A DNA stretch of 64,000 nucleotides from Rhodothermus sp. GTDB lineage: Bacteria > Bacteroidota > Rhodothermia > Rhodothermales > Rhodothermaceae. Below are positions 1 to 64,000 of the stretch, piece by piece. Positions within the stretch are counted from its first letter, which is position 1. The number at the start of each line of letters is the position of its first letter. The position numbers and the translations under genes are program-made. The stretch covers positions 1 to 64,000 of the forward strand of contig JAUZRN010000013.1 of the NCBI GenBank assembly GCA_030950375.1, read 5' to 3'. The notes beneath the pieces are model-generated. The model was not told the origin of the DNA. It searched no databases and saw only the letters and a program-made list of their open reading frames with translations.

Positions 1-2336
1 CCTTTGAGCCGTTCATGTAGAGCGGGGGTAGGTCCCAGTATTTCGATCAGGTGGCCGTTGGGCGTTTGATGGCACAGGTGGCGGAAGTGTTCGGTCCAGT
101 CTTGTACCAGTTGGCGTACCCGTTCTTCTTCGGGGCCGCTGCATTCGGCGACAACAAGCCGGGTATAGGGAGGATACCCGAGTTGTTGACGTTCGGCCAG
201 CAGTGCGCGGGCCAGCCCGGCATAGTCGTGGCGGAGCAGGTAGCGAAAGACACGGTGGTCGGGATTGCGCGTCTGGAGCAGCACCTCGCCCGGCCGATCG
301 GCGCGTCCGGCACGTCCGGCCACCTGCATCAGCAGCTGAAACGTGTGCTCCTCGGCGCGGAAGTCGGGCAGCAGCAGACCTGTGTCGGCGTTGACCACGC
401 CGACGAGTGTCACACGCGGAAAATCCAGTCCTTTTGCAACCATCTGGGTGCCGAGCAGGATGTCGGCCTCACCCCGGGCGAAGCGGTCAAGCAGGCGATG
501 ATGGGCTCGACGGCCGCGGGTGGTATCAAGGTCCATGCGAAGCACGCGGGCCTCGGGAAACAGCTGGTGCAGTGCTTCTTCGACGCGCTGGGTTCCGGTG
601 CCCAGCGGCTCCAGCGTCGCAGTGCCGCATTGCGGACACTTGCCCGGATGCCGGGTGGCGTATCCGCAGTAATGACAGCGTAGTTGATGATGCACTTTAT
701 GGTAGGTGAGTGTGACAGAGCAATGCGGACAATGGGGCGACCAGCCGCAGGCCGTGCATTCCAGCACGGGGGCAAAGCCTCGGCGATTCTGCAGGAGGAT
801 TATCTGCTCGCGTCGCTCTAAGCGGCGCGCAATGGCCTGGATCAGCGGGGGCGCCAGCGGGTTGCCGTTTGTCCGTCGCGTGTGGCGCAGGTCGACAAGA
901 CGGACGTGGGGCAGCCGTACCGGTGTAGCACCGGCGGTTGGTGCTCGCCGACGCATCTCGAGCAGGGTATACTTACCCCGGCGAGCATTCAGATAGCTCT
1001 CGAGGCTGGGCGTGGCCGATCCCAGCACACATACCGCCTGGTTCAGGTGAGCGCGATAGACGGCCACGTCACGGGCATGGTAACGCGGAGCCGGGTCAAA
1101 CTGCTTGTAGGAGCGTTCATGTTCTTCGTCGACAACGATCAGGCCCAGGTTTTCCAGAGGGGCTAATATGGCCGAGCGAGGACCAATCACGATCGGATAG
1201 CGGCCGGATCGAAGCAGACGCCAGGTGTCGTAACGTTCCCCGTCACTCATCTGGGAGTGCAGCACGGCCACTTCGTCGCCAAAGTGGGCGCGAAATCGGC
1301 GAACTGTCTGCGGCGTCAGCGCGATTTCGGGGACCAGAATGATACCTGTGCGTCCCTGTGCGCGCACGCGTTTCAGGGCAGCGATGTAGACTTCGGTTTT
1401 ACCGCTACCGGTGATACCGTGTAGTAGAAACGTTTCGAAGCGTCGCGCTTCAATTGCCTTGAGGATGCGGTCCAGGGCGGTCTGCTGCTCCGGATGGAAC
1501 GTGACTGGTGTGGGAGGGGGGACTGGCTCGGCTTCCAGGGGCGAGCGGATCACTTCCTTTTCAACCAGCTCCAGTACGCCCTGGGCGACCAACCGGCGCA
1601 GCGTAGCGGTGGTGGCTTCAGCACGGGCGAGGAGGATAGTCTGAGAGGGTTCAGGTACGCCTTCCTGTTGCAGTGCCTGTAAGGCCCGCACAAGCATGCG
1701 CTGACGGGCGCCGCGTAGTGTACGCAGTAGTTGCTCCTGCGCAGTGAGGGTTCGGTAGGCCGGGGCAAAGCGGACGTAGCGTTCCTTTTTGATCTGAACG
1801 CGTGGCGCTTCAAGGACTTCTTCAAACTGCAGCCAACCGTTTGCAGCCAGTCGATGCAGCAGGCTGTAAGGAACCGTTCCCAGTTCCTGGCGCAGTCGGC
1901 GAACAGTAATGCCGGGATGGGCCGTCACAAATTGGAGCACGGCTTGTGCACGGTCGCTCAACGGTTCCGTGGGTGGGGTACCGGGATACAGGCGGCGGCG
2001 GCTTTCAATGTCAAGGCCGGGTGGCAAGGCCGCACGGATAACCTCGCCCCAGCCACACACGTAGTAGTCGGCCATCCAGCGTGTCAACCGGAGTAATTCG
2101 TCGGTGAGCGCCGGCTGGTCGTCCAGTACGTCCAGCATAGGCTTCAGCGGGGAGGGAAGCGGGTCGGGCGGTGGTGCTGGCACCACCACACCGGTCAGCT
2201 GGCGCCGGCCAAAAGGGACCAGTACCCGACACCCTGGACGTACGGCATACTGCCATTCTGGAGGCACCTGGTAGGTAAAGACCTGCGGCAGTGGCAGGGG
2301 AAGCGCAACCTGCACGATGTTAGGGGAGGATGTCAT
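1..2336 (-). CDS. priA: Primosomal protein N' (PriA helicase), C-terminus cut by window edge
   Basis: PriA is a superfamily 2 DNA helicase that recognises stalled or collapsed replication forks and reloads the replicative helicase. The reverse strand is open from the ATG at 2336 to the window edge (about 778 codons), so only the extreme C-terminus can be missing. The N-terminus contains VALPLPLPQVFTYQVP, typical of the PriA 3'-DNA-binding domain. A Walker A motif (GITGSGKT) lies near 1390-1420 and a DEE(H) Walker B near 1127-1140. Cys pairs such as CHYCGY and KCPQC near 610-690 are the zinc-binding insertion of this family. It lies 16 nt downstream of rpe and is probably co-transcribed with nuoH and rpe. 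Confidence 0.95.
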   Translation of the reverse strand, partial: MTSSPNIVQVALPLPLPQVFTYQVPPEWQYAVRPGCRVLVPFGRRQLTGVVVPAPPPDPLPSPLKPMLDVLDDQPALTDELLRLTRWMADYYVCGWGEVIRAALPPGLDIESRRRLYPGTPPTEPLSDRAQAVLQFVTAHPGITVRRLRQELGTVPYSLLHRLAANGWLQFEEVLEAPRVQIKKERYVRFAPAYRTLTAQEQLLRTLRGARQRMLVRALQALQQEGVPEPSQTILLARAEATTATLRRLVAQGVLELVEKEVIRSPLEAEPVPPPTPVTFHPEQQTALDRILKAIEARRFETFLLHGITGSGKTEVYIAALKRVRAQGRTGIILVPEIALTPQTVRRFRAHFGDEVAVLHSQMSDGERYDTWRLLRSGRYPIVIGPRSAILAPLENLGLIVVDEEHERSYKQFDPAPRYHARDVAVYRAHLNQAVCVLGSATPSLESYLNARRGKYTLLEMRRRAPTAGATPVRLPHVRLVDLRHTRRTNGNPLAPPLIQAIARRLERREQIILLQNRRGFAPVLECTACGWSPHCPHCSVTLTYHKVHHQLRCHYCGYATRHPGKCPQCGTATLEPLGTGTQRVEEALHQLFPEARVLRMDLDTTRGRRAHHRLLDRFARGEADILLGTQMVAKGLDFPRVTLVGVVNADTGLLLPDFRAEEHTFQLLMQVAGRAGRADRPGEVLLQTRNPDHRVFRYLLRHDYAGLARALLAERQQLGYPPYTRLVVAECSGPEEERVRQLVQDWTEHFRHLCHQTPNGHLIEILGPTPALHERLK

Positions 2337-2352
2337 AGCCAGGGCGCTGGCC

Positions 2353-3027
2353 TCAGGCTTCCAGTAGCAGTGCCTGACGGAAGGCAGCCACATTCTGGGC
2401 GACAGGCCTGTGCGGGTTAAAGATGGCACTGCCGGCCACGATCACCGTGGCACCTGCCCGTACCACTTCGGCCACATTGTGCGGATAAATACCCCCGTCG
2501 ACTTCAATGTAGGCATGCGATCCAATGGCGTTCAGCATTCGACGCAGTCGCCGGACCTTGTGGGTGCTGGAAGAGATGTACGTCTGACCACCAAAGCCCG
2601 GATCGACGGTCATCAGCAGGATCAGATCGACCAGCGGCAACACTTCCTCCAGAGCGGTAAGCGGTGTGGCCGGGTTGAGTGCTACGCCGACCTTTTTACC
2701 CAGTTTGCGAATCATATCAAGGGCGCGGTGCAGGTGAGGGGTGGCTTCCACGTGCACGGTGAGTACATCGGCGCCTGCCTGCGCGAAGTCGTCCAGAAAG
2801 CGTTCGGGCTGCTCCACCATTAGATGTACGTCCAGCACAGCGCCCAGTTCATCCGCCAACGGACGAAGGGCCTCGACCACCAGAGGACCCATCGTAATGT
2901 TGGGTACAAAGTGGCCGTCCATCACATCGATGTGGATCCAGTCGGCTCCCGCTTCCAGCGCCTCGCGGCACTGTTCTCCCAGCCGTGCAAAGTCGGCCGA
3001 CAGAATGGATGGCGCGAGAAGGATCAT
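2353..3027 (-). CDS. rpe: Ribulose-phosphate 3-epimerase
   Basis: This cytoplasmic TIM-barrel enzyme interconverts D-ribulose 5-phosphate and D-xylulose 5-phosphate in the pentose phosphate pathway. The 224-residue length is normal. It starts with the family signature LAPSILSADFARLGEQ and contains IHIDVMDGHFVPNIT (metal-binding His and catalytic Asp), HLMVEQPE, MTVDPGFGGQ and EVDGGI (second catalytic Asp). The ATG follows the nuoH stop codon by 3 nt, and priA follows after 16 nt. The three genes look like one transcription unit although their functions are unrelated. Confidence 0.97.
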   Translation of the reverse strand: MILLAPSILSADFARLGEQCREALEAGADWIHIDVMDGHFVPNITMGPLVVEALRPLADELGAVLDVHLMVEQPERFLDDFAQAGADVLTVHVEATPHLHRALDMIRKLGKKVGVALNPATPLTALEEVLPLVDLILLMTVDPGFGGQTYISSSTHKVRRLRRMLNAIGSHAYIEVDGGIYPHNVAEVVRAGATVIVAGSAIFNPHRPVAQNVAAFRQALLLEA

Positions 3028-3030
3028 GGA

Positions 3031-4056
3031 TCAGGCAAACAGCGCCACGCCGAGGGCAATGAGGATGACGTTGGCCAGCCCAATGGGCAGCAGGTACTTC
3101 CAACCCAGCGTCATGAGCTGGTTGTACTTGAAACGCGGGAAGGTCCAGCGCACCCAGATGTACAGGAAGGCAAAAAAGCACGTTTTTGCCAGCAACGACA
3201 GGAACTGCAGCACGCCCAGCAGCAAGCTTCCTTCCAGGGTCGGGAAGGCTTTCAGCAGGAGCGGCTCAAACGGCACCAGATAACCTCCGAAAAAGAGCGT
3301 AGCAATCACAAACGAAGCAACAAACAGGTTCACATACTCCGCCAGGAAGAACATGCCGAATTTCATGCCACTGTACTCGGTATGATACCCGCCGACGAGC
3401 TCCTGCTCGGCCTCGGGCAGGTCGAACGGCAAGCGGTTCGTCTCGGCAAAAGCCGTGACGATGAAAATCAGGGCCCCGATCGGGTTGGTAAACACGTGCC
3501 AGCCAAGGATCGCCCATCCATCACGCTGGGCTTCAACAAGGGCGCTAACGTTGAGCGTGCCGGCCTGGAGGATCACAGACAGCACGGCCGTACCCATAGC
3601 CAGCTCATAGGAGATCATCTGGGCAGAAGAACGCAGGCCTCCCAGTAGCGAGTACTTACTGTTGGAGCTCCAGCCGGCCAGCGTAATGCCGTAGACGCTG
3701 ATCGACGTGAGGGCCAGGATGGCCAGCACCCCTACGTCGATGTCGGCAATCACCACACCTCGGGCAAAAGGAATGAGCGCGGGCACTGTCATAGCAATCG
3801 TTACCATGATCATGGGGGCCAGCGCATGAATAAACCGGTTGGCCTGAGCCGGAATGATGTCTTCTTTAAAAAGCAGCTTGACGACGTCTGCAAACGGCTG
3901 CAGAAAACCGGCAGGACCCACACGGTTAGGACCTGGCCGTTGTTGAATGAAGCCTGAAATCTTACGCTCGGCATAGACCAGCACCGAAGCAGTTAGCAGC
4001 ATCGCGTTGATGATCAGAAAAGCAATCAGGGCAGTCCAGTACAGCGGCAGGTCCAT
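3031..4056 (-). CDS. nuoH: NADH-quinone oxidoreductase subunit H
   Basis: NuoH (Nqo8) is the membrane subunit that joins the peripheral arm of complex I to the proton-pumping arm and forms part of the quinone-binding chamber. The 341-residue product is strongly hydrophobic with about eight helices. It carries the conserved YAERKISGFIQQRPGPNRVGP segment near residues 28-50 and the acidic loop FAETNRLPFDLPEAEQELV near 200-220. It is separated from nuoG by a gene on the opposite strand, so it is not in the nuoA-G operon. From memory, R. marinus complex I was described with nqo8 as an independent gene, which fits. The start is the ATG at 4056. Confidence 0.97.
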   Translation of the reverse strand: MDLPLYWTALIAFLIINAMLLTASVLVYAERKISGFIQQRPGPNRVGPAGFLQPFADVVKLLFKEDIIPAQANRFIHALAPMIMVTIAMTVPALIPFARGVVIADIDVGVLAILALTSISVYGITLAGWSSNSKYSLLGGLRSSAQMISYELAMGTAVLSVILQAGTLNVSALVEAQRDGWAILGWHVFTNPIGALIFIVTAFAETNRLPFDLPEAEQELVGGYHTEYSGMKFGMFFLAEYVNLFVASFVIATLFFGGYLVPFEPLLLKAFPTLEGSLLLGVLQFLSLLAKTCFFAFLYIWVRWTFPRFKYNQLMTLGWKYLLPIGLANVILIALGVALFA

Positions 4057-4285
4057 TGTATCAGGACGGTTGATTTCCAGCAGTTTGCGTTCAGTGGCTT
4101 GCTTTCAGTCCGGACAAGCCGTAACATCGAAAAGTACACCGACGAAGGGCTGATGTGCAACTGTCGAAGGCGGCGTGGGCGTGCTCCCAGAGCTTTTGAG
4201 CGAGATTTCAACGCCGCGTAACCTCTGGCCAGCCCTTCCGTAAAAGAACGATCAGCTTTTTCGTTCACCAGCCCGCTTCGAGATT
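4057..4285. promoter_or_regulatory. Divergent intergenic region between nuoH and the S9 peptidase gene
   Basis: These 229 bp lie between two divergently read genes and must hold the promoter for the nuoH-rpe-priA unit and that for the peptidase. I see no convincing operator palindrome or Shine-Dalgarno. The short open frame on the reverse strand here has no recognisable features and is treated as non-coding. Confidence 0.4.
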
Positions 4286-7018
4286 ATGGTTCGCTGGGTC
4301 TTTCTGCTGAGTTTTGTCCTGACGCTGACGATGCCTCTTCAGGCGCAGGTTCCGCCACGCCCATACCTGGATCAGTTGCCCCCGCTGCTGGACCGTGAGC
4401 TATTCTTTGGCGATCCAGAGATCTCAGGCGCGCAGCTTTCACCAGATGGTCGATGGCTCACTTTCCTTAAGCCGTACAACGGGGTGCGTAATATCTGGAT
4501 TAAGGCGCTCAATGAGCCCTTCGAGGCAGCTCGACCACTGACGGCCGACGAGCGGCCTGTGCCCGGTTACTTCTGGAGCCAAGATAGCCGCTATGTACTC
4601 TATGTGCAGGACAAAGGGGGAAATGAAGACTTTCACGTCTACGCCGTCGATCCGACCAGCCCTCCAGACCCCGAGACCGGAGTACCGCCCGCGCGTGATC
4701 TGACACCTTACGAAAACACACGCGCGATCATCTATGCCGTCCCCGAAGCGACACCGGGGCAAATTCTGGTGGGGCTGAACGACCGGGATCCGCGCTGGCA
4801 CGACGTGTACCGGATCGACCTGGCCACTGGCGAGCGTACACTCGTGCTCAAAAACGAGCAGGAACTGGCCGGTTTTACGTTTGATCTGGAGGGACGCCTG
4901 CGGCTGGCTGTGCGCATTACGGAAGAGGGAAGCACGGAGATTCTGCGCGTGGACGGAGATGCACTGGTGCCGGTTTATACCTGCTCGGTGGAGGAATCCT
5001 GTGCTCCCTTGCGCTTTCACCGGGATGGACGGCGGGTCTATCTGACAACAAATCAGGGCGATCGGGATCTGGTCGAATTGGTATTGTTTGATCTGGAGAC
5101 GGGCGAAGAGACGTTTGTAGAGCGCGATCCGGAAGGGGAAGTAGACTTTGGGGGCGCAGTATTCTCAGATCGCACGGAAGAGCTGATCGCCACCTACTAC
5201 GTGGGCGACCGGCTTCGCATTTATCCCAGGACGGAGGAGCTGGCGCAGGATCTGGAATTTCTCCGATCGCAGCTTCCGGAAGGCGAGCTGTATCTGGGAT
5301 CGACGACCGAAGATGAGCGGCTGGTGCTTGTCACGGTACAGCGCGATGTGGATCCCGGTGCCGTGTACCTTTATGATCGGCAGCGGCGTCGGGTAGAGCT
5401 GCTCTACCGAAGCCGGCCGGAGTTGCCTACCGAGTATCTGGCGCCTATGCAGCCCATTCGTTACCGAGCACGGGATGGCGTGGAGATTCCGGCGTACCTG
5501 ACCTTGCCCCGTGGCGTTGAGCCAAAGGGCTTGTCGGCCGTGGTGCTGGTGCATGGAGGCCCCTGGGCACGCGACACATGGGGTTATAATGCCCTGGCTC
5601 AGTTCCTGGCCAACCGAGGCTATGCGGTGCTGCAGCCTAACTTCCGGGGATCGGCCGGCTACGGTAAGGCTTTTCTCAACGCGGGTAACAAGCAGTGGGG
5701 CACGGGGGTGATGCAGCACGATGTCACGGACGGCGTGCGTTACCTGATCGAAAGTGGCATCGCCGACTCGAACTATATCGCTATTATGGGAGGCTCCTAC
5801 GGCGGCTATGCTACGCTTGCCGGGCTTACCTTCACGCCTGAGCTCTACGCAGCTGGTGTATCGATCGTAGGGCCCTCGAATCTGCTCACGCTGTTGAAGA
5901 CGATCCCCCCTTACTGGGCGGCTGCCCGACGCATCTTCGACACGCGGGTGGGGAATCCAGATGACCCAGCCGACCGAGAGCGGTTGAAGGCCCAGTCGCC
6001 GTTCTACCACGCCGATCGTATTCGCGCCCCATTGCTGGTCATTCAGGGGGCAAACGACCCGCGTGTCAAAAAGACCGAAAGTGATCAGATCGTGGTGGCC
6101 GCCCGGGATAATGGGGTGGAAGTGGCCTACATGGTGGCACCGGATGAGGGCCATGGTTTCCGGGGGGAAATGAACCGCCTGGCCATGATCGCTGCGATTG
6201 AGCGGTTTCTGGCACGCCATCTGGGCGGGCGCTATCAGGAGGAGATGGATCCGGAGCTGGAAGCCCACCTGGATTCGCTCATGGTGGATCCGGCCACGGT
6301 TACACTCCCCGATACGCTGGCGTTGGCGAAAGCGCTGCAGACCCCCCTTCCAGCGGCGGACGGTAGCCGAATTCGTCCGGCCACGATGCGCTATGAGACC
6401 ACGATCCAGACGCAGGGGCAGCAGTTTACGCTTAGCTCCAGGCGCACGGTGCAGATTGCCCGGTTGGATGGGCGTGCGGTCTGGATGGTGGTCGATCATG
6501 TACGTATGCCTATGGGAGAAACCAGGGATACGTCGTGGGTAGACCAGCACACACTCCGGCCCCTCCGACGTTCGGTGCGGGGCATGGGCACGCTGGTGTT
6601 GAACTACGCAGACGATCGGATCACCGGCCGCATGCAATCTCCGATGGGGGCTATAGCTGTGAAAAAAACACTGGAGGCGCCAGTAGTGGGCGACGGGGGA
6701 GCCTTTGATCTGTACGTGGCTGGTTTGCCGCTGGAGGAAGGATTTGCTGCCACGTTGCGCGTGTTCAACCCGCAGCAGCAGGAGGTGCGGCCTATAAGGT
6801 TGCAGGTAACCGGCACGCAGACGCTGGAGACGCCGGCCGGCACGTTCGAAGTCTATGTCGTCCGTCTGGAAATGCTTGATGGTGGCCCCGGCGGGGGCAC
6901 GTTGCATGTGCTCCGGGACGCCCCTCACTTCAGTGTGCTGAGCGAGCTCCAGTTGCCGGCGCAGATGGGGGGCGGCACTGCCGTGACGCGCCTGATAGCG
7001 CTGGAGATGAAGCCATAG
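4286..7018 (+). CDS. Secreted S9 family prolyl oligopeptidase with extra C-terminal domain
   Basis: This is a serine peptidase of the prolyl oligopeptidase family (S9), which cleaves oligopeptides. A signal peptide ([16 protein letters not shown]) points to export. Residues about 30-390 form the beta-propeller, with repeats such as [10 protein letters not shown] and [11 protein letters not shown]. Residues 400-660 form the alpha/beta hydrolase domain. The catalytic triad is visible as Ser504 in GGSYGGY, Asp591 in GANDPR and His623 in DEGHGF. At 910 residues it is about 250 longer than usual. The extra C-terminal part looks like a beta-sheet domain of the DUF3108 kind (my impression), with [13 protein letters not shown] and [15 protein letters not shown]. 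The gene runs against its nuo neighbours and splits nuoH from nuoG. Confidence 0.92.
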
Positions 7019-7088
7019 ACAGCGCGTACCTCTGGGCGCCGTGAGCGGTAGCTACAGCGCTGCAGCTCACGGCGCTGGGCCCAGAGAT

Positions 7089-8819
7089 TTACACCTCGGC
7101 GCCGATTTCGACGAGGCGGACACCTTCCAGGCCCATGGCTTCGTAGGTAGCTCCGGCAAAGGCCGGGATCGTTTCCGCGATCTCCTGCATGATGTATTTC
7201 GGGCCTTTGTAGCGCAGCGGATGGCCCAGCCGCTCGGCGACTTCCGGCAGGATCTCCCAGCTCGGCTTGCAGTCCACCTGGTGTTGCTCATTGTACCAGC
7301 GGTCGTAGGGCGTGCCGTGCTGATCCAGGCGACTTTTGCCGATTTCGCGCATGAGCACGCGATTGACGGTGCGGATGGCTTTGGCGGGACGCACGCGCTG
7401 CGCATGCCCGTCGCAATTGACGTAGGTACCGATGGTTTCGACGACCGTGGCGGCTGGCAGGGCTACGTCAGCCACCGCCAGCGTCTGGTTGGTAGTGTTG
7501 TAGTAGTGCAGGATGACCGGAATGTCAGCCAGCGCCTCGGCTGAGAAGAGTCCGGAGCCGACGGGGTCGTCTTCGAGCACGTACACGGCCTGGATTTCGC
7601 CACTTTCGAGCCGACTCCGTACGAGGGCTTCATCGACGGGCAGGATGCCCAGCCGCTGGCATCCCTGCGCGTTGGGCGTGCGGTCGTCGGTGCGAAGCCA
7701 GCCATCGCCGTGGCCGGGTTCGATATGGGGGATGTAGACGGGCGTATCGGCACCCAGCGCTTCCGCCAGACGCTTGAGCAGATAGTTGTCTTCGACCGTA
7801 GCGTAGGCCGATCCCAGAAACAGGATGCGCCGACCTTCGATACCTGCAAGCAGGGTGGCTGCCCGATCATAGGCTTCTTCCCAGCTTACGCGCACCAGCC
7901 GGCCGTCTCGTCGCACTTCGGGACCGTCCGGGCGGTTTTCGTTGAAGCGATGATAGTCGAGCCGGTCTTCGTCGGGCAGCCAGTAGTCGTTGACGGCCGT
8001 GTTGGCGCGGGGCGTGATCTCGACAATCAGGTTGTCACGCACCCAGTAGTAACAGTTGGAGCCCTTTGCGTTGGTGATCGTGATCGAGGGAGTGGCGCTC
8101 ATCTCCCAGGGACGCGCCTTAAAGCGTGCATCAATGGAGGTGAGCGCGCCCACCGGGCACAGGTCGATCACGTTCATGGAATACGGGTCGTCAAATTCCA
8201 CGCCCGGCGGCGTGATGGGATAGTTTTTGACCCCGCGTTCGATAATGGTCAGCTGGTGGCTCTTGGAGATCTCGTCTGTAAAGCGGACGCAGCGCGTGCA
8301 ATTAATGCACCGCTCGGCGTCGAGCATAACGCGGGGGCCTAGCTTGACTCGCTTGGGTTTGTGCACCTTGAGAAACTCGAAGCGAGAGCCTTCCGGACCG
8401 TACTTGTACGCCTGGTTCTGAAGGGGGCACTTGCCGGCCTGATCACAGATCGGGCAGTCAAGCGGATGGTTGATCAGCAAAAATTCCAGATTGTCGCGCT
8501 GGGCGCGTGCTACTTTTTCGCTGGTGCGATGGGTTCTGACCACCATCCCGTCGGCCATGTCGAGCGAGCAGCTCGTCTGCAGCTTGGGCATAAACTGGAT
8601 GACGGGGTGGCCGTTTTCGTCCAGCTTCGGCTTACCGGTTTCCCGATCGATCACCGGCATACCCACTTCTACCAGACACTGACGGCAGTTGGCCGGAATC
8701 GACAGTGCCGGATGATAGCAAAAGTGGGGGAGCTCAATGCCATGATCCAGGCAGAACTGAAGCAACTTGGGCCGTCCTTCAAATTCGTAAACCGTGCCGT
8801 CTATGGTGATCCGGGGCAT
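7089..8819 (-). CDS. nuoG: NADH-quinone oxidoreductase subunit G
   Basis: NuoG (Nqo3) carries several Fe-S clusters that pass electrons from NuoF toward NuoB. The 576-residue protein begins with a 2Fe-2S ferredoxin domain (CYHPALS, then CRQC). It continues with the His/Cys 4Fe-4S site (DCPICDQAGKCPLQ) and a CINCTRCVRF cluster, then a molybdopterin-oxidoreductase-like domain. In that domain the usual CxxCxxxC of the extra cluster N7 is absent: only one Cys is seen (SNCYYW), with DYWLPDEDR where a Cys is expected. It is much shorter than the roughly 900-residue E. coli protein. I chose ATG 8819 over the upstream TTG at 8840, which would overlap the preceding gene. Last gene of the nuo operon. 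Confidence 0.95.
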   Translation of the reverse strand: MPRITIDGTVYEFEGRPKLLQFCLDHGIELPHFCYHPALSIPANCRQCLVEVGMPVIDRETGKPKLDENGHPVIQFMPKLQTSCSLDMADGMVVRTHRTSEKVARAQRDNLEFLLINHPLDCPICDQAGKCPLQNQAYKYGPEGSRFEFLKVHKPKRVKLGPRVMLDAERCINCTRCVRFTDEISKSHQLTIIERGVKNYPITPPGVEFDDPYSMNVIDLCPVGALTSIDARFKARPWEMSATPSITITNAKGSNCYYWVRDNLIVEITPRANTAVNDYWLPDEDRLDYHRFNENRPDGPEVRRDGRLVRVSWEEAYDRAATLLAGIEGRRILFLGSAYATVEDNYLLKRLAEALGADTPVYIPHIEPGHGDGWLRTDDRTPNAQGCQRLGILPVDEALVRSRLESGEIQAVYVLEDDPVGSGLFSAEALADIPVILHYYNTTNQTLAVADVALPAATVVETIGTYVNCDGHAQRVRPAKAIRTVNRVLMREIGKSRLDQHGTPYDRWYNEQHQVDCKPSWEILPEVAERLGHPLRYKGPKYIMQEIAETIPAFAGATYEAMGLEGVRLVEIGAEV

Positions 8820-8826
8820 GGTGCAT

Positions 8827-9264
8827 TCAGGTTTGATCAATCAGTTGATGGAGCGCCGGACGGTAATCTTGATAGACAACCAGGTCGTAGATGTAATGGT
8901 TAAGCATGCGGTAGGCAAACAGGAAAACGCCCAGCCGGGCATAGCGAAAGCCCCAGTAAGGGGCCGAGAGCGACAAAAACGCAGTGGGAAAGAGTACGTA
9001 ATCGGGCAGCGGAATGCGAAAGATGGCAGCCACCAGTAGCAGTACGATGGCCAGAAAACCAAAAATCATCCCCGCCATGGCCCAGGCACGGTAGCGGTGC
9101 AGCTGAGCCATACGCCGTTCGATAAAATTCGGGTCCAGAAAGCGAGGGAGCTCTTCGCGATTCATGCGCAGAGCCACCTCGCCGAGGTCGGGCAGCAGGA
9201 CCCGTACGGTCTCCTCGAAGAGGAGATCGTTGAGCGAAGGTGGATAGATGTCGTCCTTTTTCAT
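8827..9264 (-). CDS. Small membrane protein of unknown function between nuoF and nuoG
   Basis: I do not recognise this 145-residue protein. Residues 1-60 are charged and soluble (LNDLLFEETVRVLLPDLGEVAL). Two hydrophobic stretches follow, about 61-83 and 87-106, and then an aromatic C-terminal segment (FLFAYRMLNHYIYDLVVY). It starts 3 nt after the nuoF stop and ends 7 nt before the nuoG ATG, so it is translated within the complex I operon. No cofactor ligand is visible: there are no Cys residues. It could be an accessory or assembly factor of complex I that anchors the peripheral arm to the membrane, but only the position supports that. Confidence 0.85.
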   Translation of the reverse strand: MKKDDIYPPSLNDLLFEETVRVLLPDLGEVALRMNREELPRFLDPNFIERRMAQLHRYRAWAMAGMIFGFLAIVLLLVAAIFRIPLPDYVLFPTAFLSLSAPYWGFRYARLGVFLFAYRMLNHYIYDLVVYQDYRPALHQLIDQT

Positions 9265-9267
9265 CCT

Positions 9268-10608
9268 CTATCTGGAAGTCGCGGTAGGTGCGACATCGAT
9301 ACCCGAAGGAATCAGGCTGGGTTTACACTTTGCTTCAAACTCTTCGCGGAAGCGCAGGATGGTATAGCGCACAGGCCAGGCTGCTGCGTCGGCCAGGGCA
9401 CAGACCGTACGTCCTTCCATCTGGTCGCATAGATCCAGTAGCAGGTCCAGATCGCGCAGCCGGCCTTCCCCCTCATCAATACGGGTGACGATGTTTTCCA
9501 GCCAGCCCGTGCCTTCACGACACGGCGTGCATTGCCCACAGCTTTCATGGGCATAAAAGTGGGTGACGCGTCGCAGCCAGGATACCATGTCGGTGTCTTC
9601 GTCGAGCACAAGCAGGCCGGCTGTCCCCATCATTGAGCCGGCTTCGCGGAGCGACTCGGCATCCATCGTTACGCCGTCGATCATGTCGGCCCGCAAGGGA
9701 GGCGTAGAGCTACCACCTGGAATGACGGCTTTGAGTTTTTTGCCGCCACGGATGCCACCGGCCACCTCGTAAATCAGGTCGGTAATCAACATACCGGTGG
9801 GATATTCATAAACGCCCGGTCGGTTAACATGTCCGGAGATACCATAGAGGACCGGACCAGGATGGTTGGGTGCGCCGATTGACGCAAACCATTCACCTCC
9901 CTGTCGCAAAATAAGCGGTACGTTGGCCAGCGTCTCTACATTATTGATCGTGGTAGGATAGCCCCACAGGCCACGCTGCGCCGGGAATGGAGGTTTGATA
10001 CGGGGATACGCCCGCTTTCCTTCGATCGATTCCATCAGGCTGGACTCCTCGCCACAGATGTAGGCGCCAGCGCCTTTGTGAATCACAATATCGGCCGAGA
10101 AGTCCGTGCCCATAATGTTTTTCCCCACATAACCCCGGGCGTAGAGTTTCTCCAGCTCCCGTTCCATGTGTTCAATCCAGCGGGCAAATTCGCCGCGCAC
10201 GTACAGATAGCACGTGCGCACAGACATGGCATAGCAGGCAATCAGAATCCCCTCGAAAATCTGGTGGGGATTGAATTCCATGAGCTGGCGATCTTTGAAC
10301 GTGCCTGGCTCGCTTTCGTCCCCGTTGCAACACAGAAAGCGAGGCCGATCGTCCACTGGCGGCATGAAGCTCCACTTCAGTCCGGTGGGGAAGCCGGCGC
10401 CGCCCCGGCCGCGCAGTTTACTCTTTTTGACTTCTTCGATCACCGCTTTGGGATCCCAGCGGTCGGAGGTGAGCACGTCACGCAGGGTCTGGTAGCCCCC
10501 GTGCGCCTCGTACACTTCCAGTTGGTGCAGATCCCGCACGGGAGGAAGCAACACCCGTTTGTAGTTTCGCCAGTCTCCAGCCTTACTCTGAAATCCGTTG
10601 GTGGTCAT
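9268..10608 (-). CDS. nuoF: NADH-quinone oxidoreductase subunit F
   Basis: NuoF (Nqo1) oxidises NADH with FMN and holds cluster N3. The product has about 446 residues. It shows the FMN/NADH-binding glycine-rich motif RGRGGAGFPTGLKW near residue 65, GDESEPGTFKDR, the FMN-binding GAGAYICGEESSLMESIEG near 185, and ESCGQCTPCREGTGW with the N3 Cys ligands near 355. I set the start at ATG 10608; an in-frame GTG at 10617 is an alternative. It follows the Uma2-type gene by 12 nt (or 3 nt with the GTG). Confidence 0.97.
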   Translation of the reverse strand: MTTNGFQSKAGDWRNYKRVLLPPVRDLHQLEVYEAHGGYQTLRDVLTSDRWDPKAVIEEVKKSKLRGRGGAGFPTGLKWSFMPPVDDRPRFLCCNGDESEPGTFKDRQLMEFNPHQIFEGILIACYAMSVRTCYLYVRGEFARWIEHMERELEKLYARGYVGKNIMGTDFSADIVIHKGAGAYICGEESSLMESIEGKRAYPRIKPPFPAQRGLWGYPTTINNVETLANVPLILRQGGEWFASIGAPNHPGPVLYGISGHVNRPGVYEYPTGMLITDLIYEVAGGIRGGKKLKAVIPGGSSTPPLRADMIDGVTMDAESLREAGSMMGTAGLLVLDEDTDMVSWLRRVTHFYAHESCGQCTPCREGTGWLENIVTRIDEGEGRLRDLDLLLDLCDQMEGRTVCALADAAAWPVRYTILRFREEFEAKCKPSLIPSGIDVAPTATSR

Positions 10609-10620
10609 ATGCCGCACAGG

Positions 10621-11187
10621 TTAAGCGCGAGGGTGGGGAAACAGTCGGCCTATTTCTACGAAAGCTCTGGGTTGGGCCAGCGGCGTGAGGCGGTCGTGTG
10701 GTGAAAGCACCTGATGCGACCGATAGGTTTCGTTCTGGGGTTGTCGGTAGACTTCGAGCACGCGGTCGATCAGGTTGACGATCCAATAGTCAGGGATGCC
10801 AGCACGGGCGTAGAGGGCAGCCTTACGCGTGCGGTCGAAATGCAACGAGGCATCGGCCACCTCCACCACCAACACCGCCGTCGAAGGATGCGCCTCAGCG
10901 TAATCGTCGAGCGTACCCGCGACGACAGCCACGTCAGGTTCCGGTTCACTGTAAGGATCCAGCGCCAGCGGCCCCTGAGTGCGGACAACATAGCCTGCTC
11001 CAAAGACGACATGCAGTGCTTGGGCCACCTTAAGCACACTCGTAAAGTGACGAGCGCTCTGTGGGCTCATTTTCTGGAGGATTTCGCCGTCGATGAGTTC
11101 GAGGCGGGCGTCGGGGTCGACGAGTCCGACGTCGGCCAGTTTTTCGAAGGCCTCACGGCTCCAGCGATATGTCTGCACAGCCTCCAT
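10621..11187 (-). CDS. Uma2 family (DUF820) PD-(D/E)XK nuclease inside the nuo operon
   Basis: Uma2/DUF820 proteins have a restriction-endonuclease-like fold and are common in cyanobacteria and some thermophiles, usually with unknown biological roles. The 188-residue protein has all catalytic elements in order: Glu in ARLELIDGE (about residue 30), Asp85 in EPEPDVAVV, Glu109 in LVVEVAD and Lys122 in RTRKAALYA, followed by AGIPDYWIVNL. It is therefore probably an active metal-dependent nuclease. It lies 6 nt after nuoE and 3-12 nt before nuoF, on the same strand. No toxin-antitoxin or restriction partner is adjacent. The family assignment is strong; the role is unknown. Confidence 0.9.
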   Translation of the reverse strand: MEAVQTYRWSREAFEKLADVGLVDPDARLELIDGEILQKMSPQSARHFTSVLKVAQALHVVFGAGYVVRTQGPLALDPYSEPEPDVAVVAGTLDDYAEAHPSTAVLVVEVADASLHFDRTRKAALYARAGIPDYWIVNLIDRVLEVYRQPQNETYRSHQVLSPHDRLTPLAQPRAFVEIGRLFPHPRA

Positions 11188-11193
11188 GTTGAA

Positions 11194-11868
11194 TCAGCGC
11201 GTTTGCTGGGCTACCGGGGGCGTCTGGTACGACTCGACAGCTTCGGCATCCGAGCGACGGTTGCCTCCCAGCTCTGCTTCATCCTGCGGTAGGGTGAGCG
11301 AAACGAAGGGGGGCAGTTTGCCCTGTTTCAGGTCTTCCAGTAATTGATCGACTTTTTCAGGGGTCAGGTTGTGAACGTACGGCCCATTGGATACCTGCAA
11401 GACTGGTGCCGAACCGCAGGCGCCCAGGCATTCGACTTCTTGCAGCGTGAACAGGCCGTCTGGCGTAGTTTCCCCTTTATGGATGCCCAGCTTTTCTTCC
11501 AGGTAATGCAGAATATCGTAGCCGCCGCACACCTGACAGGAAAAACAGGTACAGACATCCAGTACGTACCGGCCTTTTTTCTCCTTGTAGTACTGGGTGT
11601 AGAAGGTGGCCACTCCGTAGACCTGGGCATAGGGGATACCCAGTTCATCGGCCACCAGCTGCAGCACTTCTGGGGGCAGAAAGCCGAATTTTTCCTGGGC
11701 CAGCCAGAGCGTTTTCATCACGGCACCAGCCGGATCCAGGTACTGCTCCTTGAAGCGGGCAATTTTTTGCTTTTCCTCTTCGGTAAAGTACAGCTGGTCG
11801 GCCGGAATCTGCGGTTCCGGTTGCAGATCCGGCAGTGGGACCACTGGTTTTTTGACAAAGTCAGCCAT
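11194..11868 (-). CDS. nuoE: NADH-quinone oxidoreductase subunit E
   Basis: NuoE (Nqo2) is the thioredoxin-like subunit that holds the 2Fe-2S cluster N1a beside NuoF. The 224-residue protein has a helical N-terminal domain (FTEEEKQKIARFKEQY, then WLAQEKFGFLPPEVLQLV). The cluster ligands follow as CTCFSCQVCGG near residue 110 and ECLGACGSAP near 150. The C-terminal tail of about 35 residues after the thioredoxin fold is polar and longer than in E. coli NuoE. The ATG at 11868 is 21 nt after the nuoD stop. Confidence 0.96.
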   Translation of the reverse strand: MADFVKKPVVPLPDLQPEPQIPADQLYFTEEEKQKIARFKEQYLDPAGAVMKTLWLAQEKFGFLPPEVLQLVADELGIPYAQVYGVATFYTQYYKEKKGRYVLDVCTCFSCQVCGGYDILHYLEEKLGIHKGETTPDGLFTLQEVECLGACGSAPVLQVSNGPYVHNLTPEKVDQLLEDLKQGKLPPFVSLTLPQDEAELGGNRRSDAEAVESYQTPPVAQQTR

Positions 11869-11889
11869 TGTGGCTTGTAGGTTGCACGT

Positions 11890-13215
11890 TCATTTATCAG
11901 CTTCGCCCATAACCGGGTCGATGGTACCGATCAGAATCACCATGTCCCCGATCATAGCACCTTCCATCATATATTCGAGGCCCTGCAGGTTGGAGAAGCT
12001 GGGGGCCTTGATGCGTACGCGCCAGGGCTTACCAGTTCCATCTGAAATAATGTAAAAGCCCAGCTCGCCTTTAGGCGCTTCGATGGCATGGTAGCTGTGG
12101 GCACCTTTAGGCGGACAGATGCCCACGTCGGTGTATAGAAAGTCGTGGATCATGCCCTCCATGGAGTAATAAACTTCCTCTTTGGAGGGGTAGGCCAGCT
12201 TGGCGTTATCATTGCGGATAGGACCTTCGGGAAGCCGTTCCAGGCACTGGCGGATAATCCGCACGCTTTCTTTCATTTCCTCCATCCGCACGAAGTAGCG
12301 AGCCAGGCTGTCGCCTTCGGTGCGGAGGGGAATGTTGAAGTCCACTTCGTCGTATTTCAGATAAGGCTCAAAGCGGCGGATATCGTAGTCGACGCCACTG
12401 CCGCGGAGGTTCGGTCCGGTGACGCCCAGTTCAATGGCTTCTTCGGCGGTCAGCACGCCGATGCCTTCGTTCCGATCGATCCAGATCTTGTTGCGGTTGA
12501 TGATTTTTTCCCAGTCGGCCAGCTCTCTGGGAAATTCTTCTACGAAGCGGCGAATCATGGCGATCGCCGTTGGCGACAGGTCGGAGGCCACCCCACCGAT
12601 GCGGCTGTGGGAGACGGTAAACCGTGCACCGCACACTTCATCAAAAATGTTATAGATCTCTTCGCGGTACTTGAAGGCCCAGAGGAAGACCGACACGGCA
12701 CCCGCATCCATGAGCCCTACACCCAGCCAGAGCAGGTGACTGGAGATGCGGGCCAGCTCGCACATAATCATGCGGATCCATTGTGCCCGTTCCGGCACCT
12801 CAATGCCGGCTACTTTTTCGACGGCCAGGCACCAGGCCACGTTGTTGGAGTAGGGCGACAGGTAGTCCATGCGGTCGGTGTAGGGCATGAACTCCTGATA
12901 AGTCTTGTGTTCAGCCACTTTTTCGAGGCCCCGGTGCAGGTAGCCCAGATCAAGCACACACTTTTCCATCACCTCGCCATCGAGCTTGACGATGCACCGA
13001 AGCACGCCATGTGTGGCCGGGTGCTGCGGCCCGATGTTGAGGATCATTTCGTGCTCCAGCGGATCGGGCTCCCCGTCGCCGCCCGGTGGGCGATGGCGTT
13101 CTTCCAGCCAGGCGTGCTTGGTTGCCAGGCGGCGGTAGATGGCCTCGTTATGACGGGGCCAGAAGTTAAACAGGCCCTGGCGGTCAGGTCCTATAAAGCT
13201 GGGCGCTGTGCTCAT
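11890..13215 (-). CDS. nuoD: NADH-quinone oxidoreductase subunit D
   Basis: NuoD (Nqo4) is the 49-kDa-type subunit, related to NiFe hydrogenase large subunits, and forms the quinone-binding pocket with NuoB. The 441-residue product contains LNIGPQHPATHGVLR near residue 60, YLHRGLEKVAEHKTY, DRMDYLSPYSNN and the late PKGELGFYIISDGTGKPWR. All are family landmarks. The pocket His in HPATHG is present. The stop is 21 nt before the nuoE ATG, and nuoC precedes it by 21 nt. Confidence 0.97.
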   Translation of the reverse strand: MSTAPSFIGPDRQGLFNFWPRHNEAIYRRLATKHAWLEERHRPPGGDGEPDPLEHEMILNIGPQHPATHGVLRCIVKLDGEVMEKCVLDLGYLHRGLEKVAEHKTYQEFMPYTDRMDYLSPYSNNVAWCLAVEKVAGIEVPERAQWIRMIMCELARISSHLLWLGVGLMDAGAVSVFLWAFKYREEIYNIFDEVCGARFTVSHSRIGGVASDLSPTAIAMIRRFVEEFPRELADWEKIINRNKIWIDRNEGIGVLTAEEAIELGVTGPNLRGSGVDYDIRRFEPYLKYDEVDFNIPLRTEGDSLARYFVRMEEMKESVRIIRQCLERLPEGPIRNDNAKLAYPSKEEVYYSMEGMIHDFLYTDVGICPPKGAHSYHAIEAPKGELGFYIISDGTGKPWRVRIKAPSFSNLQGLEYMMEGAMIGDMVILIGTIDPVMGEADK

Positions 13216-13236
13216 CGTGGTGCGTTTCCCAGAGGT

Positions 13237-13938
13237 TCAGGGCTCGGAAGTTTGCTCATCTATGGCCGGTGGTTCTTCGTAGCCCGGTGGGGGCACGTAG
13301 CCGTGGGCGCGGGCAAAGGGATCGCGCGTCAGCGGACCCCCCGGCGTCTGTGGGGGCAGCGGGAGCGAACCCGGGATGCCCAGCAGCGGAAATTCTTTAC
13401 GCAGGGGATGGTATTCAAAATCTTCTGGCATGTACATGCGCCGCAAATCCGGATGTCCTTCGAAACGGATGCCGAACATATCGTAACATTCGCGCTCGTT
13501 CCAGTTGGCGGCGCGATAGACGGACGTTACCGAAGGCACCACCGGATTTTCTTCGTCGACGCGAATCTTCAGTCGAATCCGTTTGCGGCGCTCGATCGAC
13601 ACCAGGTTATAAAACACTTCAAAGCGTCCTTCGTCAGTGAAACGGTCGATGCCGCCCAGGTCGGCCAGGTAATTGAAGCCCTGTTCTTCTTTCAGAAAGC
13701 GGCATACCTCTACAATGCGGTCGGCGCGGACGCGTACGGTGTGTTCGCCCGCGTACTGTTCCACCTCCTCGATGACGTCGCCAAAACGCGCTTTCAGTGC
13801 CTCCACCACGTCGGGGACATATGTGGTGGCTTTAGCATGTGGATTGAGTTCGTCGCCGCGTGGCGGATCGACCGGCGTGAAATGAAATTTCAGCGCTTCG
13901 GGTGTTCGCGGACGTTCGTTTCCAGTCTGCTCGGCCAT
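13237..13938 (-). CDS. nuoC: NADH-quinone oxidoreductase subunit C
   Basis: NuoC (Nqo5) is the 30-kDa peripheral-arm subunit that packs against NuoD. The 233-residue product carries the family signature ERECYDMFGIRFEGHPDLRR near residues 157-176 and then YPLR-like EYHPLRKEFPLLG. The C-terminal extension is rich in Pro and acidic residues (PPPGYEEPPAIDEQ). The gene is separate, not fused to nuoD as in E. coli. It starts 7 nt after the nuoB stop. Confidence 0.96.
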   Translation of the reverse strand: MAEQTGNERPRTPEALKFHFTPVDPPRGDELNPHAKATTYVPDVVEALKARFGDVIEEVEQYAGEHTVRVRADRIVEVCRFLKEEQGFNYLADLGGIDRFTDEGRFEVFYNLVSIERRKRIRLKIRVDEENPVVPSVTSVYRAANWNERECYDMFGIRFEGHPDLRRMYMPEDFEYHPLRKEFPLLGIPGSLPLPPQTPGGPLTRDPFARAHGYVPPPGYEEPPAIDEQTSEP

Positions 13939-13945
13939 GGCAGCT

Positions 13946-14530
13946 TTAACTCGACTTCAGGGGCCGGTGGAGCACCTCTTGGGCAACGGGTTCGTCGCCT
14001 TCCGGCGAAAGTACGTGGGGACGTACGGGGGGCGCAGCCGGACGCGGATCGCCATGCACGTAGTCCTGCGCCACCGAGTACTCGTTACGAATCTTTTCCT
14101 GAATGTCCATCAGCGCATGCAGCACAGCTTCCGGGCGTGGCGGACAGCCCGGGATGTAGACGTCGACCGGCAGGAAGTTGTCGATGCCCTGCACGACGCC
14201 ATAGCAGCGATGCATGCCGCCGGTCGAGGCGCAGGCCCCCATGGCAATACACCACTTGGGGTCAGGCATTTGATCCCACACGCGCCGGATGGCATGGGCC
14301 ATCTTGTAGGAGCACCACCCGGCTACAATCATCAGGTCAGCCTGCCGGGGTGAAAAGCGCATGGCCTCGCTTCCAAAACGGGCTACATCATATTTAGGCC
14401 CGGCAAAGGCCATCATCTCAATGGCGCAGCAGGCCAACCCCATCGGCATGGGCATAAGCGAGTTGGAACGTGCCCAGTTCAGCAGCACGTCCAGCCGCGT
14501 CGTCAGAAACCCTTCACGAAGATCCAGCAT
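13946..14530 (-). CDS. nuoB: NADH-quinone oxidoreductase subunit B
   Basis: NuoB (Nqo6) carries the terminal 4Fe-4S cluster N2, which reduces quinone. The 194-residue protein has the ligands in [21 protein letters not shown] (a non-ligand region), [15 protein letters not shown] and [11 protein letters not shown]. The tandem Cys-Cys, Cys in GAC and Cys in PGCPP are all present. It lies 78 nt downstream of nuoA and 7 nt upstream of nuoC. Confidence 0.97.
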
Positions 14531-14608
14531 GGGACAACTCGGTTCGTTACAGCACCTCGGGCCGAACGGATTAAATGTGCCAGGGCAGGGGCTGTTTCGA
14601 TCAGGACC

Positions 14609-14980
14609 TCAATCGAACTCCAGTCCGCCCTTTTTGATGTCGTAGAGCAGGCCCACTGCCAGGATAATCAGAAAGAACACGACGACAGCCAGCGCGCCCA
14701 GGCCAGCACCGGCCTCCAGAAAATCCCGGTAGCTGACAGCCCAGGGGTAAAGAAAAACGATTTCTACGTCAAATACGATAAAGATCATGGCAACCAGATA
14801 GAACTTTACCGTATAACGCTCACGCGCCGTCCCCACCGGGTCCATGCCACTTTCATAGGGCATGCGCTTGATAGGATTGGGACGGTGCGGCCCCAGGATT
14901 TCTGCCAGCTTCAACAGCGAAAAAGCCAGCCCGGCGGCCAGCCCGATCATGATAAATAGCGGAATAAAATCAGTCAGCAT
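14609..14980 (-). CDS. nuoA: NADH-quinone oxidoreductase subunit A
   Basis: NuoA (Nqo7) is a three-helix membrane subunit next to NuoH. The 123-residue product has MPYESGMDPVGTARERYTVKFYLVAMIFIVFDVE, a hallmark region of the family, in the middle (only short parts are quoted as evidence: YESGMDP and FDVEIVF). I chose ATG 14980 because it gives the normal length; an in-frame TTG at 15046 would add 22 residues with no family support. It is the first gene of the nuo operon, 92 nt downstream of purB on the same strand. Confidence 0.95.
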   Translation of the reverse strand: MLTDFIPLFIMIGLAAGLAFSLLKLAEILGPHRPNPIKRMPYESGMDPVGTARERYTVKFYLVAMIFIVFDVEIVFLYPWAVSYRDFLEAGAGLGALAVVVFFLIILAVGLLYDIKKGGLEFD

Positions 14981-15072
14981 GGCTGATGGTTTTGTCTGAA
15001 CACCTGCAAATGTCTCAAAGTACCGAAGTACAAAGGAATTCGTCAATGTTTGTCGGATTCTTTAAAAAAGCG

Positions 15073-16368
15073 CTATTCCAACCCGACCCGTCGAAAGATT
15101 TCGTCCACGTGGCGCAGGTGGTACGCCGGGTTAAACGCTTCATCGATTTCTTCGGGCGAAAGATACTGGGTAAGGGTCGGGTGCTGGCGAACGATCTCAT
15201 AAAACGGTCGTGCTTCGTCCCAGGCCTGCATGGCAGCCGGCTGTACCAGGTCGTAGGCGGCTTCACGACTCAGGCCTTTGTCGATCAGCATCAGCAGCAA
15301 GCGCTGGCTGTTATAAAGGCCAAAGGTCAGTTCCATATTGCGCCGCATGCGCTGTGGATAGACTTTCAACGTGTCCATCACGTTTGCGTAGCGATGCAGG
15401 GCGTAGTGCACGAGCGTGGTGGCGTCGGGCAGGATGACGCGTTCGACAGATGAATGGGAGATATCGCGTTCGTGCCAGAGGGTTATGTTTTCGTAGGCTG
15501 CAAGCATATAGCTGCGCAACAGCCGGGCCACGCCTGTGATGTTTTCTGAAGCGATCGGATTGCGTTTGTGGGGCATGGCCGACGACCCCTTCTGCCCTTC
15601 CCCGAAGGCTTCTTCTACCTCGCGTACTTCGCTACGCTGCAGATGTCGGACTTCGACGGCCAGCTGCTCCAGCGTGGTGCCAATCAGCGCCAGCACCGAC
15701 AGATAGTGTGCGTGGCGATCGCGTGCCAGCACCTGGGTAGAAATGGGAGCCGGCTTCAGGCCCAGCTTTTCGCAGGTCAGACGCTCGACTTCGGGCGGAA
15801 TGTGCGCAAACGTTCCTACAGCACCAGACAGTTTACCTACGCGCATCTCCTCGGCGACGGCCACAAAACGCGCCCGGTTACGCTGCATCATGTCGTAAAA
15901 CAGCGCCAGCTTGAGCCCGAACGTGGTTGGCTCGGCGTGTACGCCATGCGTACGGCCGATCATCAGCGTGTACTTATGCTCCCGGGCCCGTCGCGCCAGC
16001 ACCTCCAGAAAATGATCCAGCGCTTCCAGGATCAGCTCGTTGGCTTTTTTGAGGCGGTAAGCCCAGGCTGTGTCGACCACGTCGGATGAGGTAAGACCAT
16101 AATGAATCCAGCGTCGCTCTTCGCCCAACGACTCGCTCACTGCCCGCGTGAAGGCGACCACGTCGTGCCGTGTGATCTTTTCCAGCTCATGGATACGCTG
16201 GATGTCGAAGCGGGCATGCTGTCGCAGCTTGGCTACGTCCTCTCTGGGTATGACCCCGATTTCAGCCCAGGCTTCACAGGCGGCCAGCTCGACCTCAAGC
16301 CACGACTGATACTGGGCTGCTTCGCTCCAGAGCTGCGCCATTTCGGGGCGCGTATAACGCGCAATCAT
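15073..16368 (-). CDS. purB: Adenylosuccinate lyase
   Basis: PurB removes fumarate from SAICAR and from adenylosuccinate in purine synthesis. The 431-residue product belongs to the aspartase/fumarase superfamily. It starts [14 protein letters not shown] and contains [20 protein letters not shown] (catalytic His) and the signature loop [12 protein letters not shown] with the catalytic Ser. ATG 16368 fits the family start; a TTG seven codons upstream is possible. The gene precedes nuoA on the same strand with a 92-nt gap, so read-through is possible. Confidence 0.97.
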
Positions 16369-16443
16369 GGTTCGTCTGCATGGGTACAACTGCCGTGACG
16401 CTGGAAGTTAGGGACAAACGAAGCCGTGAAGGACGAAAAAAGT

Positions 16444-17040
16444 TCAAAGGCTACTGCGTTTGCTGCGCAGATACCTGTACAACAGGCGACGTGCCCGAAA
16501 GATGTGCGCTTTGACAGTACCGAGTGGTAGCTGCAGCTCGGCAGCAATCTCTTCGTACGATTTCTCCTGCTGATGGCGCATAATGATGACGCGCCGGTAC
16601 TTTTCAGGAAGGGCGTTAATGGCTTCCTGGATCAGCATGCGTCGTTGGTCTTCCACGATATGCCGATCGGGGAAGTAGGTCGTATCGGCCAGCTCGCGTT
16701 CGAGCGTCCCTTCTTTTGTCTGAATGGGTTCGTCCAGCGATAGTGTCTTGAGCTTTTTGCGACGCAGATAGTCGATGGCATGATTGGTAGCGATCTTGTA
16801 GAGCCAGGTCGAAAAAGCGTATTCGGTTGAATAGGTGGACAACGCCGTGAAGGCCTTGATGAAGGTTTCCTGCACAAGATCGTCCAGATCACGGGGATCG
16901 CGAACGATCCGGGCGATATGACGGCGCAACGCCGGACGGTACTTATCCATCAGGGCCTGATAGGCCGCTTCATTGCCCTGTAGCGCTGCGGCCACGTAGG
17001 CCCGATCTTGTTCACTGGAAGCAGAAGGAGGTGAAGACAT
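16444..17040 (-). CDS. ECF-type RNA polymerase sigma factor
   Basis: This is a sigma-70 family factor of the extracytoplasmic function group with regions 2 and 4 only. Region 2 is seen in DLDDLVQETFIKAF and FSTWLYKIATNHAIDYLRR. Region 4, the -35 helix-turn-helix, is seen in LPEKYRRVIIMRHQQ and SYEEIAAELQLPLGTVKAHIFRAR. With the ATG at 17040 it has 198 residues; an upstream in-frame TTG at 17067 gives 207. No membrane anti-sigma gene lies next to it, so the controlling signal is unknown. Transcription from the right is stopped by the hairpin at 17095-17128 just before its promoter region. Confidence 0.93.
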   Translation of the reverse strand: MSSPPSASSEQDRAYVAAALQGNEAAYQALMDKYRPALRRHIARIVRDPRDLDDLVQETFIKAFTALSTYSTEYAFSTWLYKIATNHAIDYLRRKKLKTLSLDEPIQTKEGTLERELADTTYFPDRHIVEDQRRMLIQEAINALPEKYRRVIIMRHQQEKSYEEIAAELQLPLGTVKAHIFRARRLLYRYLRSKRSSL

Positions 17041-17094
17041 GCGACGTTCGCTATCCTGGTCCTTCAACGTGCAAGATAGTAACGATTGCGGGGG

Positions 17095-17128
17095 AAAAAA
17101 ACAGGTCCACGCTGATCCAGCGTGGACC
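17095..17128 (-). terminator. Rho-independent terminator for leftward transcription
   Basis: A perfect inverted repeat (GGTCCACGCTG, 3-nt loop, CAGCGTGGACC) spans 17104-17128. On the reverse strand it is followed by CCTG and seven T. It would stop leftward transcription arriving from the Lrp side before the sigma-factor gene. Confidence 0.85.
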
Positions 17129-17703
17129 TCCTGTGTTTATAAACACCCCAGGTGATTATTTCGCCGAGGCATTCTGGGGCAGGTTAGCGTGGGCCCGTAC
17201 GCATGGGGCCCCACACGCTTCAGGCGATCGGCTACTTCGTGCGTGGCCTGCAGGTAGCACTTATAGGCATTTGATGCGGGCATCAGCACGTCGATCCGCG
17301 CAGCCGGGTTCAGAGCCAGGGCGCTGCCTTTGTCGTGCGTTGCCGGCAGCGCGGAAGCCACTACCGTATGGTGCTGCGCTGGGACAGGCGGTACGGTTCG
17401 GTCTCGGCAAGTCTCGGGGATGCCTTTTCTGTAGGCCAGCACGCGCTCTGGAATGGAACCAGCGTAATGGGTCCATGTGGTAGCTTGGCCTCAAAGCGCG
17501 TGCGATCACAGGCAACACCCCAGCCAGCCGTCATAAAATGCTTCGTCCGCTACCGGTCGGCAGTCTTCGGGGAGCGCAGCTTTCCTTCCGCGCTTATGGC
17601 CGGCGTTTCACGTCCCAGTGAGCAGACATTCTCACCGAAAAGTGCGCTCCATGTAATCAAGCAGCAGCTTGCTCGTGAGGGGGTAATCGGTTGGCGGTTC
17701 TGT
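17129..17703 (-). other. 575-bp gap, possibly a decayed gene between Lrp and its terminator
   Basis: No intact gene is recognised here. On the reverse strand, disconnected stretches in different frames read like protein, for example an MTAGWGVACDRTRFEAKLP frame near 17450-17535 and an open 101-codon frame at 17137-17442. Short stops and frame changes separate them. A minus-strand terminator directly follows, as expected if a gene once ended here. I could not name a family, and it may simply be non-coding. Confidence 0.3.
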
Positions 17704-18207
17704 CTAAGCGGACTCGAATGTTTCCACAGAAACCAACTCAGTAGGGACGACCGGAAGCTGACGCGTTTCCTTAAAGGTGCTCAGCACGATACTGGTGACG
17801 GTACCGTGCACACCGGGCCACGACTGTATGCGTGAAAGCAGGCGTTCCAGCGTGGTAGTGTTGCGCGTGCGCACTTTAAGAATATGGGAGCCTTCTCCCG
17901 TGATGGAGTGTACCTCCAGCACCTCATCCAGGGCGCAGGCGCGTCGGATGAACTCCGGATAGTGCTCCGAACCGTCCACGATCACTCGGATGAAGGCCGT
18001 AATGTCAAAATGTAGTCGTTTATGGTCCAGTACGGCATGGTAACCCGTAATAACGCCACGCTCTTCGAGCTTGCGCATGCGCTCACTGACCGAGGGGACC
18101 GATAAGCCCACTTCTTCGGCAATGCGGTTGCGCTTCATGCGTCCATGCTCCTGCAACAGCTCCAGGATACGGACATCGATTTCATCGATGCGTTCTACCG
18201 CGCTCAT
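17704..18207 (-). CDS. Lrp/AsnC family transcriptional regulator
   Basis: This is a feast/famine-type DNA-binding regulator. The 167-residue product has an N-terminal winged helix-turn-helix (IDVRILELLQEHGRMKRNRIAEEVGLSVPSVSERMRKLEE, residues about 8-47; short motif GLSVPSVSERM). A C-terminal RAM/AsnC ligand-binding domain follows, with VLEVHSITGEGSHILKVRT and a late LPVVPTELV tail. Such proteins often regulate themselves. The AT-rich 200 bp upstream of its ATG at 18207 is a likely site, but I see no clear palindrome. The effector is unknown. Confidence 0.94.
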   Translation of the reverse strand: MSAVERIDEIDVRILELLQEHGRMKRNRIAEEVGLSVPSVSERMRKLEERGVITGYHAVLDHKRLHFDITAFIRVIVDGSEHYPEFIRRACALDEVLEVHSITGEGSHILKVRTRNTTTLERLLSRIQSWPGVHGTVTSIVLSTFKETRQLPVVPTELVSVETFESA

Positions 18208-18415
18208 TGTTTAATCCGTCAGGTTAAAAGTTACTTTGTTGAAATAAATTTGGCTTGACCTGTTATTGCCTAAAAAATTATGTCGAATGTAGAGAGGTTC
18301 CAGAAGATGTCGAGAAGAGATCAACGAGGCGGCAGGGAGGTCATGAGCTTTAAGTTAGAAAGGGGAGAGCATGGGATCCTGAAGGCAGGAATGACGGTTG
18401 CTTTGCTCTGCAGAC

Positions 18416-18488
18416 GGGCCCGTAGCTCAGCGGTTAGAGCAGCGGACTCATAATCCGACGGTCGCAGGTTCGAATCCTGCCGGGCCCA
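18416..18488 (+). tRNA. tRNA with CAU anticodon (elongator Met or lysidine-modified Ile2)
   Basis: The 73-nt cloverleaf has a 7-bp acceptor stem GGGCCCG/CGGGCCC, a D arm with TAGCTCAGCGGTTAGAGC, an anticodon loop CTCATAA (anticodon CAT) and a T arm with GGTTCGAATCC. The discriminator is A and the 3' CCA is not encoded. The sequence alone does not tell elongator Met from Ile2, because both use CAU and share the CTCATAA loop. It is a lone gene with its own terminator. Confidence 0.95.
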
Positions 18489-18510
18489 CGCTTCAGAAAA
18501 TCGCAAAAAA

Positions 18511-18538
18511 CGCCCGGTGTTGGTGCCGGGCGTTTTTT
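18511..18538 (+). terminator. Terminator after the CAU tRNA, also usable from the opposite strand
   Basis: The stem CGCCCGG/CCGGGCG with an 8-nt loop is followed by six T on the plus strand and preceded by six A. It can therefore end both the tRNA transcript and the leftward peroxiredoxin transcript that ends at 18573. Confidence 0.9.
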
Positions 18539-18572
18539 GTTGCATGCGTTTCGCAGGAGGGTCTTCTGCTGG

Positions 18573-19088
18573 TCAGGACTTACGGGATTCCTGGAGCTGC
18601 TTGAGCGTTTCATAGACTTCTCGATCGTGGCGGGCCGGATCGACTTTTTCAAAAATGTGGGCAATGCGCCCTTCCGGATCGATCAGGAACGTGACGCGCT
18701 TGGCATATAGCCCACCCATACCCAGTACATCATAGGCTCTGGCGATCTTCTTGTCCTGGTCACTGATCAGATCGAATGGCAGGTTGTATTTAGCTTTAAA
18801 GCGTTCCTGCGTCTCCAGGTTGTCCAGGCTCACACCCAGAATGACGGCTCCCAGCGCCCGGATCTTTTCATAGGCATCACGCAAGGTGCAGGCTTCTGTG
18901 GTACAGCCAGGCGTGAACGCTTTGGGGTAGAAGTAAAGCACCACCCACTGACCGCGCAGGTCACTCAGGCGGATCGTCTTGCCACCGGTTGCCTTTGCTT
19001 CGAAGTCGGGTGCAGGTTCACCGACTTTGGGTCGATCGCTTTTGCCGAAGCCGAATAGCAGTAACATGCTCAGTAATACAGGCATCAT
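18573..19088 (-). CDS. bcp: Membrane-anchored or exported thioredoxin-dependent peroxiredoxin (Bcp/PrxQ type)
   Basis: PrxQ-type peroxiredoxins reduce hydroperoxides using an active-site Cys. The 171-residue product has [16 protein letters not shown], then [19 protein letters not shown] with the peroxidatic Cys and a second Cys five residues on, then GVSLDN and [15 protein letters not shown]. Unlike cytoplasmic Bcp, the mature domain is preceded by a hydrophobic segment ([13 protein letters not shown]), so it is probably anchored in, or exported across, the inner membrane. I start at the ATG pair 19085-19088, because the upstream frame has no sensible sequence. Confidence 0.92.
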
Positions 19089-19429
19089 GGGGAAAAGAAA
19101 GCTGGTTTTGGGGGGACGCTTATGCAAAAAGAAAGCGCTCGAGTCATAGGAGTTTCCGCGGTACAAAAAGATCGCGGGGGCGCGGTCTGGCCATGGCTGC
19201 GCGAAAGATGAAGGATTCATGTTCGGAACCGATCAACGTGGTCGCGCTGGACCTGTAGCCCGCGGATCAATTCGACAGGGGCTGTTGCTTCCTATTAAGA
19301 TTTGATGTGCATGGCAAGCCTATGGGGGGAGATGAATAAAGTTGCTGGTTTGTATGTGAATACGATTCCGATTTAGCGAAATGTGGCGCAAAGCGTTAAA
19401 TTGGGGACAAAGCTTTCCGGATTGAGGCT
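19089..19429. promoter_or_regulatory. Divergent intergenic region between the peroxiredoxin gene and recG
   Basis: These 341 bp lie between divergent genes. The part nearest recG (about 19290-19420) is AT-richer than the surroundings and likely holds the recG promoter. No small gene, palindrome or RNA was recognised. Confidence 0.4.
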
Positions 19430-21532
19430 GTGGTTGACCTGCGTGTTTTAGAGACAGCGGTACGGTACGTGGCCGGGGTGGGACCGCGTCGGGCCGAAGC
19501 GCTGGCGCGGGTTGGCGTGCACACTGTACGGGATCTGCTGCACTACTTTCCTCGGCGTTACCTGGACCGTTCGACGATCGTCCCACTCCGGCGTCTGGAC
19601 GAACGTCTGGGGGCGGTAACGGTCGTAGGGACCGTGCGCGTGGCCGGCATGGTCGAGGGCAAGGGCCGCAAACGGTTCGAGCTAATTCTGGAAGACGAAA
19701 GCGGTGGCCGTCTGAAGTGTGTCTGGTTCAACCGCCTGAACTGGGTGGCCAGGACTTTCAAGCCCGGCGATCGGGTCGCTTTTCACGGCAAAGTGCAGCG
19801 TTTCGGTTACACGTTTTCCATGACGCATCCCGATTTCGACCGGCTCGACGGCGAAGGTGCGGCGCTGGCCACCGGTCGCATCATTGCGCTGTACCCGGGC
19901 GGAAGTACGCTGGAAAAGGTCGGGCTTACCAGTCGTACGTTTCGCCGCATTCTGTACACGTTTTTTAAACAGCAGGGGGTGAGGCTTCCGGAGATCCTGC
20001 CGGAGTGGATCCGCACCCGCTATGATCTGATCGATGGTCGGGTGGCGCTGCGTGCCGTACATTTCCCGCGCAGTCAGCAGGAGCTGGCGCGTGCGCGCGA
20101 GCGGCTCAAGTTTGAGGAGCTGTTTTTTATTCAGCTCATGCTGGCCCGTACGAAGCAGATCCGGCAGGCAGTGGCCGGGCCGCGCTTTGGTCCACCGGGC
20201 GAACGTTTCCACCGTTTTCTCAACGAGATCTTGCCTTTCGAGCTGACCGGTGCGCAGCAGCGGGCACTGGACGACATCATCCGAGATACCACGTCGGGGT
20301 TGCAGATGAATCGGCTGATCCAGGGCGACGTGGGCAGTGGCAAGACGGTGGTGGCCATGGCGGCCATTTTGCATGCCGTGGACAATGGCTACCAGAGTGC
20401 CTTCATGGTGCCTACCGAGATTCTGGCTGAGCAGCACTATGCCAACATGCGTCGCTATCTGGATCCACTGGGGGTCGAGGTGCGGTTGCTGCTGGGCGGA
20501 CAGCGCAGATCGCTGCGCGAGGAAATTCTGGCTGATCTGGCCGAAGGTCGGGCGCATGTGGCCGTGGGTACCCATGCCGTGATTCAGGAGACCGTGCGGT
20601 TTCACCGGCTGGGACTGGCGATCGTGGACGAGCAGCATCGCTTTGGCGTGGTGCAACGGGCTGAACTGTTCAACAAAGGCGAAAATCCGCACATGCTGCT
20701 CATGACGGCCACGCCGATTCCGCGGTCGCTGGCCCTGACGCTCTATGGTGATCTGGATGTGTCGATCATCGATGAGCGACCGGCCGGACGCAAGCCGGTG
20801 ATCACCTGGATTCGCTCTGAAAAGCGGCGAGGAGAAGTGTATGCTTTTCTAAAGGAGCAACTCCGGCAGGGACGTCAGGCGTACGTGGTTTATCCGCTTG
20901 TGGAGGAAAGCGAGAAGATGGATCTGCAGGATGCCGAAAACGGCTATCGGCGGCTTAAGGAGCTGTTTCGACCCTATCGCGTGGACCTGCTTCACGGCCG
21001 GATGCTTCCCTATGAGAAGGAGGAGGCCATGGAGCGCTTCAAGAATGGGGAGACCGACATCCTGGTAGCCACCACGGTCATTGAAGTGGGGGTGGACGTG
21101 CCAAACGCCACGGTCATGATTATTGAACATGCCGAGCGTTTCGGGCTCAGTCAGCTCCACCAGCTCCGGGGGCGTGTCGGACGCGGGGCTGAACAGAGCT
21201 ATTGCATTCTGATGGTGGACCATCGGCGCACGGCCGAAGCCGAGACGCGCCTGCAGGTAATGGCCGAGACGGATGACGGCTTCAAGATCAGTGAGATGGA
21301 TCTGAAGCTACGAGGGGCTGGCGACTTCTTTGGCACGCGCCAGAGCGGATTGCCGGACCTGAAGATTGCCGACATCACACAGGATCAGCCTATCCTGATC
21401 AAAGCCCGCGAGGCCGCCTTTGAACTGATTCGCCGCGATCCGAATCTGGAAGCCCCGGAGCATGCTGTGCTGCGGGCCTATTATGACCGATTTTATGCCA
21501 GCCAGTCTCTGGGATTTGCCCGGGTGGGTTAA
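19430..21532 (+). CDS. recG: ATP-dependent DNA helicase RecG
   Basis: RecG remodels stalled forks and branched recombination intermediates. The 700-residue product has an N-terminal wedge/OB-fold region (YVAGVGPRRAEALARVGV, LHYFPRRYLDRS), then helicase motifs: QGDVGSGKTVVAM (Walker A), IVDEQHRFGV (DExH box), MTATPIPRSLALTLYGDLD and HQLRGRVGRG. The start is a GTG at 19430. The TAA stop overlaps, on the other strand, the stop of a remnant second tesB 3' end, so recG and tesB were probably once adjacent and convergent. Confidence 0.97.
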   Translation: MVDLRVLETAVRYVAGVGPRRAEALARVGVHTVRDLLHYFPRRYLDRSTIVPLRRLDERLGAVTVVGTVRVAGMVEGKGRKRFELILEDESGGRLKCVWFNRLNWVARTFKPGDRVAFHGKVQRFGYTFSMTHPDFDRLDGEGAALATGRIIALYPGGSTLEKVGLTSRTFRRILYTFFKQQGVRLPEILPEWIRTRYDLIDGRVALRAVHFPRSQQELARARERLKFEELFFIQLMLARTKQIRQAVAGPRFGPPGERFHRFLNEILPFELTGAQQRALDDIIRDTTSGLQMNRLIQGDVGSGKTVVAMAAILHAVDNGYQSAFMVPTEILAEQHYANMRRYLDPLGVEVRLLLGGQRRSLREEILADLAEGRAHVAVGTHAVIQETVRFHRLGLAIVDEQHRFGVVQRAELFNKGENPHMLLMTATPIPRSLALTLYGDLDVSIIDERPAGRKPVITWIRSEKRRGEVYAFLKEQLRQGRQAYVVYPLVEESEKMDLQDAENGYRRLKELFRPYRVDLLHGRMLPYEKEEAMERFKNGETDILVATTVIEVGVDVPNATVMIIEHAERFGLSQLHQLRGRVGRGAEQSYCILMVDHRRTAEAETRLQVMAETDDGFKISEMDLKLRGAGDFFGTRQSGLPDLKIADITQDQPILIKAREAAFELIRRDPNLEAPEHAVLRAYYDRFYASQSLGFARVG

Positions 21533-21563
21533 TCCGACCGGATGCGCATGAGGCCTTCCTGGA
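21528..21563. repeat. 36-bp direct repeat, left copy (recG side)
   Basis: The 36 bases starting GTTAATCCGACCGG and ending CTTCCTGGA are identical to 23414-23449. In the right copy they encode the last residues of TesB (reverse strand). The left copy begins with the last bases of recG. The two copies bracket a 1.85-kb insert. Confidence 0.95.
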
Positions 21564-21607
21564 GCACTACGTGGCATTTCGTGGCAAAGAGCAGCCGTTT
21601 GTCGGTG
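21529..21607 (-). pseudogene. Remnant of a second tesB 3' end next to recG
   Basis: Read leftward, this stretch encodes LLFATKCHVVLQEGLMRIRSD and then a stop. It aligns with the TesB C-terminus LLFAMESPVA...VVQEGLMRIRSD with an in-frame loss of about 22 codons. The last 36 bases are identical to the real tesB; the block at 21582-21605 has three mismatches in 24. It has no start and no upstream part, so it is debris, probably from duplication during insertion of the DNA between recG and tesB. Confidence 0.8.
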
Positions 21608-21802
21608 GATAGAGTTCGATGCTGTCGAATTCGCTCAGAGAGTCCCCATGTCTGTGTTGGGAGCGGGCACATTTGAAGGACTTGGTTAAAGGGGCAGGGA
21701 AGGGAGGCATTTTGGTATTGACCGAGAGGGATTTTTTTTCTTACAAGGTGTTTAAGTAAATGTGGTTTTAACAGATTCTATGGTCAACACGAAGGTTTTT
21801 GG

Positions 21803-22870
21803 ATGGGAGCTGGGCAGTGGCTATATGGATGGCTCGGAGGAGGATGGTTGGGGGGGATGTTGTTGCTATCGGCGTGTTCGTTTGTTGAGTCGGAGCAGGC
21901 TGGGCGTTTTGATTATGGGGGTGATCCGTTACCTGGGACGGAGCATGTGTTTAATTTACGTTTTTCGCCGGATGGTCGGTGGGTGGCATTGATTCGGGCG
22001 TATACGCCGGGTCGGATGGATCCGCCCAATCAGCTCTGGTTAGTGAGTCGGGATGGGCGTCAGGTTCGTTTTCTGGGGGCGGGTATAGGGAGTGCAGACT
22101 GGTCACCAGATGGAAAGCGGCTGGCTTTGAGCTACGAACCCGGGCTATGTTGTGATTCGTATGTAGTGACGTTGGATTTGGGGAGTGGTCGTGTGGAGGT
22201 TTGGACGGGAATGGACAGTTTGCTGTTGTCGCATCCGACGGCTACGTTTCCACACTGGTTTCGGGATGGGCGTCGGCTTTTGGTGTCGGTGGTGATGGAG
22301 CCGCGGGATCAGCCCTATTCGGGTGGGGCCTATGTGCTGGATTTGGTGTTTCGGAGGGCGATAGGGCCGGTGGCGCCGATGGTGGCGGCTCAGTTGGGTG
22401 GTCGGGATCGGTTTGCCGTAGGTATTATGCCGCAACCGGAAGGGGGCGTTTATCGGGAGAATGTAGTGCGTTATGAGTTTGAGACGGGGGAGTTGCGTGT
22501 GTTGACGGATTTTGGTGCGGAGGAGGCTTTTACGTTTTCGGTGGCGCCCAATCCGGTAGGGGATGAGGTGGTATTGGAGCGTCGGGTGGAGGGAGTGCCG
22601 CAGCTTTTTTTGTTGGATGGTTGGGGTCGGGTGTTGCGTCAGTTGACTGAGCGGGGGGGACACAATCCGCGATGGAGTTATGATGGGCGGGCAGTAGTGT
22701 TTTTACGGGATGTGGAGGCGGGTCCGGGTGCGCGGAATGTGCCGTTTGTGTACTGGTTGGAGTGGGGCTGGGAGGAAGTGCTTTGGCCGATGTTGCCCGA
22801 TTCGGTGCCGGTGTTTCCGGCGTTGGACACGTTGCTTGGTGATTGCCTGCTCTGTGGAAAGCTGCCGTGA
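21803..22870 (+). CDS. Lipoprotein with TolB/PD40-type beta-propeller repeats
   Basis: The 355-residue product has a signal sequence ending in a lipobox (LLSAC, Cys25), so it is probably an outer-envelope lipoprotein. PD40-like blades follow: FNLRFSPDGRWVALI near residue 50, SADWSPDGKRLAL near 98, PHWFRDGRRLLVSV near 150 and PRWSYDGRAVVFL near 293. Such propellers usually bind proteins or sugars; the partner is unknown. Codon use is unlike the neighbours, with very G/T-rich codons on this strand. Together with the flanking direct repeat this suggests recent acquisition. The nearby T/A-rich stretch at 21720-21780 may hold the promoter. Confidence 0.8.
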   Translation: MGAGQWLYGWLGGGWLGGMLLLSACSFVESEQAGRFDYGGDPLPGTEHVFNLRFSPDGRWVALIRAYTPGRMDPPNQLWLVSRDGRQVRFLGAGIGSADWSPDGKRLALSYEPGLCCDSYVVTLDLGSGRVEVWTGMDSLLLSHPTATFPHWFRDGRRLLVSVVMEPRDQPYSGGAYVLDLVFRRAIGPVAPMVAAQLGGRDRFAVGIMPQPEGGVYRENVVRYEFETGELRVLTDFGAEEAFTFSVAPNPVGDEVVLERRVEGVPQLFLLDGWGRVLRQLTERGGHNPRWSYDGRAVVFLRDVEAGPGARNVPFVYWLEWGWEEVLWPMLPDSVPVFPALDTLLGDCLLCGKLP

Positions 22871-22889
22871 AACTAAATTACGGGACGCC

Positions 22890-23410
22890 ATGGTTGGAAG
22901 CTACATGCGACGCCGGGCTGTTTCCCTGATTTTTCTGATCATTGTCTTGGGTGAAGGGTGGGCTCAGGTAACTCCTGACGATCCGCTGTTTCCTTGGCAA
23001 CGTCCATATCTTTCGGAGAGGTGAGTGCCTATAATGCGGCTGGTGAGTCGGCTCCTTCGAATCAAGTATCGACTTATGGTGCGCCGTTTAGCCCGCCATA
23101 TTCGCTGGAGGTTCTGGCTGATTCGCTACGGCTGGTACAATGGGTGCCTGAGGTGTTTGCGGTGCGTATGGTAGGCCCACAGCCGTTTACCTACAAGACG
23201 ATGCTGGAGGTAGATCTTCCGGAAGCGGTGCAGGTGCGGTTGGTTGTGTATGATATGCTGGGCCGTGAGGTGGCACGACCGGTGGAGGGGTATTATCGGG
23301 CAGGGCGGCATTGGTTGCAGATAGTTGGTTCGGGTTGGCCAGCAGGGGTCTACGTGTATCGTCTGGAGGCTGGGCGCTGGTTGCACAGCGGTACGTTTGT
23401 GCGGCAATAG
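22890..23410 (+). pseudogene. Broken gene for a secreted FN3 / type IX sorting-domain protein
   Basis: A signal peptide (RRAVSLIFLIIVLGEGWAQ) starts in one frame at 22890 and runs into a stop at 23022-23024. A second frame, open from about 22994 to 23410, begins mid-domain with VSAYNAAGESAPSNQVSTYG, the end of a fibronectin type III domain. It finishes with a type A sorting domain (FTYKTMLEVDLPEAVQV, VYDMLGREV, WPAGVYVYRLEAG). The two halves look like one secreted protein that lost its middle and its frame near 22990-23020. It shares the G/T-rich composition of the preceding lipoprotein gene. Confidence 0.75.
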
Positions 23411-23413
23411 GGA

Positions 23414-23449
23414 GTTAATCCGACCGGATGCGCATGAGGCCTTCCTGGA
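23414..23449. repeat. 36-bp direct repeat, right copy (tesB 3' end)
   Basis: Identical to 21528-21563. Here the bases are the functional 3' end of tesB (reverse strand, ending MRIRSD and a stop). The copy begins 3 nt after the stop of the broken sorting-domain gene, which makes it a sharp right edge for the insert. Confidence 0.95.
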
Positions 23450-24278
23450 CGACGGCGGCTATGAGCGTGCCGTCACGCTGAAAGAAGAGGCCACGGTTCA
23501 GGCCGCGGGCGTGGGCGGCGACAGGGCTTTCCATGGCAAACAGCAGCCATTCGTCGGCGCGAAAGGGACGGTAAAACCACATGGCATGGTCCAGACTTGC
23601 CGCCTGCACATGCGGCTGCAGGAACGACAGGCCATGCGGCAACATGGCAGTGCCCATGAATCCAAAATCCGACGCATAGGCCAGCACGCTCTGGTGCAGC
23701 GCGGGATCGTCGGGTAGGGTGCCGGCGGCGCGAATCCAGGCATGACGCCGCGGCGGGCGCTTTTCGGGAAAAAGCAGGTGGACGGGTTCGACTGGCCGTA
23801 TTTCAATGGGGCGCTCGTGCAGCAGGAACGGGCGAAGCACTTCCGGGACTTGCTCCGCCAGCTGGCGCCGCAATTCCGCTTCGGAGATCAGCTCTTCGGG
23901 AGGCGGTACTTCGGGCATGGGATCCTGATGCTCCACACCGGACTCTTCGATCTGGAACGAAGCAGACAGGTTGAAAATCGGGCGACCATGCTGGATGGCC
24001 GTGACGCGACGCGTGGTAAAGCTCCGTCCATCACGTAACCGTTCAACCATATAAACAATAGGAGCCGAGGGATCGCCGGGCAGGATGAAGTAGGCATGCA
24101 GGGAATGAATCTGCCGCTCTGGAGGTACCGTGTAGGCGGCCGCGCGCAGTGCCTGGCCGAGCACCTGACCGCCAAACACCGTGGGACTGCCAATATCGCG
24201 GCTTGGCCCGCGGAAGATGTTTGCCTCGATGCGCTCCAGATTGAGCAAATGCAACAGGTGATCAATCGGTTCACTCAT
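23415..24278 (-). CDS. tesB: Acyl-CoA thioesterase II
   Basis: TesB hydrolyses acyl-CoA to free fatty acid and CoA in the cytoplasm. The 287-residue length and double hot-dog layout match the family. Seen are FRGPSRDIGSPTVFGGQVLGQALRAA (short motif FGGQVLGQAL) near residue 33, LHAYFILPGDPSAPIVY, the C-terminal LAYASDFGFMGTAMLPHG with the catalytic Asp, and SLDHAMWFYRPFRADEW. It starts 17 nt after the SDR gene on the same strand, so the two are likely co-transcribed in lipid metabolism. Confidence 0.95.
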   Translation of the reverse strand: MSEPIDHLLHLLNLERIEANIFRGPSRDIGSPTVFGGQVLGQALRAAAYTVPPERQIHSLHAYFILPGDPSAPIVYMVERLRDGRSFTTRRVTAIQHGRPIFNLSASFQIEESGVEHQDPMPEVPPPEELISEAELRRQLAEQVPEVLRPFLLHERPIEIRPVEPVHLLFPEKRPPRRHAWIRAAGTLPDDPALHQSVLAYASDFGFMGTAMLPHGLSFLQPHVQAASLDHAMWFYRPFRADEWLLFAMESPVAAHARGLNRGLFFQRDGTLIAAVVQEGLMRIRSD

Positions 24279-24295
24279 CGGTACTGCATCCTGTT

Positions 24296-25066
24296 TTAGT
24301 GCACGTAACTGCCTGCATTCACGTCGATCGTGCAGCCGGTGGCATGATCGGCCAGTCCGCTGGCCAGCAGCACCACGATGGGCGCCAGGTCTTCAGGTTC
24401 GGTCAGCCGTTCCAGCGCGATGTCGCCCAGAGCGATTTCAGGGCCATACCGATCGATAAAGTCCTGGGCCATATCGGTGCGTGTGAAGCCCGGCGCCACA
24501 ATGAAGGCACGAATGCCGGCACGGCCCAGCTTCGGGCTGCGAGCAATGGAACGCGTCAGCGCCACCAGGCCACCCTTGGAGGCAGCGTAGGCCATATATT
24601 CGGGCGTGTCGCCCCGGAAGGCAGCGCGTGAGGCGATGTTGATAATGCGGCCGCCGCCCTGTTTCAGAAAGTGCTGAATGGCCAGGCGACAGAGCAGCTC
24701 CGGGGCCCGCAGGTTGACCGCTATGGTGCGTTCCCAGATTGCCTGCCACGTCTCAAGAGGGGCGTCCAGTTCGGCACCCAGGGCCACGCCTGCATTGTTT
24801 ACAAGCACATCCAGGCGGCCATAGGCGGCCAACACCTCGTTAAACAGCCGTTGGCAGGCGGTTACGTCGGCCAGGTCGGCTTCGAAGGCCCGGGCGCCCC
24901 GGCCAAGATGGACAGCAAGCGTCTCAGCTGCTTCGCGATTGCGGTGGTAGTGTACGGCCACCGTTGCTCCGGCCCGCGCCAGTCCTTCAGCCAATGCCCG
25001 GCCGATGCCCCGACTGGCGCCCGTCACCAGCACGACGCGTCCATGCAGATCAATGGTCCAGGCCAT
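24296..25066 (-). CDS. Short-chain dehydrogenase/reductase, FabG-like
   Basis: The 256-residue protein has the Rossmann NAD(P)-binding TGASRGIGRALAEGL near residue 15, NNAGVALG near 90, and a Ser-Tyr-Lys active site (NIASRAAF, then YAASKGGLVAL). The late PGFTRTDMAQDF is typical of classical SDRs. The best guess is a 3-oxoacyl-ACP/CoA reductase, because it precedes tesB in the same operon (17 nt). The substrate cannot be fixed from sequence. Confidence 0.9.
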   Translation of the reverse strand: MAWTIDLHGRVVLVTGASRGIGRALAEGLARAGATVAVHYHRNREAAETLAVHLGRGARAFEADLADVTACQRLFNEVLAAYGRLDVLVNNAGVALGAELDAPLETWQAIWERTIAVNLRAPELLCRLAIQHFLKQGGGRIINIASRAAFRGDTPEYMAYAASKGGLVALTRSIARSPKLGRAGIRAFIVAPGFTRTDMAQDFIDRYGPEIALGDIALERLTEPEDLAPIVVLLASGLADHATGCTIDVNAGSYVH

Positions 25067-25168
25067 GGCTCATCGGATCTGAGTTGCGTGTCGGCGCAAT
25101 CTACAAGGCAGCATGCTTTTTCTCCAGCCACCAATGTTGTACTTTTGGAAAAAGTGCTGCCGTCAGTC

Positions 25169-25678
25169 ATGATGCGCCAGCTGATTGTGGGCGGACTGCT
25201 GTTGAGTGGACTGATAGGATGCAATCCGTTCGCGCCTGCGCTGGAAGAGGGCGACCCCTTTGCAGTGCTCATAGGCGATCCACGTACGATTGAAGGCTTT
25301 TTTCAGAATTTTAAGACCGCCTATGAGTTGCGTGACATCAGTCTGTATGAACCGCTGCTGGACTCAGCGTTTGTGTTCGTTTTTTATGACTACGAGGCCC
25401 AGGTGGAACGCCAGTGGGGGTTTTCGCAGGAACTGGAGGCCACGCGACGGCTGTTTCTGGCTGCAAGCGCTATTCAACTTCAGTGGAATCAGGTGTTGAT
25501 GCAGGAGGTCTTTGATGGCGGTCGGCAGGCACGGGTGGTACGTTCGTTCAACCTGCTGGTAACGCTGGAGCAGGGAAGTCTCTTTCGAAGTAGCGGTAAC
25601 GTTAACTTTTTATTGGTACGGCTCGATACGCTTTCATCGTGGCGGTTACGTCGCTGGCGAGACGAAAGCGAACTCTAA
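25169..25678 (+). CDS. Small lipoprotein of unknown function
   Basis: This 169-residue protein starts with a lipoprotein signal (LIVGGLLLSGLIGC, Cys about residue 18). The mature part (EGFFQNFKTAYELRDISLYEPLLDSAFVFVFYD) reads like a SnoaL/NTF2-like or DUF4440-type alpha+beta fold with many aromatic residues, but this is only an impression. Two ATG codons are adjacent at 25169 and 25172. It is divergent from the SDR gene and ends just before the terminator of the TonB-receptor gene, with which it converges. Confidence 0.8.
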   Translation: MMRQLIVGGLLLSGLIGCNPFAPALEEGDPFAVLIGDPRTIEGFFQNFKTAYELRDISLYEPLLDSAFVFVFYDYEAQVERQWGFSQELEATRRLFLAASAIQLQWNQVLMQEVFDGGRQARVVRSFNLLVTLEQGSLFRSSGNVNFLLVRLDTLSSWRLRRWRDESEL

Positions 25679-25682
25679 CAAA

Positions 25683-25713
25683 CAAAAAAGCCCCGATGCA
25701 TACGCATCGGGGC
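25683..25713 (-). terminator. Terminator for the TonB-dependent receptor gene
   Basis: The stem GCCCCGATGC/GCATCGGGGC with loop ATAC is followed on the reverse strand by six T. It sits 22 nt after the receptor stop codon and just after the convergent lipoprotein gene. Confidence 0.9.
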
Positions 25714-25735
25714 TCTGTACCATTCACGAGGGTTG

Positions 25736-28027
25736 TCAGAACGCCAGGGTCAGGTCGAAGAAAAAGACGCGACCGGGTTCAAGAATGCGGTGACCGGTGA
25801 ACGGATTGCGTGCATTCAGATGATCGGCATAGGTGGCATCGGTCAGGTTCTGTATGCCGAACTGAAGGCGCCACTGTCGATGGAGGCGCACGCCGGTCTT
25901 CAGGTCCACCGTGGTATAGCCATCGGTAGGCGTTTCGCCGCGGCTGATGGCTACGCGTTGCTGACGGGCTATCTGATGAAAGATGAGCTCGGCAAAGAAG
26001 CGGGTTGAAGGCTCGTAGCGGAGGCCGAGGTCCAGGCGGGGTGGGGCGATGCCAAAGGCCGGCTCGTTGCGCGTTTCGTCGCGGCCCCACAGGTAGCTAC
26101 CCGTTGTGGTGAACGTCAGGGCGTAGGGTAGGCGCACCGCCAGCATGGCTTCGCCGCCGTAGAACATGGCGGTACCGTTTACGTACCGGAAGACGGTGGG
26201 AGGACTCAACGGTAGCCGCTTGGGCAGGTCGGTGGGTTCCAGCGTGATATAGTTGTCAAGACGACGGGCAAACAGGTTCAGCGACAGACTCCAGCCCGGC
26301 TGCGTGGTTTCCAGCCAGAAATCGACCTGTGTACTGCGTTCGGGGCGCAGGTCCGGGTTGCCCACAAACTCGGCGCTTATCTGGGCTTTGCTGGCAGGTA
26401 GCCGGTCTGCATAGCGCTCAGTAGCATCGGCTGTGCGTGTGGCTGACCCAATGCCCAGCGCGATGCTCCATCGCGGATGGGGCAACCAGTTTACCGTGAG
26501 GGCTCCGCTCAGACTGGCTTCGCGGGCGGTCAGGTCGGTCGCTACGTTTTCCAGGAAGAACGTGCTGGCCGTGTCGGCCCGAGCGTCGACCAGGTCGAGT
26601 CGGGCAGTAGCGGACACCTGCCAGCGGGCAGTTGGGCTATGGGTCATACGCGCAAAAAAGCCGAGGTCTGTGATCCGGGCCTGTGGCCAGACCAGGTCTT
26701 CGAACAGTAGCTGGCCGGTGTCGCGGCGGCGAATCCATCGCGTGGCCTTTCGATAGGTGTGGTACACATCCGCGCCGATTTCCAGCTCGTCAGCAAATCC
26801 CGGAACCAGCGTCAGAGCCAGGCGGCCGCCGACGACGTCGATGCCCGAGTCGATCTGGACATCAAGAGCAAACGGCGGCATACGGTCGGGGTCGGGTTTG
26901 GCCGTCGGTTTGCCGTCATTGTCCATGCCGTGATCGACGGCATTGTAGTAGGCCTGTACGTCCAGTGCACGCAGCAAGCCGCTGGGGAACGTGCGCTGCA
27001 AGGAGACCGAGAGCGCATAGGCATCGAAGAAGTCAGCGTTCAGAATGAGTCCGGGATAGTCCAGATTGCGCTGTGCCTGATAGCCAGCGGCAACGACCAG
27101 GTGCATGTCAGGCGCTGGCAGATAGCCGAGTTTCAGGCGCACTTCTTGAGAGCGGAAGTTGGCCGGAATGCGTGAGCCATCGCCGGCCCGATAATCGCCG
27201 CCCTGCCGCCAGGCCAGCTGCGTGAGCAGCCCCAGAGCTCCCTGTCGATAGCCGAGCTGGATTCCGTTTTCGAAGGCTTGCAGGTTGGTATCGTAGCCGG
27301 CGTGGAGCCGACCCTGCATACGGCCAGACACCAGCGTGCGTAGCCCACGGGTTTCGACACGAATGGCACTCAGGTTGCCGGCGCCCCACGTCAGTGCATA
27401 CGGGCCTTTCACAACCTCCATCGACTGGATAATGGTAGGGTCAAAATGGCTCATAGGAGAGTCCATACGCGCCGGCCCGGCCGGGAAAAGCCTTGAACCG
27501 TCCAGATAGACGCCTACTTCGGTTTCACGCAGTCCACGAACAACTGGATCAAGGCCAAGAGGCCCTCGCCGCACGGCTGCCAGACCGGGCAAGACACGCA
27601 GGAGCTCGCCCGCATCGCGTGGATTGGCTTCGCGCACGGCCGCCTCCTGCAGCTGGGCCGTGGGGGATAGGTCTGGCCGTAGGGCGGTCACCTGAATACC
27701 TTCCAGTTCAAAACTGACAGGCTGCAGCAAAATCGGCACAAACACGGTATCGCCGGCTGTCAGTTCGATCGGTCGTCGGATCGTCTCATAGCCTACAAAC
27801 CGTACCGAAACCGTGTAGCGGCCAGCTACCAGGTACAGGGTAAATAGACCAGCCGTGCTGGTAGTCGTGCCATAGGCTGTGTTGTTGACAAGCACATGCG
27901 CACCGGGCAGGGGCGCGTGCGTCTCGGCGTCGAGTACCTGTCCAATCAGTACGGCCTGCTGCGCTCGGACAGACAGGGACAGGCCAGAAAGCAGGCAAAG
28001 GATTCCAAATAAAAACCGATTACGCAT
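25736..28027 (-). CDS. TonB-dependent outer-membrane receptor with carboxypeptidase-like N-terminal domain
   Basis: This 763-residue outer-membrane protein imports a ligand using TonB energy. After a signal peptide (LFGILCLLSGLSLSVRAQ) comes a CarboxypepD-regulatory-like domain (LIGQVLDAETHAPLPGAHV, residues about 25-110). A plug domain follows (LLRVLPGLAAVRRG, VVRGLRETEVGVYLDG, MEVVKGPYALTWGAG), then the barrel, ending in the aromatic GRVFFFDLTLAF. The start at 28027 has a good Shine-Dalgarno (GGAGGAAAA). The plug style is reminiscent of copper/metal receptors. A Cys/His-rich exported protein is encoded just upstream, which hints at a metal substrate, but this is an inference. Confidence 0.92.
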   Translation of the reverse strand: MRNRFLFGILCLLSGLSLSVRAQQAVLIGQVLDAETHAPLPGAHVLVNNTAYGTTTSTAGLFTLYLVAGRYTVSVRFVGYETIRRPIELTAGDTVFVPILLQPVSFELEGIQVTALRPDLSPTAQLQEAAVREANPRDAGELLRVLPGLAAVRRGPLGLDPVVRGLRETEVGVYLDGSRLFPAGPARMDSPMSHFDPTIIQSMEVVKGPYALTWGAGNLSAIRVETRGLRTLVSGRMQGRLHAGYDTNLQAFENGIQLGYRQGALGLLTQLAWRQGGDYRAGDGSRIPANFRSQEVRLKLGYLPAPDMHLVVAAGYQAQRNLDYPGLILNADFFDAYALSVSLQRTFPSGLLRALDVQAYYNAVDHGMDNDGKPTAKPDPDRMPPFALDVQIDSGIDVVGGRLALTLVPGFADELEIGADVYHTYRKATRWIRRRDTGQLLFEDLVWPQARITDLGFFARMTHSPTARWQVSATARLDLVDARADTASTFFLENVATDLTAREASLSGALTVNWLPHPRWSIALGIGSATRTADATERYADRLPASKAQISAEFVGNPDLRPERSTQVDFWLETTQPGWSLSLNLFARRLDNYITLEPTDLPKRLPLSPPTVFRYVNGTAMFYGGEAMLAVRLPYALTFTTTGSYLWGRDETRNEPAFGIAPPRLDLGLRYEPSTRFFAELIFHQIARQQRVAISRGETPTDGYTTVDLKTGVRLHRQWRLQFGIQNLTDATYADHLNARNPFTGHRILEPGRVFFFDLTLAF

Positions 28028-28118
28028 GGTTTTTTCCTCCTCTGATAGGTGGTGAATGAAAGCCCGAAACAGAAGCGCGTCGTCGCTCCGCACACGGCAG
28101 GTCGTGCGGAGCAGGCCT

Positions 28119-28478
28119 TCATCTGGGAGGATGAAAGATGTCAACGGTGTGTCGGAACGGAAACGGCGATGCATCGGATAGGACAAGCGACCCTTCTGCA
28201 GGCACGGGAAGCAGGACCGGCGCAGGGGGAAGGGGACCATAAGGCATCGCTGGGCCGCCGCTAAGGCCCCGGGCATCTTCGTGACAGCGTTGCCAGAGTG
28301 GGGTAGCACCGTGCTCATGACAGGTGCAGTGCTGGCGTTTGTGGGGACAGGTCATATGATGGCAGACAGGACCCTGACCGTCAGGCGTTCGCAATGCGCT
28401 CCAGGGGAGTACGGGACCCAGCAGCACTGCATTCAGCACAAGTACAAGCAGGTGATATGTGCGCCTGCGCGTCCGCAT
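28119..28478 (-). CDS. Cys/His-rich small exported protein upstream of the TonB receptor
   Basis: I do not recognise this 119-residue protein. A hydrophobic N-terminus (YHLLVLVLNAVLLGPVLPWSA) suggests export or one membrane helix. Residues about 38-62 hold CHHMTCPHKRQHCTCHEHG and then WQRCHED, a dense cluster of Cys, His and Met of the kind that binds soft metals such as copper. The rest is Pro-rich. I start at ATG 28478; a TTG at 28529 is in frame. It lies 91 nt upstream of the receptor gene on the same strand, as expected for a metal-uptake or metal-sensing pair. Confidence 0.7.
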   Translation of the reverse strand: MRTRRRTYHLLVLVLNAVLLGPVLPWSALRTPDGQGPVCHHMTCPHKRQHCTCHEHGATPLWQRCHEDARGLSGGPAMPYGPLPPAPVLLPVPAEGSLVLSDASPFPFRHTVDIFHPPR

Positions 28479-28496
28479 AACGTCCGAAGCTGATAC

Positions 28497-28522
28497 AAAA
28501 AAGGAATAAAAAATCCTTTTTT
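28497..28522. promoter_or_regulatory. AT-rich hairpin between divergent genes
   Basis: AAAAAAGGA and TCCTTTTTT form a 9-bp inverted repeat with an 8-nt loop, upstream of the Cys/His-rich gene (minus) and of the M20 peptidase gene (plus). It could be an operator, or a terminator-like stem reading either way. No stronger claim is possible. Confidence 0.35.
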
Positions 28523-28645
28523 TGGACAAGGAGTGTCTGCTAACTCCTGGTGAAAAGCCTGTGCAGCTTTGATCAACGGCACTTCAGGGCATTTCATTAC
28601 GTATCAGAGTCAGTTCATCAGGCCTTCGTAGACTTTGTGCATGCC

Positions 28646-30025
28646 ATGACAGACCAGGCTTTATCCTACGTTGATACGCATTTTACGCGCTTTGTCGAGG
28701 AGCTAAAAGAGCTGTTGCGTATTCCTTCAATCAGTACTGATCCGGCATATGCTGCCGAGGTGCGGCGGGCGGCCAACTGGCTGGCGGATCATCTGCAGGC
28801 GCTGGGCTTTCCGGAGGTGCGGCTTTTCGATACCGAGGGGCATCCCATCGTTTATGCGGCGTATATGGTGGAAGCGACCCGTCCGACCGTGCTGGTCTAT
28901 GGGCACTACGACGTACAACCCCCTGATCCACTGGAGCTGTGGACGACGCCGCCTTTTGCGCCGGAAGTCCGTGAGGGCGCTATCTATGCACGGGGCGCCA
29001 GCGATGACAAAGGGCAGCTCTGGATGCACGTGAAAGCGGCCGAAGCTTATCTGAAAACAGCCGGTACGCTTCCGGTCAACCTGAAATTTTTGCTGGAAGG
29101 CGAGGAGGAATCAGGATCGGTGCATCTGGCGCCATTCATCGAAGCGCATCGGGAGCGGCTGGCGGCCGATGTGGTGGTGATTTCCGACACGGCCCTGTTT
29201 GCGCCGGGGGTACCGTCGATCACCTACGGGTTACGTGGCCTGGTCTACGTGGAGGTCGAGCTGATCGGTCCAGCTCGTGACCTGCATTCGGGCGTCTATG
29301 GCGGAGCGGTTGAAAATCCGGCCAATGTGCTGGCCCGGTTGATTGCCGGTCTGCATGACGAAGACTATCGGATTACCATCCCGGGCTTTTACGATGACGT
29401 GCGCCCGTTAACCGAAGAGGAGCGCCGAACCTTTCGGGAGCTGCCCTTTGACGAAAAGGCCTGGATGGAAGAAATTGGCGTGTCGGCCGTCCGCACGGAA
29501 ACGGGCTATTCGATCCTGGAAGCCATCACGGCACGTCCTACCCTGGACGTAAACGGTATCTGGGGGGGCTATCAGGGAAAGGGGGCCAAGACCGTACTGC
29601 CGGCAAAAGCCGGTGCCAAAATTTCCATGCGGCTGGTGCCCGATCAGGATCCGGACGATATTGTCGAAAAGACCCGACGCTATTTTGAACAGCATACGCC
29701 ATCTACCTGCAGGCTGCGCTTCACCGCCCTGCACGGCGGCCATCCCGTACTGGTTGATACGCGGCATCCGGCCATGCAAGCAGCCGCTGAAGCCATGGCG
29801 CGTGTGTTTGGACGGCGTCCCTACTTTACGCGGGAGGGGGGCTCGATTCCGGTGGTTGCCGACTTCAAGCGGTTGCTGGGGCTCGACAGCGTGTTGATGG
29901 GATTTGGATTGAATTCGGATGCGATCCACTCCCCCGACGAACACTTCGGGCTGGATCGCTTCCGGCAGGGCATTGAAAGCATTGTGCATTTTCTGGAGCT
30001 GTTTGGTCGGTCGCAGACTACGTGA
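28646..30025 (+). CDS. M20 family dipeptidase/metallopeptidase
   Basis: The 459-residue protein is a two-zinc M20 peptidase of the dipeptidase/CNDP type. Metal ligands appear as VYGHYDVQP (His, then Asp), GASDDKGQLWMH, LLEGEEESGSVHL (catalytic Glu pair), VVISDTALF and a late SDAIHSPDEHFG. The dimerisation 'lid' domain lies between, about residues 190-330. I chose ATG 28646 because upstream codons look non-coding. It is probably cytoplasmic and cleaves short peptides. It is followed after 112 nt by the beta-CASP gene. Confidence 0.93.
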   Translation: MTDQALSYVDTHFTRFVEELKELLRIPSISTDPAYAAEVRRAANWLADHLQALGFPEVRLFDTEGHPIVYAAYMVEATRPTVLVYGHYDVQPPDPLELWTTPPFAPEVREGAIYARGASDDKGQLWMHVKAAEAYLKTAGTLPVNLKFLLEGEEESGSVHLAPFIEAHRERLAADVVVISDTALFAPGVPSITYGLRGLVYVEVELIGPARDLHSGVYGGAVENPANVLARLIAGLHDEDYRITIPGFYDDVRPLTEEERRTFRELPFDEKAWMEEIGVSAVRTETGYSILEAITARPTLDVNGIWGGYQGKGAKTVLPAKAGAKISMRLVPDQDPDDIVEKTRRYFEQHTPSTCRLRFTALHGGHPVLVDTRHPAMQAAAEAMARVFGRRPYFTREGGSIPVVADFKRLLGLDSVLMGFGLNSDAIHSPDEHFGLDRFRQGIESIVHFLELFGRSQTT

Positions 30026-30137
30026 AGCAATCCCGGCCCAGGAAACAAAAAATTTCAAGCGCCGGTTCGGAAGTTCAGCTTGGTAGCAGCCGACCAAGGA
30101 GATCGTACAGCGATTACATGGCAAAGCACGGCGTCAG

Positions 30138-31532
30138 ATGATTTTCGTAGCGCTGGGTGATACCGAGGCGATCGGGGCGAACTGCTATTTTGTTAAACTG
30201 GACGGAACGGGACTCGTGCTCGACGTCGGGGTTGATCCCAACGAAGAAGGCCCCGAGAGCCTGCCGCGCTTTGATCTGATCCATAAAAATCCGGACTGGT
30301 ATATTGACCACGCCATTGTTACGCATGCGCATCATGACCACATCGGTGCTTTGCCTGTTCTGTTACGTGAGTTTCCGCATGTGCTGGTGCACATGACGCG
30401 CGTCACCCGCCAGCTGGCTGATCTGCTGTTGCCGGCATCGGCGCGGCTGCAACGTCGCAGGATGCAGGAGGGACGCTCGAGCTATGGACCGCTTTTTGAC
30501 GAAAAGCAACTGGAAGGATACAGCTATCTGTATCTGACGCATGAGCCGGGACAGGACTTTAGCGTGACGGGACTGCGGGGACGTGCGCCTGTGCGGGCGC
30601 GTTTTTATCATGCCGGACATGTACTGGGCGCTGCCGGGGTGCTGCTGACGCACAGAGAGGCTGGTCAGCACCAGCGCATCTTTTATACGAGCGATACCAA
30701 TATGCGGGCGCAGGCGATCATCCCCGGAGGGGACTATCCAGAAGATCCTGTCGATGTGCTCATTCTGGAATCGACGGCCGGGGCTGATCCCGAGGCTGAA
30801 CGCACGACGCGGCGTCTGGAGGAAGAACGCTTTGGCGAGGCGGTGCGACGTGTGCTGGATCGGGGCGGCAGCGTGCTGGTGCCGGCATTTGCCCTGGGGC
30901 GGGCTCAGGAAGTGCTGGCTGTGATCGACCGACTGAAACGGGAGAAGGTGCTGCCCGCTGGGGTGCCAGTTTATACGGCCGGTACAATGCGGGCCATTGC
31001 TGACCTGTACGACCGCACGCGCTTTGTGACCCCACGCCTTGACCCGTCGTTTGAGGTCTTTCGCGTTGAGCAGCGGCGGTTACCTCGACGTCTGGAAGCT
31101 GTGCGTGAGGCGCTGGCGGAGCCCGCCATTTATGTGCTCAGTAGCGGGATGATGTTTGAACGATCGCTGTCGAACCGAATGGCACAGCTTCTGGTGGAAG
31201 ACGAGCGGCACGCGATTTTTCTGGTGGGGTTTGCCCGGGAAGATTCTCCGGCCGGACGATTGCTGGAAGCGGCAACTACCGGGGCCGAAGTCGTAATCCT
31301 CGATGAGCAGCAAGGTCCCCAACCGCTTCGCTGTGAGGTAGCTCGCTTCCGCTTCAGCGGACACAGCCATCGACGTGATCTGCTTCGGCTGGTTGAGCGT
31401 CTGAAGCCCCGTCATGTGATCCTGGTACATGGGGACGAAGAAGCCCGCGAGTGGATGGCTGACAATATTCAGTTTTTTTATCCGGAGGTTAAGGTGTGGC
31501 TGCCGCAGTCCGGTAAGCCGCTGGAGTTATGA
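30138..31532 (+). CDS. MBL-fold beta-CASP ribonuclease-like protein
   Basis: This 464-residue metallo-beta-lactamase-fold protein has a beta-CASP insertion, as in CPSF/RNase J-related nucleases. Zinc motifs are THAHHDHIG (His63-His68), FYHAGHVLGAAG and IFYTSDTN. The beta-CASP part shows LILESTAGAD (motif A), VPAFALGRAQEVL, YVLSSGMM and FRFSGHSHR, with VHGDEEA (motif C His) at the end. All active-site elements seem present, so it is probably an active RNA-processing nuclease. It belongs to the YSH1/CPSF-like group rather than RNase J, which is longer. The specific RNA target is unknown. Confidence 0.9.
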   Translation: MIFVALGDTEAIGANCYFVKLDGTGLVLDVGVDPNEEGPESLPRFDLIHKNPDWYIDHAIVTHAHHDHIGALPVLLREFPHVLVHMTRVTRQLADLLLPASARLQRRRMQEGRSSYGPLFDEKQLEGYSYLYLTHEPGQDFSVTGLRGRAPVRARFYHAGHVLGAAGVLLTHREAGQHQRIFYTSDTNMRAQAIIPGGDYPEDPVDVLILESTAGADPEAERTTRRLEEERFGEAVRRVLDRGGSVLVPAFALGRAQEVLAVIDRLKREKVLPAGVPVYTAGTMRAIADLYDRTRFVTPRLDPSFEVFRVEQRRLPRRLEAVREALAEPAIYVLSSGMMFERSLSNRMAQLLVEDERHAIFLVGFAREDSPAGRLLEAATTGAEVVILDEQQGPQPLRCEVARFRFSGHSHRRDLLRLVERLKPRHVILVHGDEEAREWMADNIQFFYPEVKVWLPQSGKPLEL

Positions 31533-31569
31533 GACAGCAGGCTTAACGTAATCAGGAGGTGCCTGGTCT

Positions 31570-34494
31570 ATGGAAGCCCCGCTGCGTCCCACCCGCTCTT
31601 TTCTCTCGACCGAGCGCCTGGAAGAATTTGCCGTCCGGTTGCGTCCCCATCTGCGCGGCACGCTCCACATGGATCCGATGACGCGGGCGCTTTATGCGAC
31701 CGACGCCAGCATCTACCGGATGGAGCCTGTGGGCGTGCTGTTGCCGGCGCACGCCGACGACGTGCAGGCCGCGCTGGAGATGGCGCAGGCGTTTGGTATT
31801 CCGGTGCTGCCACGCGGAGGTGGGTCGTCGCTGGCCGGACAGGCCGTCAACGAAGCGCTGGTGATCGACTTTACAAAGCATCTACACCGTATTCTGGAAA
31901 TCAACCCGGAAGAACGCCAGGTACGGGTAGAGCCCGGGTGTCTGTTGGAGCCGCTCAACAAAGCGCTGCAACCCTACGGCCTGATGGTGGGGCCTGACCC
32001 GGCCAGTGGAGGACGCGCCACGCTGGGAGGGATGCTTGCCAATAATGCGACCGGTGCCCACTCTATCCTGTACGGCAGTATGATCCAGCACGTGTGCGCA
32101 GTGCAGGCCCTGCTGGCCGACGGTACGCCCGTGCGGTTCGAGGCGCTGACGGCCGATGCCTGGGCCGAGCGCATGCGTCGACATGACCCTGAAGGGCGGC
32201 TTTATCGAGAACTGGACACGTTACTGCGACAAAAAGGCGACATTATCGCACGCGACACGCCCCGGCACTGGCGACGCAATAGTGGCTATCGGCTCGAATA
32301 CCTGCTGGATGCATCCAGGCGCAACCTGGCCCAGTTGCTGTGTGGTAGCGAAGGCACACTGGCCGTTGTTACCGAGTTGACCGTCAACCTGGTGCCACGT
32401 CCGAAGCAGACTGCACTGGGCGTGGTTCACTTTCACACACGTGCTGACGCACTCCGAGCGGTAACGACCATTCTGGAAACGAGCCCCTCGGCGGTTGAAC
32501 TGTTTGACGGGGTGGCCATCGAGGCCACGCGACGCGCCCCGGGCTATGCCCCGCGGTTGGCGACCTTTATTCAGGGGAAGCCGGGCGCCGTGCTGATTAC
32601 GGAATATTTCGGAGAGACCGAGGCGGAGCTGGTGCACAAACTGGACACGTTAGCAGCAGCGCTACAGCGGACCGGTCAGGGCTATGCCATGGTGCGGGTG
32701 CTGCAACCCGAGCACATTCAGAACGTCTGGAGCGTCCGCAGTGAGGGGGTAGGGTTGGTCATGGGCGTCAGAGGCGATCATAAGCCCATTCCGGTCATTG
32801 AAGATGCCGCTGTCCCTGTCGAACATCTGGCCGACTATGTGGCCGACCTGGAGCGCCTGTTCCAGGAAACGAACACGCAGGCGGTCTTCTACGCGCACGC
32901 CTCAGCGGGCTGTCTGCACATTCGGCCGTTCATCAACACAAAAGATGCCCGCGAGGTGAAAAAAATGCGGGAGATCGCGGTTGGCTCCATGGAGCTGGTC
33001 AAAAAGTACGGGGGCGTGCTTTCCTCTGAGCATGGCGATGGCATCGTACGGGGATGGCTCAACGAGGCCTTTCTGGGACCAGCACTCTGCGAGGTGTATC
33101 GACAACTCAAACAGATTTTCGACCCGAACGGCCTGCTCAATCCGGGCAAAATCATCGATACGCCCCCGATGACAGAAAATCTACGGATGGGGCCCACGTA
33201 TCATACCATCGAGCTGATTGAAGAGCTGGATTGGTCGGAAGCAGGGGGCTTTGCACGGGCCGTCGAGCAGTGCAACGGCAACGGAGCCTGCCGGAAGCTG
33301 GAAAGTGGGGTTATGTGCCCCAGCTACATGGTCACGCGTGATGAGCGACACACGACGCGGGGAAGAGCCAACGCCCTGCGAGCGGTCATGTCCGGGGCCT
33401 TGCCCATCGAGGAGCTGACGGGCCAGGCGCTCTACGAGGTCATGGACCTGTGCGTGCAGTGCAAGGCGTGTAAGACCGAATGCCCCTCGAACGTGGATAT
33501 GGCCAAGATGAAAACCGAGTGGCTGGCTAAATACTGGGAAGCGAATGGCGTACCGTTGCGCACGCGTCTGTTTGCCCATCAGCCCCGACTGGCCCGCTGG
33601 ATCGGAGGGGGGTGGAAGGCACGTCTGGTCAATAGCGGATTGCATCATCCGCTGGTGCGCTGGATCATGGACCGAATGCTGGGCATCAGCGCCCGCCGTA
33701 AGCTGCCCGCCTTTGCGTCGGAACCGTTCACTCGCTGGTTTCAGAAGCAGCAACAGACAGGCGAAGGGCCGCCCGTTGTGCTTTTTGCCGATACCTTTAA
33801 CAATTACCACCATCCCGAGGTGGCACGGGCAGCAACCGAGTTTTTCTGGCATCTGGGGCTACAGGTCGTAGTGCCCGACGAACGGGCCTGTTGTGGGCGT
33901 CCGCTTATCTCCAAGGGATTGATCAGTGAAGCCCAGCAACAGCTACTTGATGCGCTGGAACGGCTGTATCCCTATGTGGAACAGGGCTGGCCAATTGTTG
34001 GGCTTGAGCCAAGCTGTATCCTGACGTTCCGTGACGAGTTGCTGAGTCTGTTGCCGGGCGACCCGCGGGCACGGGCACTGGCGCGTAGCGTGCTCACCTT
34101 CGAAGAATATGTGGTTCGGCTGGCTGATGAAGGCCGACTCAACCATGTGCGCTGGCGTCAGGAACCGAAACGGATCCTGCTGCACGGTCACTGCCATCAG
34201 AAGGCGCTGGTCGGTACCGATGTGGCGGCTCGGGTGCTGTCGTTGCCACCCGGCTATACGGTCGAGGTGCTCGACACAAGCTGTTGTGGCATGGCCGGCG
34301 CTTTTGGGTATGAAAAGGAACATGTGGACATTTCGCTGAAAATGGCTGAGCGACGGCTGGCTCCGGCCGTGCGGGCGGCTGACTACGGCACACTCATTGC
34401 GGCGCCGGGCACTTCGTGTCGTGCGCAGATTGAAGACACCACGGGACGGCGTGCGTTGCATCCTGCCGAGATTCTGCGACAGGCGCTGGTCTGA
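31570..34494 (+). CDS. FAD-linked oxidoreductase fused to Fe-S CCG-domain module (GlcD-GlcF type)
   Basis: This 974-residue fusion joins an FAD_binding_4 domain ([22 protein letters not shown] near residue 75, short motif [10 protein letters not shown]) and an FAD-oxidase C-terminal domain to a 4Fe-4S module. The Fe-S ligands are QCNGNGACR with MCPSYM near 575, and [14 protein letters not shown] near 640. Two CCG domains follow, CCGRPLIS near 775 and CCGMAGAFG near 905. Members oxidise 2-hydroxyacids such as D-lactate or glycolate and pass electrons to the respiratory chain; the substrate is not determined. An AGGAGGT Shine-Dalgarno precedes the ATG. Confidence 0.92.
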
Positions 34495-34604
34495 CTTTAT
34501 CACAGGGCGACCGCAGGATTTCGGTGAGATTTTCCCCGGAAGCGCTTTTTTCTGACCAGCTTCGGATTTATATTGACACCACACTAAATGATCAGAAACC
34601 AGCC

Positions 34605-36038
34605 ATGCAACTGCCAGAAGCTACTGTAGAAGAACAAACGTACTCGTTCTGGGAGCAGGTCAATCGCATGTTTGATCGGGCGGCGGCTTATACCCAGCAC
34701 CCGCCGGGCTTGCTCGAACAGATCAAGGCCTGTAACAGCGTCTACCGGATGGAATTCCCCATCAAACGCGATGACGGTTCTATTGAAGTGATTCAAGCGT
34801 ATCGGGCCGAGCACAGCCACCACAAGCTGCCGACCAAAGGGGGCATCCGGTACGCTGAAAATGTTACCGAAGACGAGGTGATGGCACTGGCCGCCCTGAT
34901 GACTTACAAGTGTGCCATTGTGGACGTACCGTTTGGCGGCGCCAAGGGCGGGGTTAAAATTGATCGGCGCAAGTATAGCGAGACCGAGCTGGAGCGGATC
35001 ACGCGCCGTTATACGTACGAACTGCTCCGTAAGAATTTTATCGGGCCCGGGGTGGATGTGCCGGCTCCGGATTATGGGACCGGTCCCCGGGAAATGGCCT
35101 GGATTCTGGATACGTTCAATTCGTTTTCCACCAATCCCCTTGAGGCACTGGCCTGCGTGACCGGTAAGCCCGTGGGACAGGGAGGCGTACGGGGCCGGAA
35201 GGAGGCTACCGGACGCGGCGTATTCTTCGGCGTGCGGGAAGCCTGTAGTGTGGCTGAAGATATGGAAGCCCTGGGGTTGCAGCCAGGCCTTTCCGGTAAG
35301 ACGGTGGTTGTGCAGGGGCTGGGCAATGTGGGCTATCATGCCGCCCGTTTCCTTGCTGAAGGAGGTGCCGTCCTGGTGGGGCTGGCCGAAATCGAAGGTG
35401 CCATTTACAATCCGGACGGACTCGACCTGGAGGCCGTGATGGAGCACCGGCGACGTACGGGTTCAATTTTAAACTTTCCTGGTGCAAAAAACCTGGAACG
35501 TTCACAGGATGCGCTGGAGCTCCCCTGCGACATTCTCGTACCCGCTGCCCTGGAGAAACAGATCACGGTAGCGAACGCCCCGCGTATTCAGGCCAAAATC
35601 ATTGCTGAAGCCGCCAACGGTCCGGTTACGATTGAGGCTGAGGAAATCCTGCTGAAGAAAGGGGTGCTGATTATTCCCGACGTTTACCTCAACGCAGGCG
35701 GTGTGACCGTCTCTTACTTCGAGTGGCTGCGCAACCTGTACCATGTGCGGTTTGGACGCCTCAGCAAACGCTTTGAAGAACGCACCTTCAGCCGGATTCT
35801 GGAAGTCATCGAAGATCTGACCGGCAAAAAGGTGCCGGTTGAACTGGTGCAGGAAGTCGCGCATGGCGCTGACGAAGAAGATCTGGTCAACTCCGGTCTG
35901 GAGGAGACCATGATCAACGCCTACCATGAGATTCTGACCATCCGTCGTAAGCACGGAGTAGATTTACGCACAGCCGCCTTTATCGATGCCATCGACAAGG
36001 TGGCGCGGTCGTATCTGGAGCTGGGAATTTTCCCGTAA
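34605..36038 (+). CDS. Glu/Leu/Phe/Val dehydrogenase family, probably glutamate dehydrogenase
   Basis: The 477-residue enzyme interconverts glutamate and 2-oxoglutarate plus ammonia. Seen are [14 protein letters not shown] (substrate-binding Lys), [17 protein letters not shown] with the catalytic Lys, [18 protein letters not shown], and the NAD(P) Rossmann motif [12 protein letters not shown] near 255. AEAANGPVT and [12 protein letters not shown] follow. ATG 34605 fits the family; the GTG at 34524 would add 27 residues. It ends at a strong terminator. Confidence 0.95.
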
Positions 36039-36064
36039 TTTCCGTCAGAGAGGCTGTAAAAAGT

Positions 36065-36099
36065 AAAGGCGGCCGGCCTGTAGCACGGCCGCCTTTTTT
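36065..36099. terminator. Bidirectional terminator between glutamate dehydrogenase and sppA
   Basis: The stem GGCGGCC/GGCCGCC with a 12-nt loop is flanked by AAA on the left and six T on the right. It ends the rightward dehydrogenase transcript and can also serve sppA, which converges on it. Confidence 0.9.
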
Positions 36100-36113
36100 C
36101 CGGAAAGGTCGTT

Positions 36114-37928
36114 TCAATGTACCGACACTTCGGGCAGCATCCAGGCCAGGGGCGTCCCATGAAGTTGCCGCAGCATATCCAGCACAGGCTGATAGGTTTC
36201 CGGAATCCGAGCCGCCGGCATACCGACCAGGTGTCGCCAGGCCTGGGTGGCTTTTGCCTCCAGCCGCTCGGCTAATTGTTCAGCAAACGTTTTAGGACGC
36301 GGTAGCACGCGAATCCGGTAGGTGCCCGGCTCCAGCCCGGCTTTTTCAGCCGCGATGGCAATGGCACGGTCCAGTCCCCCCAGCACATCTACCAGTCCAA
36401 TGCGATGGGCGGCTTCTCCAATCCAGACGCGCCCTCCTCCAATGGCGTCCACCGAATCGACGGGCAGGCCGCGCGCACGAGATACTCTTTCCAGGAAGGA
36501 GCGATAGGTGGCCAGAATGGTCTGTTGGAGGCGTGCTACTTCGTAAGGTTCTGGCGGCACCAGGCCTGAGAACATGTCGGCATACGGGCTGGTGCGCAGC
36601 AGGTCGAACGTGATCCCAATCTTATTTTCAAAGAAGCCGCCGATGTCAAAGAGGATCCCGATCACGCCGATCGATCCTGTGATGGTCAGGGGAGCAGCCA
36701 CGATTGTATCGGCGGCCGTGCTGATCCAGTATCCGCCAGAAGCAGCTACATCTCCCATTGACACAATGACAGGCTTGTCTTCGGCTGTGCGGCGGATAGC
36801 CTGCCATATTGCTTCGGAAGCAGCCGCTGACCCTCCAGGCGAGTTGATGCGCAGCACTACCGCCTTGATCTGTTCACGCTGACGCGCCGTTTCCAGGGCC
36901 GCGATGAGGGTTTCACTACCCAGTAACTGGCCACCAAGGAGTGGTAGGGGGACGGGTTGCTGTTGGCTTTTCCCTGGAATGATGGTCCCAACGGCATAGA
37001 TAACAGCAATTTCTCCTGCATTGCCCGTAGGTAGGCCGGCCTCCCGATCAGGCACGCGTACATACCGGCGTAGTGAGACGCGACGCAGCTTGTCGTCCGG
37101 ATCCACGCCCAGGTGCGCCTTCAGCATTTGCTCGATCTGTCCTGCATCGCGCAACCCGTCAAGCAGGCCAGCCTGCAGGGCTTCTTCGGCCGCGAGCAGC
37201 ACCTGCTCCGTCGCCAATCGATTGAGCGTTTCGACCGAGAGGCCACGGGATGCTGCGACCGCTTCCAGAAAGCGGCGATTATAGGTGTCGAGCAGGGCCT
37301 GCAGCTGCAGACGGTTTTCTTCGGACAGATGCTCGCGTACGAACGGTTCGCCGGCACTTTTGAAGGAGCCGGTTCGGACCACCTGCGCCTGAATGTCCAG
37401 CCGGTCGAACAGCCGCTTGTAGAATTCGACCGTCAGGTAAAAGCCGTTGAATTCAAAAAACGACTCGGGTCCGGCAAACACACTGTCGGCCACGCTGGCC
37501 AGAAAGTACGCCGCCTCATCCATACCAAAGTCTTCACATGAGGCAATGAGCAGCTTGCCACTGGTCTTAAAATCCAGCAGGGCCTGACGAATTTCTTCCA
37601 GGGAAGCCCAGGAGAGTTGTGGATGCTGCAAGCGCAGCCAGACGGCCTGGATTCGCTGATCGGTGGCCGCCTTCTTCAGGGCATGGGTCAGGTCGCGCAG
37701 TCCATAAGGTGGTTCTTCCAGAATCAGACGATTAAGCGGGTCGGCCGAGACGACCTCAGGGATGGAACCGCCCAGATTGATGACCAGGACCGAGCCCGGG
37801 CGAATGGCCGGGGGTTGTTCTACGACCGAGGCCAGTCCCATTAAAAACAACAATATGAATAGAAAGGTCAGCCCGAGAGCAATGAGCGTACCGAGGATAC
37901 TGGCCAGTAGCGTAGAAAGAAAACGCAT
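36114..37928 (-). CDS. sppA: Signal peptide peptidase SppA, 67-kDa type
   Basis: SppA degrades leftover signal peptides in the inner membrane. The 604-residue protein has an N-terminal transmembrane anchor (LIALGLTFLFILLFLMGLAS) and two tandem S49 peptidase domains. The catalytic Lys190 is in VRTGSFKSAGEPF and the nucleophile Ser397 in MGDVAASGGYW, matching the Lys/Ser dyad of the long-form family (E. coli K209/S409). It converges with the dehydrogenase gene and is divergent from hrcA. Confidence 0.95.
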   Translation of the reverse strand: MRFLSTLLASILGTLIALGLTFLFILLFLMGLASVVEQPPAIRPGSVLVINLGGSIPEVVSADPLNRLILEEPPYGLRDLTHALKKAATDQRIQAVWLRLQHPQLSWASLEEIRQALLDFKTSGKLLIASCEDFGMDEAAYFLASVADSVFAGPESFFEFNGFYLTVEFYKRLFDRLDIQAQVVRTGSFKSAGEPFVREHLSEENRLQLQALLDTYNRRFLEAVAASRGLSVETLNRLATEQVLLAAEEALQAGLLDGLRDAGQIEQMLKAHLGVDPDDKLRRVSLRRYVRVPDREAGLPTGNAGEIAVIYAVGTIIPGKSQQQPVPLPLLGGQLLGSETLIAALETARQREQIKAVVLRINSPGGSAAASEAIWQAIRRTAEDKPVIVSMGDVAASGGYWISTAADTIVAAPLTITGSIGVIGILFDIGGFFENKIGITFDLLRTSPYADMFSGLVPPEPYEVARLQQTILATYRSFLERVSRARGLPVDSVDAIGGGRVWIGEAAHRIGLVDVLGGLDRAIAIAAEKAGLEPGTYRIRVLPRPKTFAEQLAERLEAKATQAWRHLVGMPAARIPETYQPVLDMLRQLHGTPLAWMLPEVSVH

Positions 37929-38144
37929 GGTAGGCTCTGGGTAGTTGGTTGGGACGATAAACTAAAAGATACGTTCGTGGACTGTACGCATGCGAAAAAA
38001 TGAAGTTACAGGTAGTTGCCTGGTTGGACTCAGCAGGAACGCGCTGAAGCTGCAGCTATGCGTCAGGGAAACCGCCTCTGTCAGAAGTCGGTTGGAAATA
38101 CAGTGTTTTCTGTGGGAATCAGGGGATCAACTTCCGTGGATAAC

Positions 38145-39266
38145 ATGCGTGCACAGGTGCGGCCTGGACAGATGCGGCGACGGAAACCGCCTTATCGGAC
38201 CGTACGGAAGAATGATCCGGCTGCGCCGCTGAGCGAGCGGGAGCGGCAGATTTTGCGGCTGGTGGTTGAAAGCTTTATTGATACGGCCGGGCCGGTCGGG
38301 TCGCATTTCCTGGCCCGTCGGTATTCGATCGGGCTCAGTCCGGCTTCCATTCGCAACACGATGAGTGAACTGGAGGAGATGGGTTACCTCGACCATCCGT
38401 ACACGTCGGCCGGTCGGGTGCCCACGGATCTGGGCTATCGGACGTTTGTGGATGCTTTGATGGATGTGCCCGAGCTGGCACCGGAAGAACGCCGGGTGCT
38501 GCACCAGAGAGTGCGGGAGATCGGTAATGATCCCGAAGAGCTGTGGCGCGAGAGCACGCGACTGCTCGGGCAACTGTCGCGCTTGCTGGGTGTGGTACTT
38601 ACGCCCCGGCTTTCGACCGGGGTGCTGGAGCGTCTTGAGGTGGTACCGCTTTCGTCCACCCGTGCCATGTTTGTGCTCAGCGTACGTGGGGGCCTGGTGC
38701 GCACGATTCTTGTAGAGCTGTCTTCCGAGCTGAGCCGGCGTGATCTGGAGCTGGTCGTGGCGTTGCTCAACGAGCGACTGGCGGGCCTGACTTTGGCCAC
38801 GATCCGACAGAGTTGCTATCAGCGATTGGCTGATCTGGAAGACCGGACCGGCCTGGTGCAGCTGGTGCTGGCCGAAGCTCCTGTCCTTTTCAGTGAGCCC
38901 AGTGAGGGACGGGTACGCTTCGGGGGTACTCAGTATATCATGGGCCAGCCAGAATTCCAGCAGCCGGAAGAATTGCGCAATCTGTTTCTGTTGCTGGAAG
39001 ACGAAGAGGAGCTGGTGCGCCTGCTGGAAGGAACCGATCATTCGGAAGACGTTGAAGTAGGCCGCGCCCAGGTGTCGATCGGACGAGAGAATCGTGACGA
39101 AAAGGTAGAAAAATTTTCGATCGTCACGGCACGGTATCGTCTGGGCGATGCGGTGGGAACTATCGGGGTAATTGGACCTACCCGTATGGACTACCGGCGC
39201 GTGCTGGCGCTGGTGCAGGAAATGGCCCAGCTACTTTGCCGTCCGATCGACCAAACCGTAAACTGA
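38145..39266 (+). CDS. hrcA: Heat-inducible transcription repressor HrcA
   Basis: HrcA represses class I heat-shock genes by binding CIRCE operators. The 373-residue product has a winged-helix N-terminus (LSERERQILRLVVESFIDTAGPVGS, short motif SPASIRNTMSELEEMGYL with the downstream PHTSAGR-like YTSAGRVPTDLGYR). The HrcA effector domain follows, with late FSIVTARYRLGDAVGTIGVIGPTRMDY (short motif GVIGPTRMDY). I use ATG 38145; further ATGs lie at 38172 and upstream. No CIRCE (TTAGCACTC-N9-GAGTGCTAA) is visible in the 200 bp upstream. grpE starts 3 nt after the stop. Confidence 0.95.
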   Translation: MRAQVRPGQMRRRKPPYRTVRKNDPAAPLSERERQILRLVVESFIDTAGPVGSHFLARRYSIGLSPASIRNTMSELEEMGYLDHPYTSAGRVPTDLGYRTFVDALMDVPELAPEERRVLHQRVREIGNDPEELWRESTRLLGQLSRLLGVVLTPRLSTGVLERLEVVPLSSTRAMFVLSVRGGLVRTILVELSSELSRRDLELVVALLNERLAGLTLATIRQSCYQRLADLEDRTGLVQLVLAEAPVLFSEPSEGRVRFGGTQYIMGQPEFQQPEELRNLFLLLEDEEELVRLLEGTDHSEDVEVGRAQVSIGRENRDEKVEKFSIVTARYRLGDAVGTIGVIGPTRMDYRRVLALVQEMAQLLCRPIDQTVN

Positions 39267-39269
39267 GCC

Positions 39270-39896
39270 ATGGAGGGAGCACGCAAAGGAGCGATAACGC
39301 AGGAAGCCATGCAACAGACTGCGGATACAGAACAGTTACAACAACAAGAACATACATCGCCGGCCCCTGAAGCGGAGGCGCCGGCGGAGGAAAACGACCT
39401 GGCAACCCGTATCGAACAACTGGAGGCTGAGCTGGCGCAGAAGGAGGACCAGCTCATGCGGGCGGTAGCAGAGCTGCGGAACTACCGCCGGCGCGTTGAA
39501 CAGGAAAAGCAGCAGCTACTGGACCTGGGGAAAGCGGAAGCGATTCGTCCGCTACTGGAAGTGCTGGACGATCTGGAGCGTTCGCTGGAGGCGGCTCGTC
39601 AGGCCGAAACGCAGGATCCCGGCGTCGCCTATCACAAATTGCGCGAGGGTGTCGAACTGGTGCACCAGAAGTTTCTGAAGGAACTGACCGCCCTGGGGGT
39701 GCAACCCATTGAGGCGATGGGTCAGCCCTTTAATCCGGCGCTGCATGAGGCCATGATGCAGCAACCAGCACCAGAAGGCGTGACGCCTGGAACAGTTCTG
39801 CAGGAAGTGCAGAAGGGATACCGCTTAGGCGAGCGCGTCCTCCGGCACAGTCGGGTTGTTGTAGCTGCGCCCCCTAATGGAGATAGCCAGGCCTGA
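39270..39896 (+). CDS. grpE: Co-chaperone GrpE (DnaK nucleotide exchange factor)
   Basis: GrpE drives ADP release from DnaK. The 208-residue product has an acidic, Gln/Glu-rich disordered N-terminus, a long coiled coil (residues about 45-100: [26 protein letters not shown]) and the beta domain ending in [29 protein letters not shown] (short motif [12 protein letters not shown]). The start is uncertain: ATG 39270 is used here, but ATG 39309 has a better Shine-Dalgarno (AGGA). It lies 3 nt after hrcA and 17 nt before dnaJ. Confidence 0.96.
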
Positions 39897-39913
39897 ACAG
39901 ATGGCCATGCGCT

Positions 39914-41071
39914 ATGCGTGACTATTACGAAGTGCTCGGGGTAGACCGCAACGCCACCCAGGAGGAGATTAAGCGGGCCTATCGTAGACTGGCATTGCAA
40001 TACCACCCCGACCGCAACCCTAATGATAAAGAGGCAGAGGCCCGGTTTAAGGAAATTGCCGAGGCCTACGAGGTGCTCTCGGATCCTGAGAAGCGACGGC
40101 GCTATGATCGCTATGGACATGCCGGCGTGCGGGGCAACGGCATGCCGGAAGGGACCCCATTTGATGACCTCAACGATATCTTTAGCGCGTTTCACGACAT
40201 TTTCAGTGCCTCCGGTTCAGTTTTCGAAGAAGTCTTTGGGGGTGGACGTCGGCGCGCCCGCCGTGAGGCACGGGGGCGGGCAGGGGGCGATCTCCACGTT
40301 AAGGTGCAGCTGACCCTGGAAGAGATCGCCGAAGGCACCGAAAAGGAAATCAGGGTACGCAAATACGTGCCGTGCGAGACCTGCCATGGTACGGGTGCCG
40401 AAGGAGGCACGGCCGGTTATACCACCTGCCCCACCTGTCGCGGTGCCGGTGAGCTCCGACAGGTGTCGCGTTCGATCTTCGGACAGTTTATCAATATTCA
40501 GACCTGCCCGCACTGTGGGGGCGCCGGACGCCTCCTGCGCAACCGCTGTCCAGACTGTGGGGGCAGCGGCCGCCGCATGGACGAGGAGACCGTACGGATA
40601 ACGATTCCGCCCGGTGCCCTTGAGGGGCATTATCTAACCCTGCGAGGAGCCGGACACGCAGGGGTTAAAGGAGGCCCTCCGGGAGATCTGATCGTCGAGA
40701 TCGAGGAGCTGCCCCATGAACACTTCGTACGGGAGGGACTGGACATTTACTACGATCTGGTGATCTCCTTCCCGGATGCTGCCCTGGGCACAGAAGTCGA
40801 GGTGCCTACGCTGCGCGGTCGCGCCCGACTACAGATTGATCCGGGCATTCAATCGGGCAAAATTTTGCGTATGCGAGGCCGAGGGCTTCCGGAACTGAAC
40901 GGACCAGGGCGGGGAGATCAGTTTGTCCGGGTGCACGTGTGGACGCCGACCCGGCTGACCGACGAAGAGCGACAGATTCTGGAGCACCTCCGACGATCGC
41001 CTTCTTTCCAGCCCAACCTGGAAGAAGGGCGGCGCTCCTTCTTCCGCCGCTTCAAGGATGCTTTTCGATGA
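39914..41071 (+). CDS. dnaJ: Chaperone protein DnaJ
   Basis: DnaJ stimulates the DnaK ATPase and delivers substrates. The 385-residue product has an N-terminal J domain with the HPD motif ([11 protein letters not shown]), a G/F-rich linker and four zinc-binding CxxCxGxG-type repeats ([32 protein letters not shown]). The C-terminal substrate-binding domain ends RRFKDAF. It is the third gene of the hrcA-grpE-dnaJ unit; dnaK is not in the window. Confidence 0.97.
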
Positions 41072-41083
41072 CCCGGCCGCTAT

Positions 41084-41626
41084 ATGACTGTGCAGTCTCT
41101 TGGAGAAGCCCTGCGCCAGGTGATGCGGCGGGTTCCGTCGCCTGTCACAGTGGTGACGGCGACCGCCAATGGCGAGATGCGGGGGATTACGATAGGATCA
41201 TTTACCAGCGTCTCTCTGGAGCCGCCGCTCATTTCGTTTAACGTGGCCCGGCAAGCCCGCATGCATCCGTTGCTGCTGCAGGCCCAGCATTTTGCCGTGC
41301 ATATTCTGGGGGCTCATCAGGTAGCCCTGAGCCAGCGCTTTGCCGAACCCGGACGACAGGGCGCCGAACAGTTCGAAGGCCTGGCCTACCGATTAAACAT
41401 TGAGGGCACGCCCGTGCTGGAAGGGGTGCTGGCCGTATTGCATTGTCGGCCTTATCGCACCATCGAAGCCGGAGATCATACGATCTTTATCGGCGAAGTA
41501 GTGGGCATCGAAACATTTGCGGAAGGCCCTCCCGTGCTTTACTACAACCGGGCCTATCGGACCGTAGGTGAAACGCTTGCTCCGGAGCTGCCCAGCAATG
41601 CCGCTCCAAAAAGTGCAAAATCGTAA
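41084..41626 (+). CDS. Flavin reductase family protein (FMN-binding split barrel)
   Basis: The 180-residue protein belongs to the flavin reductase-like FMN-binding family, which reduces free flavin with NAD(P)H or acts as the reductase partner of monooxygenases. Seen are VPSPVTVVTATANGEMRGITIGSFTSVSLEPPLISF (short motif GITIGSFTSVSLEPPL near residue 34), QHFAVHILGAHQ and the late HTIFIGEVVGIE. It starts 12 nt after dnaJ. Its 3' end overlaps the convergent TIGR02757 gene by 73 nt. Confidence 0.92.
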   Translation: MTVQSLGEALRQVMRRVPSPVTVVTATANGEMRGITIGSFTSVSLEPPLISFNVARQARMHPLLLQAQHFAVHILGAHQVALSQRFAEPGRQGAEQFEGLAYRLNIEGTPVLEGVLAVLHCRPYRTIEAGDHTIFIGEVVGIETFAEGPPVLYYNRAYRTVGETLAPELPSNAAPKSAKS

Positions 41627-42345
41627 CGCACAGGGTCTTCCGGACAGAGACGCCGACAGACGGCTGTCAACTCCTGCACTGCTTTCCAGTCGTTGGCTTT
41701 GCGGCGGAGCAATCCCCAGCTGCGCGCCTGTCGGCCCACATGCACGTCCAGAGGGAGTACCAGCTGAGCCGGACGCACCACCTGCCAGAGACCAAGATCG
41801 ACCGGACCTGGCCGTACCATCCACCGGAAGTAGAGGGCCAGACGTTTACAGGCGCTGCCTGTGGAAGGTCGAGGCAGATGCTTTTGCAGGCGCGATGGCG
41901 TTCCCGGTAGGGCGCAAAGGGCTCGACTCAGTGCTTCGATGGCCGGCCCGATGTCCGGGGCCTCAGAGGGCAGGTGAGCGGCTATGAAAGACTCCAGCGT
42001 TTCATAGCGTACCAGCAGGGCCTGAAGATTGCGGGTCAGCCAGAAGGCATCCTGCGGCTGAAAGGTACGGTGACGAAACGTGTGCAGGCGTTCCGCGTCC
42101 CGTATCGGATCAAAGTGGCGGACGAACCGATAGGGACGATAGTCCATGCGGGCGCAGAGTTCCTCCAGCTTTTGTAAGATAAGCGTGCGACGACCCCAGG
42201 CCAGCAAGGCTGCATACAGGCCAATAACTTCCTGGTCGCGTGGATCGTCAAAACCGTGGGGAATAGCGATGGGATCGGTCGTGATAAAGGCGGGTTGCTC
42301 GTAGCGCGCAACCAGCCTGTCCAGTGTCTGAGGATTGACACGCAT
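41554..42345 (-). CDS. TIGR02757 family (DUF2400) protein of unknown function
   Basis: The 263-residue protein fits the TIGR02757 family, which is common in Bacteroidota and some other bacteria and has no assigned reaction. Landmarks are DPIAIPHGFDDPRDQEVIGLYAALLAWGRR (short motif DPRDQEVIGLYAALLAWG near residue 33), RFVRHFD, CKRLALYFRWMVR and the late VRYDFALFGAAL. It converges on the flavin reductase gene with a 73-nt overlap of the two coding ends. Confidence 0.9.
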   Translation of the reverse strand: MRVNPQTLDRLVARYEQPAFITTDPIAIPHGFDDPRDQEVIGLYAALLAWGRRTLILQKLEELCARMDYRPYRFVRHFDPIRDAERLHTFRHRTFQPQDAFWLTRNLQALLVRYETLESFIAAHLPSEAPDIGPAIEALSRALCALPGTPSRLQKHLPRPSTGSACKRLALYFRWMVRPGPVDLGLWQVVRPAQLVLPLDVHVGRQARSWGLLRRKANDWKAVQELTAVCRRLCPEDPVRYDFALFGAALLGSSGASVSPTVR

Positions 42346-42391
42346 TGCAGTACACCTCAGTTACCTACTTGTTGAAAAAGTCCTCTGTTCG

Positions 42392-43390
42392 TTATGGGCC
42401 CCCGGGCGGTAACGTCGGTAGTTGCGTCAGACGGGCAAAGAGCTCGGCGGCGCGTCGCAGATCCACATTGCCCCCGCTGAGTATTATGCCCACCCGCTGG
42501 CCGGCTACGCTCACCCGTTTTTCAAGCAGGGCGGCCAGCGCCAGCGCACCTGTGGGTTCAACCACCAGCTTGAGCCGTTCCCAGAGCACATACATGGCCT
42601 GTAGAATGGCTGTTTCTGAGACGGTTACCATGTCGTCCACATGGCGCTGCACCAGCGGAAAGGTGATGACGCCCAGCGATGGAGTGCGCGCACCATCGGC
42701 AATCGTGTCGGGGTTGTGGACACGGTGCAGGCGGCCGGTCCGGAATGAACGGGTCGCATCGTCTGCGCGTTCGGGTTCAACGCCGATCACCCGACAGTGG
42801 GGCGCCAGTGTCCGGACGCTGAGGGCCGAACCCGAGAGCAGGCCGCCGCCCCCGCAGGGTACCAGTAGCACGTCGAGCGAGCCCGTCTCTTGCAGCAGTT
42901 CACGGGCAGCGGTACCCTGTCCGGCCACAATCTGGGGATGGTCGTAGGGCGGAATGAGGATCAGACCGCGTTCGGCCGCGAGTTGCTGTCCAAGCGCCTC
43001 GCGGGTGATCTGCTGGGGATCGTACAGTACGATTTCGGCGCCATAGCCGACGGTGGCGGTCCGTTTGACTTCCGGGGCGTTCTGTGGCATCACCACGGTC
43101 ACCGGCACGCCGAGTAAGCGGCCGGCCAGTGCCAGGGCCTGGGCATGGTTGCCTGAGGAATAGGTGAGCACGCCGCGTTCTCGTTCAGCTTCTGGAAGCG
43201 TGCTCAGCGCGTTGTAGGCCCCCCGGAATTTGAAAGAGCCCGTCCGCTGAAAATTTTCGCACTTAAAAAACAGCGTAGCCCCCGTGAAGCGATCAAGCGT
43301 GCGGCTGCGCATTACCGGCGTGCGGTGCGCTACGTCCGCCAGCCGCCGAGCGGCGGCTTCAATATCTGCATAGGTGGGTAAAACTTCCAT
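42392..43390 (-). CDS. PLP-dependent threonine/serine dehydratase (short, no ACT domain)
   Basis: This 332-residue fold-type II PLP enzyme deaminates threonine or serine, or could be a serine racemase. Seen are TGSFKFRGAYNAL with the PLP Lys near residue 52, TYSSGNHAQALALAG, PCGGGGLLSG (phosphate-binding Gly loop) and the late LSGGNVDL. It lacks the C-terminal ACT regulatory domain of biosynthetic IlvA, so it is probably a catabolic TdcB-like enzyme. It is divergent from the TorF-like gene across an AT-rich spacer. Confidence 0.9.
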   Translation of the reverse strand: MEVLPTYADIEAAARRLADVAHRTPVMRSRTLDRFTGATLFFKCENFQRTGSFKFRGAYNALSTLPEAERERGVLTYSSGNHAQALALAGRLLGVPVTVVMPQNAPEVKRTATVGYGAEIVLYDPQQITREALGQQLAAERGLILIPPYDHPQIVAGQGTAARELLQETGSLDVLLVPCGGGGLLSGSALSVRTLAPHCRVIGVEPERADDATRSFRTGRLHRVHNPDTIADGARTPSLGVITFPLVQRHVDDMVTVSETAILQAMYVLWERLKLVVEPTGALALAALLEKRVSVAGQRVGIILSGGNVDLRRAAELFARLTQLPTLPPGGP

Positions 43391-43500
43391 CGTAAATATT
43401 TATATAAGAAAGCGTTTCTTGTTAAAAGAATATGTTGTAATGGAGATTATCATTTAATAAAATTACAATAACGTCACATAAAACTAAAAAGTGTAGCGTT
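43391..43500. promoter_or_regulatory. AT-rich divergent promoter region with AAGAAA-GCG-TTTCTT palindrome
   Basis: These 110 bp are far more AT-rich than the flanking genes. They contain a perfect 6-bp-arm palindrome, AAGAAAGCGTTTCTT, at 43406-43420. This may be an operator controlling the dehydratase and/or the outer-membrane protein gene. The binding protein is unknown. Confidence 0.45.
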
Positions 43501-44190
43501 ATGAAAGGCTTTCGTCACCGCTTATTGCTTGGAACCTGCTTGCTGGTTGCTATGGTCCGGGCCCAGGAGGTTCAACTGGGCGCTGACGTGGTCAGTCGGT
43601 ACATCTGGCGCGGGACGGACTTTGGCGAGTCGATGAGCGTGCAGCCGGGATTACATCTCACGGTGGGAGCTCTGACGGTGGGTACGTGGGCTTCGTATGC
43701 GATTACGGCATCCGGCGCCGGTGCCAATGAACACGACCTGTATGTCAGCGTGCGCCTGGGGGCCGTCTCGGTGGGCGTCACGGATTACTACTTCCCGGCA
43801 CCGGGTGGACCTGGTTTCTTCAATTTTGACGACAACGGCGAAGGAGCACATTATTTGGAACCGTTCATCCAGTTCAACGGCCCGGAGAATATGCCGTTTT
43901 CTCTGTTTGCCGGATTTTTTGCCTACAACGATCCGGACAGGTCTATCTACCTGGAAGGACAACTTCCGTTTGAAATCAATGGGGTAGCAATGGGACTGAC
44001 CGTGGGGGTGGTGACCGGCGAGAGCGGGTTTTATAACACCGGCGGCGTAGCACTGGTCAACCTGGGGTTGTCGGCTATGCGTGAGATTCCGCTCACCGAG
44101 GCGTTCAGGCTGCCGGTCTTCGTACGCTATATCCTGAATCCCAATCCGCGCGTGGCGCGCTCGTATCTGGTGTTTGGCTTTCGCCTTTAA
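43501..44190 (+). CDS. TorF-like outer-membrane protein
   Basis: The 229-residue product has a signal peptide (LLLGTCLLVAMVRAQ). The mature start is QLGADVVSRYIWRGTDFGESMSVQPGL, with the SRYIWRG-type motif of the TorF family of putative porins. The remainder alternates polar and aromatic residues as in a small beta-barrel and ends in the aromatic/hydrophobic SYLVFGFRL. The cargo is unknown. It is followed by its own terminator at 44214. Confidence 0.85.
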   Translation: MKGFRHRLLLGTCLLVAMVRAQEVQLGADVVSRYIWRGTDFGESMSVQPGLHLTVGALTVGTWASYAITASGAGANEHDLYVSVRLGAVSVGVTDYYFPAPGGPGFFNFDDNGEGAHYLEPFIQFNGPENMPFSLFAGFFAYNDPDRSIYLEGQLPFEINGVAMGLTVGVVTGESGFYNTGGVALVNLGLSAMREIPLTEAFRLPVFVRYILNPNPRVARSYLVFGFRL

Positions 44191-44213
44191 GCTTCAGGGT
44201 TGAGCAAAAGGCA

Positions 44214-44247
44214 GCGCCCCGGCTTTATCCACACGCCGGGGCGCTTT
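44214..44247 (+). terminator. Terminator after the TorF-like gene
   Basis: The stem GCGCCCCGGC/GCCGGGGCGC with an 11-nt loop is followed by TTTGC. It lies 24 nt after the TorF-like stop codon. Confidence 0.8.
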
Positions 44248-44257
44248 GCATTTAGCG

Positions 44258-44572
44258 TCAGGAAATGTCACCGTTTGCCCCCTGGTCGGCAGGAGGAAGC
44301 TCCTGGGGTGGTGCAGGGCGGCGTTCTACGATCACGTCGATGTCGCTGACCAGGGCTGCGATGGCACCTACGGCGGCCAGCGTTGGGGCAAACAGCACGG
44401 CAGCTGCTGCCCCGCCAATCCCGACCGATAGGGGAATTTCCAGTAAAACGCGATTGTCCTTTTTCAAGATGACACGCCGGGCATTCCCTTCCTCAATAAT
44501 CTCACGCACACGGTCCAGCAACTGGCCGCCTCGAACTTTAATCGTTTCCAGGTGCTGTTTGGGCTCATTCAT
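44258..44572 (-). CDS. DUF4342 domain-containing protein
   Basis: The 104-residue protein matches the DUF4342 pattern. An N-terminal helical part (VRGGQLLDRVREIIEEGNARRVILKKD) leads to RVLLEIPLSVGIGGAAAAVLFAPTLAAVGAIAALVSDIDVIVE, one or two hydrophobic helices (short motif EIPLSVGIGGA). The tail is acidic and Pro-rich. The function is unknown. It is 98 nt downstream of the 59-aa gene on the same strand. Confidence 0.85.
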   Translation of the reverse strand: MNEPKQHLETIKVRGGQLLDRVREIIEEGNARRVILKKDNRVLLEIPLSVGIGGAAAAVLFAPTLAAVGAIAALVSDIDVIVERRPAPPQELPPADQGANGDIS

Positions 44573-44670
44573 GGTATTTTTTCCAGATCGACAGGTATGG
44601 TTGGATCTGTCGATCCTTACGTTCTATTGCGGATCGGGTTGCAGTTCCGATGGGAAAGTCGCGTAACGCT

Positions 44671-44850
44671 TCAGTTGATCGTGGTATACAGGCGAAATTC
44701 AAACCAGAGGAGCATGGCGGTGTCTGTCGCTCCAAAGGGACAGCCCGCTTTTCGGTACGCTGCCCACGCCCGATGATACAGCGCGATCACATAACGCTGA
44801 AGCACTGGCGGCAACTCGGCTATGGCTTCTGGATCGAATACGAACGACAT
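44671..44850 (-). CDS. 59-residue protein of unknown function
   Basis: Only the last 59-67 codons of a long reverse-strand frame look like protein: MSFVFDPEAIAELPPVLQR, then YVIALYHRAWAAYRK and a Trp/Phe-rich end. Codon quality drops sharply upstream, where the frame runs antisense to other genes. Starts at 44850 or 44874 are possible. I do not recognise the family. It may share a transcript with the DUF4342 gene downstream. Confidence 0.6.
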   Translation of the reverse strand: MSFVFDPEAIAELPPVLQRYVIALYHRAWAAYRKAGCPFGATDTAMLLWFEFRLYTTIN

Positions 44851-45075
44851 GGAACGGCCGGACACTGCTTTCATTGGGTGGTTTTGTGCAACGTTTGGCC
44901 TATAGAGGGGGGATCGACCAAATCCGCGCCGAGTTAAGCCCGAAGACAGGATTGCGCTTTTTTTGCCTGATCGCTTGAGCCAAAACACGGGCTGTTCAAA
45001 AGTCTCTTTTAAAGCCGCACAGAAGCTTTTGGAAGTAACAGAAGTGAGAGCGGGTTCATTAGATTGCAGCGTGTG

Positions 45076-45456
45076 ATGAAGCACAAGACGTGGACAGTGA
45101 TGCATACTGCTTGTTCTGAAATGCAGTCGATGGTTCGAGGCGGACCAGAGCCGGCCTTGCTGGTGGTGGATCGGGAGGGCATTGTGCGTGCCATAAGTCC
45201 CGGACATGTGCATTGGCTGGGGCCAAGGCGGCATCGGTTGTTGGGGCATCCCTGGTGGGGGGTGGTGCATCGCACCGATCTGAAGTGGGCTTTGCACCAC
45301 ATGCGGCGTGTTTGGGAGGGAACAGGTGAGCCTCAGGTCTGGCAGGTGCGCGTGCGCACCGGAGCTGGCAGGTGGTGTCGGGTTCAGATGACGGCGATGC
45401 TGCAGGATGACGGCTTGGTCCGGTTGTTGCTTCGCCCTGTGCAGCTTGGGACTTAA
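45076..45456 (+). CDS. Stand-alone PAS-domain protein
   Basis: The 126-residue protein is essentially one PAS fold: ALLVVDREGIVRAISPGH near residue 29, HPWWGVVHRTDL near 61, and the closing strands WQVRVRTGAGRWCRVQMTAMLQDDG (short motif RTGAGRWCRVQM). No kinase, cyclase or DNA-binding domain is attached, so it may be a sensor that works with a partner protein. I use ATG 45076; a TTG at 45064 is possible. The next gene begins 6 nt later. Confidence 0.75.
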   Translation: MKHKTWTVMHTACSEMQSMVRGGPEPALLVVDREGIVRAISPGHVHWLGPRRHRLLGHPWWGVVHRTDLKWALHHMRRVWEGTGEPQVWQVRVRTGAGRWCRVQMTAMLQDDGLVRLLLRPVQLGT

Positions 45457-45462
45457 ATCGGT

Positions 45463-45900
45463 ATGCGAGGCAATTGGCGGCATATATGGACGCTGATAGG
45501 CAGCATGTTGCTGGTGGGGGGCGGTTACGCCCAGTCCACATCCTGTGCCTTTCAGACCGGGCAGTACGCCACGTTGCTGCTTCCTGTGGAAGCCTTTCGG
45601 GAGCTTGATATCAGACCAGGCGATCTGCTGCAGGCCTATACGCCTGAAGGACAATGTGCCGGCCAGGTTCGCTGGAACGGAGACAATACGGCCATGGCAC
45701 TCTGGGCAGATGATCCGATGACGCCGGAGAAAGAGGGATTTGCCGTGGGCGATAGCCTGCGTCTGGTGCTTTGGCGTCCTGGTCGGCCCCCTCGCCTGCT
45801 GCAGCTTTTTCTGGCAACGGGCCAGTCCTACTGGGTTGGTGTGAATCGGTACGTACCGGACGGGATTTACCGGGTGCGGTATCTGGTACCGGTGCGGTGA
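45463..45900 (+). CDS. Secreted protein of unknown function
   Basis: The 145-residue product has a signal peptide (LIGSMLLVGGGYAQS). The mature part is strand-rich with two Cys, in SCAFQTG and GQCAGQV, that could form a disulphide. The latter part (SLRLVLWRPGRPPRLLQLFL) suggests a small beta-sandwich. I do not recognise it. It is tightly linked to the PAS gene (6 nt). Confidence 0.7.
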   Translation: MRGNWRHIWTLIGSMLLVGGGYAQSTSCAFQTGQYATLLLPVEAFRELDIRPGDLLQAYTPEGQCAGQVRWNGDNTAMALWADDPMTPEKEGFAVGDSLRLVLWRPGRPPRLLQLFLATGQSYWVGVNRYVPDGIYRVRYLVPVR

Positions 45901-45964
45901 AGGAAACTTTCGGCTTTTCTGTCGGATACCAGCAGCGCTATGCACGAAGCTGGCCTGTATCGAC

Positions 45965-46432
45965 ATGGAATTCCTGGATCCGGCTATTCGCGTCGTCTGG
46001 CGTATCAAACTGTTGCTATGGACGCTGGTGGGTACGCTGCTCGCGCTGGTTTATGAGTTGACCCATTGGTTTACGCCAGATCGGTGGACACCGCAGGGCT
46101 TCTGGGTGCTTCTGGTATTGACTCTTGGTGGTAGCCTCAGCTGGTGGCTCCCGAAGCTGCGCTATCGATACTGGCGGTATGCGTTGTGTCCGGAAGAGCT
46201 TGTCCTGGAGCACGGGGTACTTGTGCGGGTACGGACGATTGTGCCGCTGCGCCGCGTGCAACATCTGGATATTGCACAGGATTTGATTGAGCGGGAGCTG
46301 GGATTGGCCCGGATTGTCTTGCATACGGCCGGCACCCGACACAGTGCCGTCGTCTTACCTGGTCTTCGACAGGAGCAGGCTGAAGCCTTACGAGAAAAGG
46401 TCAGGCAATATCTCCTGGAGGATACGCTCTGA
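45965..46432 (+). CDS. Bacterial PH-domain membrane protein, YdbS-like
   Basis: This 155-residue protein has two transmembrane helices (LLLWTLVGTLLALVYELTHWF; FWVLLVLTLGGSLSWWL) followed by a bPH2 domain (ELVLEHGVLVRVRTIVPLRRVQHLDIAQ, short motif VPLRRVQHLDI). YdbS/YdbT pairs occur in many bacteria. The B. subtilis pair was linked to tolerance of antimicrobial peptides. Its stop codon shares one base with the ATG of the next gene (TGATG), so translation is coupled. Confidence 0.9.
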   Translation: MEFLDPAIRVVWRIKLLLWTLVGTLLALVYELTHWFTPDRWTPQGFWVLLVLTLGGSLSWWLPKLRYRYWRYALCPEELVLEHGVLVRVRTIVPLRRVQHLDIAQDLIERELGLARIVLHTAGTRHSAVVLPGLRQEQAEALREKVRQYLLEDTL

Positions 46433-47919
46433 TGGAACAGGGGGCGGTACAGGCAAAGCCAGCAGACCATCTCGTTATGCGCCGGCTGCATCCACTGACG
46501 CTGCTGGTGCGTCTGGTGATGAGCTCGCCGGCGCTGGGCATTTTGCTTCTGCCAACGCTTCGCGGCCAACCAGTGGACCGGGGCACGCTGGTGCTGGTGA
46601 TTCTGTATGTGCTTCTTGCTTTTCCGTTGATCCTGGCGCATTACATGCGTTTCCGGTATGCCCTGACGCCGCGCGAGTTGATCATCGAAAGCGGTGTGTT
46701 GACCCACCGGCGTCGAAATATACCCATCGATCGGATCCAGAACGTACAGATTGAACGCACCTTGCTGGCACGGCTGTTGGGATTGGCGCGTGTGCGTATC
46801 GAGACAGCCGGAAGTGCAGAGACGGAAGGGGAAATCGCGTTTGTCCATCTGGCCGAAGCGCAGCGTCTCAGGGAGCAGGTGCAGGCTTTCCGGTATGGTT
46901 ATGGGGAGGCAACCCGGGCACCAACCCAGCGCCGAACGCTGCTTTTTACCATGAGTCCCTGGCAACTGCTTCGGTCCGGGGCTTTTCGGTTTTCGCTGGT
47001 GTACCTGGCCGGGATATTTTCCGGCATGGAGTATTTAGAGCTGACCCCTGAGGATCTGATGGACTGGGTGGTTCGCGGGCGGCTTCAGTGGGTACGGGAA
47101 GCGTTCGAGCAGACACCGCTGCTGGCAACAACGGCCACGCTGCTGCTGGCCGCGCTGCTGGGCTGGCTGGCCGGTATTGTCATTCATGTGGTACGCTTTT
47201 ATGACTTTCAGCTCTGGCAGGAGGGCGAGCGGCTTTACCTGCGGAGTGGTCTATTTACCGTGGCGGAGCATGTTGTGCCGAACCGTCGGGTACAGGCCCT
47301 GGTGATCCGCACCAATCCATTGATGCAATACTTTGGATGGTATGCGCTGGAGGCCCAGTTGATGGGTATCGGGCAGGAGACGCAGGGCGTCCGCATGCTT
47401 GTACCCTTTGCACGGCCTGACGAGATTCAGCGCATTGCCGCCTGCGTATGGCCAGTTACCTGGCCGGAAGCCTGGGAAAAGGTATCGCCCCGAATGATGC
47501 GACGGACAACCATACGCTACTTGGTCGTTAGCGTGGTGTTGTTGCTGGGGCTGGGGTGGATCTGGCCAACGGCTTACTGGTTGCTGATAGGAGTACCATT
47601 GGGTGCACCCTTGATGGCCTGGTTACAGTATCGCCGGCATGGCTATGCGCTGACAGACCAATACCTGTTTGTCCGTCAGGGCGTTTTCCGACATCGTATC
47701 TGGTGTTTGCCCTATTGCAAAATGCAGGTCTTTTCGGTAAGGCGTTCACTCTTCCAGCGTCGGTGGAAGCTGGCTAACCTGTATGTCGACATGGCCGGTG
47801 CCCCGTTTGCAGGCATGCCTGTGGTGCGTGATCTACCGGAGACCGTTGCCGAGCAGTTGTTGCAGGTAGTGTATGCGCGCTTTCAGACCTGCTGGAAAAT
47901 GCAGGCCCCTTCTGCATAA
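46432..47919 (+). CDS. Bacterial PH-domain membrane protein, YdbT-like
   Basis: The 495-residue partner of the preceding gene has several transmembrane helix pairs and three bPH2-like segments. These are ELIIESGVLTHRRRNIPIDRIQNVQIERTLLARLLGLARV (short motif IPIDRIQNVQIE near residue 105), RLYLRSGLFTVAEHVVPNRRVQAL near 265, and QYLFVRQGVFRHRIWCLPYCKMQVF near 408. The last segment has the motif shape but an unusual Cys. Its presumed role is in membrane stress, inferred from the family. Confidence 0.9.
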   Translation: MEQGAVQAKPADHLVMRRLHPLTLLVRLVMSSPALGILLLPTLRGQPVDRGTLVLVILYVLLAFPLILAHYMRFRYALTPRELIIESGVLTHRRRNIPIDRIQNVQIERTLLARLLGLARVRIETAGSAETEGEIAFVHLAEAQRLREQVQAFRYGYGEATRAPTQRRTLLFTMSPWQLLRSGAFRFSLVYLAGIFSGMEYLELTPEDLMDWVVRGRLQWVREAFEQTPLLATTATLLLAALLGWLAGIVIHVVRFYDFQLWQEGERLYLRSGLFTVAEHVVPNRRVQALVIRTNPLMQYFGWYALEAQLMGIGQETQGVRMLVPFARPDEIQRIAACVWPVTWPEAWEKVSPRMMRRTTIRYLVVSVVLLLGLGWIWPTAYWLLIGVPLGAPLMAWLQYRRHGYALTDQYLFVRQGVFRHRIWCLPYCKMQVFSVRRSLFQRRWKLANLYVDMAGAPFAGMPVVRDLPETVAEQLLQVVYARFQTCWKMQAPSA

Positions 47920-48595
47920 CGAATAGTGGTCGGACTGGTCGTGCTTTTCGAGGAGGGATTTTACCGGATGGAGGAAACCTTTCAGGGTTGTTGATCAGCT
48001 ATCTCAGGGGCCGGACGAAGAGCTGGATACCGAATACGGGCGATGGTGGTGCCTCCTCTGAAAAGCTCCCGGTCTGAGGTACACGTGTTGGTGCGGTTTG
48101 AGCAGCTCTGCTGGTTGCAGTGTACAATTTTGGTGCGTATACGCCAGGCCTGCTGCAAGCATGGCCTGTTTGAGATAGCCCGGAGATCGGGGAGGACGGT
48201 AGCCCTTGAGGAAGGCCATGCGCGTGCGCTGTGCACATGCATGCTGGTGGGTTTCAATTGGATTTCCGGTCCGTCTGCGTGGTCGATGGGGATCAGAGCA
48301 GCGGGATAACTGGTTTTGGGCCGACGATTGGCAACGTTGCGCCCAAAGAAGCATGTGTTTTGCGCTGCGTGTTAAGCCGCTTCGGAAGATGGTCTGTTAA
48401 TCAGGGGCAGGCTTCAGCAGTCTCCAGCTATTCCGGAGGTTGCCCATAATGATTCCGGGAGGACGTACGGCTGCCGAAATGGGGCGGCTTTCGGAGATAG
48501 CAGGACCAAAGGCCCGAGGCTACTTCACAGTAGGCTGAGGCAACTTGAGCGCCGGGGGCAAAACAGCGGATGCTGCGTAGAAAGCTAAAAGCACG
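47920..48595 (+). other. 676-bp gap without a recognised gene
   Basis: No long coding frame with a recognisable protein is visible. Small stems exist, for example CTACT-TCAC-AGTAG at about 48519-48533 and CCGAAA...TTTCGG near 48474-48495. No tmRNA, RNase P, SRP or known riboswitch core was identified. It may hold the promoter of pabBC, a decayed gene, or an unrecognised structured RNA. Confidence 0.35.
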
Positions 48596-50413
48596 ATGAC
48601 GTACCAAATGCATCCGCTATTGTTGCCGGGGACGGTTTGGCTGGACACAGCCCTGCCAGATGAAGAGAATCGACGAAGCTTGCTTTTCATGCGGCCAGTG
48701 CGTGTGCTGCAGGCCGACACGCCAGCGCAGGTGCCGGCGTTGTTGCGGGCACTGGACGGGGCTGTGGCAGCCGGCTATTACGTGGCCGGTTATATGGCCT
48801 ATGAAGCCGGCTATGCGCTGATGCCGGTGCCGCTGCGTGTGCCCGATGAGGCCGGACCGCTTGCCTGGTTTGGAGTCTATGAGATGCCGCATGTGCTGGC
48901 GCCGGCCAGTCTGGCCATGTTGACAGAGGAGACCGGAACGTACGCTGTGCAGCAGCTGCAGCCGGTGCTTTCGCGGCAGGCTTATCGAGAACGCGTACAG
49001 CACATCCGGAGATTGATTCACGAAGGCGAGGTCTATCAGCTCAACTTCACCATGCCGCTGCGTTTCCATTTCGAGGGAGATCCGCTGGCGTTTTATCTGG
49101 CACTGCGGCGACAGCAGCCGGTGGCCTATGCTGCCTTTCTCAATACAGGAGAGCGCCTGGTATTGAGCCTATCACCCGAGCTCTTCTTCCGGCGGGAAGG
49201 TGAACAAATCTACACGCGCCCGATGAAGGGAACGGCACGGCGCTCGTCACTTCCGGATGAGGATGCGCGGTTGGCTGAGGCGTTGCGTAACGACGAGAAG
49301 AATCGGGCCGAGAACTTGATGATCGTCGATCTGTTGCGGAATGATCTGGCGATCTGTTGCACGCCAGGATCCGTGGAGGTCTCCGAGCTGTTTCGCATTG
49401 AGGCTTATCCGACGGTCTGGCAGATGACCTCGACGGTGAGGGGGCGATTGCGTGCGGACGTTGGGTATGCGGATCTATTCCGGGCCCTGTTTCCGTCCGG
49501 GTCCGTTACGGGAGCACCCAAGGTGCGGGCTATGCAGCACATTGCACGGCTGGAGCCGGCCCCCCGGGGGGTTTACTGTGGGGCCGTTGGTTATATTGCT
49601 CCCGGAGGCGAGGCCGTATTTAATGTGGCGATCCGCACGCTGGAGCTGGCGGGAGCAACGGGGCGTATGGGAGTAGGCAGTGGGATTGTATGGGATTCTG
49701 ATCCGGATGCGGAATACGAAGAGTGCCTGTTGAAGGGACAATTTCTGCGGGCTGCTGCCGAGCCGTTTGCGTTGATCGAGACGATGCGCTGCGAGCAGGG
49801 GGATATTCCCCTGCTGGAGGCCCATCTGGAACGTCTGCGCCGCTCGGCTGCACACTTTGGATTTCGTCTGGATGAGGGGCGGCTTCGGAAGCAGCTGGAG
49901 CAGGTGCGGCAGGCACTGGACCCTGCCCGGGTGTGGCGGTTGCGGCTGACGCTGGAAGTCACGGGTCGGGTGACGTTGACCAGTGCCGAACTGGAGTCGG
50001 TGCCTGGACGTCTCTGGCGGCTCTGTGTAGCGAATAAACGGCGGGATCCTTCGGATCCGCTGCTGTATCACAAGACGACCCGCCGAGCTCACTACGAGGC
50101 TGCCTATTTGCAGGCACGAGCTGCCGGCTACGACGAGGTGCTGTTTTTGAATACGCGGGATGAGGTATGTGAAGGATCACGCACCAACCTGTTTGTGCAA
50201 CTGGGAGGGCGGTTATATACGCCACCGGTTTCGTGTGGGCTGCTTCCCGGAGTATACCGTCAGCAGGTGTTGCGTACCCGAACGGATGTAAAAGAACGGG
50301 TGCTCACGCTGGATGATTTACGTCGGGCCGAAGCCCTTTACGTGTGCAATGCCGTGCGTGGCTGGCAGCCGGCGGTGCTGGAGATCCCCGAGCCGGTGCT
50401 TTCCATAACCTGA
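48596..50413 (+). CDS. pabB: Aminodeoxychorismate synthase component I fused to aminodeoxychorismate lyase (PabB-PabC)
   Basis: This bifunctional 605-residue enzyme turns chorismate into 4-aminobenzoate for folate synthesis. Residues about 90-370 form the chorismate-binding PabB part: YQLNFTMPLRFHF, RPMKGTARR (the PIKGT-type Lys of true PabB), NLMIVDLLRND and GSVTGAPKVRAM. Residues 380-600 are a class IV aminotransferase fold, with the PLP Lys in LYHKTTRRAHYEA and SRTNLFVQLGG. The glutamine amidotransferase PabA is not in the window. It starts 183 nt after an uncertain region and is followed 7 nt later by the DUF294 gene. Confidence 0.95.
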   Translation: MTYQMHPLLLPGTVWLDTALPDEENRRSLLFMRPVRVLQADTPAQVPALLRALDGAVAAGYYVAGYMAYEAGYALMPVPLRVPDEAGPLAWFGVYEMPHVLAPASLAMLTEETGTYAVQQLQPVLSRQAYRERVQHIRRLIHEGEVYQLNFTMPLRFHFEGDPLAFYLALRRQQPVAYAAFLNTGERLVLSLSPELFFRREGEQIYTRPMKGTARRSSLPDEDARLAEALRNDEKNRAENLMIVDLLRNDLAICCTPGSVEVSELFRIEAYPTVWQMTSTVRGRLRADVGYADLFRALFPSGSVTGAPKVRAMQHIARLEPAPRGVYCGAVGYIAPGGEAVFNVAIRTLELAGATGRMGVGSGIVWDSDPDAEYEECLLKGQFLRAAAEPFALIETMRCEQGDIPLLEAHLERLRRSAAHFGFRLDEGRLRKQLEQVRQALDPARVWRLRLTLEVTGRVTLTSAELESVPGRLWRLCVANKRRDPSDPLLYHKTTRRAHYEAAYLQARAAGYDEVLFLNTRDEVCEGSRTNLFVQLGGRLYTPPVSCGLLPGVYRQQVLRTRTDVKERVLTLDDLRRAEALYVCNAVRGWQPAVLEIPEPVLSIT

Positions 50414-50420
50414 ACCTTTC

Positions 50421-52355
50421 ATGGCAGGAAAAACGGTCAGTCTGGAACATCTGGAAACGCTGCTTGACGACACGCCGCCGTTCAATGTGCTTTCGTGGGA
50501 CGAGCGGCAGCAGCTCTTTGAAGAAGCTTTACTTGTCTTCTACGAACCCGGAACCCAGATTCTTGCCCAGGGCGTGGTGCCCGCGCACCCTCGTTATTTA
50601 TACCTGGTAGTTTCTGGGGCGGTGCAGCTAACAGATACCAGCAGTGGTCAGCTGATTGACCGCTGTGGTGAGGGCGATGTATTCGGACATTATGCCCTGT
50701 TGCGAGAAGGTGCGTTACCTTACGAAGCCCGTGCGATTGAGCCCACGCAGTGCATATTAATTCCAGAAGCCGCTTTCTTTCGGGTCTATCGATCCAATCG
50801 CGCCTTTGCAGCTTTTTTCGAGAAAGACCTGGGAGCGTACACCGGGCGGTTGCGTCTGGCGCATGCTGATGCGGCCGGGGCGCAGTTGCTGTTGAACACA
50901 CCGTTGCGCGCCTTGGTGCGCCGACCGCCCGTCAGATGCACCCCAGAAACTTCGGTGCAGGTGGCCGCGCAGATCATGCGAGCCGAGCGGGTAGGATCTA
51001 TTCTGGTAATGGATGACGGGCAACGGCCTGTAGGCATTCTAACCAATAGTGATCTGCGGGACAAAGTAGTCGCCGAAGGGCGCCTGCCCGACATGCCGGT
51101 GCAAGTGTTGATGAGCACCCCGCCCATCACGATTGCTGCCGATGCTCCGTTGCTGGAAGGGCTCATGCTGATGGCTCGCCACGGGTTGCATCATCTGGTC
51201 CTTACGGAGGACGGTACAGCGGCCAGCCCGGTCGTGGGGGTCATCTCCGGACAGGATATGGCCCATGTGCGCGGGCACGATCCAGTAGCAACCATCAAGC
51301 GTATTGAACAGGCCGACACGCCGGAGATCCTGGCCGCTCTGCGGCAGGAAGCGTTCATGCTGTTGCGGCAGTTACGCCGCCAGGGCGTAGCGGCAATCGA
51401 TCTGCTGCGGATCAGCACGGAATTGAACGATCGGATCGTGGTGCGCACCCTGGCGCTCGTCGAGGCCCAACTACGGACGGAGCAGCCTGATCTGGTTGTA
51501 GAGCTCCCATGGGCCTGGATGGCCCTGGGTAGCGAAGGACGCCGGGAGATGAGTTTTAAAACGGATCAGGACAATGCCCTTATCTATGCCGATCCGCATG
51601 AAGAGCAACGGGCACGTCGAGCTGCACAATGGTTTGCAGTGCTGGCCCGTCGGGCTAATGAGGCCCTGGAACAGGTGGGGTTTCCACGATGTCCGGCCGA
51701 TATGATGGCTTCCAATCCGCGCTGGCGACAACCTCTGGGCACATGGAAACATACATTTCAGCGCTGGATCTTTTCACCCGATGAGAAAGCATTGCTGCAC
51801 GCGTGCATTTTTTTTGATCTCCGGGCGCTCTATGGAGCTGGTGAGCTGGTGGCCCAGCTCAAGGCTGACCTGCAGCAGGCGCTGCGAGAAGGACGCGGAT
51901 TTTTGTCGTTTATGATGCGGAATGCTCTGCGTAATCGCCCTCCCCTTTCGTTTTTCCGAAGATTTGTACTGGACCGATCGGGGGCGCAGCAGCCCGGTTT
52001 TGACATCAAACTGCGGGGACTTATGCCTATCACCGACATGGCGCGTGTGCTGGCACTTGAGATAGGCTATCTGCGCACGACCGGCACGCTCGATCGGCTA
52101 CAGATGGCCGCCGAACGCCTTCCCGAGGTGCGCCAGACCGCCCATAACCTGCAGGAAGCGTATCGTTTCCTGACCGAACTGCGTCTCGATCATCAGATTC
52201 GACAGATTGAAGAAGGCCAGATCCCTGACAATCACATTGTGCCAGAGCAACTTAGCGGGGTGCAGCGCAAGGTACTGAAGGTCGTGTTCACCATGATCCA
52301 GGAAGCGCAGGAAGCCCTGGCCATGCGTTATGGCGCCCATATGATCCGCATGTAA
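50421..52355 (+). CDS. cNMP-binding / CBS / DUF294 nucleotidyltransferase-like protein
   Basis: The 644-residue protein is a multi-domain cytoplasmic signalling protein. Residues 20-135 are a cyclic-nucleotide-binding beta-roll (YLVVSGAVQLTD, GEGDVFGHYALL). Residues 160-290 are a CBS pair (RAERVGSILVMDDGQRPVGILTNSDLRD; ALVFT-like HLVLTEDG). Residues 360-460 are the DUF294 nucleotidyltransferase-like domain, with LGSEGRREMSFKTDQDNALIY and its Asp pair. Residues 480-640 are the DUF294 C-terminal domain. Such proteins are related to GlnD-type uridylyltransferases. The next gene, 84 nt on, is a sodium-coupled transporter, so it may control transport (inference). Confidence 0.93.
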   Translation: MAGKTVSLEHLETLLDDTPPFNVLSWDERQQLFEEALLVFYEPGTQILAQGVVPAHPRYLYLVVSGAVQLTDTSSGQLIDRCGEGDVFGHYALLREGALPYEARAIEPTQCILIPEAAFFRVYRSNRAFAAFFEKDLGAYTGRLRLAHADAAGAQLLLNTPLRALVRRPPVRCTPETSVQVAAQIMRAERVGSILVMDDGQRPVGILTNSDLRDKVVAEGRLPDMPVQVLMSTPPITIAADAPLLEGLMLMARHGLHHLVLTEDGTAASPVVGVISGQDMAHVRGHDPVATIKRIEQADTPEILAALRQEAFMLLRQLRRQGVAAIDLLRISTELNDRIVVRTLALVEAQLRTEQPDLVVELPWAWMALGSEGRREMSFKTDQDNALIYADPHEEQRARRAAQWFAVLARRANEALEQVGFPRCPADMMASNPRWRQPLGTWKHTFQRWIFSPDEKALLHACIFFDLRALYGAGELVAQLKADLQQALREGRGFLSFMMRNALRNRPPLSFFRRFVLDRSGAQQPGFDIKLRGLMPITDMARVLALEIGYLRTTGTLDRLQMAAERLPEVRQTAHNLQEAYRFLTELRLDHQIRQIEEGQIPDNHIVPEQLSGVQRKVLKVVFTMIQEAQEALAMRYGAHMIRM

Positions 52356-52439
52356 CGCTTGATTTTTTGTCGGCAATGCCGGTTATTGGCGCCGTTATGG
52401 AGTCTCTCTGGAAAAGTCGCAAACAAAACCCAGACACGT

Positions 52440-53807
52440 ATGGCCACACCAGGTGCTGATCGGGGTCAGTGGGGCTCCCGTATCGGATTTATTCTGGCGG
52501 CAGCCGGTTCGGCTGTTGGACTTGGTAACATTTGGCGTTTCCCCTACATTACGGGGCAGAGCGGAGGGGCAGCGTTTGTCGTCATCTATCTGCTCTGTGT
52601 GGCCCTGATCTGTCTGCCCTATTTATTTGCCGAGCTGGTACTGGGGCGCTACACGCAGAAGAACCCCGTAGGCGCTGTTCGGGCAATTCGTCCGGGATCG
52701 TCCTGGGTATTGGTAGGGGGGTTGTGTGTACTGACCGGCATTTTCATCTTGAGCTACTATGCGGTTATTGCGGGTTGGACATTTGGTTACATTTTTAAAA
52801 ACCTGCTCTTTGCCCATCTGGACTTCGGGCACTTTATTGCCAGTCCATGGATCGTCATCCCGCTGTTTGCCCTGTTTCTGGGATTGACCATGCTGGTGGT
52901 TTTTGGGGGAGTGGAGGAGGGCATCGAGCGATGGGCGAAAGTGCTCATGCCCCTATTGATTTTGCTCATGCTTGTGCTGATCGGGCGTGCTGTAACGCTG
53001 CCAGGTGCCGAGGCGGGTCTGGCCTTTTATCTGAAGCCAGATTTTTCCAAGGTGACGGGCGAAGTGGTTGTGGCAGCGCTGGGCCAGGCGTTTTTTTCGC
53101 TCAGTCTGGGTATGGGCGCCATGATAACCTACGGCTCTTACCTGTCCAAGCGTGAAGACGTGGTGGTGGCCGGCTCGTACGTGGCGCTTTTCGATACTTT
53201 GATTGCGTTGATGGCGGGCTTTATGATTTTTCCGGCCGTTTTTGCCACCGGGCACGATCCGGCCAGCGGGCCAGCACTGGTCTTTATTGTGTTACCCGAA
53301 ATTTTTCAGACCCTACCGCTGGGCAACCTGATCGGTGCGTTGTTTTTCTTGCTGCTTTCGATTGCGGCCCTGACGTCCACCGTATCGCTGTTGGAAGTTG
53401 TGGTGGCTTACTTCGTAGATGAGCGACGTTGGAGTCGGAAAAGATCCGTATGGACAGTAGGCGCGCTGACGTTTCTGATCGGGCTCCCCTCAGCACTTTC
53501 GCAGGGTACGGTAGCTGGGTTGAGCAACATGGACTGGCTGTTCGGGGCCGACGGACTGCTCGGACAGCATGATTTTCTGAGCATTATGGACGCCATCTGG
53601 GGCAATCTGTCGCTGGCATTGGGAGCGCTGTTGATCAGCATCTTTGTCGGTTGGGTCTGGGGAGCCGATCGGGCAGCCGAAGAGTTGCGTCGGGGGAGTC
53701 GGGTGTCGGCGGGCCTGCTGCGAGGATGGCAGTTTTTTGTGCGGTACGTTTGTCCCGTGGTTATTTTCATTATTCTGATGAATGTCTTCCGAGGCTATCT
53801 GGGATAA
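52440..53807 (+). CDS. Neurotransmitter:sodium symporter family transporter
   Basis: The 455-residue membrane protein has about 12 helices and the NSS/SNF signature in helix 1: AAAGSAVGLGNIWRFPYITGQSGG (short motif GSAVGLGNIWRFPY near residue 22). These proteins couple sodium entry to uptake of amino acids or related solutes, as in LeuT. The substrate cannot be told. ATG 52440 fits the start of helix 1. The gene follows the DUF294 gene by 84 nt. Confidence 0.95.
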   Translation: MATPGADRGQWGSRIGFILAAAGSAVGLGNIWRFPYITGQSGGAAFVVIYLLCVALICLPYLFAELVLGRYTQKNPVGAVRAIRPGSSWVLVGGLCVLTGIFILSYYAVIAGWTFGYIFKNLLFAHLDFGHFIASPWIVIPLFALFLGLTMLVVFGGVEEGIERWAKVLMPLLILLMLVLIGRAVTLPGAEAGLAFYLKPDFSKVTGEVVVAALGQAFFSLSLGMGAMITYGSYLSKREDVVVAGSYVALFDTLIALMAGFMIFPAVFATGHDPASGPALVFIVLPEIFQTLPLGNLIGALFFLLLSIAALTSTVSLLEVVVAYFVDERRWSRKRSVWTVGALTFLIGLPSALSQGTVAGLSNMDWLFGADGLLGQHDFLSIMDAIWGNLSLALGALLISIFVGWVWGADRAAEELRRGSRVSAGLLRGWQFFVRYVCPVVIFIILMNVFRGYLG

Positions 53808-53808
53808 G

Positions 53809-53829
53809 CCGGCACAGTGCTTGTGCCGG
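53809..53829 (+). terminator. Hairpin just after the NSS transporter stop codon
   Basis: CCGGCACA, loop GTGCT, TGTGCCGG is a perfect 8-bp stem starting 1 nt after the stop codon. It is followed by AAAAAG rather than T, so it is a weak or Rho-dependent terminator at best, or an RNA-stabilising stem. Confidence 0.5.
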
Positions 53830-53914
53830 AAAAAGCGTTCGGCGGCTGGAACCCGCACGAAAAAGCATCGTCAATCTTTGGCAATCGAAGTTTTTGTGAT
53901 AATTTAAGTTCTGT

Positions 53915-55330
53915 GTGTTGAACCAACCGGGGCCCGACGCCCCTACGGCCTTGGAAGCTGACGCACCGCCATCTCGTGTTGTTTTTTACCTGCTGACGTT
54001 TCCTTTTGAGCTGACTTCAGAGCCAGGTGCGCTCGTTCTGACCGGTGCGCTTTTTGTTCTGTTTTTGCTGATTTCGGCACTGCTGTCCGGCTCAGAGGCA
54101 GCGCTGTTGTCGTTGCGGACAGCCTGGCAGACCGTACAGGGGACAGTTGATCCGGTAAGCCGCCGGCTGCAGGAAGTGCTGGCTCGTCCCCGTCACCTGA
54201 TCCTCACGTTACAGCTACTCAACACGCTGGCGAATGTGGGGGCTGCGTTGATGGCAATGTTGCTGGCAGCGCGGTTGACCTGGATGGTACATGGGCCCCC
54301 GGCGTTGGTGTTGCTGACCGGGCTGGTCGTGGTGGCGTTTGTGTTGCTGATTGTAGGCGAGATCACGCCCCGGTTGTTGGCCGGACGCTATGCAGAGCCA
54401 TTTGCGCGACGGATCGCTGCACCGGTCTGGGTACTGCAGCGGGTGCTATATCCATTGACGGACGCGCTGGTGCGGGTGATCGTTCAGGTGCAGCAACGGT
54501 TGCGGGGCCCGGAGCGGCCGCTCTCGGCGGATGAGCTGAAGGCTCTGGAGATTGCAGGCGACGGCAGCATGCTGGGCGAGGAGGAGCGGGAGTTGCTGAC
54601 CGCTATTCTGGAGTTTGGCGAGACCACCGTGCGGGAAATTATGGTCAGCCGACTGGATATCGTGGCTATCCCGGAGGCTGCTACGTTTGGCGAAGTGCTC
54701 GAACGCATCCGCAGCAGCGGGCATTCGCGTCTGCCGCTCTACGCTGAACATCTCGATAACATTCAGGGGATTGTCTATGCCAAAGATCTCCTGCCCTTCC
54801 TGGGGCGGGCTGAGCTGGACAAGCCTCTGAACTGGCGGGAGCTTGCTCGTCCAGCCATGTTCGTACCGCTCAGCAAGCGGCTTGATGCACTGCTCCGTGA
54901 TTTTCAACGGCGGAAGACGCACATGGCCATCGTGGTCGATGAATATGGCGGGACCGCTGGGCTGGTAACCCTGGAAGATGTACTGGAAGAGATCGTGGGG
55001 GACATTCGTGATGAGCATGATGAGGACGAGCCGGTGCTTTACGAGCAGATCGATGCCCACACGTACCGGATAGATGCCCGGATGAACCTGGACGATCTGG
55101 CCGAGCTTTTAGGTGTTGAGCTGAATACCGATTCATTTGATTTTGAAACGCTGGGAGGGTTAATCTTTCACCTGCTTGGCGTCATTCCAGAACCAGGCGA
55201 CGAGGTGCAGTACGGGCCCCTGCACTTGCGCGTGGAAACGGTCGACAATTATCGAATCGGCCAGGTGCTGGTGCGGGTTGAATCGGCATCTGTGACGGTC
55301 CGCAAAAATGAAAATGGACGTGAAAAATGA
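53915..55330 (+). CDS. HlyC/CorC (CNNM) family protein with CBS domains
   Basis: The 471-residue protein has an N-terminal DUF21/CNNM membrane domain (LFVLFLLISALLSGSEAALLSLR and three further helices). A CBS pair follows (TVREIMVSRLDIVAI near residue 240, MAIVVDEYGGTAGLVTLEDVLEEIVGDI near 335, short motif VDEYGGTAGLVTLED). The CorC_HlyC tail (YRIDARMNLDDLAELLG) ends it. Members are linked to magnesium/cobalt homeostasis. The start is GTG 53915. The stop overlaps the next ATG by 4 nt. Confidence 0.94.
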   Translation: MLNQPGPDAPTALEADAPPSRVVFYLLTFPFELTSEPGALVLTGALFVLFLLISALLSGSEAALLSLRTAWQTVQGTVDPVSRRLQEVLARPRHLILTLQLLNTLANVGAALMAMLLAARLTWMVHGPPALVLLTGLVVVAFVLLIVGEITPRLLAGRYAEPFARRIAAPVWVLQRVLYPLTDALVRVIVQVQQRLRGPERPLSADELKALEIAGDGSMLGEEERELLTAILEFGETTVREIMVSRLDIVAIPEAATFGEVLERIRSSGHSRLPLYAEHLDNIQGIVYAKDLLPFLGRAELDKPLNWRELARPAMFVPLSKRLDALLRDFQRRKTHMAIVVDEYGGTAGLVTLEDVLEEIVGDIRDEHDEDEPVLYEQIDAHTYRIDARMNLDDLAELLGVELNTDSFDFETLGGLIFHLLGVIPEPGDEVQYGPLHLRVETVDNYRIGQVLVRVESASVTVRKNENGREK

Positions 55331-55713
55331 CCTGGTTGCTGGTGGCCGTTGGTCTGGGCTGTTGTGCGGGGCCATCTGAGACGCCGGTGGCAGCCTCCAG
55401 AGGACAGCTGTCGATGTGGTCCCGGACTGTGCCGGAAAGCAGCACGTCGGCTGATCCCTGGCTGGCCTACGATAAGGTGCAGCATATGACGTTTTCCTTT
55501 CTCTGGACACTGGGCAGTCAATACACGCTGGAGCAGAAGGTAGGATGGCGCAGGGGACGAGCCCTGCCGGTGGCTGTGGGCACAACGGTGGTGGTGGGGA
55601 TGGCCAAGGAACTGTATGACTGGAAAGTGGGTCCAAGGCGTCGCTTCAGCTATCGCGATCTGGTGGCAGATGGGCTGGGAATTGTCCTGGCCGTTGGTTT
55701 TATTCTGCTGTAA
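55327..55713 (+). CDS. YfiM-like (DUF2279) lipoprotein
   Basis: The 128-residue product begins with a short hydrophobic segment ending in a Cys pair (VAVGLGCC), plausible as a lipobox. It carries the YfiM/DUF2279 pattern DKVQHMTFSFLWTLGSQY near residue 48 and KELYDWKVG...FSYRDLVADGLGIVL near 95-120. The function is unknown. Its start overlaps the CorC gene stop (ATGA), so they are translationally coupled. Confidence 0.8.
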   Translation: MTWLLVAVGLGCCAGPSETPVAASRGQLSMWSRTVPESSTSADPWLAYDKVQHMTFSFLWTLGSQYTLEQKVGWRRGRALPVAVGTTVVVGMAKELYDWKVGPRRRFSYRDLVADGLGIVLAVGFILL

Positions 55714-55750
55714 ACTCAGAGGTAAACGAGGCAGTTAGGCCTCTGTAATT

Positions 55751-57253
55751 ATGCGTGAATACAAAGAGTACTGCGGAATTTTTGGCATATACAACGCCCC
55801 TAATGCTGCACGGCTGATCTACTACGGACTGCATGCACTCCAGCATCGCGGGCAGGAGTCGGCCGGGATTGTCACCGCTACGTATGACGAGGTACGGCAA
55901 CGCCCCATCATGATGGTACATAAAGATTTCGGGCTGGTGCTTGATGTGTTTGATGACCCGGCCATTTTTGAAACAAAATTGCTGGGACGTGCCGGCATCG
56001 GTCACAATCGATATTCGACAAGTGGTTCGGCTACCAATCCGGCCAATATTCAACCGTTTGTGGTGCACTATCGTGGCGGGAACATTGCTCTGGCCCACAA
56101 TGGCAACCTCTCCAACGCCCGAGAATTGCGCCATGCCTTCAGCGAGCGGGGCACGCTCTTTCAGACCACCAGTGATAGTGAGCTGATTCTACACCTGATT
56201 GCCCAGAGCCGTCGGCAACGCCAGATCGATCAGATCATTGACGCATTGACGCAGCTCGAAGGGGCCTTTTCGCTGTTGATCCTGACCGATACCTCCCTCA
56301 TTGCAGTGCGCGATCCAAGTGGCTTCCGACCGTTAGCGCTGGGAAGACTGCGTAACGAGGAGGGTTCGTGGGCTTACTGTGTAGCCAGCGAAACGTGTGC
56401 TTTCGACCTGATCGGTGCAGAATATATCCGGGATGTTGAGCCCGGCGAAATCCTGGTGATCGACCAGAAAGGGTGTGCGACCGGTCAGTTCGATCGCTAC
56501 TTTCTGCCGCGTCGCTATCGCATCAGCCAGTGCATCTTTGAATACGTTTATTTTGCCCGGCCCGACTCGAAGATTTTCGGTGAAATGGTCGATAAGGTAC
56601 GCCGTAAGCTGGGCAAGCAGCTGGCCCATGAGGCGCCGGTGCCGGTTGTTGGGCCAGATGATAAGCCGCCCATCGTCATCTCTGTGCCTGACTCTTCCAA
56701 TACCATCGCCCTGGGATACACGACGGAATGCCAGAAGCTGGGCTATCGGTGCCGCTACGAAATTGGCCTGATTCGCAATCATTACGTCGGACGTACCTTC
56801 ATCGCGCCGGGACAGGATCGCCGAGAAATGCGCGTGCGCTGCAAGTTTAATACGGTGGAAGGGGTGTTGCGTGACCGGATTGTCGTGGTGGTGGACGACT
56901 CCATCGTGCGCGGCACGACATCGCGTTTTCTGGTTAACATGTTGCGCCAGGCGGGAGCGCGCGAGGTGCACCTACGGATTGCTTCTCCGCCGGTGATCAG
57001 TCCCTGCTTTTATGGAATGGATTTTCCGAGCGCTGAGGAATTGCTGGCCAATAAGTTCGCCAGCATTGAAGCGATGCGCCAGTGGCTGGGCGTGGATTCA
57101 CTGGCTTATCTGTCGGTAGAGGGATTGATGGAGGCTGTTCGGACAGCCCATCCTGATGGACTGGACTATTGCAATGCCTGTTTTACGGCCGATTATCCGG
57201 TGCCCGTCGAGATGGGGGTGACCAAAGAAGAAAACGAATGGGAGGCTCAATAG
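55751..57253 (+). CDS. purF: Amidophosphoribosyltransferase
   Basis: PurF makes 5-phosphoribosylamine from PRPP and glutamine, the first committed step of purine synthesis. The 500-residue product has a 7-residue propeptide before the catalytic Cys8 (CGIFGIYNAP). A glutaminase domain follows (HRGQESAGIV, HNGNLSNA), then a phosphoribosyltransferase domain with the PRPP loop VVVDDSIVRGTT. Cys in SQCIFEYVYFARPDS, SPCFYGMD and YCNACF match the 4Fe-4S ligands of the Bacillus-type enzyme. The last 7 nt overlap the convergent ggt gene. Confidence 0.96.
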   Translation: MREYKEYCGIFGIYNAPNAARLIYYGLHALQHRGQESAGIVTATYDEVRQRPIMMVHKDFGLVLDVFDDPAIFETKLLGRAGIGHNRYSTSGSATNPANIQPFVVHYRGGNIALAHNGNLSNARELRHAFSERGTLFQTTSDSELILHLIAQSRRQRQIDQIIDALTQLEGAFSLLILTDTSLIAVRDPSGFRPLALGRLRNEEGSWAYCVASETCAFDLIGAEYIRDVEPGEILVIDQKGCATGQFDRYFLPRRYRISQCIFEYVYFARPDSKIFGEMVDKVRRKLGKQLAHEAPVPVVGPDDKPPIVISVPDSSNTIALGYTTECQKLGYRCRYEIGLIRNHYVGRTFIAPGQDRREMRVRCKFNTVEGVLRDRIVVVVDDSIVRGTTSRFLVNMLRQAGAREVHLRIASPPVISPCFYGMDFPSAEELLANKFASIEAMRQWLGVDSLAYLSVEGLMEAVRTAHPDGLDYCNACFTADYPVPVEMGVTKEENEWEAQ

Positions 57254-59049
57254 CCGGCCGCTCCCCCTTCACCACGCGGATCGACCCCGGCCAGATAGAC
57301 GCGGGTTACGTCTGACAGCGGCGCCAGCGGGTCGGCTCCATAGAGTACCTGGATCGCATGGGCGCGTCCACTGGTGCCGCGGCGCTCGACCACCTTCCAG
57401 CCGCGCCGCTGCAGGTTTTCTACTACATCCGGTGCCAACCCCCGTCGCTCGTAGTACAGCACATCGGGTAGCCACTGATGATGAATACGCGGGGCCAGCA
57501 CGGCCTGCTGAATGTTCATGCCATGATCAATGACATTCAGAATTAACTGGAAGACTGTCGTGATAATGGTCGAGCCGCCAGGCGTGCCCAGCACCAGAAA
57601 AAGCCGTCCCTGTGGATCTTCCACGATCGTCGGGGTCATGGACGACAGCATGCGCTTGCCCGGTTCGATAGCATTGGCTTCGGAGCCAACCAGCCCGTAC
57701 ATATTGGGTACGCCCGGTGCCGCGCTAAAGTCGTCCATTTCGTTGTTCAGAAAGAAACCGGCGCCATCGACAACGACCAACGAGCCATAGGGACCGTTGA
57801 TCGTGGTGGTCACACTGACCGCGTTGCCTTCGTTGTCGACCACCGAATAGTGCGTGGTTTCTCGGGACTCGAAGGCCCAAGGATCGCCGTGCGTGATGCG
57901 CCTGCTGGTATCGGCGCGATAGGGGTTAAAGTCGGCCATGCGCTGCCGCATGTATTCCTTGCTGATCAGGCCATGCTCCGGGATTTCCACAAAATCAGGA
58001 TCGCCGAGCCAGTGAGCCCGGTCTGCGTAGACGCGGCGCATGGCTTCGGCCATCAGATGGATGGTAGCACTGCTTCCAAATCCCATCGCGGCGATATCGA
58101 ACGGCTCAACGGCGTTGAGAAGCTGAATCAATCCGATGCCACCCGAAGAAGGAGGGCCCATCGAGATGATCCGGTACCCCCGGTAGGTTCCGATAACCGG
58201 TGGCCGTTCGATGGCGCGATAGGCCGCAAGGTCCTCATGCGTGATCAGTCCACCGCCCCGTTGCATTTCGGCCACGATCAAATCAGCCGTCTTGCCCCGA
58301 TAGAAGTCGGCAGCTCCCTGCTGCTGAATGCGCCGGAGCGTTCGTGCCAGATCCTGCTGTATGAACAGCTCACCTTCTCGAAAGGGTGTTGCTTTCGTGA
58401 AGTACTTTCGCGTCGAAGGGTAGCGTGAGAACGCCTCGCGGAAAGCATTGAAGCGGGCCGCCTGTTCGCGCGTGAGGCGAAAGCCTTCTTCGGCCAGTCG
58501 AATGGCCGGTTCGAGCACTTCGGCCCGGGAGAGCCGACCATATTTTTCATGGGCCATCAGTAAGCCAGCTACGGAGCCGGGCACGCCGGAGGCCAGGTAT
58601 CCCTGCTGGCTACGCTCCGGTACAAACTGCCCGTTTTCGTCCAGAAACATGTCGCGGGTAGCAGCCCGGGGAGCCGTTTCCCGGAAGTCGATGGTCGTCG
58701 TGCGGCCGTCGGCAAAGCGGATCACCATAAATCCGCCACCACCGAGATTACCAGCTACCGGATGCACAACGGCCAGGGCAAAGCCGGTAGCGACGGCCGC
58801 GTCGATGGCGTTGCCACCGCGTCGGAGCATCTCCAGGCCCGCCTCGGAGGCTTCCGGACGAGCCGAAACCACCAGGCCGTGATAGGCCCGGTACGGGCGC
58901 GGCACCTCACCCACCTGGGCCTGTGCGGGCGGCCCTACCAGCAACAGTGCGCCTAACCAGTAGGCCAGCCAGGTCCGGGCGCGAAAATAACGGGTAAATT
59001 GGGAGCTAACGTTACCACTGGATGGGTCAAAAGGTAACAAATGCGCCAT
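57247..59049 (-). CDS. ggt: Gamma-glutamyltransferase
   Basis: GGT cleaves gamma-glutamyl bonds such as those of glutathione and matures by autocleavage. The 600-residue precursor has a signal peptide (YWLGALLLVGPPAQAQ). The large-subunit part carries MLRRGGNAIDAAVATGFALAVVHP (short motif GGNAIDAAVA). The nucleophilic Thr lies at the cleavage point in ETTHYSVVDNEGNAVS, followed by NNEMDDFS. I start at ATG 59049; other starts at 59109 and 59100 exist. It is exported and converges with purF with a 7-nt overlap. Confidence 0.95.
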   Translation of the reverse strand: MAHLLPFDPSSGNVSSQFTRYFRARTWLAYWLGALLLVGPPAQAQVGEVPRPYRAYHGLVVSARPEASEAGLEMLRRGGNAIDAAVATGFALAVVHPVAGNLGGGGFMVIRFADGRTTTIDFRETAPRAATRDMFLDENGQFVPERSQQGYLASGVPGSVAGLLMAHEKYGRLSRAEVLEPAIRLAEEGFRLTREQAARFNAFREAFSRYPSTRKYFTKATPFREGELFIQQDLARTLRRIQQQGAADFYRGKTADLIVAEMQRGGGLITHEDLAAYRAIERPPVIGTYRGYRIISMGPPSSGGIGLIQLLNAVEPFDIAAMGFGSSATIHLMAEAMRRVYADRAHWLGDPDFVEIPEHGLISKEYMRQRMADFNPYRADTSRRITHGDPWAFESRETTHYSVVDNEGNAVSVTTTINGPYGSLVVVDGAGFFLNNEMDDFSAAPGVPNMYGLVGSEANAIEPGKRMLSSMTPTIVEDPQGRLFLVLGTPGGSTIITTVFQLILNVIDHGMNIQQAVLAPRIHHQWLPDVLYYERRGLAPDVVENLQRRGWKVVERRGTSGRAHAIQVLYGADPLAPLSDVTRVYLAGVDPRGEGGAAGY

Positions 59050-59165
59050 AAGCGCAATTTGAAAGCGCTTTTGTTGCCTATTGAAACGGTGACATCTCAT
59101 CGTGGACACTGGTATATTGCTTGTCCCGCCTTGCTCTGCCGTGTGTGATTAAAAAACATGGAGTT

Positions 59166-59258
59166 ATGCGGTATCGTATCGATCAGGCCATCCGCTTCCT
59201 GACGATCAGTGCTGGGGTGGTAGGTCTGCTGGTGTACATGGTATTTCGCCTGTTGTGA
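59166..59258 (+). CDS. 30-residue single-helix membrane protein
   Basis: An ATG at 59166 opens a short frame that ends with TGA at 59256-59258. The product has a basic start (MRYRIDQAIRFL) and one hydrophobic helix (SAGVVGLLVYMVFRLL). Such tiny membrane proteins are often real, but nothing beyond composition and a GGAG two bases upstream supports it. It lies between ggt (minus) and the amidohydrolase operon (minus), alone on the plus strand. Confidence 0.5.
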   Translation: MRYRIDQAIRFLTISAGVVGLLVYMVFRLL

Positions 59259-59286
59259 GGCTGGACCAGCAGTCGTGGCTTTGACG

Positions 59287-60621
59287 TCAGTGGGTCGTCG
59301 GGTGTAGCTCAAGGCCCGGCTGCCGAGGAAGAAATTCTTGATAAAGCCGCAGCTGGCGGTTGTCCATGGGAATCAGGTATCCGTCGATAAATACGTAGCG
59401 CACCTGTGTTTTCGGTTCAAACGGGTCGCCGTCGGTTACAAACAGATTAGCTTTTTTCCCCACTTCCAGTGAGCCAATCAGGTCATCTACACCAAAGATT
59501 TCAGCCGGGTTGATGGTAATGGCACGGAGGGCTGCTTCGCGGCCCAGTCCGTAAACAGCTGCAAAGCCTGCATGATAGGGAAGATTGCGCACATTTGCGG
59601 CGTCGCCCGTGCGAATCGCAATCTTGACGCCGGCTGCATGCAGCAGGCCTGCATTGGCATAAGCCTTATCATAGCGGTCCGATTCCCGGGTAGGGAGCGA
59701 GAGGATCGGGCCGACCAGGCAGGGAATTCCTGCTTCAGCGATTTTGTCGGCTACGCGCCAGCCTTCGGCAACGCCACTGAAGATCACGCGCTTGAGCCCC
59801 CGCTTTTTGACCCATTGAATGGCCTCCAGGATGTCCGGAGCCAGGTCTACCTTGATCATGAGGGGCATTTCTCCGCGAAGGACGGGTAGCAGGGCCTGCA
59901 TAGCCGGTACGTAGAGCGGTCGGGGATTTTGCTCCGGATTCGCACGATAGGCCGAGTCAATGCGAGCGTAGAGCTCGGCACGGTCCCACACCTCGTTCAG
60001 TTTCTCCATCGCCTGTCGAAAGGCTTTTTCAATATCCTCTGGTTTGCGCCGATCCCAGGGACCACGCCGTCCCTTGGAGGGAAAATCAAGCACCATCAGG
60101 CGCACACCACCTACGTGCATCTGTTCAGGGGTATAGCCGAACAGATTAATCAGGGCGGCTTTGCCTGGCAGCAATCCCCCTGCGGGTTCGGTAATGACCG
60201 TGGTGATGCCATTGACGCGATTGACTGGGATAAGCACTGAATTCGGATTGACAGCCGTCAGGGCATCGACCTGGGGGGTCAGGTCCCCCTGTTCACGGTA
60301 ATCCCGTGTTTCCGGAAGGGAGCGAATTTCGACCAGTCCCAGATAGGTGCCGCTATCGATGAAGCCGGGATAGATCTCCAGCCCCGTGCAGTCGATGATC
60401 TCGGCGTCTGGTGGGATTTCGACGTCCGTCCCAATGGCTACGATACGATCGTTCTGGATGATCAACGTGCCGCGTTCGATCACGCCCTGGGTGACGGTGA
60501 TAATACGGGCGTTGGTCAGGGCAAAGACACCCCGGCGGGCTTTGGGCACATCCGTAGCCTGTACAGCTGGCAGACGCAGTAGCCAGCCGATGATCCCGAG
60601 GAATAAGAGCAGGCGTTTCAT
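59287..60621 (-). CDS. Secreted amidohydrolase-fold protein lacking His-x-His
   Basis: The 444-residue protein has a signal peptide (LLLFLGIIGWLLRLPAVQA) and the composite fold of amidohydrolases (ALTNARIITVTQGVIERG; late GSLEVGKKANLFVTDGDP). At residues 86-95, where the metal-binding His-x-His should follow GFID, it reads GFIDSGTYLG. The later metal His positions also look lost (MIKVDLA, VIFSGVAEG). The final Asp region is kept (IRTGDAA). It is therefore probably not a classical metal hydrolase. The start overlaps the previous gene's stop by 4 nt (ATGA). Confidence 0.88.
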   Translation of the reverse strand: MKRLLLFLGIIGWLLRLPAVQATDVPKARRGVFALTNARIITVTQGVIERGTLIIQNDRIVAIGTDVEIPPDAEIIDCTGLEIYPGFIDSGTYLGLVEIRSLPETRDYREQGDLTPQVDALTAVNPNSVLIPVNRVNGITTVITEPAGGLLPGKAALINLFGYTPEQMHVGGVRLMVLDFPSKGRRGPWDRRKPEDIEKAFRQAMEKLNEVWDRAELYARIDSAYRANPEQNPRPLYVPAMQALLPVLRGEMPLMIKVDLAPDILEAIQWVKKRGLKRVIFSGVAEGWRVADKIAEAGIPCLVGPILSLPTRESDRYDKAYANAGLLHAAGVKIAIRTGDAANVRNLPYHAGFAAVYGLGREAALRAITINPAEIFGVDDLIGSLEVGKKANLFVTDGDPFEPKTQVRYVFIDGYLIPMDNRQLRLYQEFLPRQPGLELHPTTH

Positions 60622-62003
60622 TGCTGCACCGATTGCAGGGTTTGGGTGAGAAACGCGATCAAGTCGACTCCTTCCAGACAGCGCTGATGATGCTGATGAT
60701 CTCCCCAACGTATGGCCAGCTCTACGGGCCGTTCAGGGTCTACGCGCAGTCGCATATCATCCGGATCGCGGTCCGCATCGAAGCGCACAATGCCGTCCAC
60801 AATGGTTTTCTTACAGACCGCATAGATCGAAAGCGGGTGCGCGCTGAAAATCGCCAGATCCGCATCTTTACCCACTTCGATGGAACCGACACGGTCTTCA
60901 ATGCCAAGCTGGCGGGCCGGATTGATTGTAATCAGCGCCAGCGCTTCGTCTTCGGTCAGTCCGCCATACTTTATGGCCTTGGCAGCTTCGTGATACAGGT
61001 GACGGTTCAACTCGGGCGAATCCGAGTTGATAGAGGTAATCACACCGTTGCGGGTCAGAATGGCCGCATTGTAGGCGGTGGAGTAATAAACCTCGAACTT
61101 ATAGGCCCACCAGTCAGCAAAAACCGAAACCATGGCTCCAAAGGCGGCCAGCTCCGGAGCCACCTTGAAGGCTTCGTTTGCGTGCTGAAAGACCACGCGC
61201 CGGATGCCAAAATCTTTCAACACGCGCAGCAACATGAGAATTTCGTCGGCGCGATACGAATGGCAATGGATCAGAATGTTGCCACGCAGGATGTCGGCCA
61301 GCACTTCCAGGCGCTCGTTGTAGGGGGGCGGCACGGCGCGGGGGTTTCGTTTGCGTTCCCGCTCATAGCGCTCCCAGGCTTCCATGTAGCGCTGCGCTTT
61401 ATGGAAGGCATCGCGGATGACAAACTCCACCCCCATACGGGACAAAGGTGTGACGTTGTGGCCACGACCGTGCACCCGGATGGGATTTTCTCCCAGAGCA
61501 AACTTGATGGTCCGGGGAGCCCCTTCCATACGAAGGGCATCCGGGTCGGTCTCCCCGTAGCGATGCTTGATCGTTTCGTTCTGGCCGCCGATAACGTTGG
61601 CGGATCCATGCATCACGTGGGAGACGGTTACCCCCCCGGCCAGCGCCCGGTAAATACGAATGTCGTAAGGATTGAGCACATCCCCCACACTGACTTCGGC
61701 CGTCACTGGATTGGTGGCTTCGTTTACGTTGGAAATGGCGATATGCGCGTGGGCGTCGATAATGCCTGGCATGACGTAAAGGCCCGTGGCATCAATCACT
61801 TCGATCCCGTCCGGTACTTCCAGATGCTGGCCGATAGCAGCGATCTTCCCGTTCCGGATCAGGATATCTGTGTTGGGTAGCGTACCGTTGGTAACGGTCA
61901 ATACGGTGCCATTGCGGATAAACAGATCCCCTTTCCGCTGGGCATGGACGGTGTGCGTCAGCCCGAGCAGCAGACAGCAGGCAAGCAGGTAAGCACGCAA
62001 CAT
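60618..62003 (-). CDS. Secreted amidohydrolase with intact metal-binding motifs
   Basis: The 461-residue protein has a signal peptide (LLACCLLLGLTHTVHAQ) and a complete amidohydrolase active site. HAH is at residues 85-87 in GIIDAHAHI. LIHCHSYRADEIL and VVFQHANEAFK supply the next His ligands, and ITSINSDSPELN supplies the Asp. It resembles imidazolonepropionase/prolidase-like enzymes (COG1228 type); the substrate is unknown. It is the middle gene of three amidohydrolase-fold genes, 13 nt downstream of the first and overlapping the third by 4 nt. Confidence 0.9.
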   Translation of the reverse strand: MLRAYLLACCLLLGLTHTVHAQRKGDLFIRNGTVLTVTNGTLPNTDILIRNGKIAAIGQHLEVPDGIEVIDATGLYVMPGIIDAHAHIAISNVNEATNPVTAEVSVGDVLNPYDIRIYRALAGGVTVSHVMHGSANVIGGQNETIKHRYGETDPDALRMEGAPRTIKFALGENPIRVHGRGHNVTPLSRMGVEFVIRDAFHKAQRYMEAWERYERERKRNPRAVPPPYNERLEVLADILRGNILIHCHSYRADEILMLLRVLKDFGIRRVVFQHANEAFKVAPELAAFGAMVSVFADWWAYKFEVYYSTAYNAAILTRNGVITSINSDSPELNRHLYHEAAKAIKYGGLTEDEALALITINPARQLGIEDRVGSIEVGKDADLAIFSAHPLSIYAVCKKTIVDGIVRFDADRDPDDMRLRVDPERPVELAIRWGDHQHHQRCLEGVDLIAFLTQTLQSVQQ

Positions 62004-62016
62004 GGCCACAGGTAGG

Positions 62017-63768
62017 TTAGCGTTCAGGTCCGGAGGTACGGGTGCAGTGCATGGGGAGTGCACCGACGCCGGGCACGTCGATCGTGCCTTCGGCGGTATC
62101 CCCACGGAGGGTCAGACGCGCATCGACGCGTCCGTAAGTATCGGTGGTGACGCGAAAAGATAGCTGATCTGCTTCCAGTCGCAAGTTTTCCAGGACAAGC
62201 TCCCGGGGGATTGCACTGCTGGAGAGGGTACCGGATTGTCCCGTGATGTGCAGGGTGGCATCGATCGAACCGTCTGGCGAATCCACAGTGCAGGACCAGG
62301 TGCCGTCGGCACGAGCTGGCGTAGGCGCGCCTTCGTCTCGACGGGAAGGTCGGGCTGGTTCTTTGATTTCAAAGCGTTCGCCTGCTACAAAGACATAACG
62401 GATACGCGTCTGCTCCTCAAAGAGCGGGCCTGTGGTTACAACCAGATTGGCCAGCTTGCCCGCTTCAATGGTACCCGTAGCCTTATCGATGCCGAGCAGA
62501 CGGGCGGCATCAATCGTCAGGGCAGCCAGCGCCGCCTCTTGTGGCAGGCCATACTGGATCATGGTGCGCAGGTTATTCAAAATTTTGTCAGGATCTGCAT
62601 CACGCGTGCTGAAGCCAAAGCGCAGACCGGCCGCATGCATACGTGCAGCGGTTTCATAGTATTTGATGCGTTCTTTTGCCTGGCGTGCTTTCAGGTTTTC
62701 AATTTCAGCCGATACATCCTGATAACTGGATACGTGTAAATACGTATTGTGACGTGCCGCCAGCGAATCATCCGAAAGCTTTTTGGTCGCCTGGCTGGTG
62801 TCCCGAGGTGCTTCTGGCAAATCTAATGTCAAAAATAGGGGAATATTTGCGGCTTTGAGTTGCTCCAGGGCATCAAAACTACCCGAAAGCCCGGCCAATC
62901 TGAGCGAAAAGTTAAGCTGCCGATGCAGGGCCAGCACCCGGTGGATATCCAGGACATCTTCTGTATAGAAGAAGACCGGTAACCGCCCTTCCAGCACCGG
63001 GAAAAAGGCGGCATGGACCGGATCGTAGGCAGGAGGCTGCAGTCCCTGAGGGTTTGCAGCATACAGGGTGGCATGTCGGTGGCGACGAGTGGCTTCCCGA
63101 TAGAGCTGGCGGAAGCGGGCCAGCACGGCCATGTCGGTGGCCGGGTAAACGCCCTGTGCGGGTTCAAGCTGGGCAAACAGAGAAACCTGACCCTGATAGA
63201 CCATCTCCTCCGGTGTCTGGCCGCGCAGAAAGATAAGGGCCCCCTGCCCTGGTAGCATACGCCCTCGGGGCACCACATGGGCCATGGTAAAGCCTATGCG
63301 GCGCAGCTTGGCGATTGCGGGATCGTTTGCCTTCAGGAGCGTACGCACATCCCGATCTGGCGTCAATCCGGCCAACTCTGGAGGCGGACTGCCCGGCTTT
63401 TCGACACGGCGCCGCGGGGTTTCCTGATTGTCCTTCCGACGTGGCGCCGGAACGCCGACGTGAGAAAGGCCATCAATAAAGCCAGCATAGACGACCAGGG
63501 AGTCACCTTCCAGCACCCAGGCGTCTGTGGGGACAGCAACATCGGGGCCGACCGCTTCAATCAAACCGTTGCGCAGGACGACGGTGCCCCGGGGGATCTC
63601 CTGGCCGGGCGCTACCACAATGCGGGCATTCGTAATGGCATAGGTTCGGGTCACAACCGGAATATCTCGTAAGTCGGAGGGTGACTGCTGAGGACGCTGC
63701 TGCGCTTCGACATTATACGGAAGCGCTACCAGAAGGAGACTCGTACAAAAAAAGCGTCGCAGTTGCAT
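62017..63768 (-). CDS. Secreted amidohydrolase-fold protein with extra C-terminal domain, lacking His-x-His
   Basis: The 583-residue protein has a signal peptide (FFCTSLLLVALPYNVEAQ) and an amidohydrolase fold (YAITNARIVVAPGQEIPRG; GTIEAGKLANLVVTTGP). At residues 96-105 it reads GFIDGLSHVG, so the His-x-His is broken. Later FFYTEDVLD and LFLTLDLPEA do not show the usual His ligands. About 100 C-terminal residues form an added beta-rich domain (GTWSCTVDSPDGSIDATLHI). It is the first gene of the three-gene operon. I chose ATG 63768 because the upstream codons read as non-coding. Confidence 0.85.
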   Translation of the reverse strand: MQLRRFFCTSLLLVALPYNVEAQQRPQQSPSDLRDIPVVTRTYAITNARIVVAPGQEIPRGTVVLRNGLIEAVGPDVAVPTDAWVLEGDSLVVYAGFIDGLSHVGVPAPRRKDNQETPRRRVEKPGSPPPELAGLTPDRDVRTLLKANDPAIAKLRRIGFTMAHVVPRGRMLPGQGALIFLRGQTPEEMVYQGQVSLFAQLEPAQGVYPATDMAVLARFRQLYREATRRHRHATLYAANPQGLQPPAYDPVHAAFFPVLEGRLPVFFYTEDVLDIHRVLALHRQLNFSLRLAGLSGSFDALEQLKAANIPLFLTLDLPEAPRDTSQATKKLSDDSLAARHNTYLHVSSYQDVSAEIENLKARQAKERIKYYETAARMHAAGLRFGFSTRDADPDKILNNLRTMIQYGLPQEAALAALTIDAARLLGIDKATGTIEAGKLANLVVTTGPLFEEQTRIRYVFVAGERFEIKEPARPSRRDEGAPTPARADGTWSCTVDSPDGSIDATLHITGQSGTLSSSAIPRELVLENLRLEADQLSFRVTTDTYGRVDARLTLRGDTAEGTIDVPGVGALPMHCTRTSGPER

Positions 63769-64000
63769 GGCTTCCGTTATCCGTGAGTGCTTTCGGCCAG
63801 AATATAGGCCATTTTTTTCGTCTTGTCCATCCTGCAAAGCCATGGAGCCACTGGGGGAAAGTATGCCTGTATAAGCAAAGCGAGCGGAAATACTGAAAAA
63901 CGAATGGTTACAAGACTACGCTCATCGACCCTGAAGCATACAGAGCATGCTGGTTGATGCAATCATAATTTGATGCGAAACTTATGCGTGTTCCGGTCGT
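63769..64000. other. Upstream region of the amidohydrolase operon to the window edge
   Basis: About 230 bp with no recognised gene. It should hold the promoter for the leftward three-gene amidohydrolase operon. No operator or terminator stands out. Confidence 0.35.

Follow-up and report, generated by a model that had tools for sequence, protein, structure and literature searches.

A PD40 lipoprotein gene and its decayed subtilase-like partner between recG and tesB of Rhodothermus: a likely insertion with long duplication of the tesB end

Integrative elements that enter at the 3′ ends of genes duplicate the gene end and leave the target gene intact. A different mode of gene entry is insertion with long target duplication, which in Helicobacter pylori is frequently found with restriction-modification genes (Nobusato et al. 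2000, Gene 259:99, as described in PMC1643837 and PMC3031569). Of small variable segments, 10–18% are flanked by direct repeats able to drive their loss, and homologous or illegitimate recombination has been proposed (PMC2884548).

Here, we compare with these systems an insert lying between recG and tesB. Rhodothermus are hot-spring bacteria; the window, i.e., the whole stretch of 64,000 nucleotides that was analysed, belongs to a Rhodothermus genome of 3.03 Mb (G000), which was compared with six relatives of the same genus (G001–G006). The layout of the locus is as follows.

19430–21532, + strand: recG (Pfam RecG wedge, DEAD, Helicase_C and RecG domain 3)
21528–21563, no strand assigned: left copy of the 36-bp repeat, the tesB 3′ end joined to recG (exact repeat search)
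21564–21608, no strand assigned: diverged rest of the tesB tail duplicate, from which 66 nt (22 codons) are missing (alignment; the junction in G003 is at the same position)
21609–21802, + strand: insert leader, with a promoter-like TTGACC from 21718 and a T run, partly common to other PD40 copies (174-nt alignment to G003)
21803–22870, + strand: intact PD40 beta-propeller lipoprotein gene, 355 aa (Pfam PD40, E = 7e-9)
22890–23024, + strand: remaining first 44 codons of a gene for a secreted subtilase-like protein, broken off by a frameshift and stop (tblastn with the 776-aa protein of G002)
23018–23410, + strand: surviving last ~129 codons of the subtilase-like gene, with the T9SS C-terminal sorting domain (tblastn; TIGR04183, 23.7 bits)
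23414–23449, no strand assigned: right copy of the 36-bp repeat, the true tesB 3′ end (exact repeat search)
23414–23560, − strand: the tesB stretch that was probably duplicated, ~147 nt in G000 (alignment with G003, where it is 155 bp including a few recG bases)
23415–24278, − strand: tesB, an acyl-CoA thioesterase gene, intact (Pfam Acyl_CoA_thio, E = 4.5e-44)

The direct repeat is exact over 36 nt, which is far above chance expectation. A third match is absent from the window even when up to three mismatches are allowed, and none arose in 100 dinucleotide shuffles. The first-pass annotation had asked whether the repeat occurs elsewhere; a search of the whole genome returns significant matches at these two sites only. 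The left copy overlaps the recG stop codon. Past its 36 nt, the alignment with tesB shows a gap of exactly 66 nt, followed by a tesB-like tail of ~45 nt. Within this left tail, 16 of 48 aligned positions differ from the genome’s own tesB, whereas all 35 positions of the outer block agree. The 36 identical bases and the diverged tail with its in-frame deletion of about 22 codons, both reported in the first-pass annotation, are confirmed, and its reading that this tail decays beside an unchanged outer block is supported. On the left, then, recG is followed by an old tesB tail, and on the right stands tesB with its true end. No inverted repeat pair is found at the insert ends in G000, and an Rfam search matched neither the repeat nor the leader to a known RNA element.

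All seven genomes of the genus have recG and tesB in convergent orientation, and the recG orthologues of the six relatives are 90–97% identical in amino acid and 78–88% in nucleotide sequence. In G001 and G006, there is no DNA at all between the two genes, the stop codons of which overlap. The site is thus empty in two relatives rather than filled in all, and the earlier suggestion that recG and tesB were once convergent and nearly touching is supported. At the G003 boundary are a PD40 gene 90% identical in protein to that of G000, a fragment of the sorting-domain gene also found in G000, and a duplicate tail of tesB. The boundaries of G002, G004 and G005 hold other DNA, unrelated to the insert (L017:1608-2107 and L019:1529-3462 for G002 and G004). 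A DUF2283 reading frame was found there by Pfam in G002 and G004, and the same sequence is visible in G005; G002 has in addition a DUF4258 gene, and G004 an HNH-like gene and a nested IS1595-type transposase. It follows that this boundary of converging genes took in DNA at least two times independently. Five relatives further removed carry tesB with no recG inside 1.5 kb of it, so the empty ancestral state is deduced from within the genus.

The original extent of the duplication is best seen in G003. There, the repeat of the tesB end still spans 155 bp, of which 3 differ between the copies, and it extends a few bases into the recG end. The 36-bp repeat of G000 would therefore be the remnant of a target duplication of ~150 bp. 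G000 and G003 share the positions of both junctions, and their inserts align over 174 nt at 74% identity in a stretch that leads out of the tesB tail, across the leader and on towards PD40. Given the shared junctions and the homologous leader, the two inserts are taken to descend from a single insertion event. This homologous insert supports the first-pass proposal that the arrival of DNA duplicated the end of tesB.

The two copies have not simply diverged since insertion. Were that so, one would expect the left copy of G000 to resemble that of G003; instead, the copies group by species. Over the outer 35 nt, the two copies of one genome are identical, and 4 positions differ between G000 and G003, in every left–right combination. 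Near the junction, at which conversion should fade, the alignment of G000 and G003 shows a C-to-T change shared by both left copies and absent from both right copies. The pattern points to recombination (gene conversion) within each species as what has kept the copies alike. The 66-nt deletion in G000 leaves the outer 36 bp as the sole unbroken partner, which fits identity stopping there. Alternatively, the 36-bp identity of G000 could stem from allelic recombination with a G006-like recG end, since the last 150 nt of recG (21380–21532) are unusually close to G006: 10% of third positions differ, against 21–22% over the last 300–450 nt. This stretch is a possible recombination tract ending at the repeat. 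On the other side of recG, the bcp-like peroxiredoxin gene (18573–19220) has a pS of 0.74 relative to the sister G006, where neighbouring genes have 0.29–0.44, which suggests replacement of this gene in one lineage.

The PD40 protein has a predicted signal peptide with a lipobox-like cysteine, and Cys25 is invariant in ten homologues. Its dN/dS of 0.12–0.32 indicates a gene under purifying selection. The protein shows a weak profile match to TolB structures and scores 39 bits in the TolB equivalog model, the cut-off of which is 343. A motif similar to TTGACC is seen by eye upstream of PD40 in G002. Third positions of the PD40 gene (21803–22870) are 84% G or T and 6% C, compared with 43–66% G or T in other window genes; the bias is common to G003 and weaker in G002. 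PADLOC models match neither PD40 nor the subtilase-like protein, so the pair is not a known anti-phage defence system. No PD40 gene was found in viral contigs and named genome contigs by a pattern method that detects only close relatives.

Within the genus, the subtilase-like gene is intact only in G002, where it encodes 776 aa; the copy in G005 is cut by contig ends. The G002 protein combines a subtilase (S8) domain (E = 2.8e-14) with a sorting tail of the T9SS type. The latter scores 30.4 bits in the TIGR04183 type A sorting domain model and the window fragment 23.7 bits, both above the cut-off of 23. At the catalytic Asp/His/Ser motifs, the four intact homologues that were aligned read IG.YS, EM.GI and TAAAASI/TAASASI or close to these, EM.GI standing without the usual HGT; these readings come from an alignment, short of full structural checks, and the Ser position is the least certain. 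As the motifs are altered in all four, the protein is probably not an active protease. In G000, residues 45–647 are deleted and there is a frameshift; in G003, the gene is nearly all lost, by a different deletion.

Outside the recG-tesB boundary, the pair is found at two other places in G002 and G004, one next to a glycoside-hydrolase-like gene, at a site that is empty in G001, and the other beside tRNA-Arg. The subtilase-like gene is lost from copy A of G004, and copy B is truncated after ~49 codons in both genomes. At the other copies in G002, no flank-to-flank direct repeat is found, only chance inverted matches of 10–11 nt. Thus, the long duplication belongs to the recG-tesB event and is not a mechanism carried by the pair. 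No genome compared carries the pair behind this leader at another site, so neither the donor-side end nor the mode of joining can be read. Two side observations concern L060: a second PD40 copy (L060:5937-7530) lies just downstream of tRNA-Arg(cct), and a 37-bp sequence at the truncation point of the partner gene recurs elsewhere in the same genome.

In the wider Rhodothermales, PD40 and the subtilase-like gene adjoin each other in G012, G028, G035 and G064, of which G028 and G064 have PD40 in duplicate; G037 has PD40 with an apparent remnant of the subtilase-like gene. The conserved pair is as follows.

L059:5714-9122, L083:4075-7895, L085:3572-8299 and L082:2422-7473: PD40 lipoprotein gene paired with the gene of a subtilase-like T9SS cargo whose catalytic motifs are altered; recurrent loss affects the cargo gene, and PD40 is kept or duplicated

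PD40 often stands alone, without its partner; conversely, none of the 60 genomes searched has a near-complete subtilase-like homologue without PD40 beside it. PD40 may be kept either for its own use or for protection against the subtilase-like partner. The repeated loss of the secreted partner, the constant retention and frequent duplication of PD40, and the lack of a near-complete secreted partner without PD40 would fit an effector-and-protector pair. In such a case, PD40 and an apparently dead subtilase-like T9SS cargo would act between neighbouring Rhodothermales cells, spreading and decaying like a selfish unit; we think this quite unlikely.

We propose the following history. In an ancestor of the Rhodothermus species, recG and tesB would have been convergent and touching. 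A pair encoding the PD40 lipoprotein and the T9SS-exported subtilase-like protein would have been inserted between them, and in the same event ~150 bp of the tesB 3′ end duplicated, the old tail staying with recG on the left and the whole tesB on the right. As no recombinase gene is in the insert, the molecular step was most likely an illegitimate integration of incoming linear DNA, by end-joining or template switch. Later recombination between the copies would have homogenised ~155 bp in G003 and the outer 36 bp only in G000, the left copy of which was presumably shortened by the 66-nt deletion. The subtilase-like gene would have decayed by deletion in both carriers, with PD40 retained under purifying selection. 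In the sister G006, the insert may have been excised by repeat recombination or may never have been received. Taken together, we consider insertion with a ~150-bp tesB duplication, later homogenisation and cargo decay to be the likely account, and each step of the first-pass interpretation that had been inferred now has comparative evidence behind it. What that interpretation did not anticipate is the broken state of a formerly larger two-gene unit, its possible movement between species, and the unrelated DNA at this boundary in three further relatives.

The later history of the insert is where this account divides. The recG tree is (G001,((G002,G004,G005),(G003,(G000,G006)))), with support of 0.997–1.0 at the relevant nodes. 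Under vertical descent, the insert would have been gained before the G003 split and cleanly lost in G006, an outcome obtainable by recombination between the repeats. A variant, differing in later history only, has a single entry; homologous recombination in recG and tesB would then have carried the insert from one of the G000 and G003 lineages to the other, in which case G006 need never have carried it. The four-fold site difference of PD40 between G000 and G003 is 0.29, below the 0.42–0.54 of nine backbone genes and near the 0.21–0.38 that separates G000 from G006 for most genes. Against such exchange, divergence between G000 and G003 is not lowered in the adjacent recG and tesB, the G/T bias at PD40 third positions implies a lower ceiling on synonymous change, and PD40 also appears slow between G002 and G004. 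That ceiling is probably insufficient to explain the low PD40 divergence, and the divergence of the insert, its ~74% identical leader included, fits later between-species exchange better than simple vertical descent from one insertion. We regard exchange as a serious, if still tentative, alternative, its probability overlapping that of the main account.

Other explanations would replace the proposed account. A site-specific integrative element could have entered at the tesB 3′ end, providing a replacement end and later losing its integrase, with the 36 bp as the old attachment core. A duplicated gene 3′ end beside a whole target is the usual mark of gene-end integration, and the same two junctions are found in two species. 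However, neither carrier has a recombinase or a remnant of one, the other copies of the pair lie in different surroundings with no flanking repeat, and both repeat copies in each genome carry that genome’s own variants, with no element-borne variant; we hold this reading to be doubtful. More remote is retention of the repeat for a function, e.g., a transcription stop between convergent genes. The outer block is indeed nearly unchanged among G000, G006 and G002 (0–1 differences), but it codes for the TesB C-terminus, which accounts for conservation of the right copy. In addition, both G003 copies differ from G000 at the same four positions and the region has no Rfam match, so that a functional repeat seems very unlikely. 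Since several genomes have draft status and those of G005 and G006 were binned from metagenomes, an assembly artefact might be suspected; this has a next to negligible probability, given that two separate assemblies with different sequences show the same structure.

Known classes of mobile DNA were also considered as candidates and rejected. Neither the G000 nor the G003 insert contains a transposase or an integrase, and Pfam shows no recombinase remnant in G000. An insertion sequence or transposon is set aside for want of a transposase and terminal inverted repeats, and an integrase-driven genomic island for want of a recombinase gene in either insert. Plasmid and phage searches gave no match that would indicate such an origin.

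How, then, does the locus compare with the systems described above? In its sequence features, it matches insertion with long target duplication: the site is empty in G001 and G006, the duplication is well over 20 bp, and the insert has no transposase or integrase. As that system is presented in the two papers cited for it, the likeness lies in a transposase-free unit with a long direct target duplication, seen against an empty relative. Unlike the Helicobacter pylori cases as presented there, the Rhodothermus unit brings in genes for a PD40 lipoprotein and a subtilase-like protein exported by the T9SS rather than the restriction-modification genes frequent there, and the duplication, in contrast with that system, appears to have been homogenised within species and, in one of the carriers, worn down to 36 bp. 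The locus likewise qualifies as a repeat-flanked variable segment in the sense of PMC2884548, where the repeats are mostly below 30 bp, whereas the original Rhodothermus duplication was probably ~150 bp. With integrative elements at gene 3′ ends it shares a duplicated gene end and an intact target gene; it differs in having no integrase and in repeats that vary with the host species, not with the element. The inserted protein has PD40 repeats like TolB and other PD40 beta-propellers; unlike TolB, it is a predicted lipoprotein paired with a subtilase-like gene and falls far under the equivalog cut-off.

The pair itself, in which the secreted member is repeatedly lost and the lipoprotein partner retained, is one for which we found no earlier description in Rhodothermales. 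Related species that are empty, filled and eroded at one site make a clean example of a pair without mobility genes entering a chromosome and duplicating a long target, and the case also indicates that the flanking copies can be kept alike within each species after entry. Genes are known to enter chromosomes by insertion with long target duplication, although uncommonly, and the Rhodothermus case is a fresh example of it with an unusual cargo.
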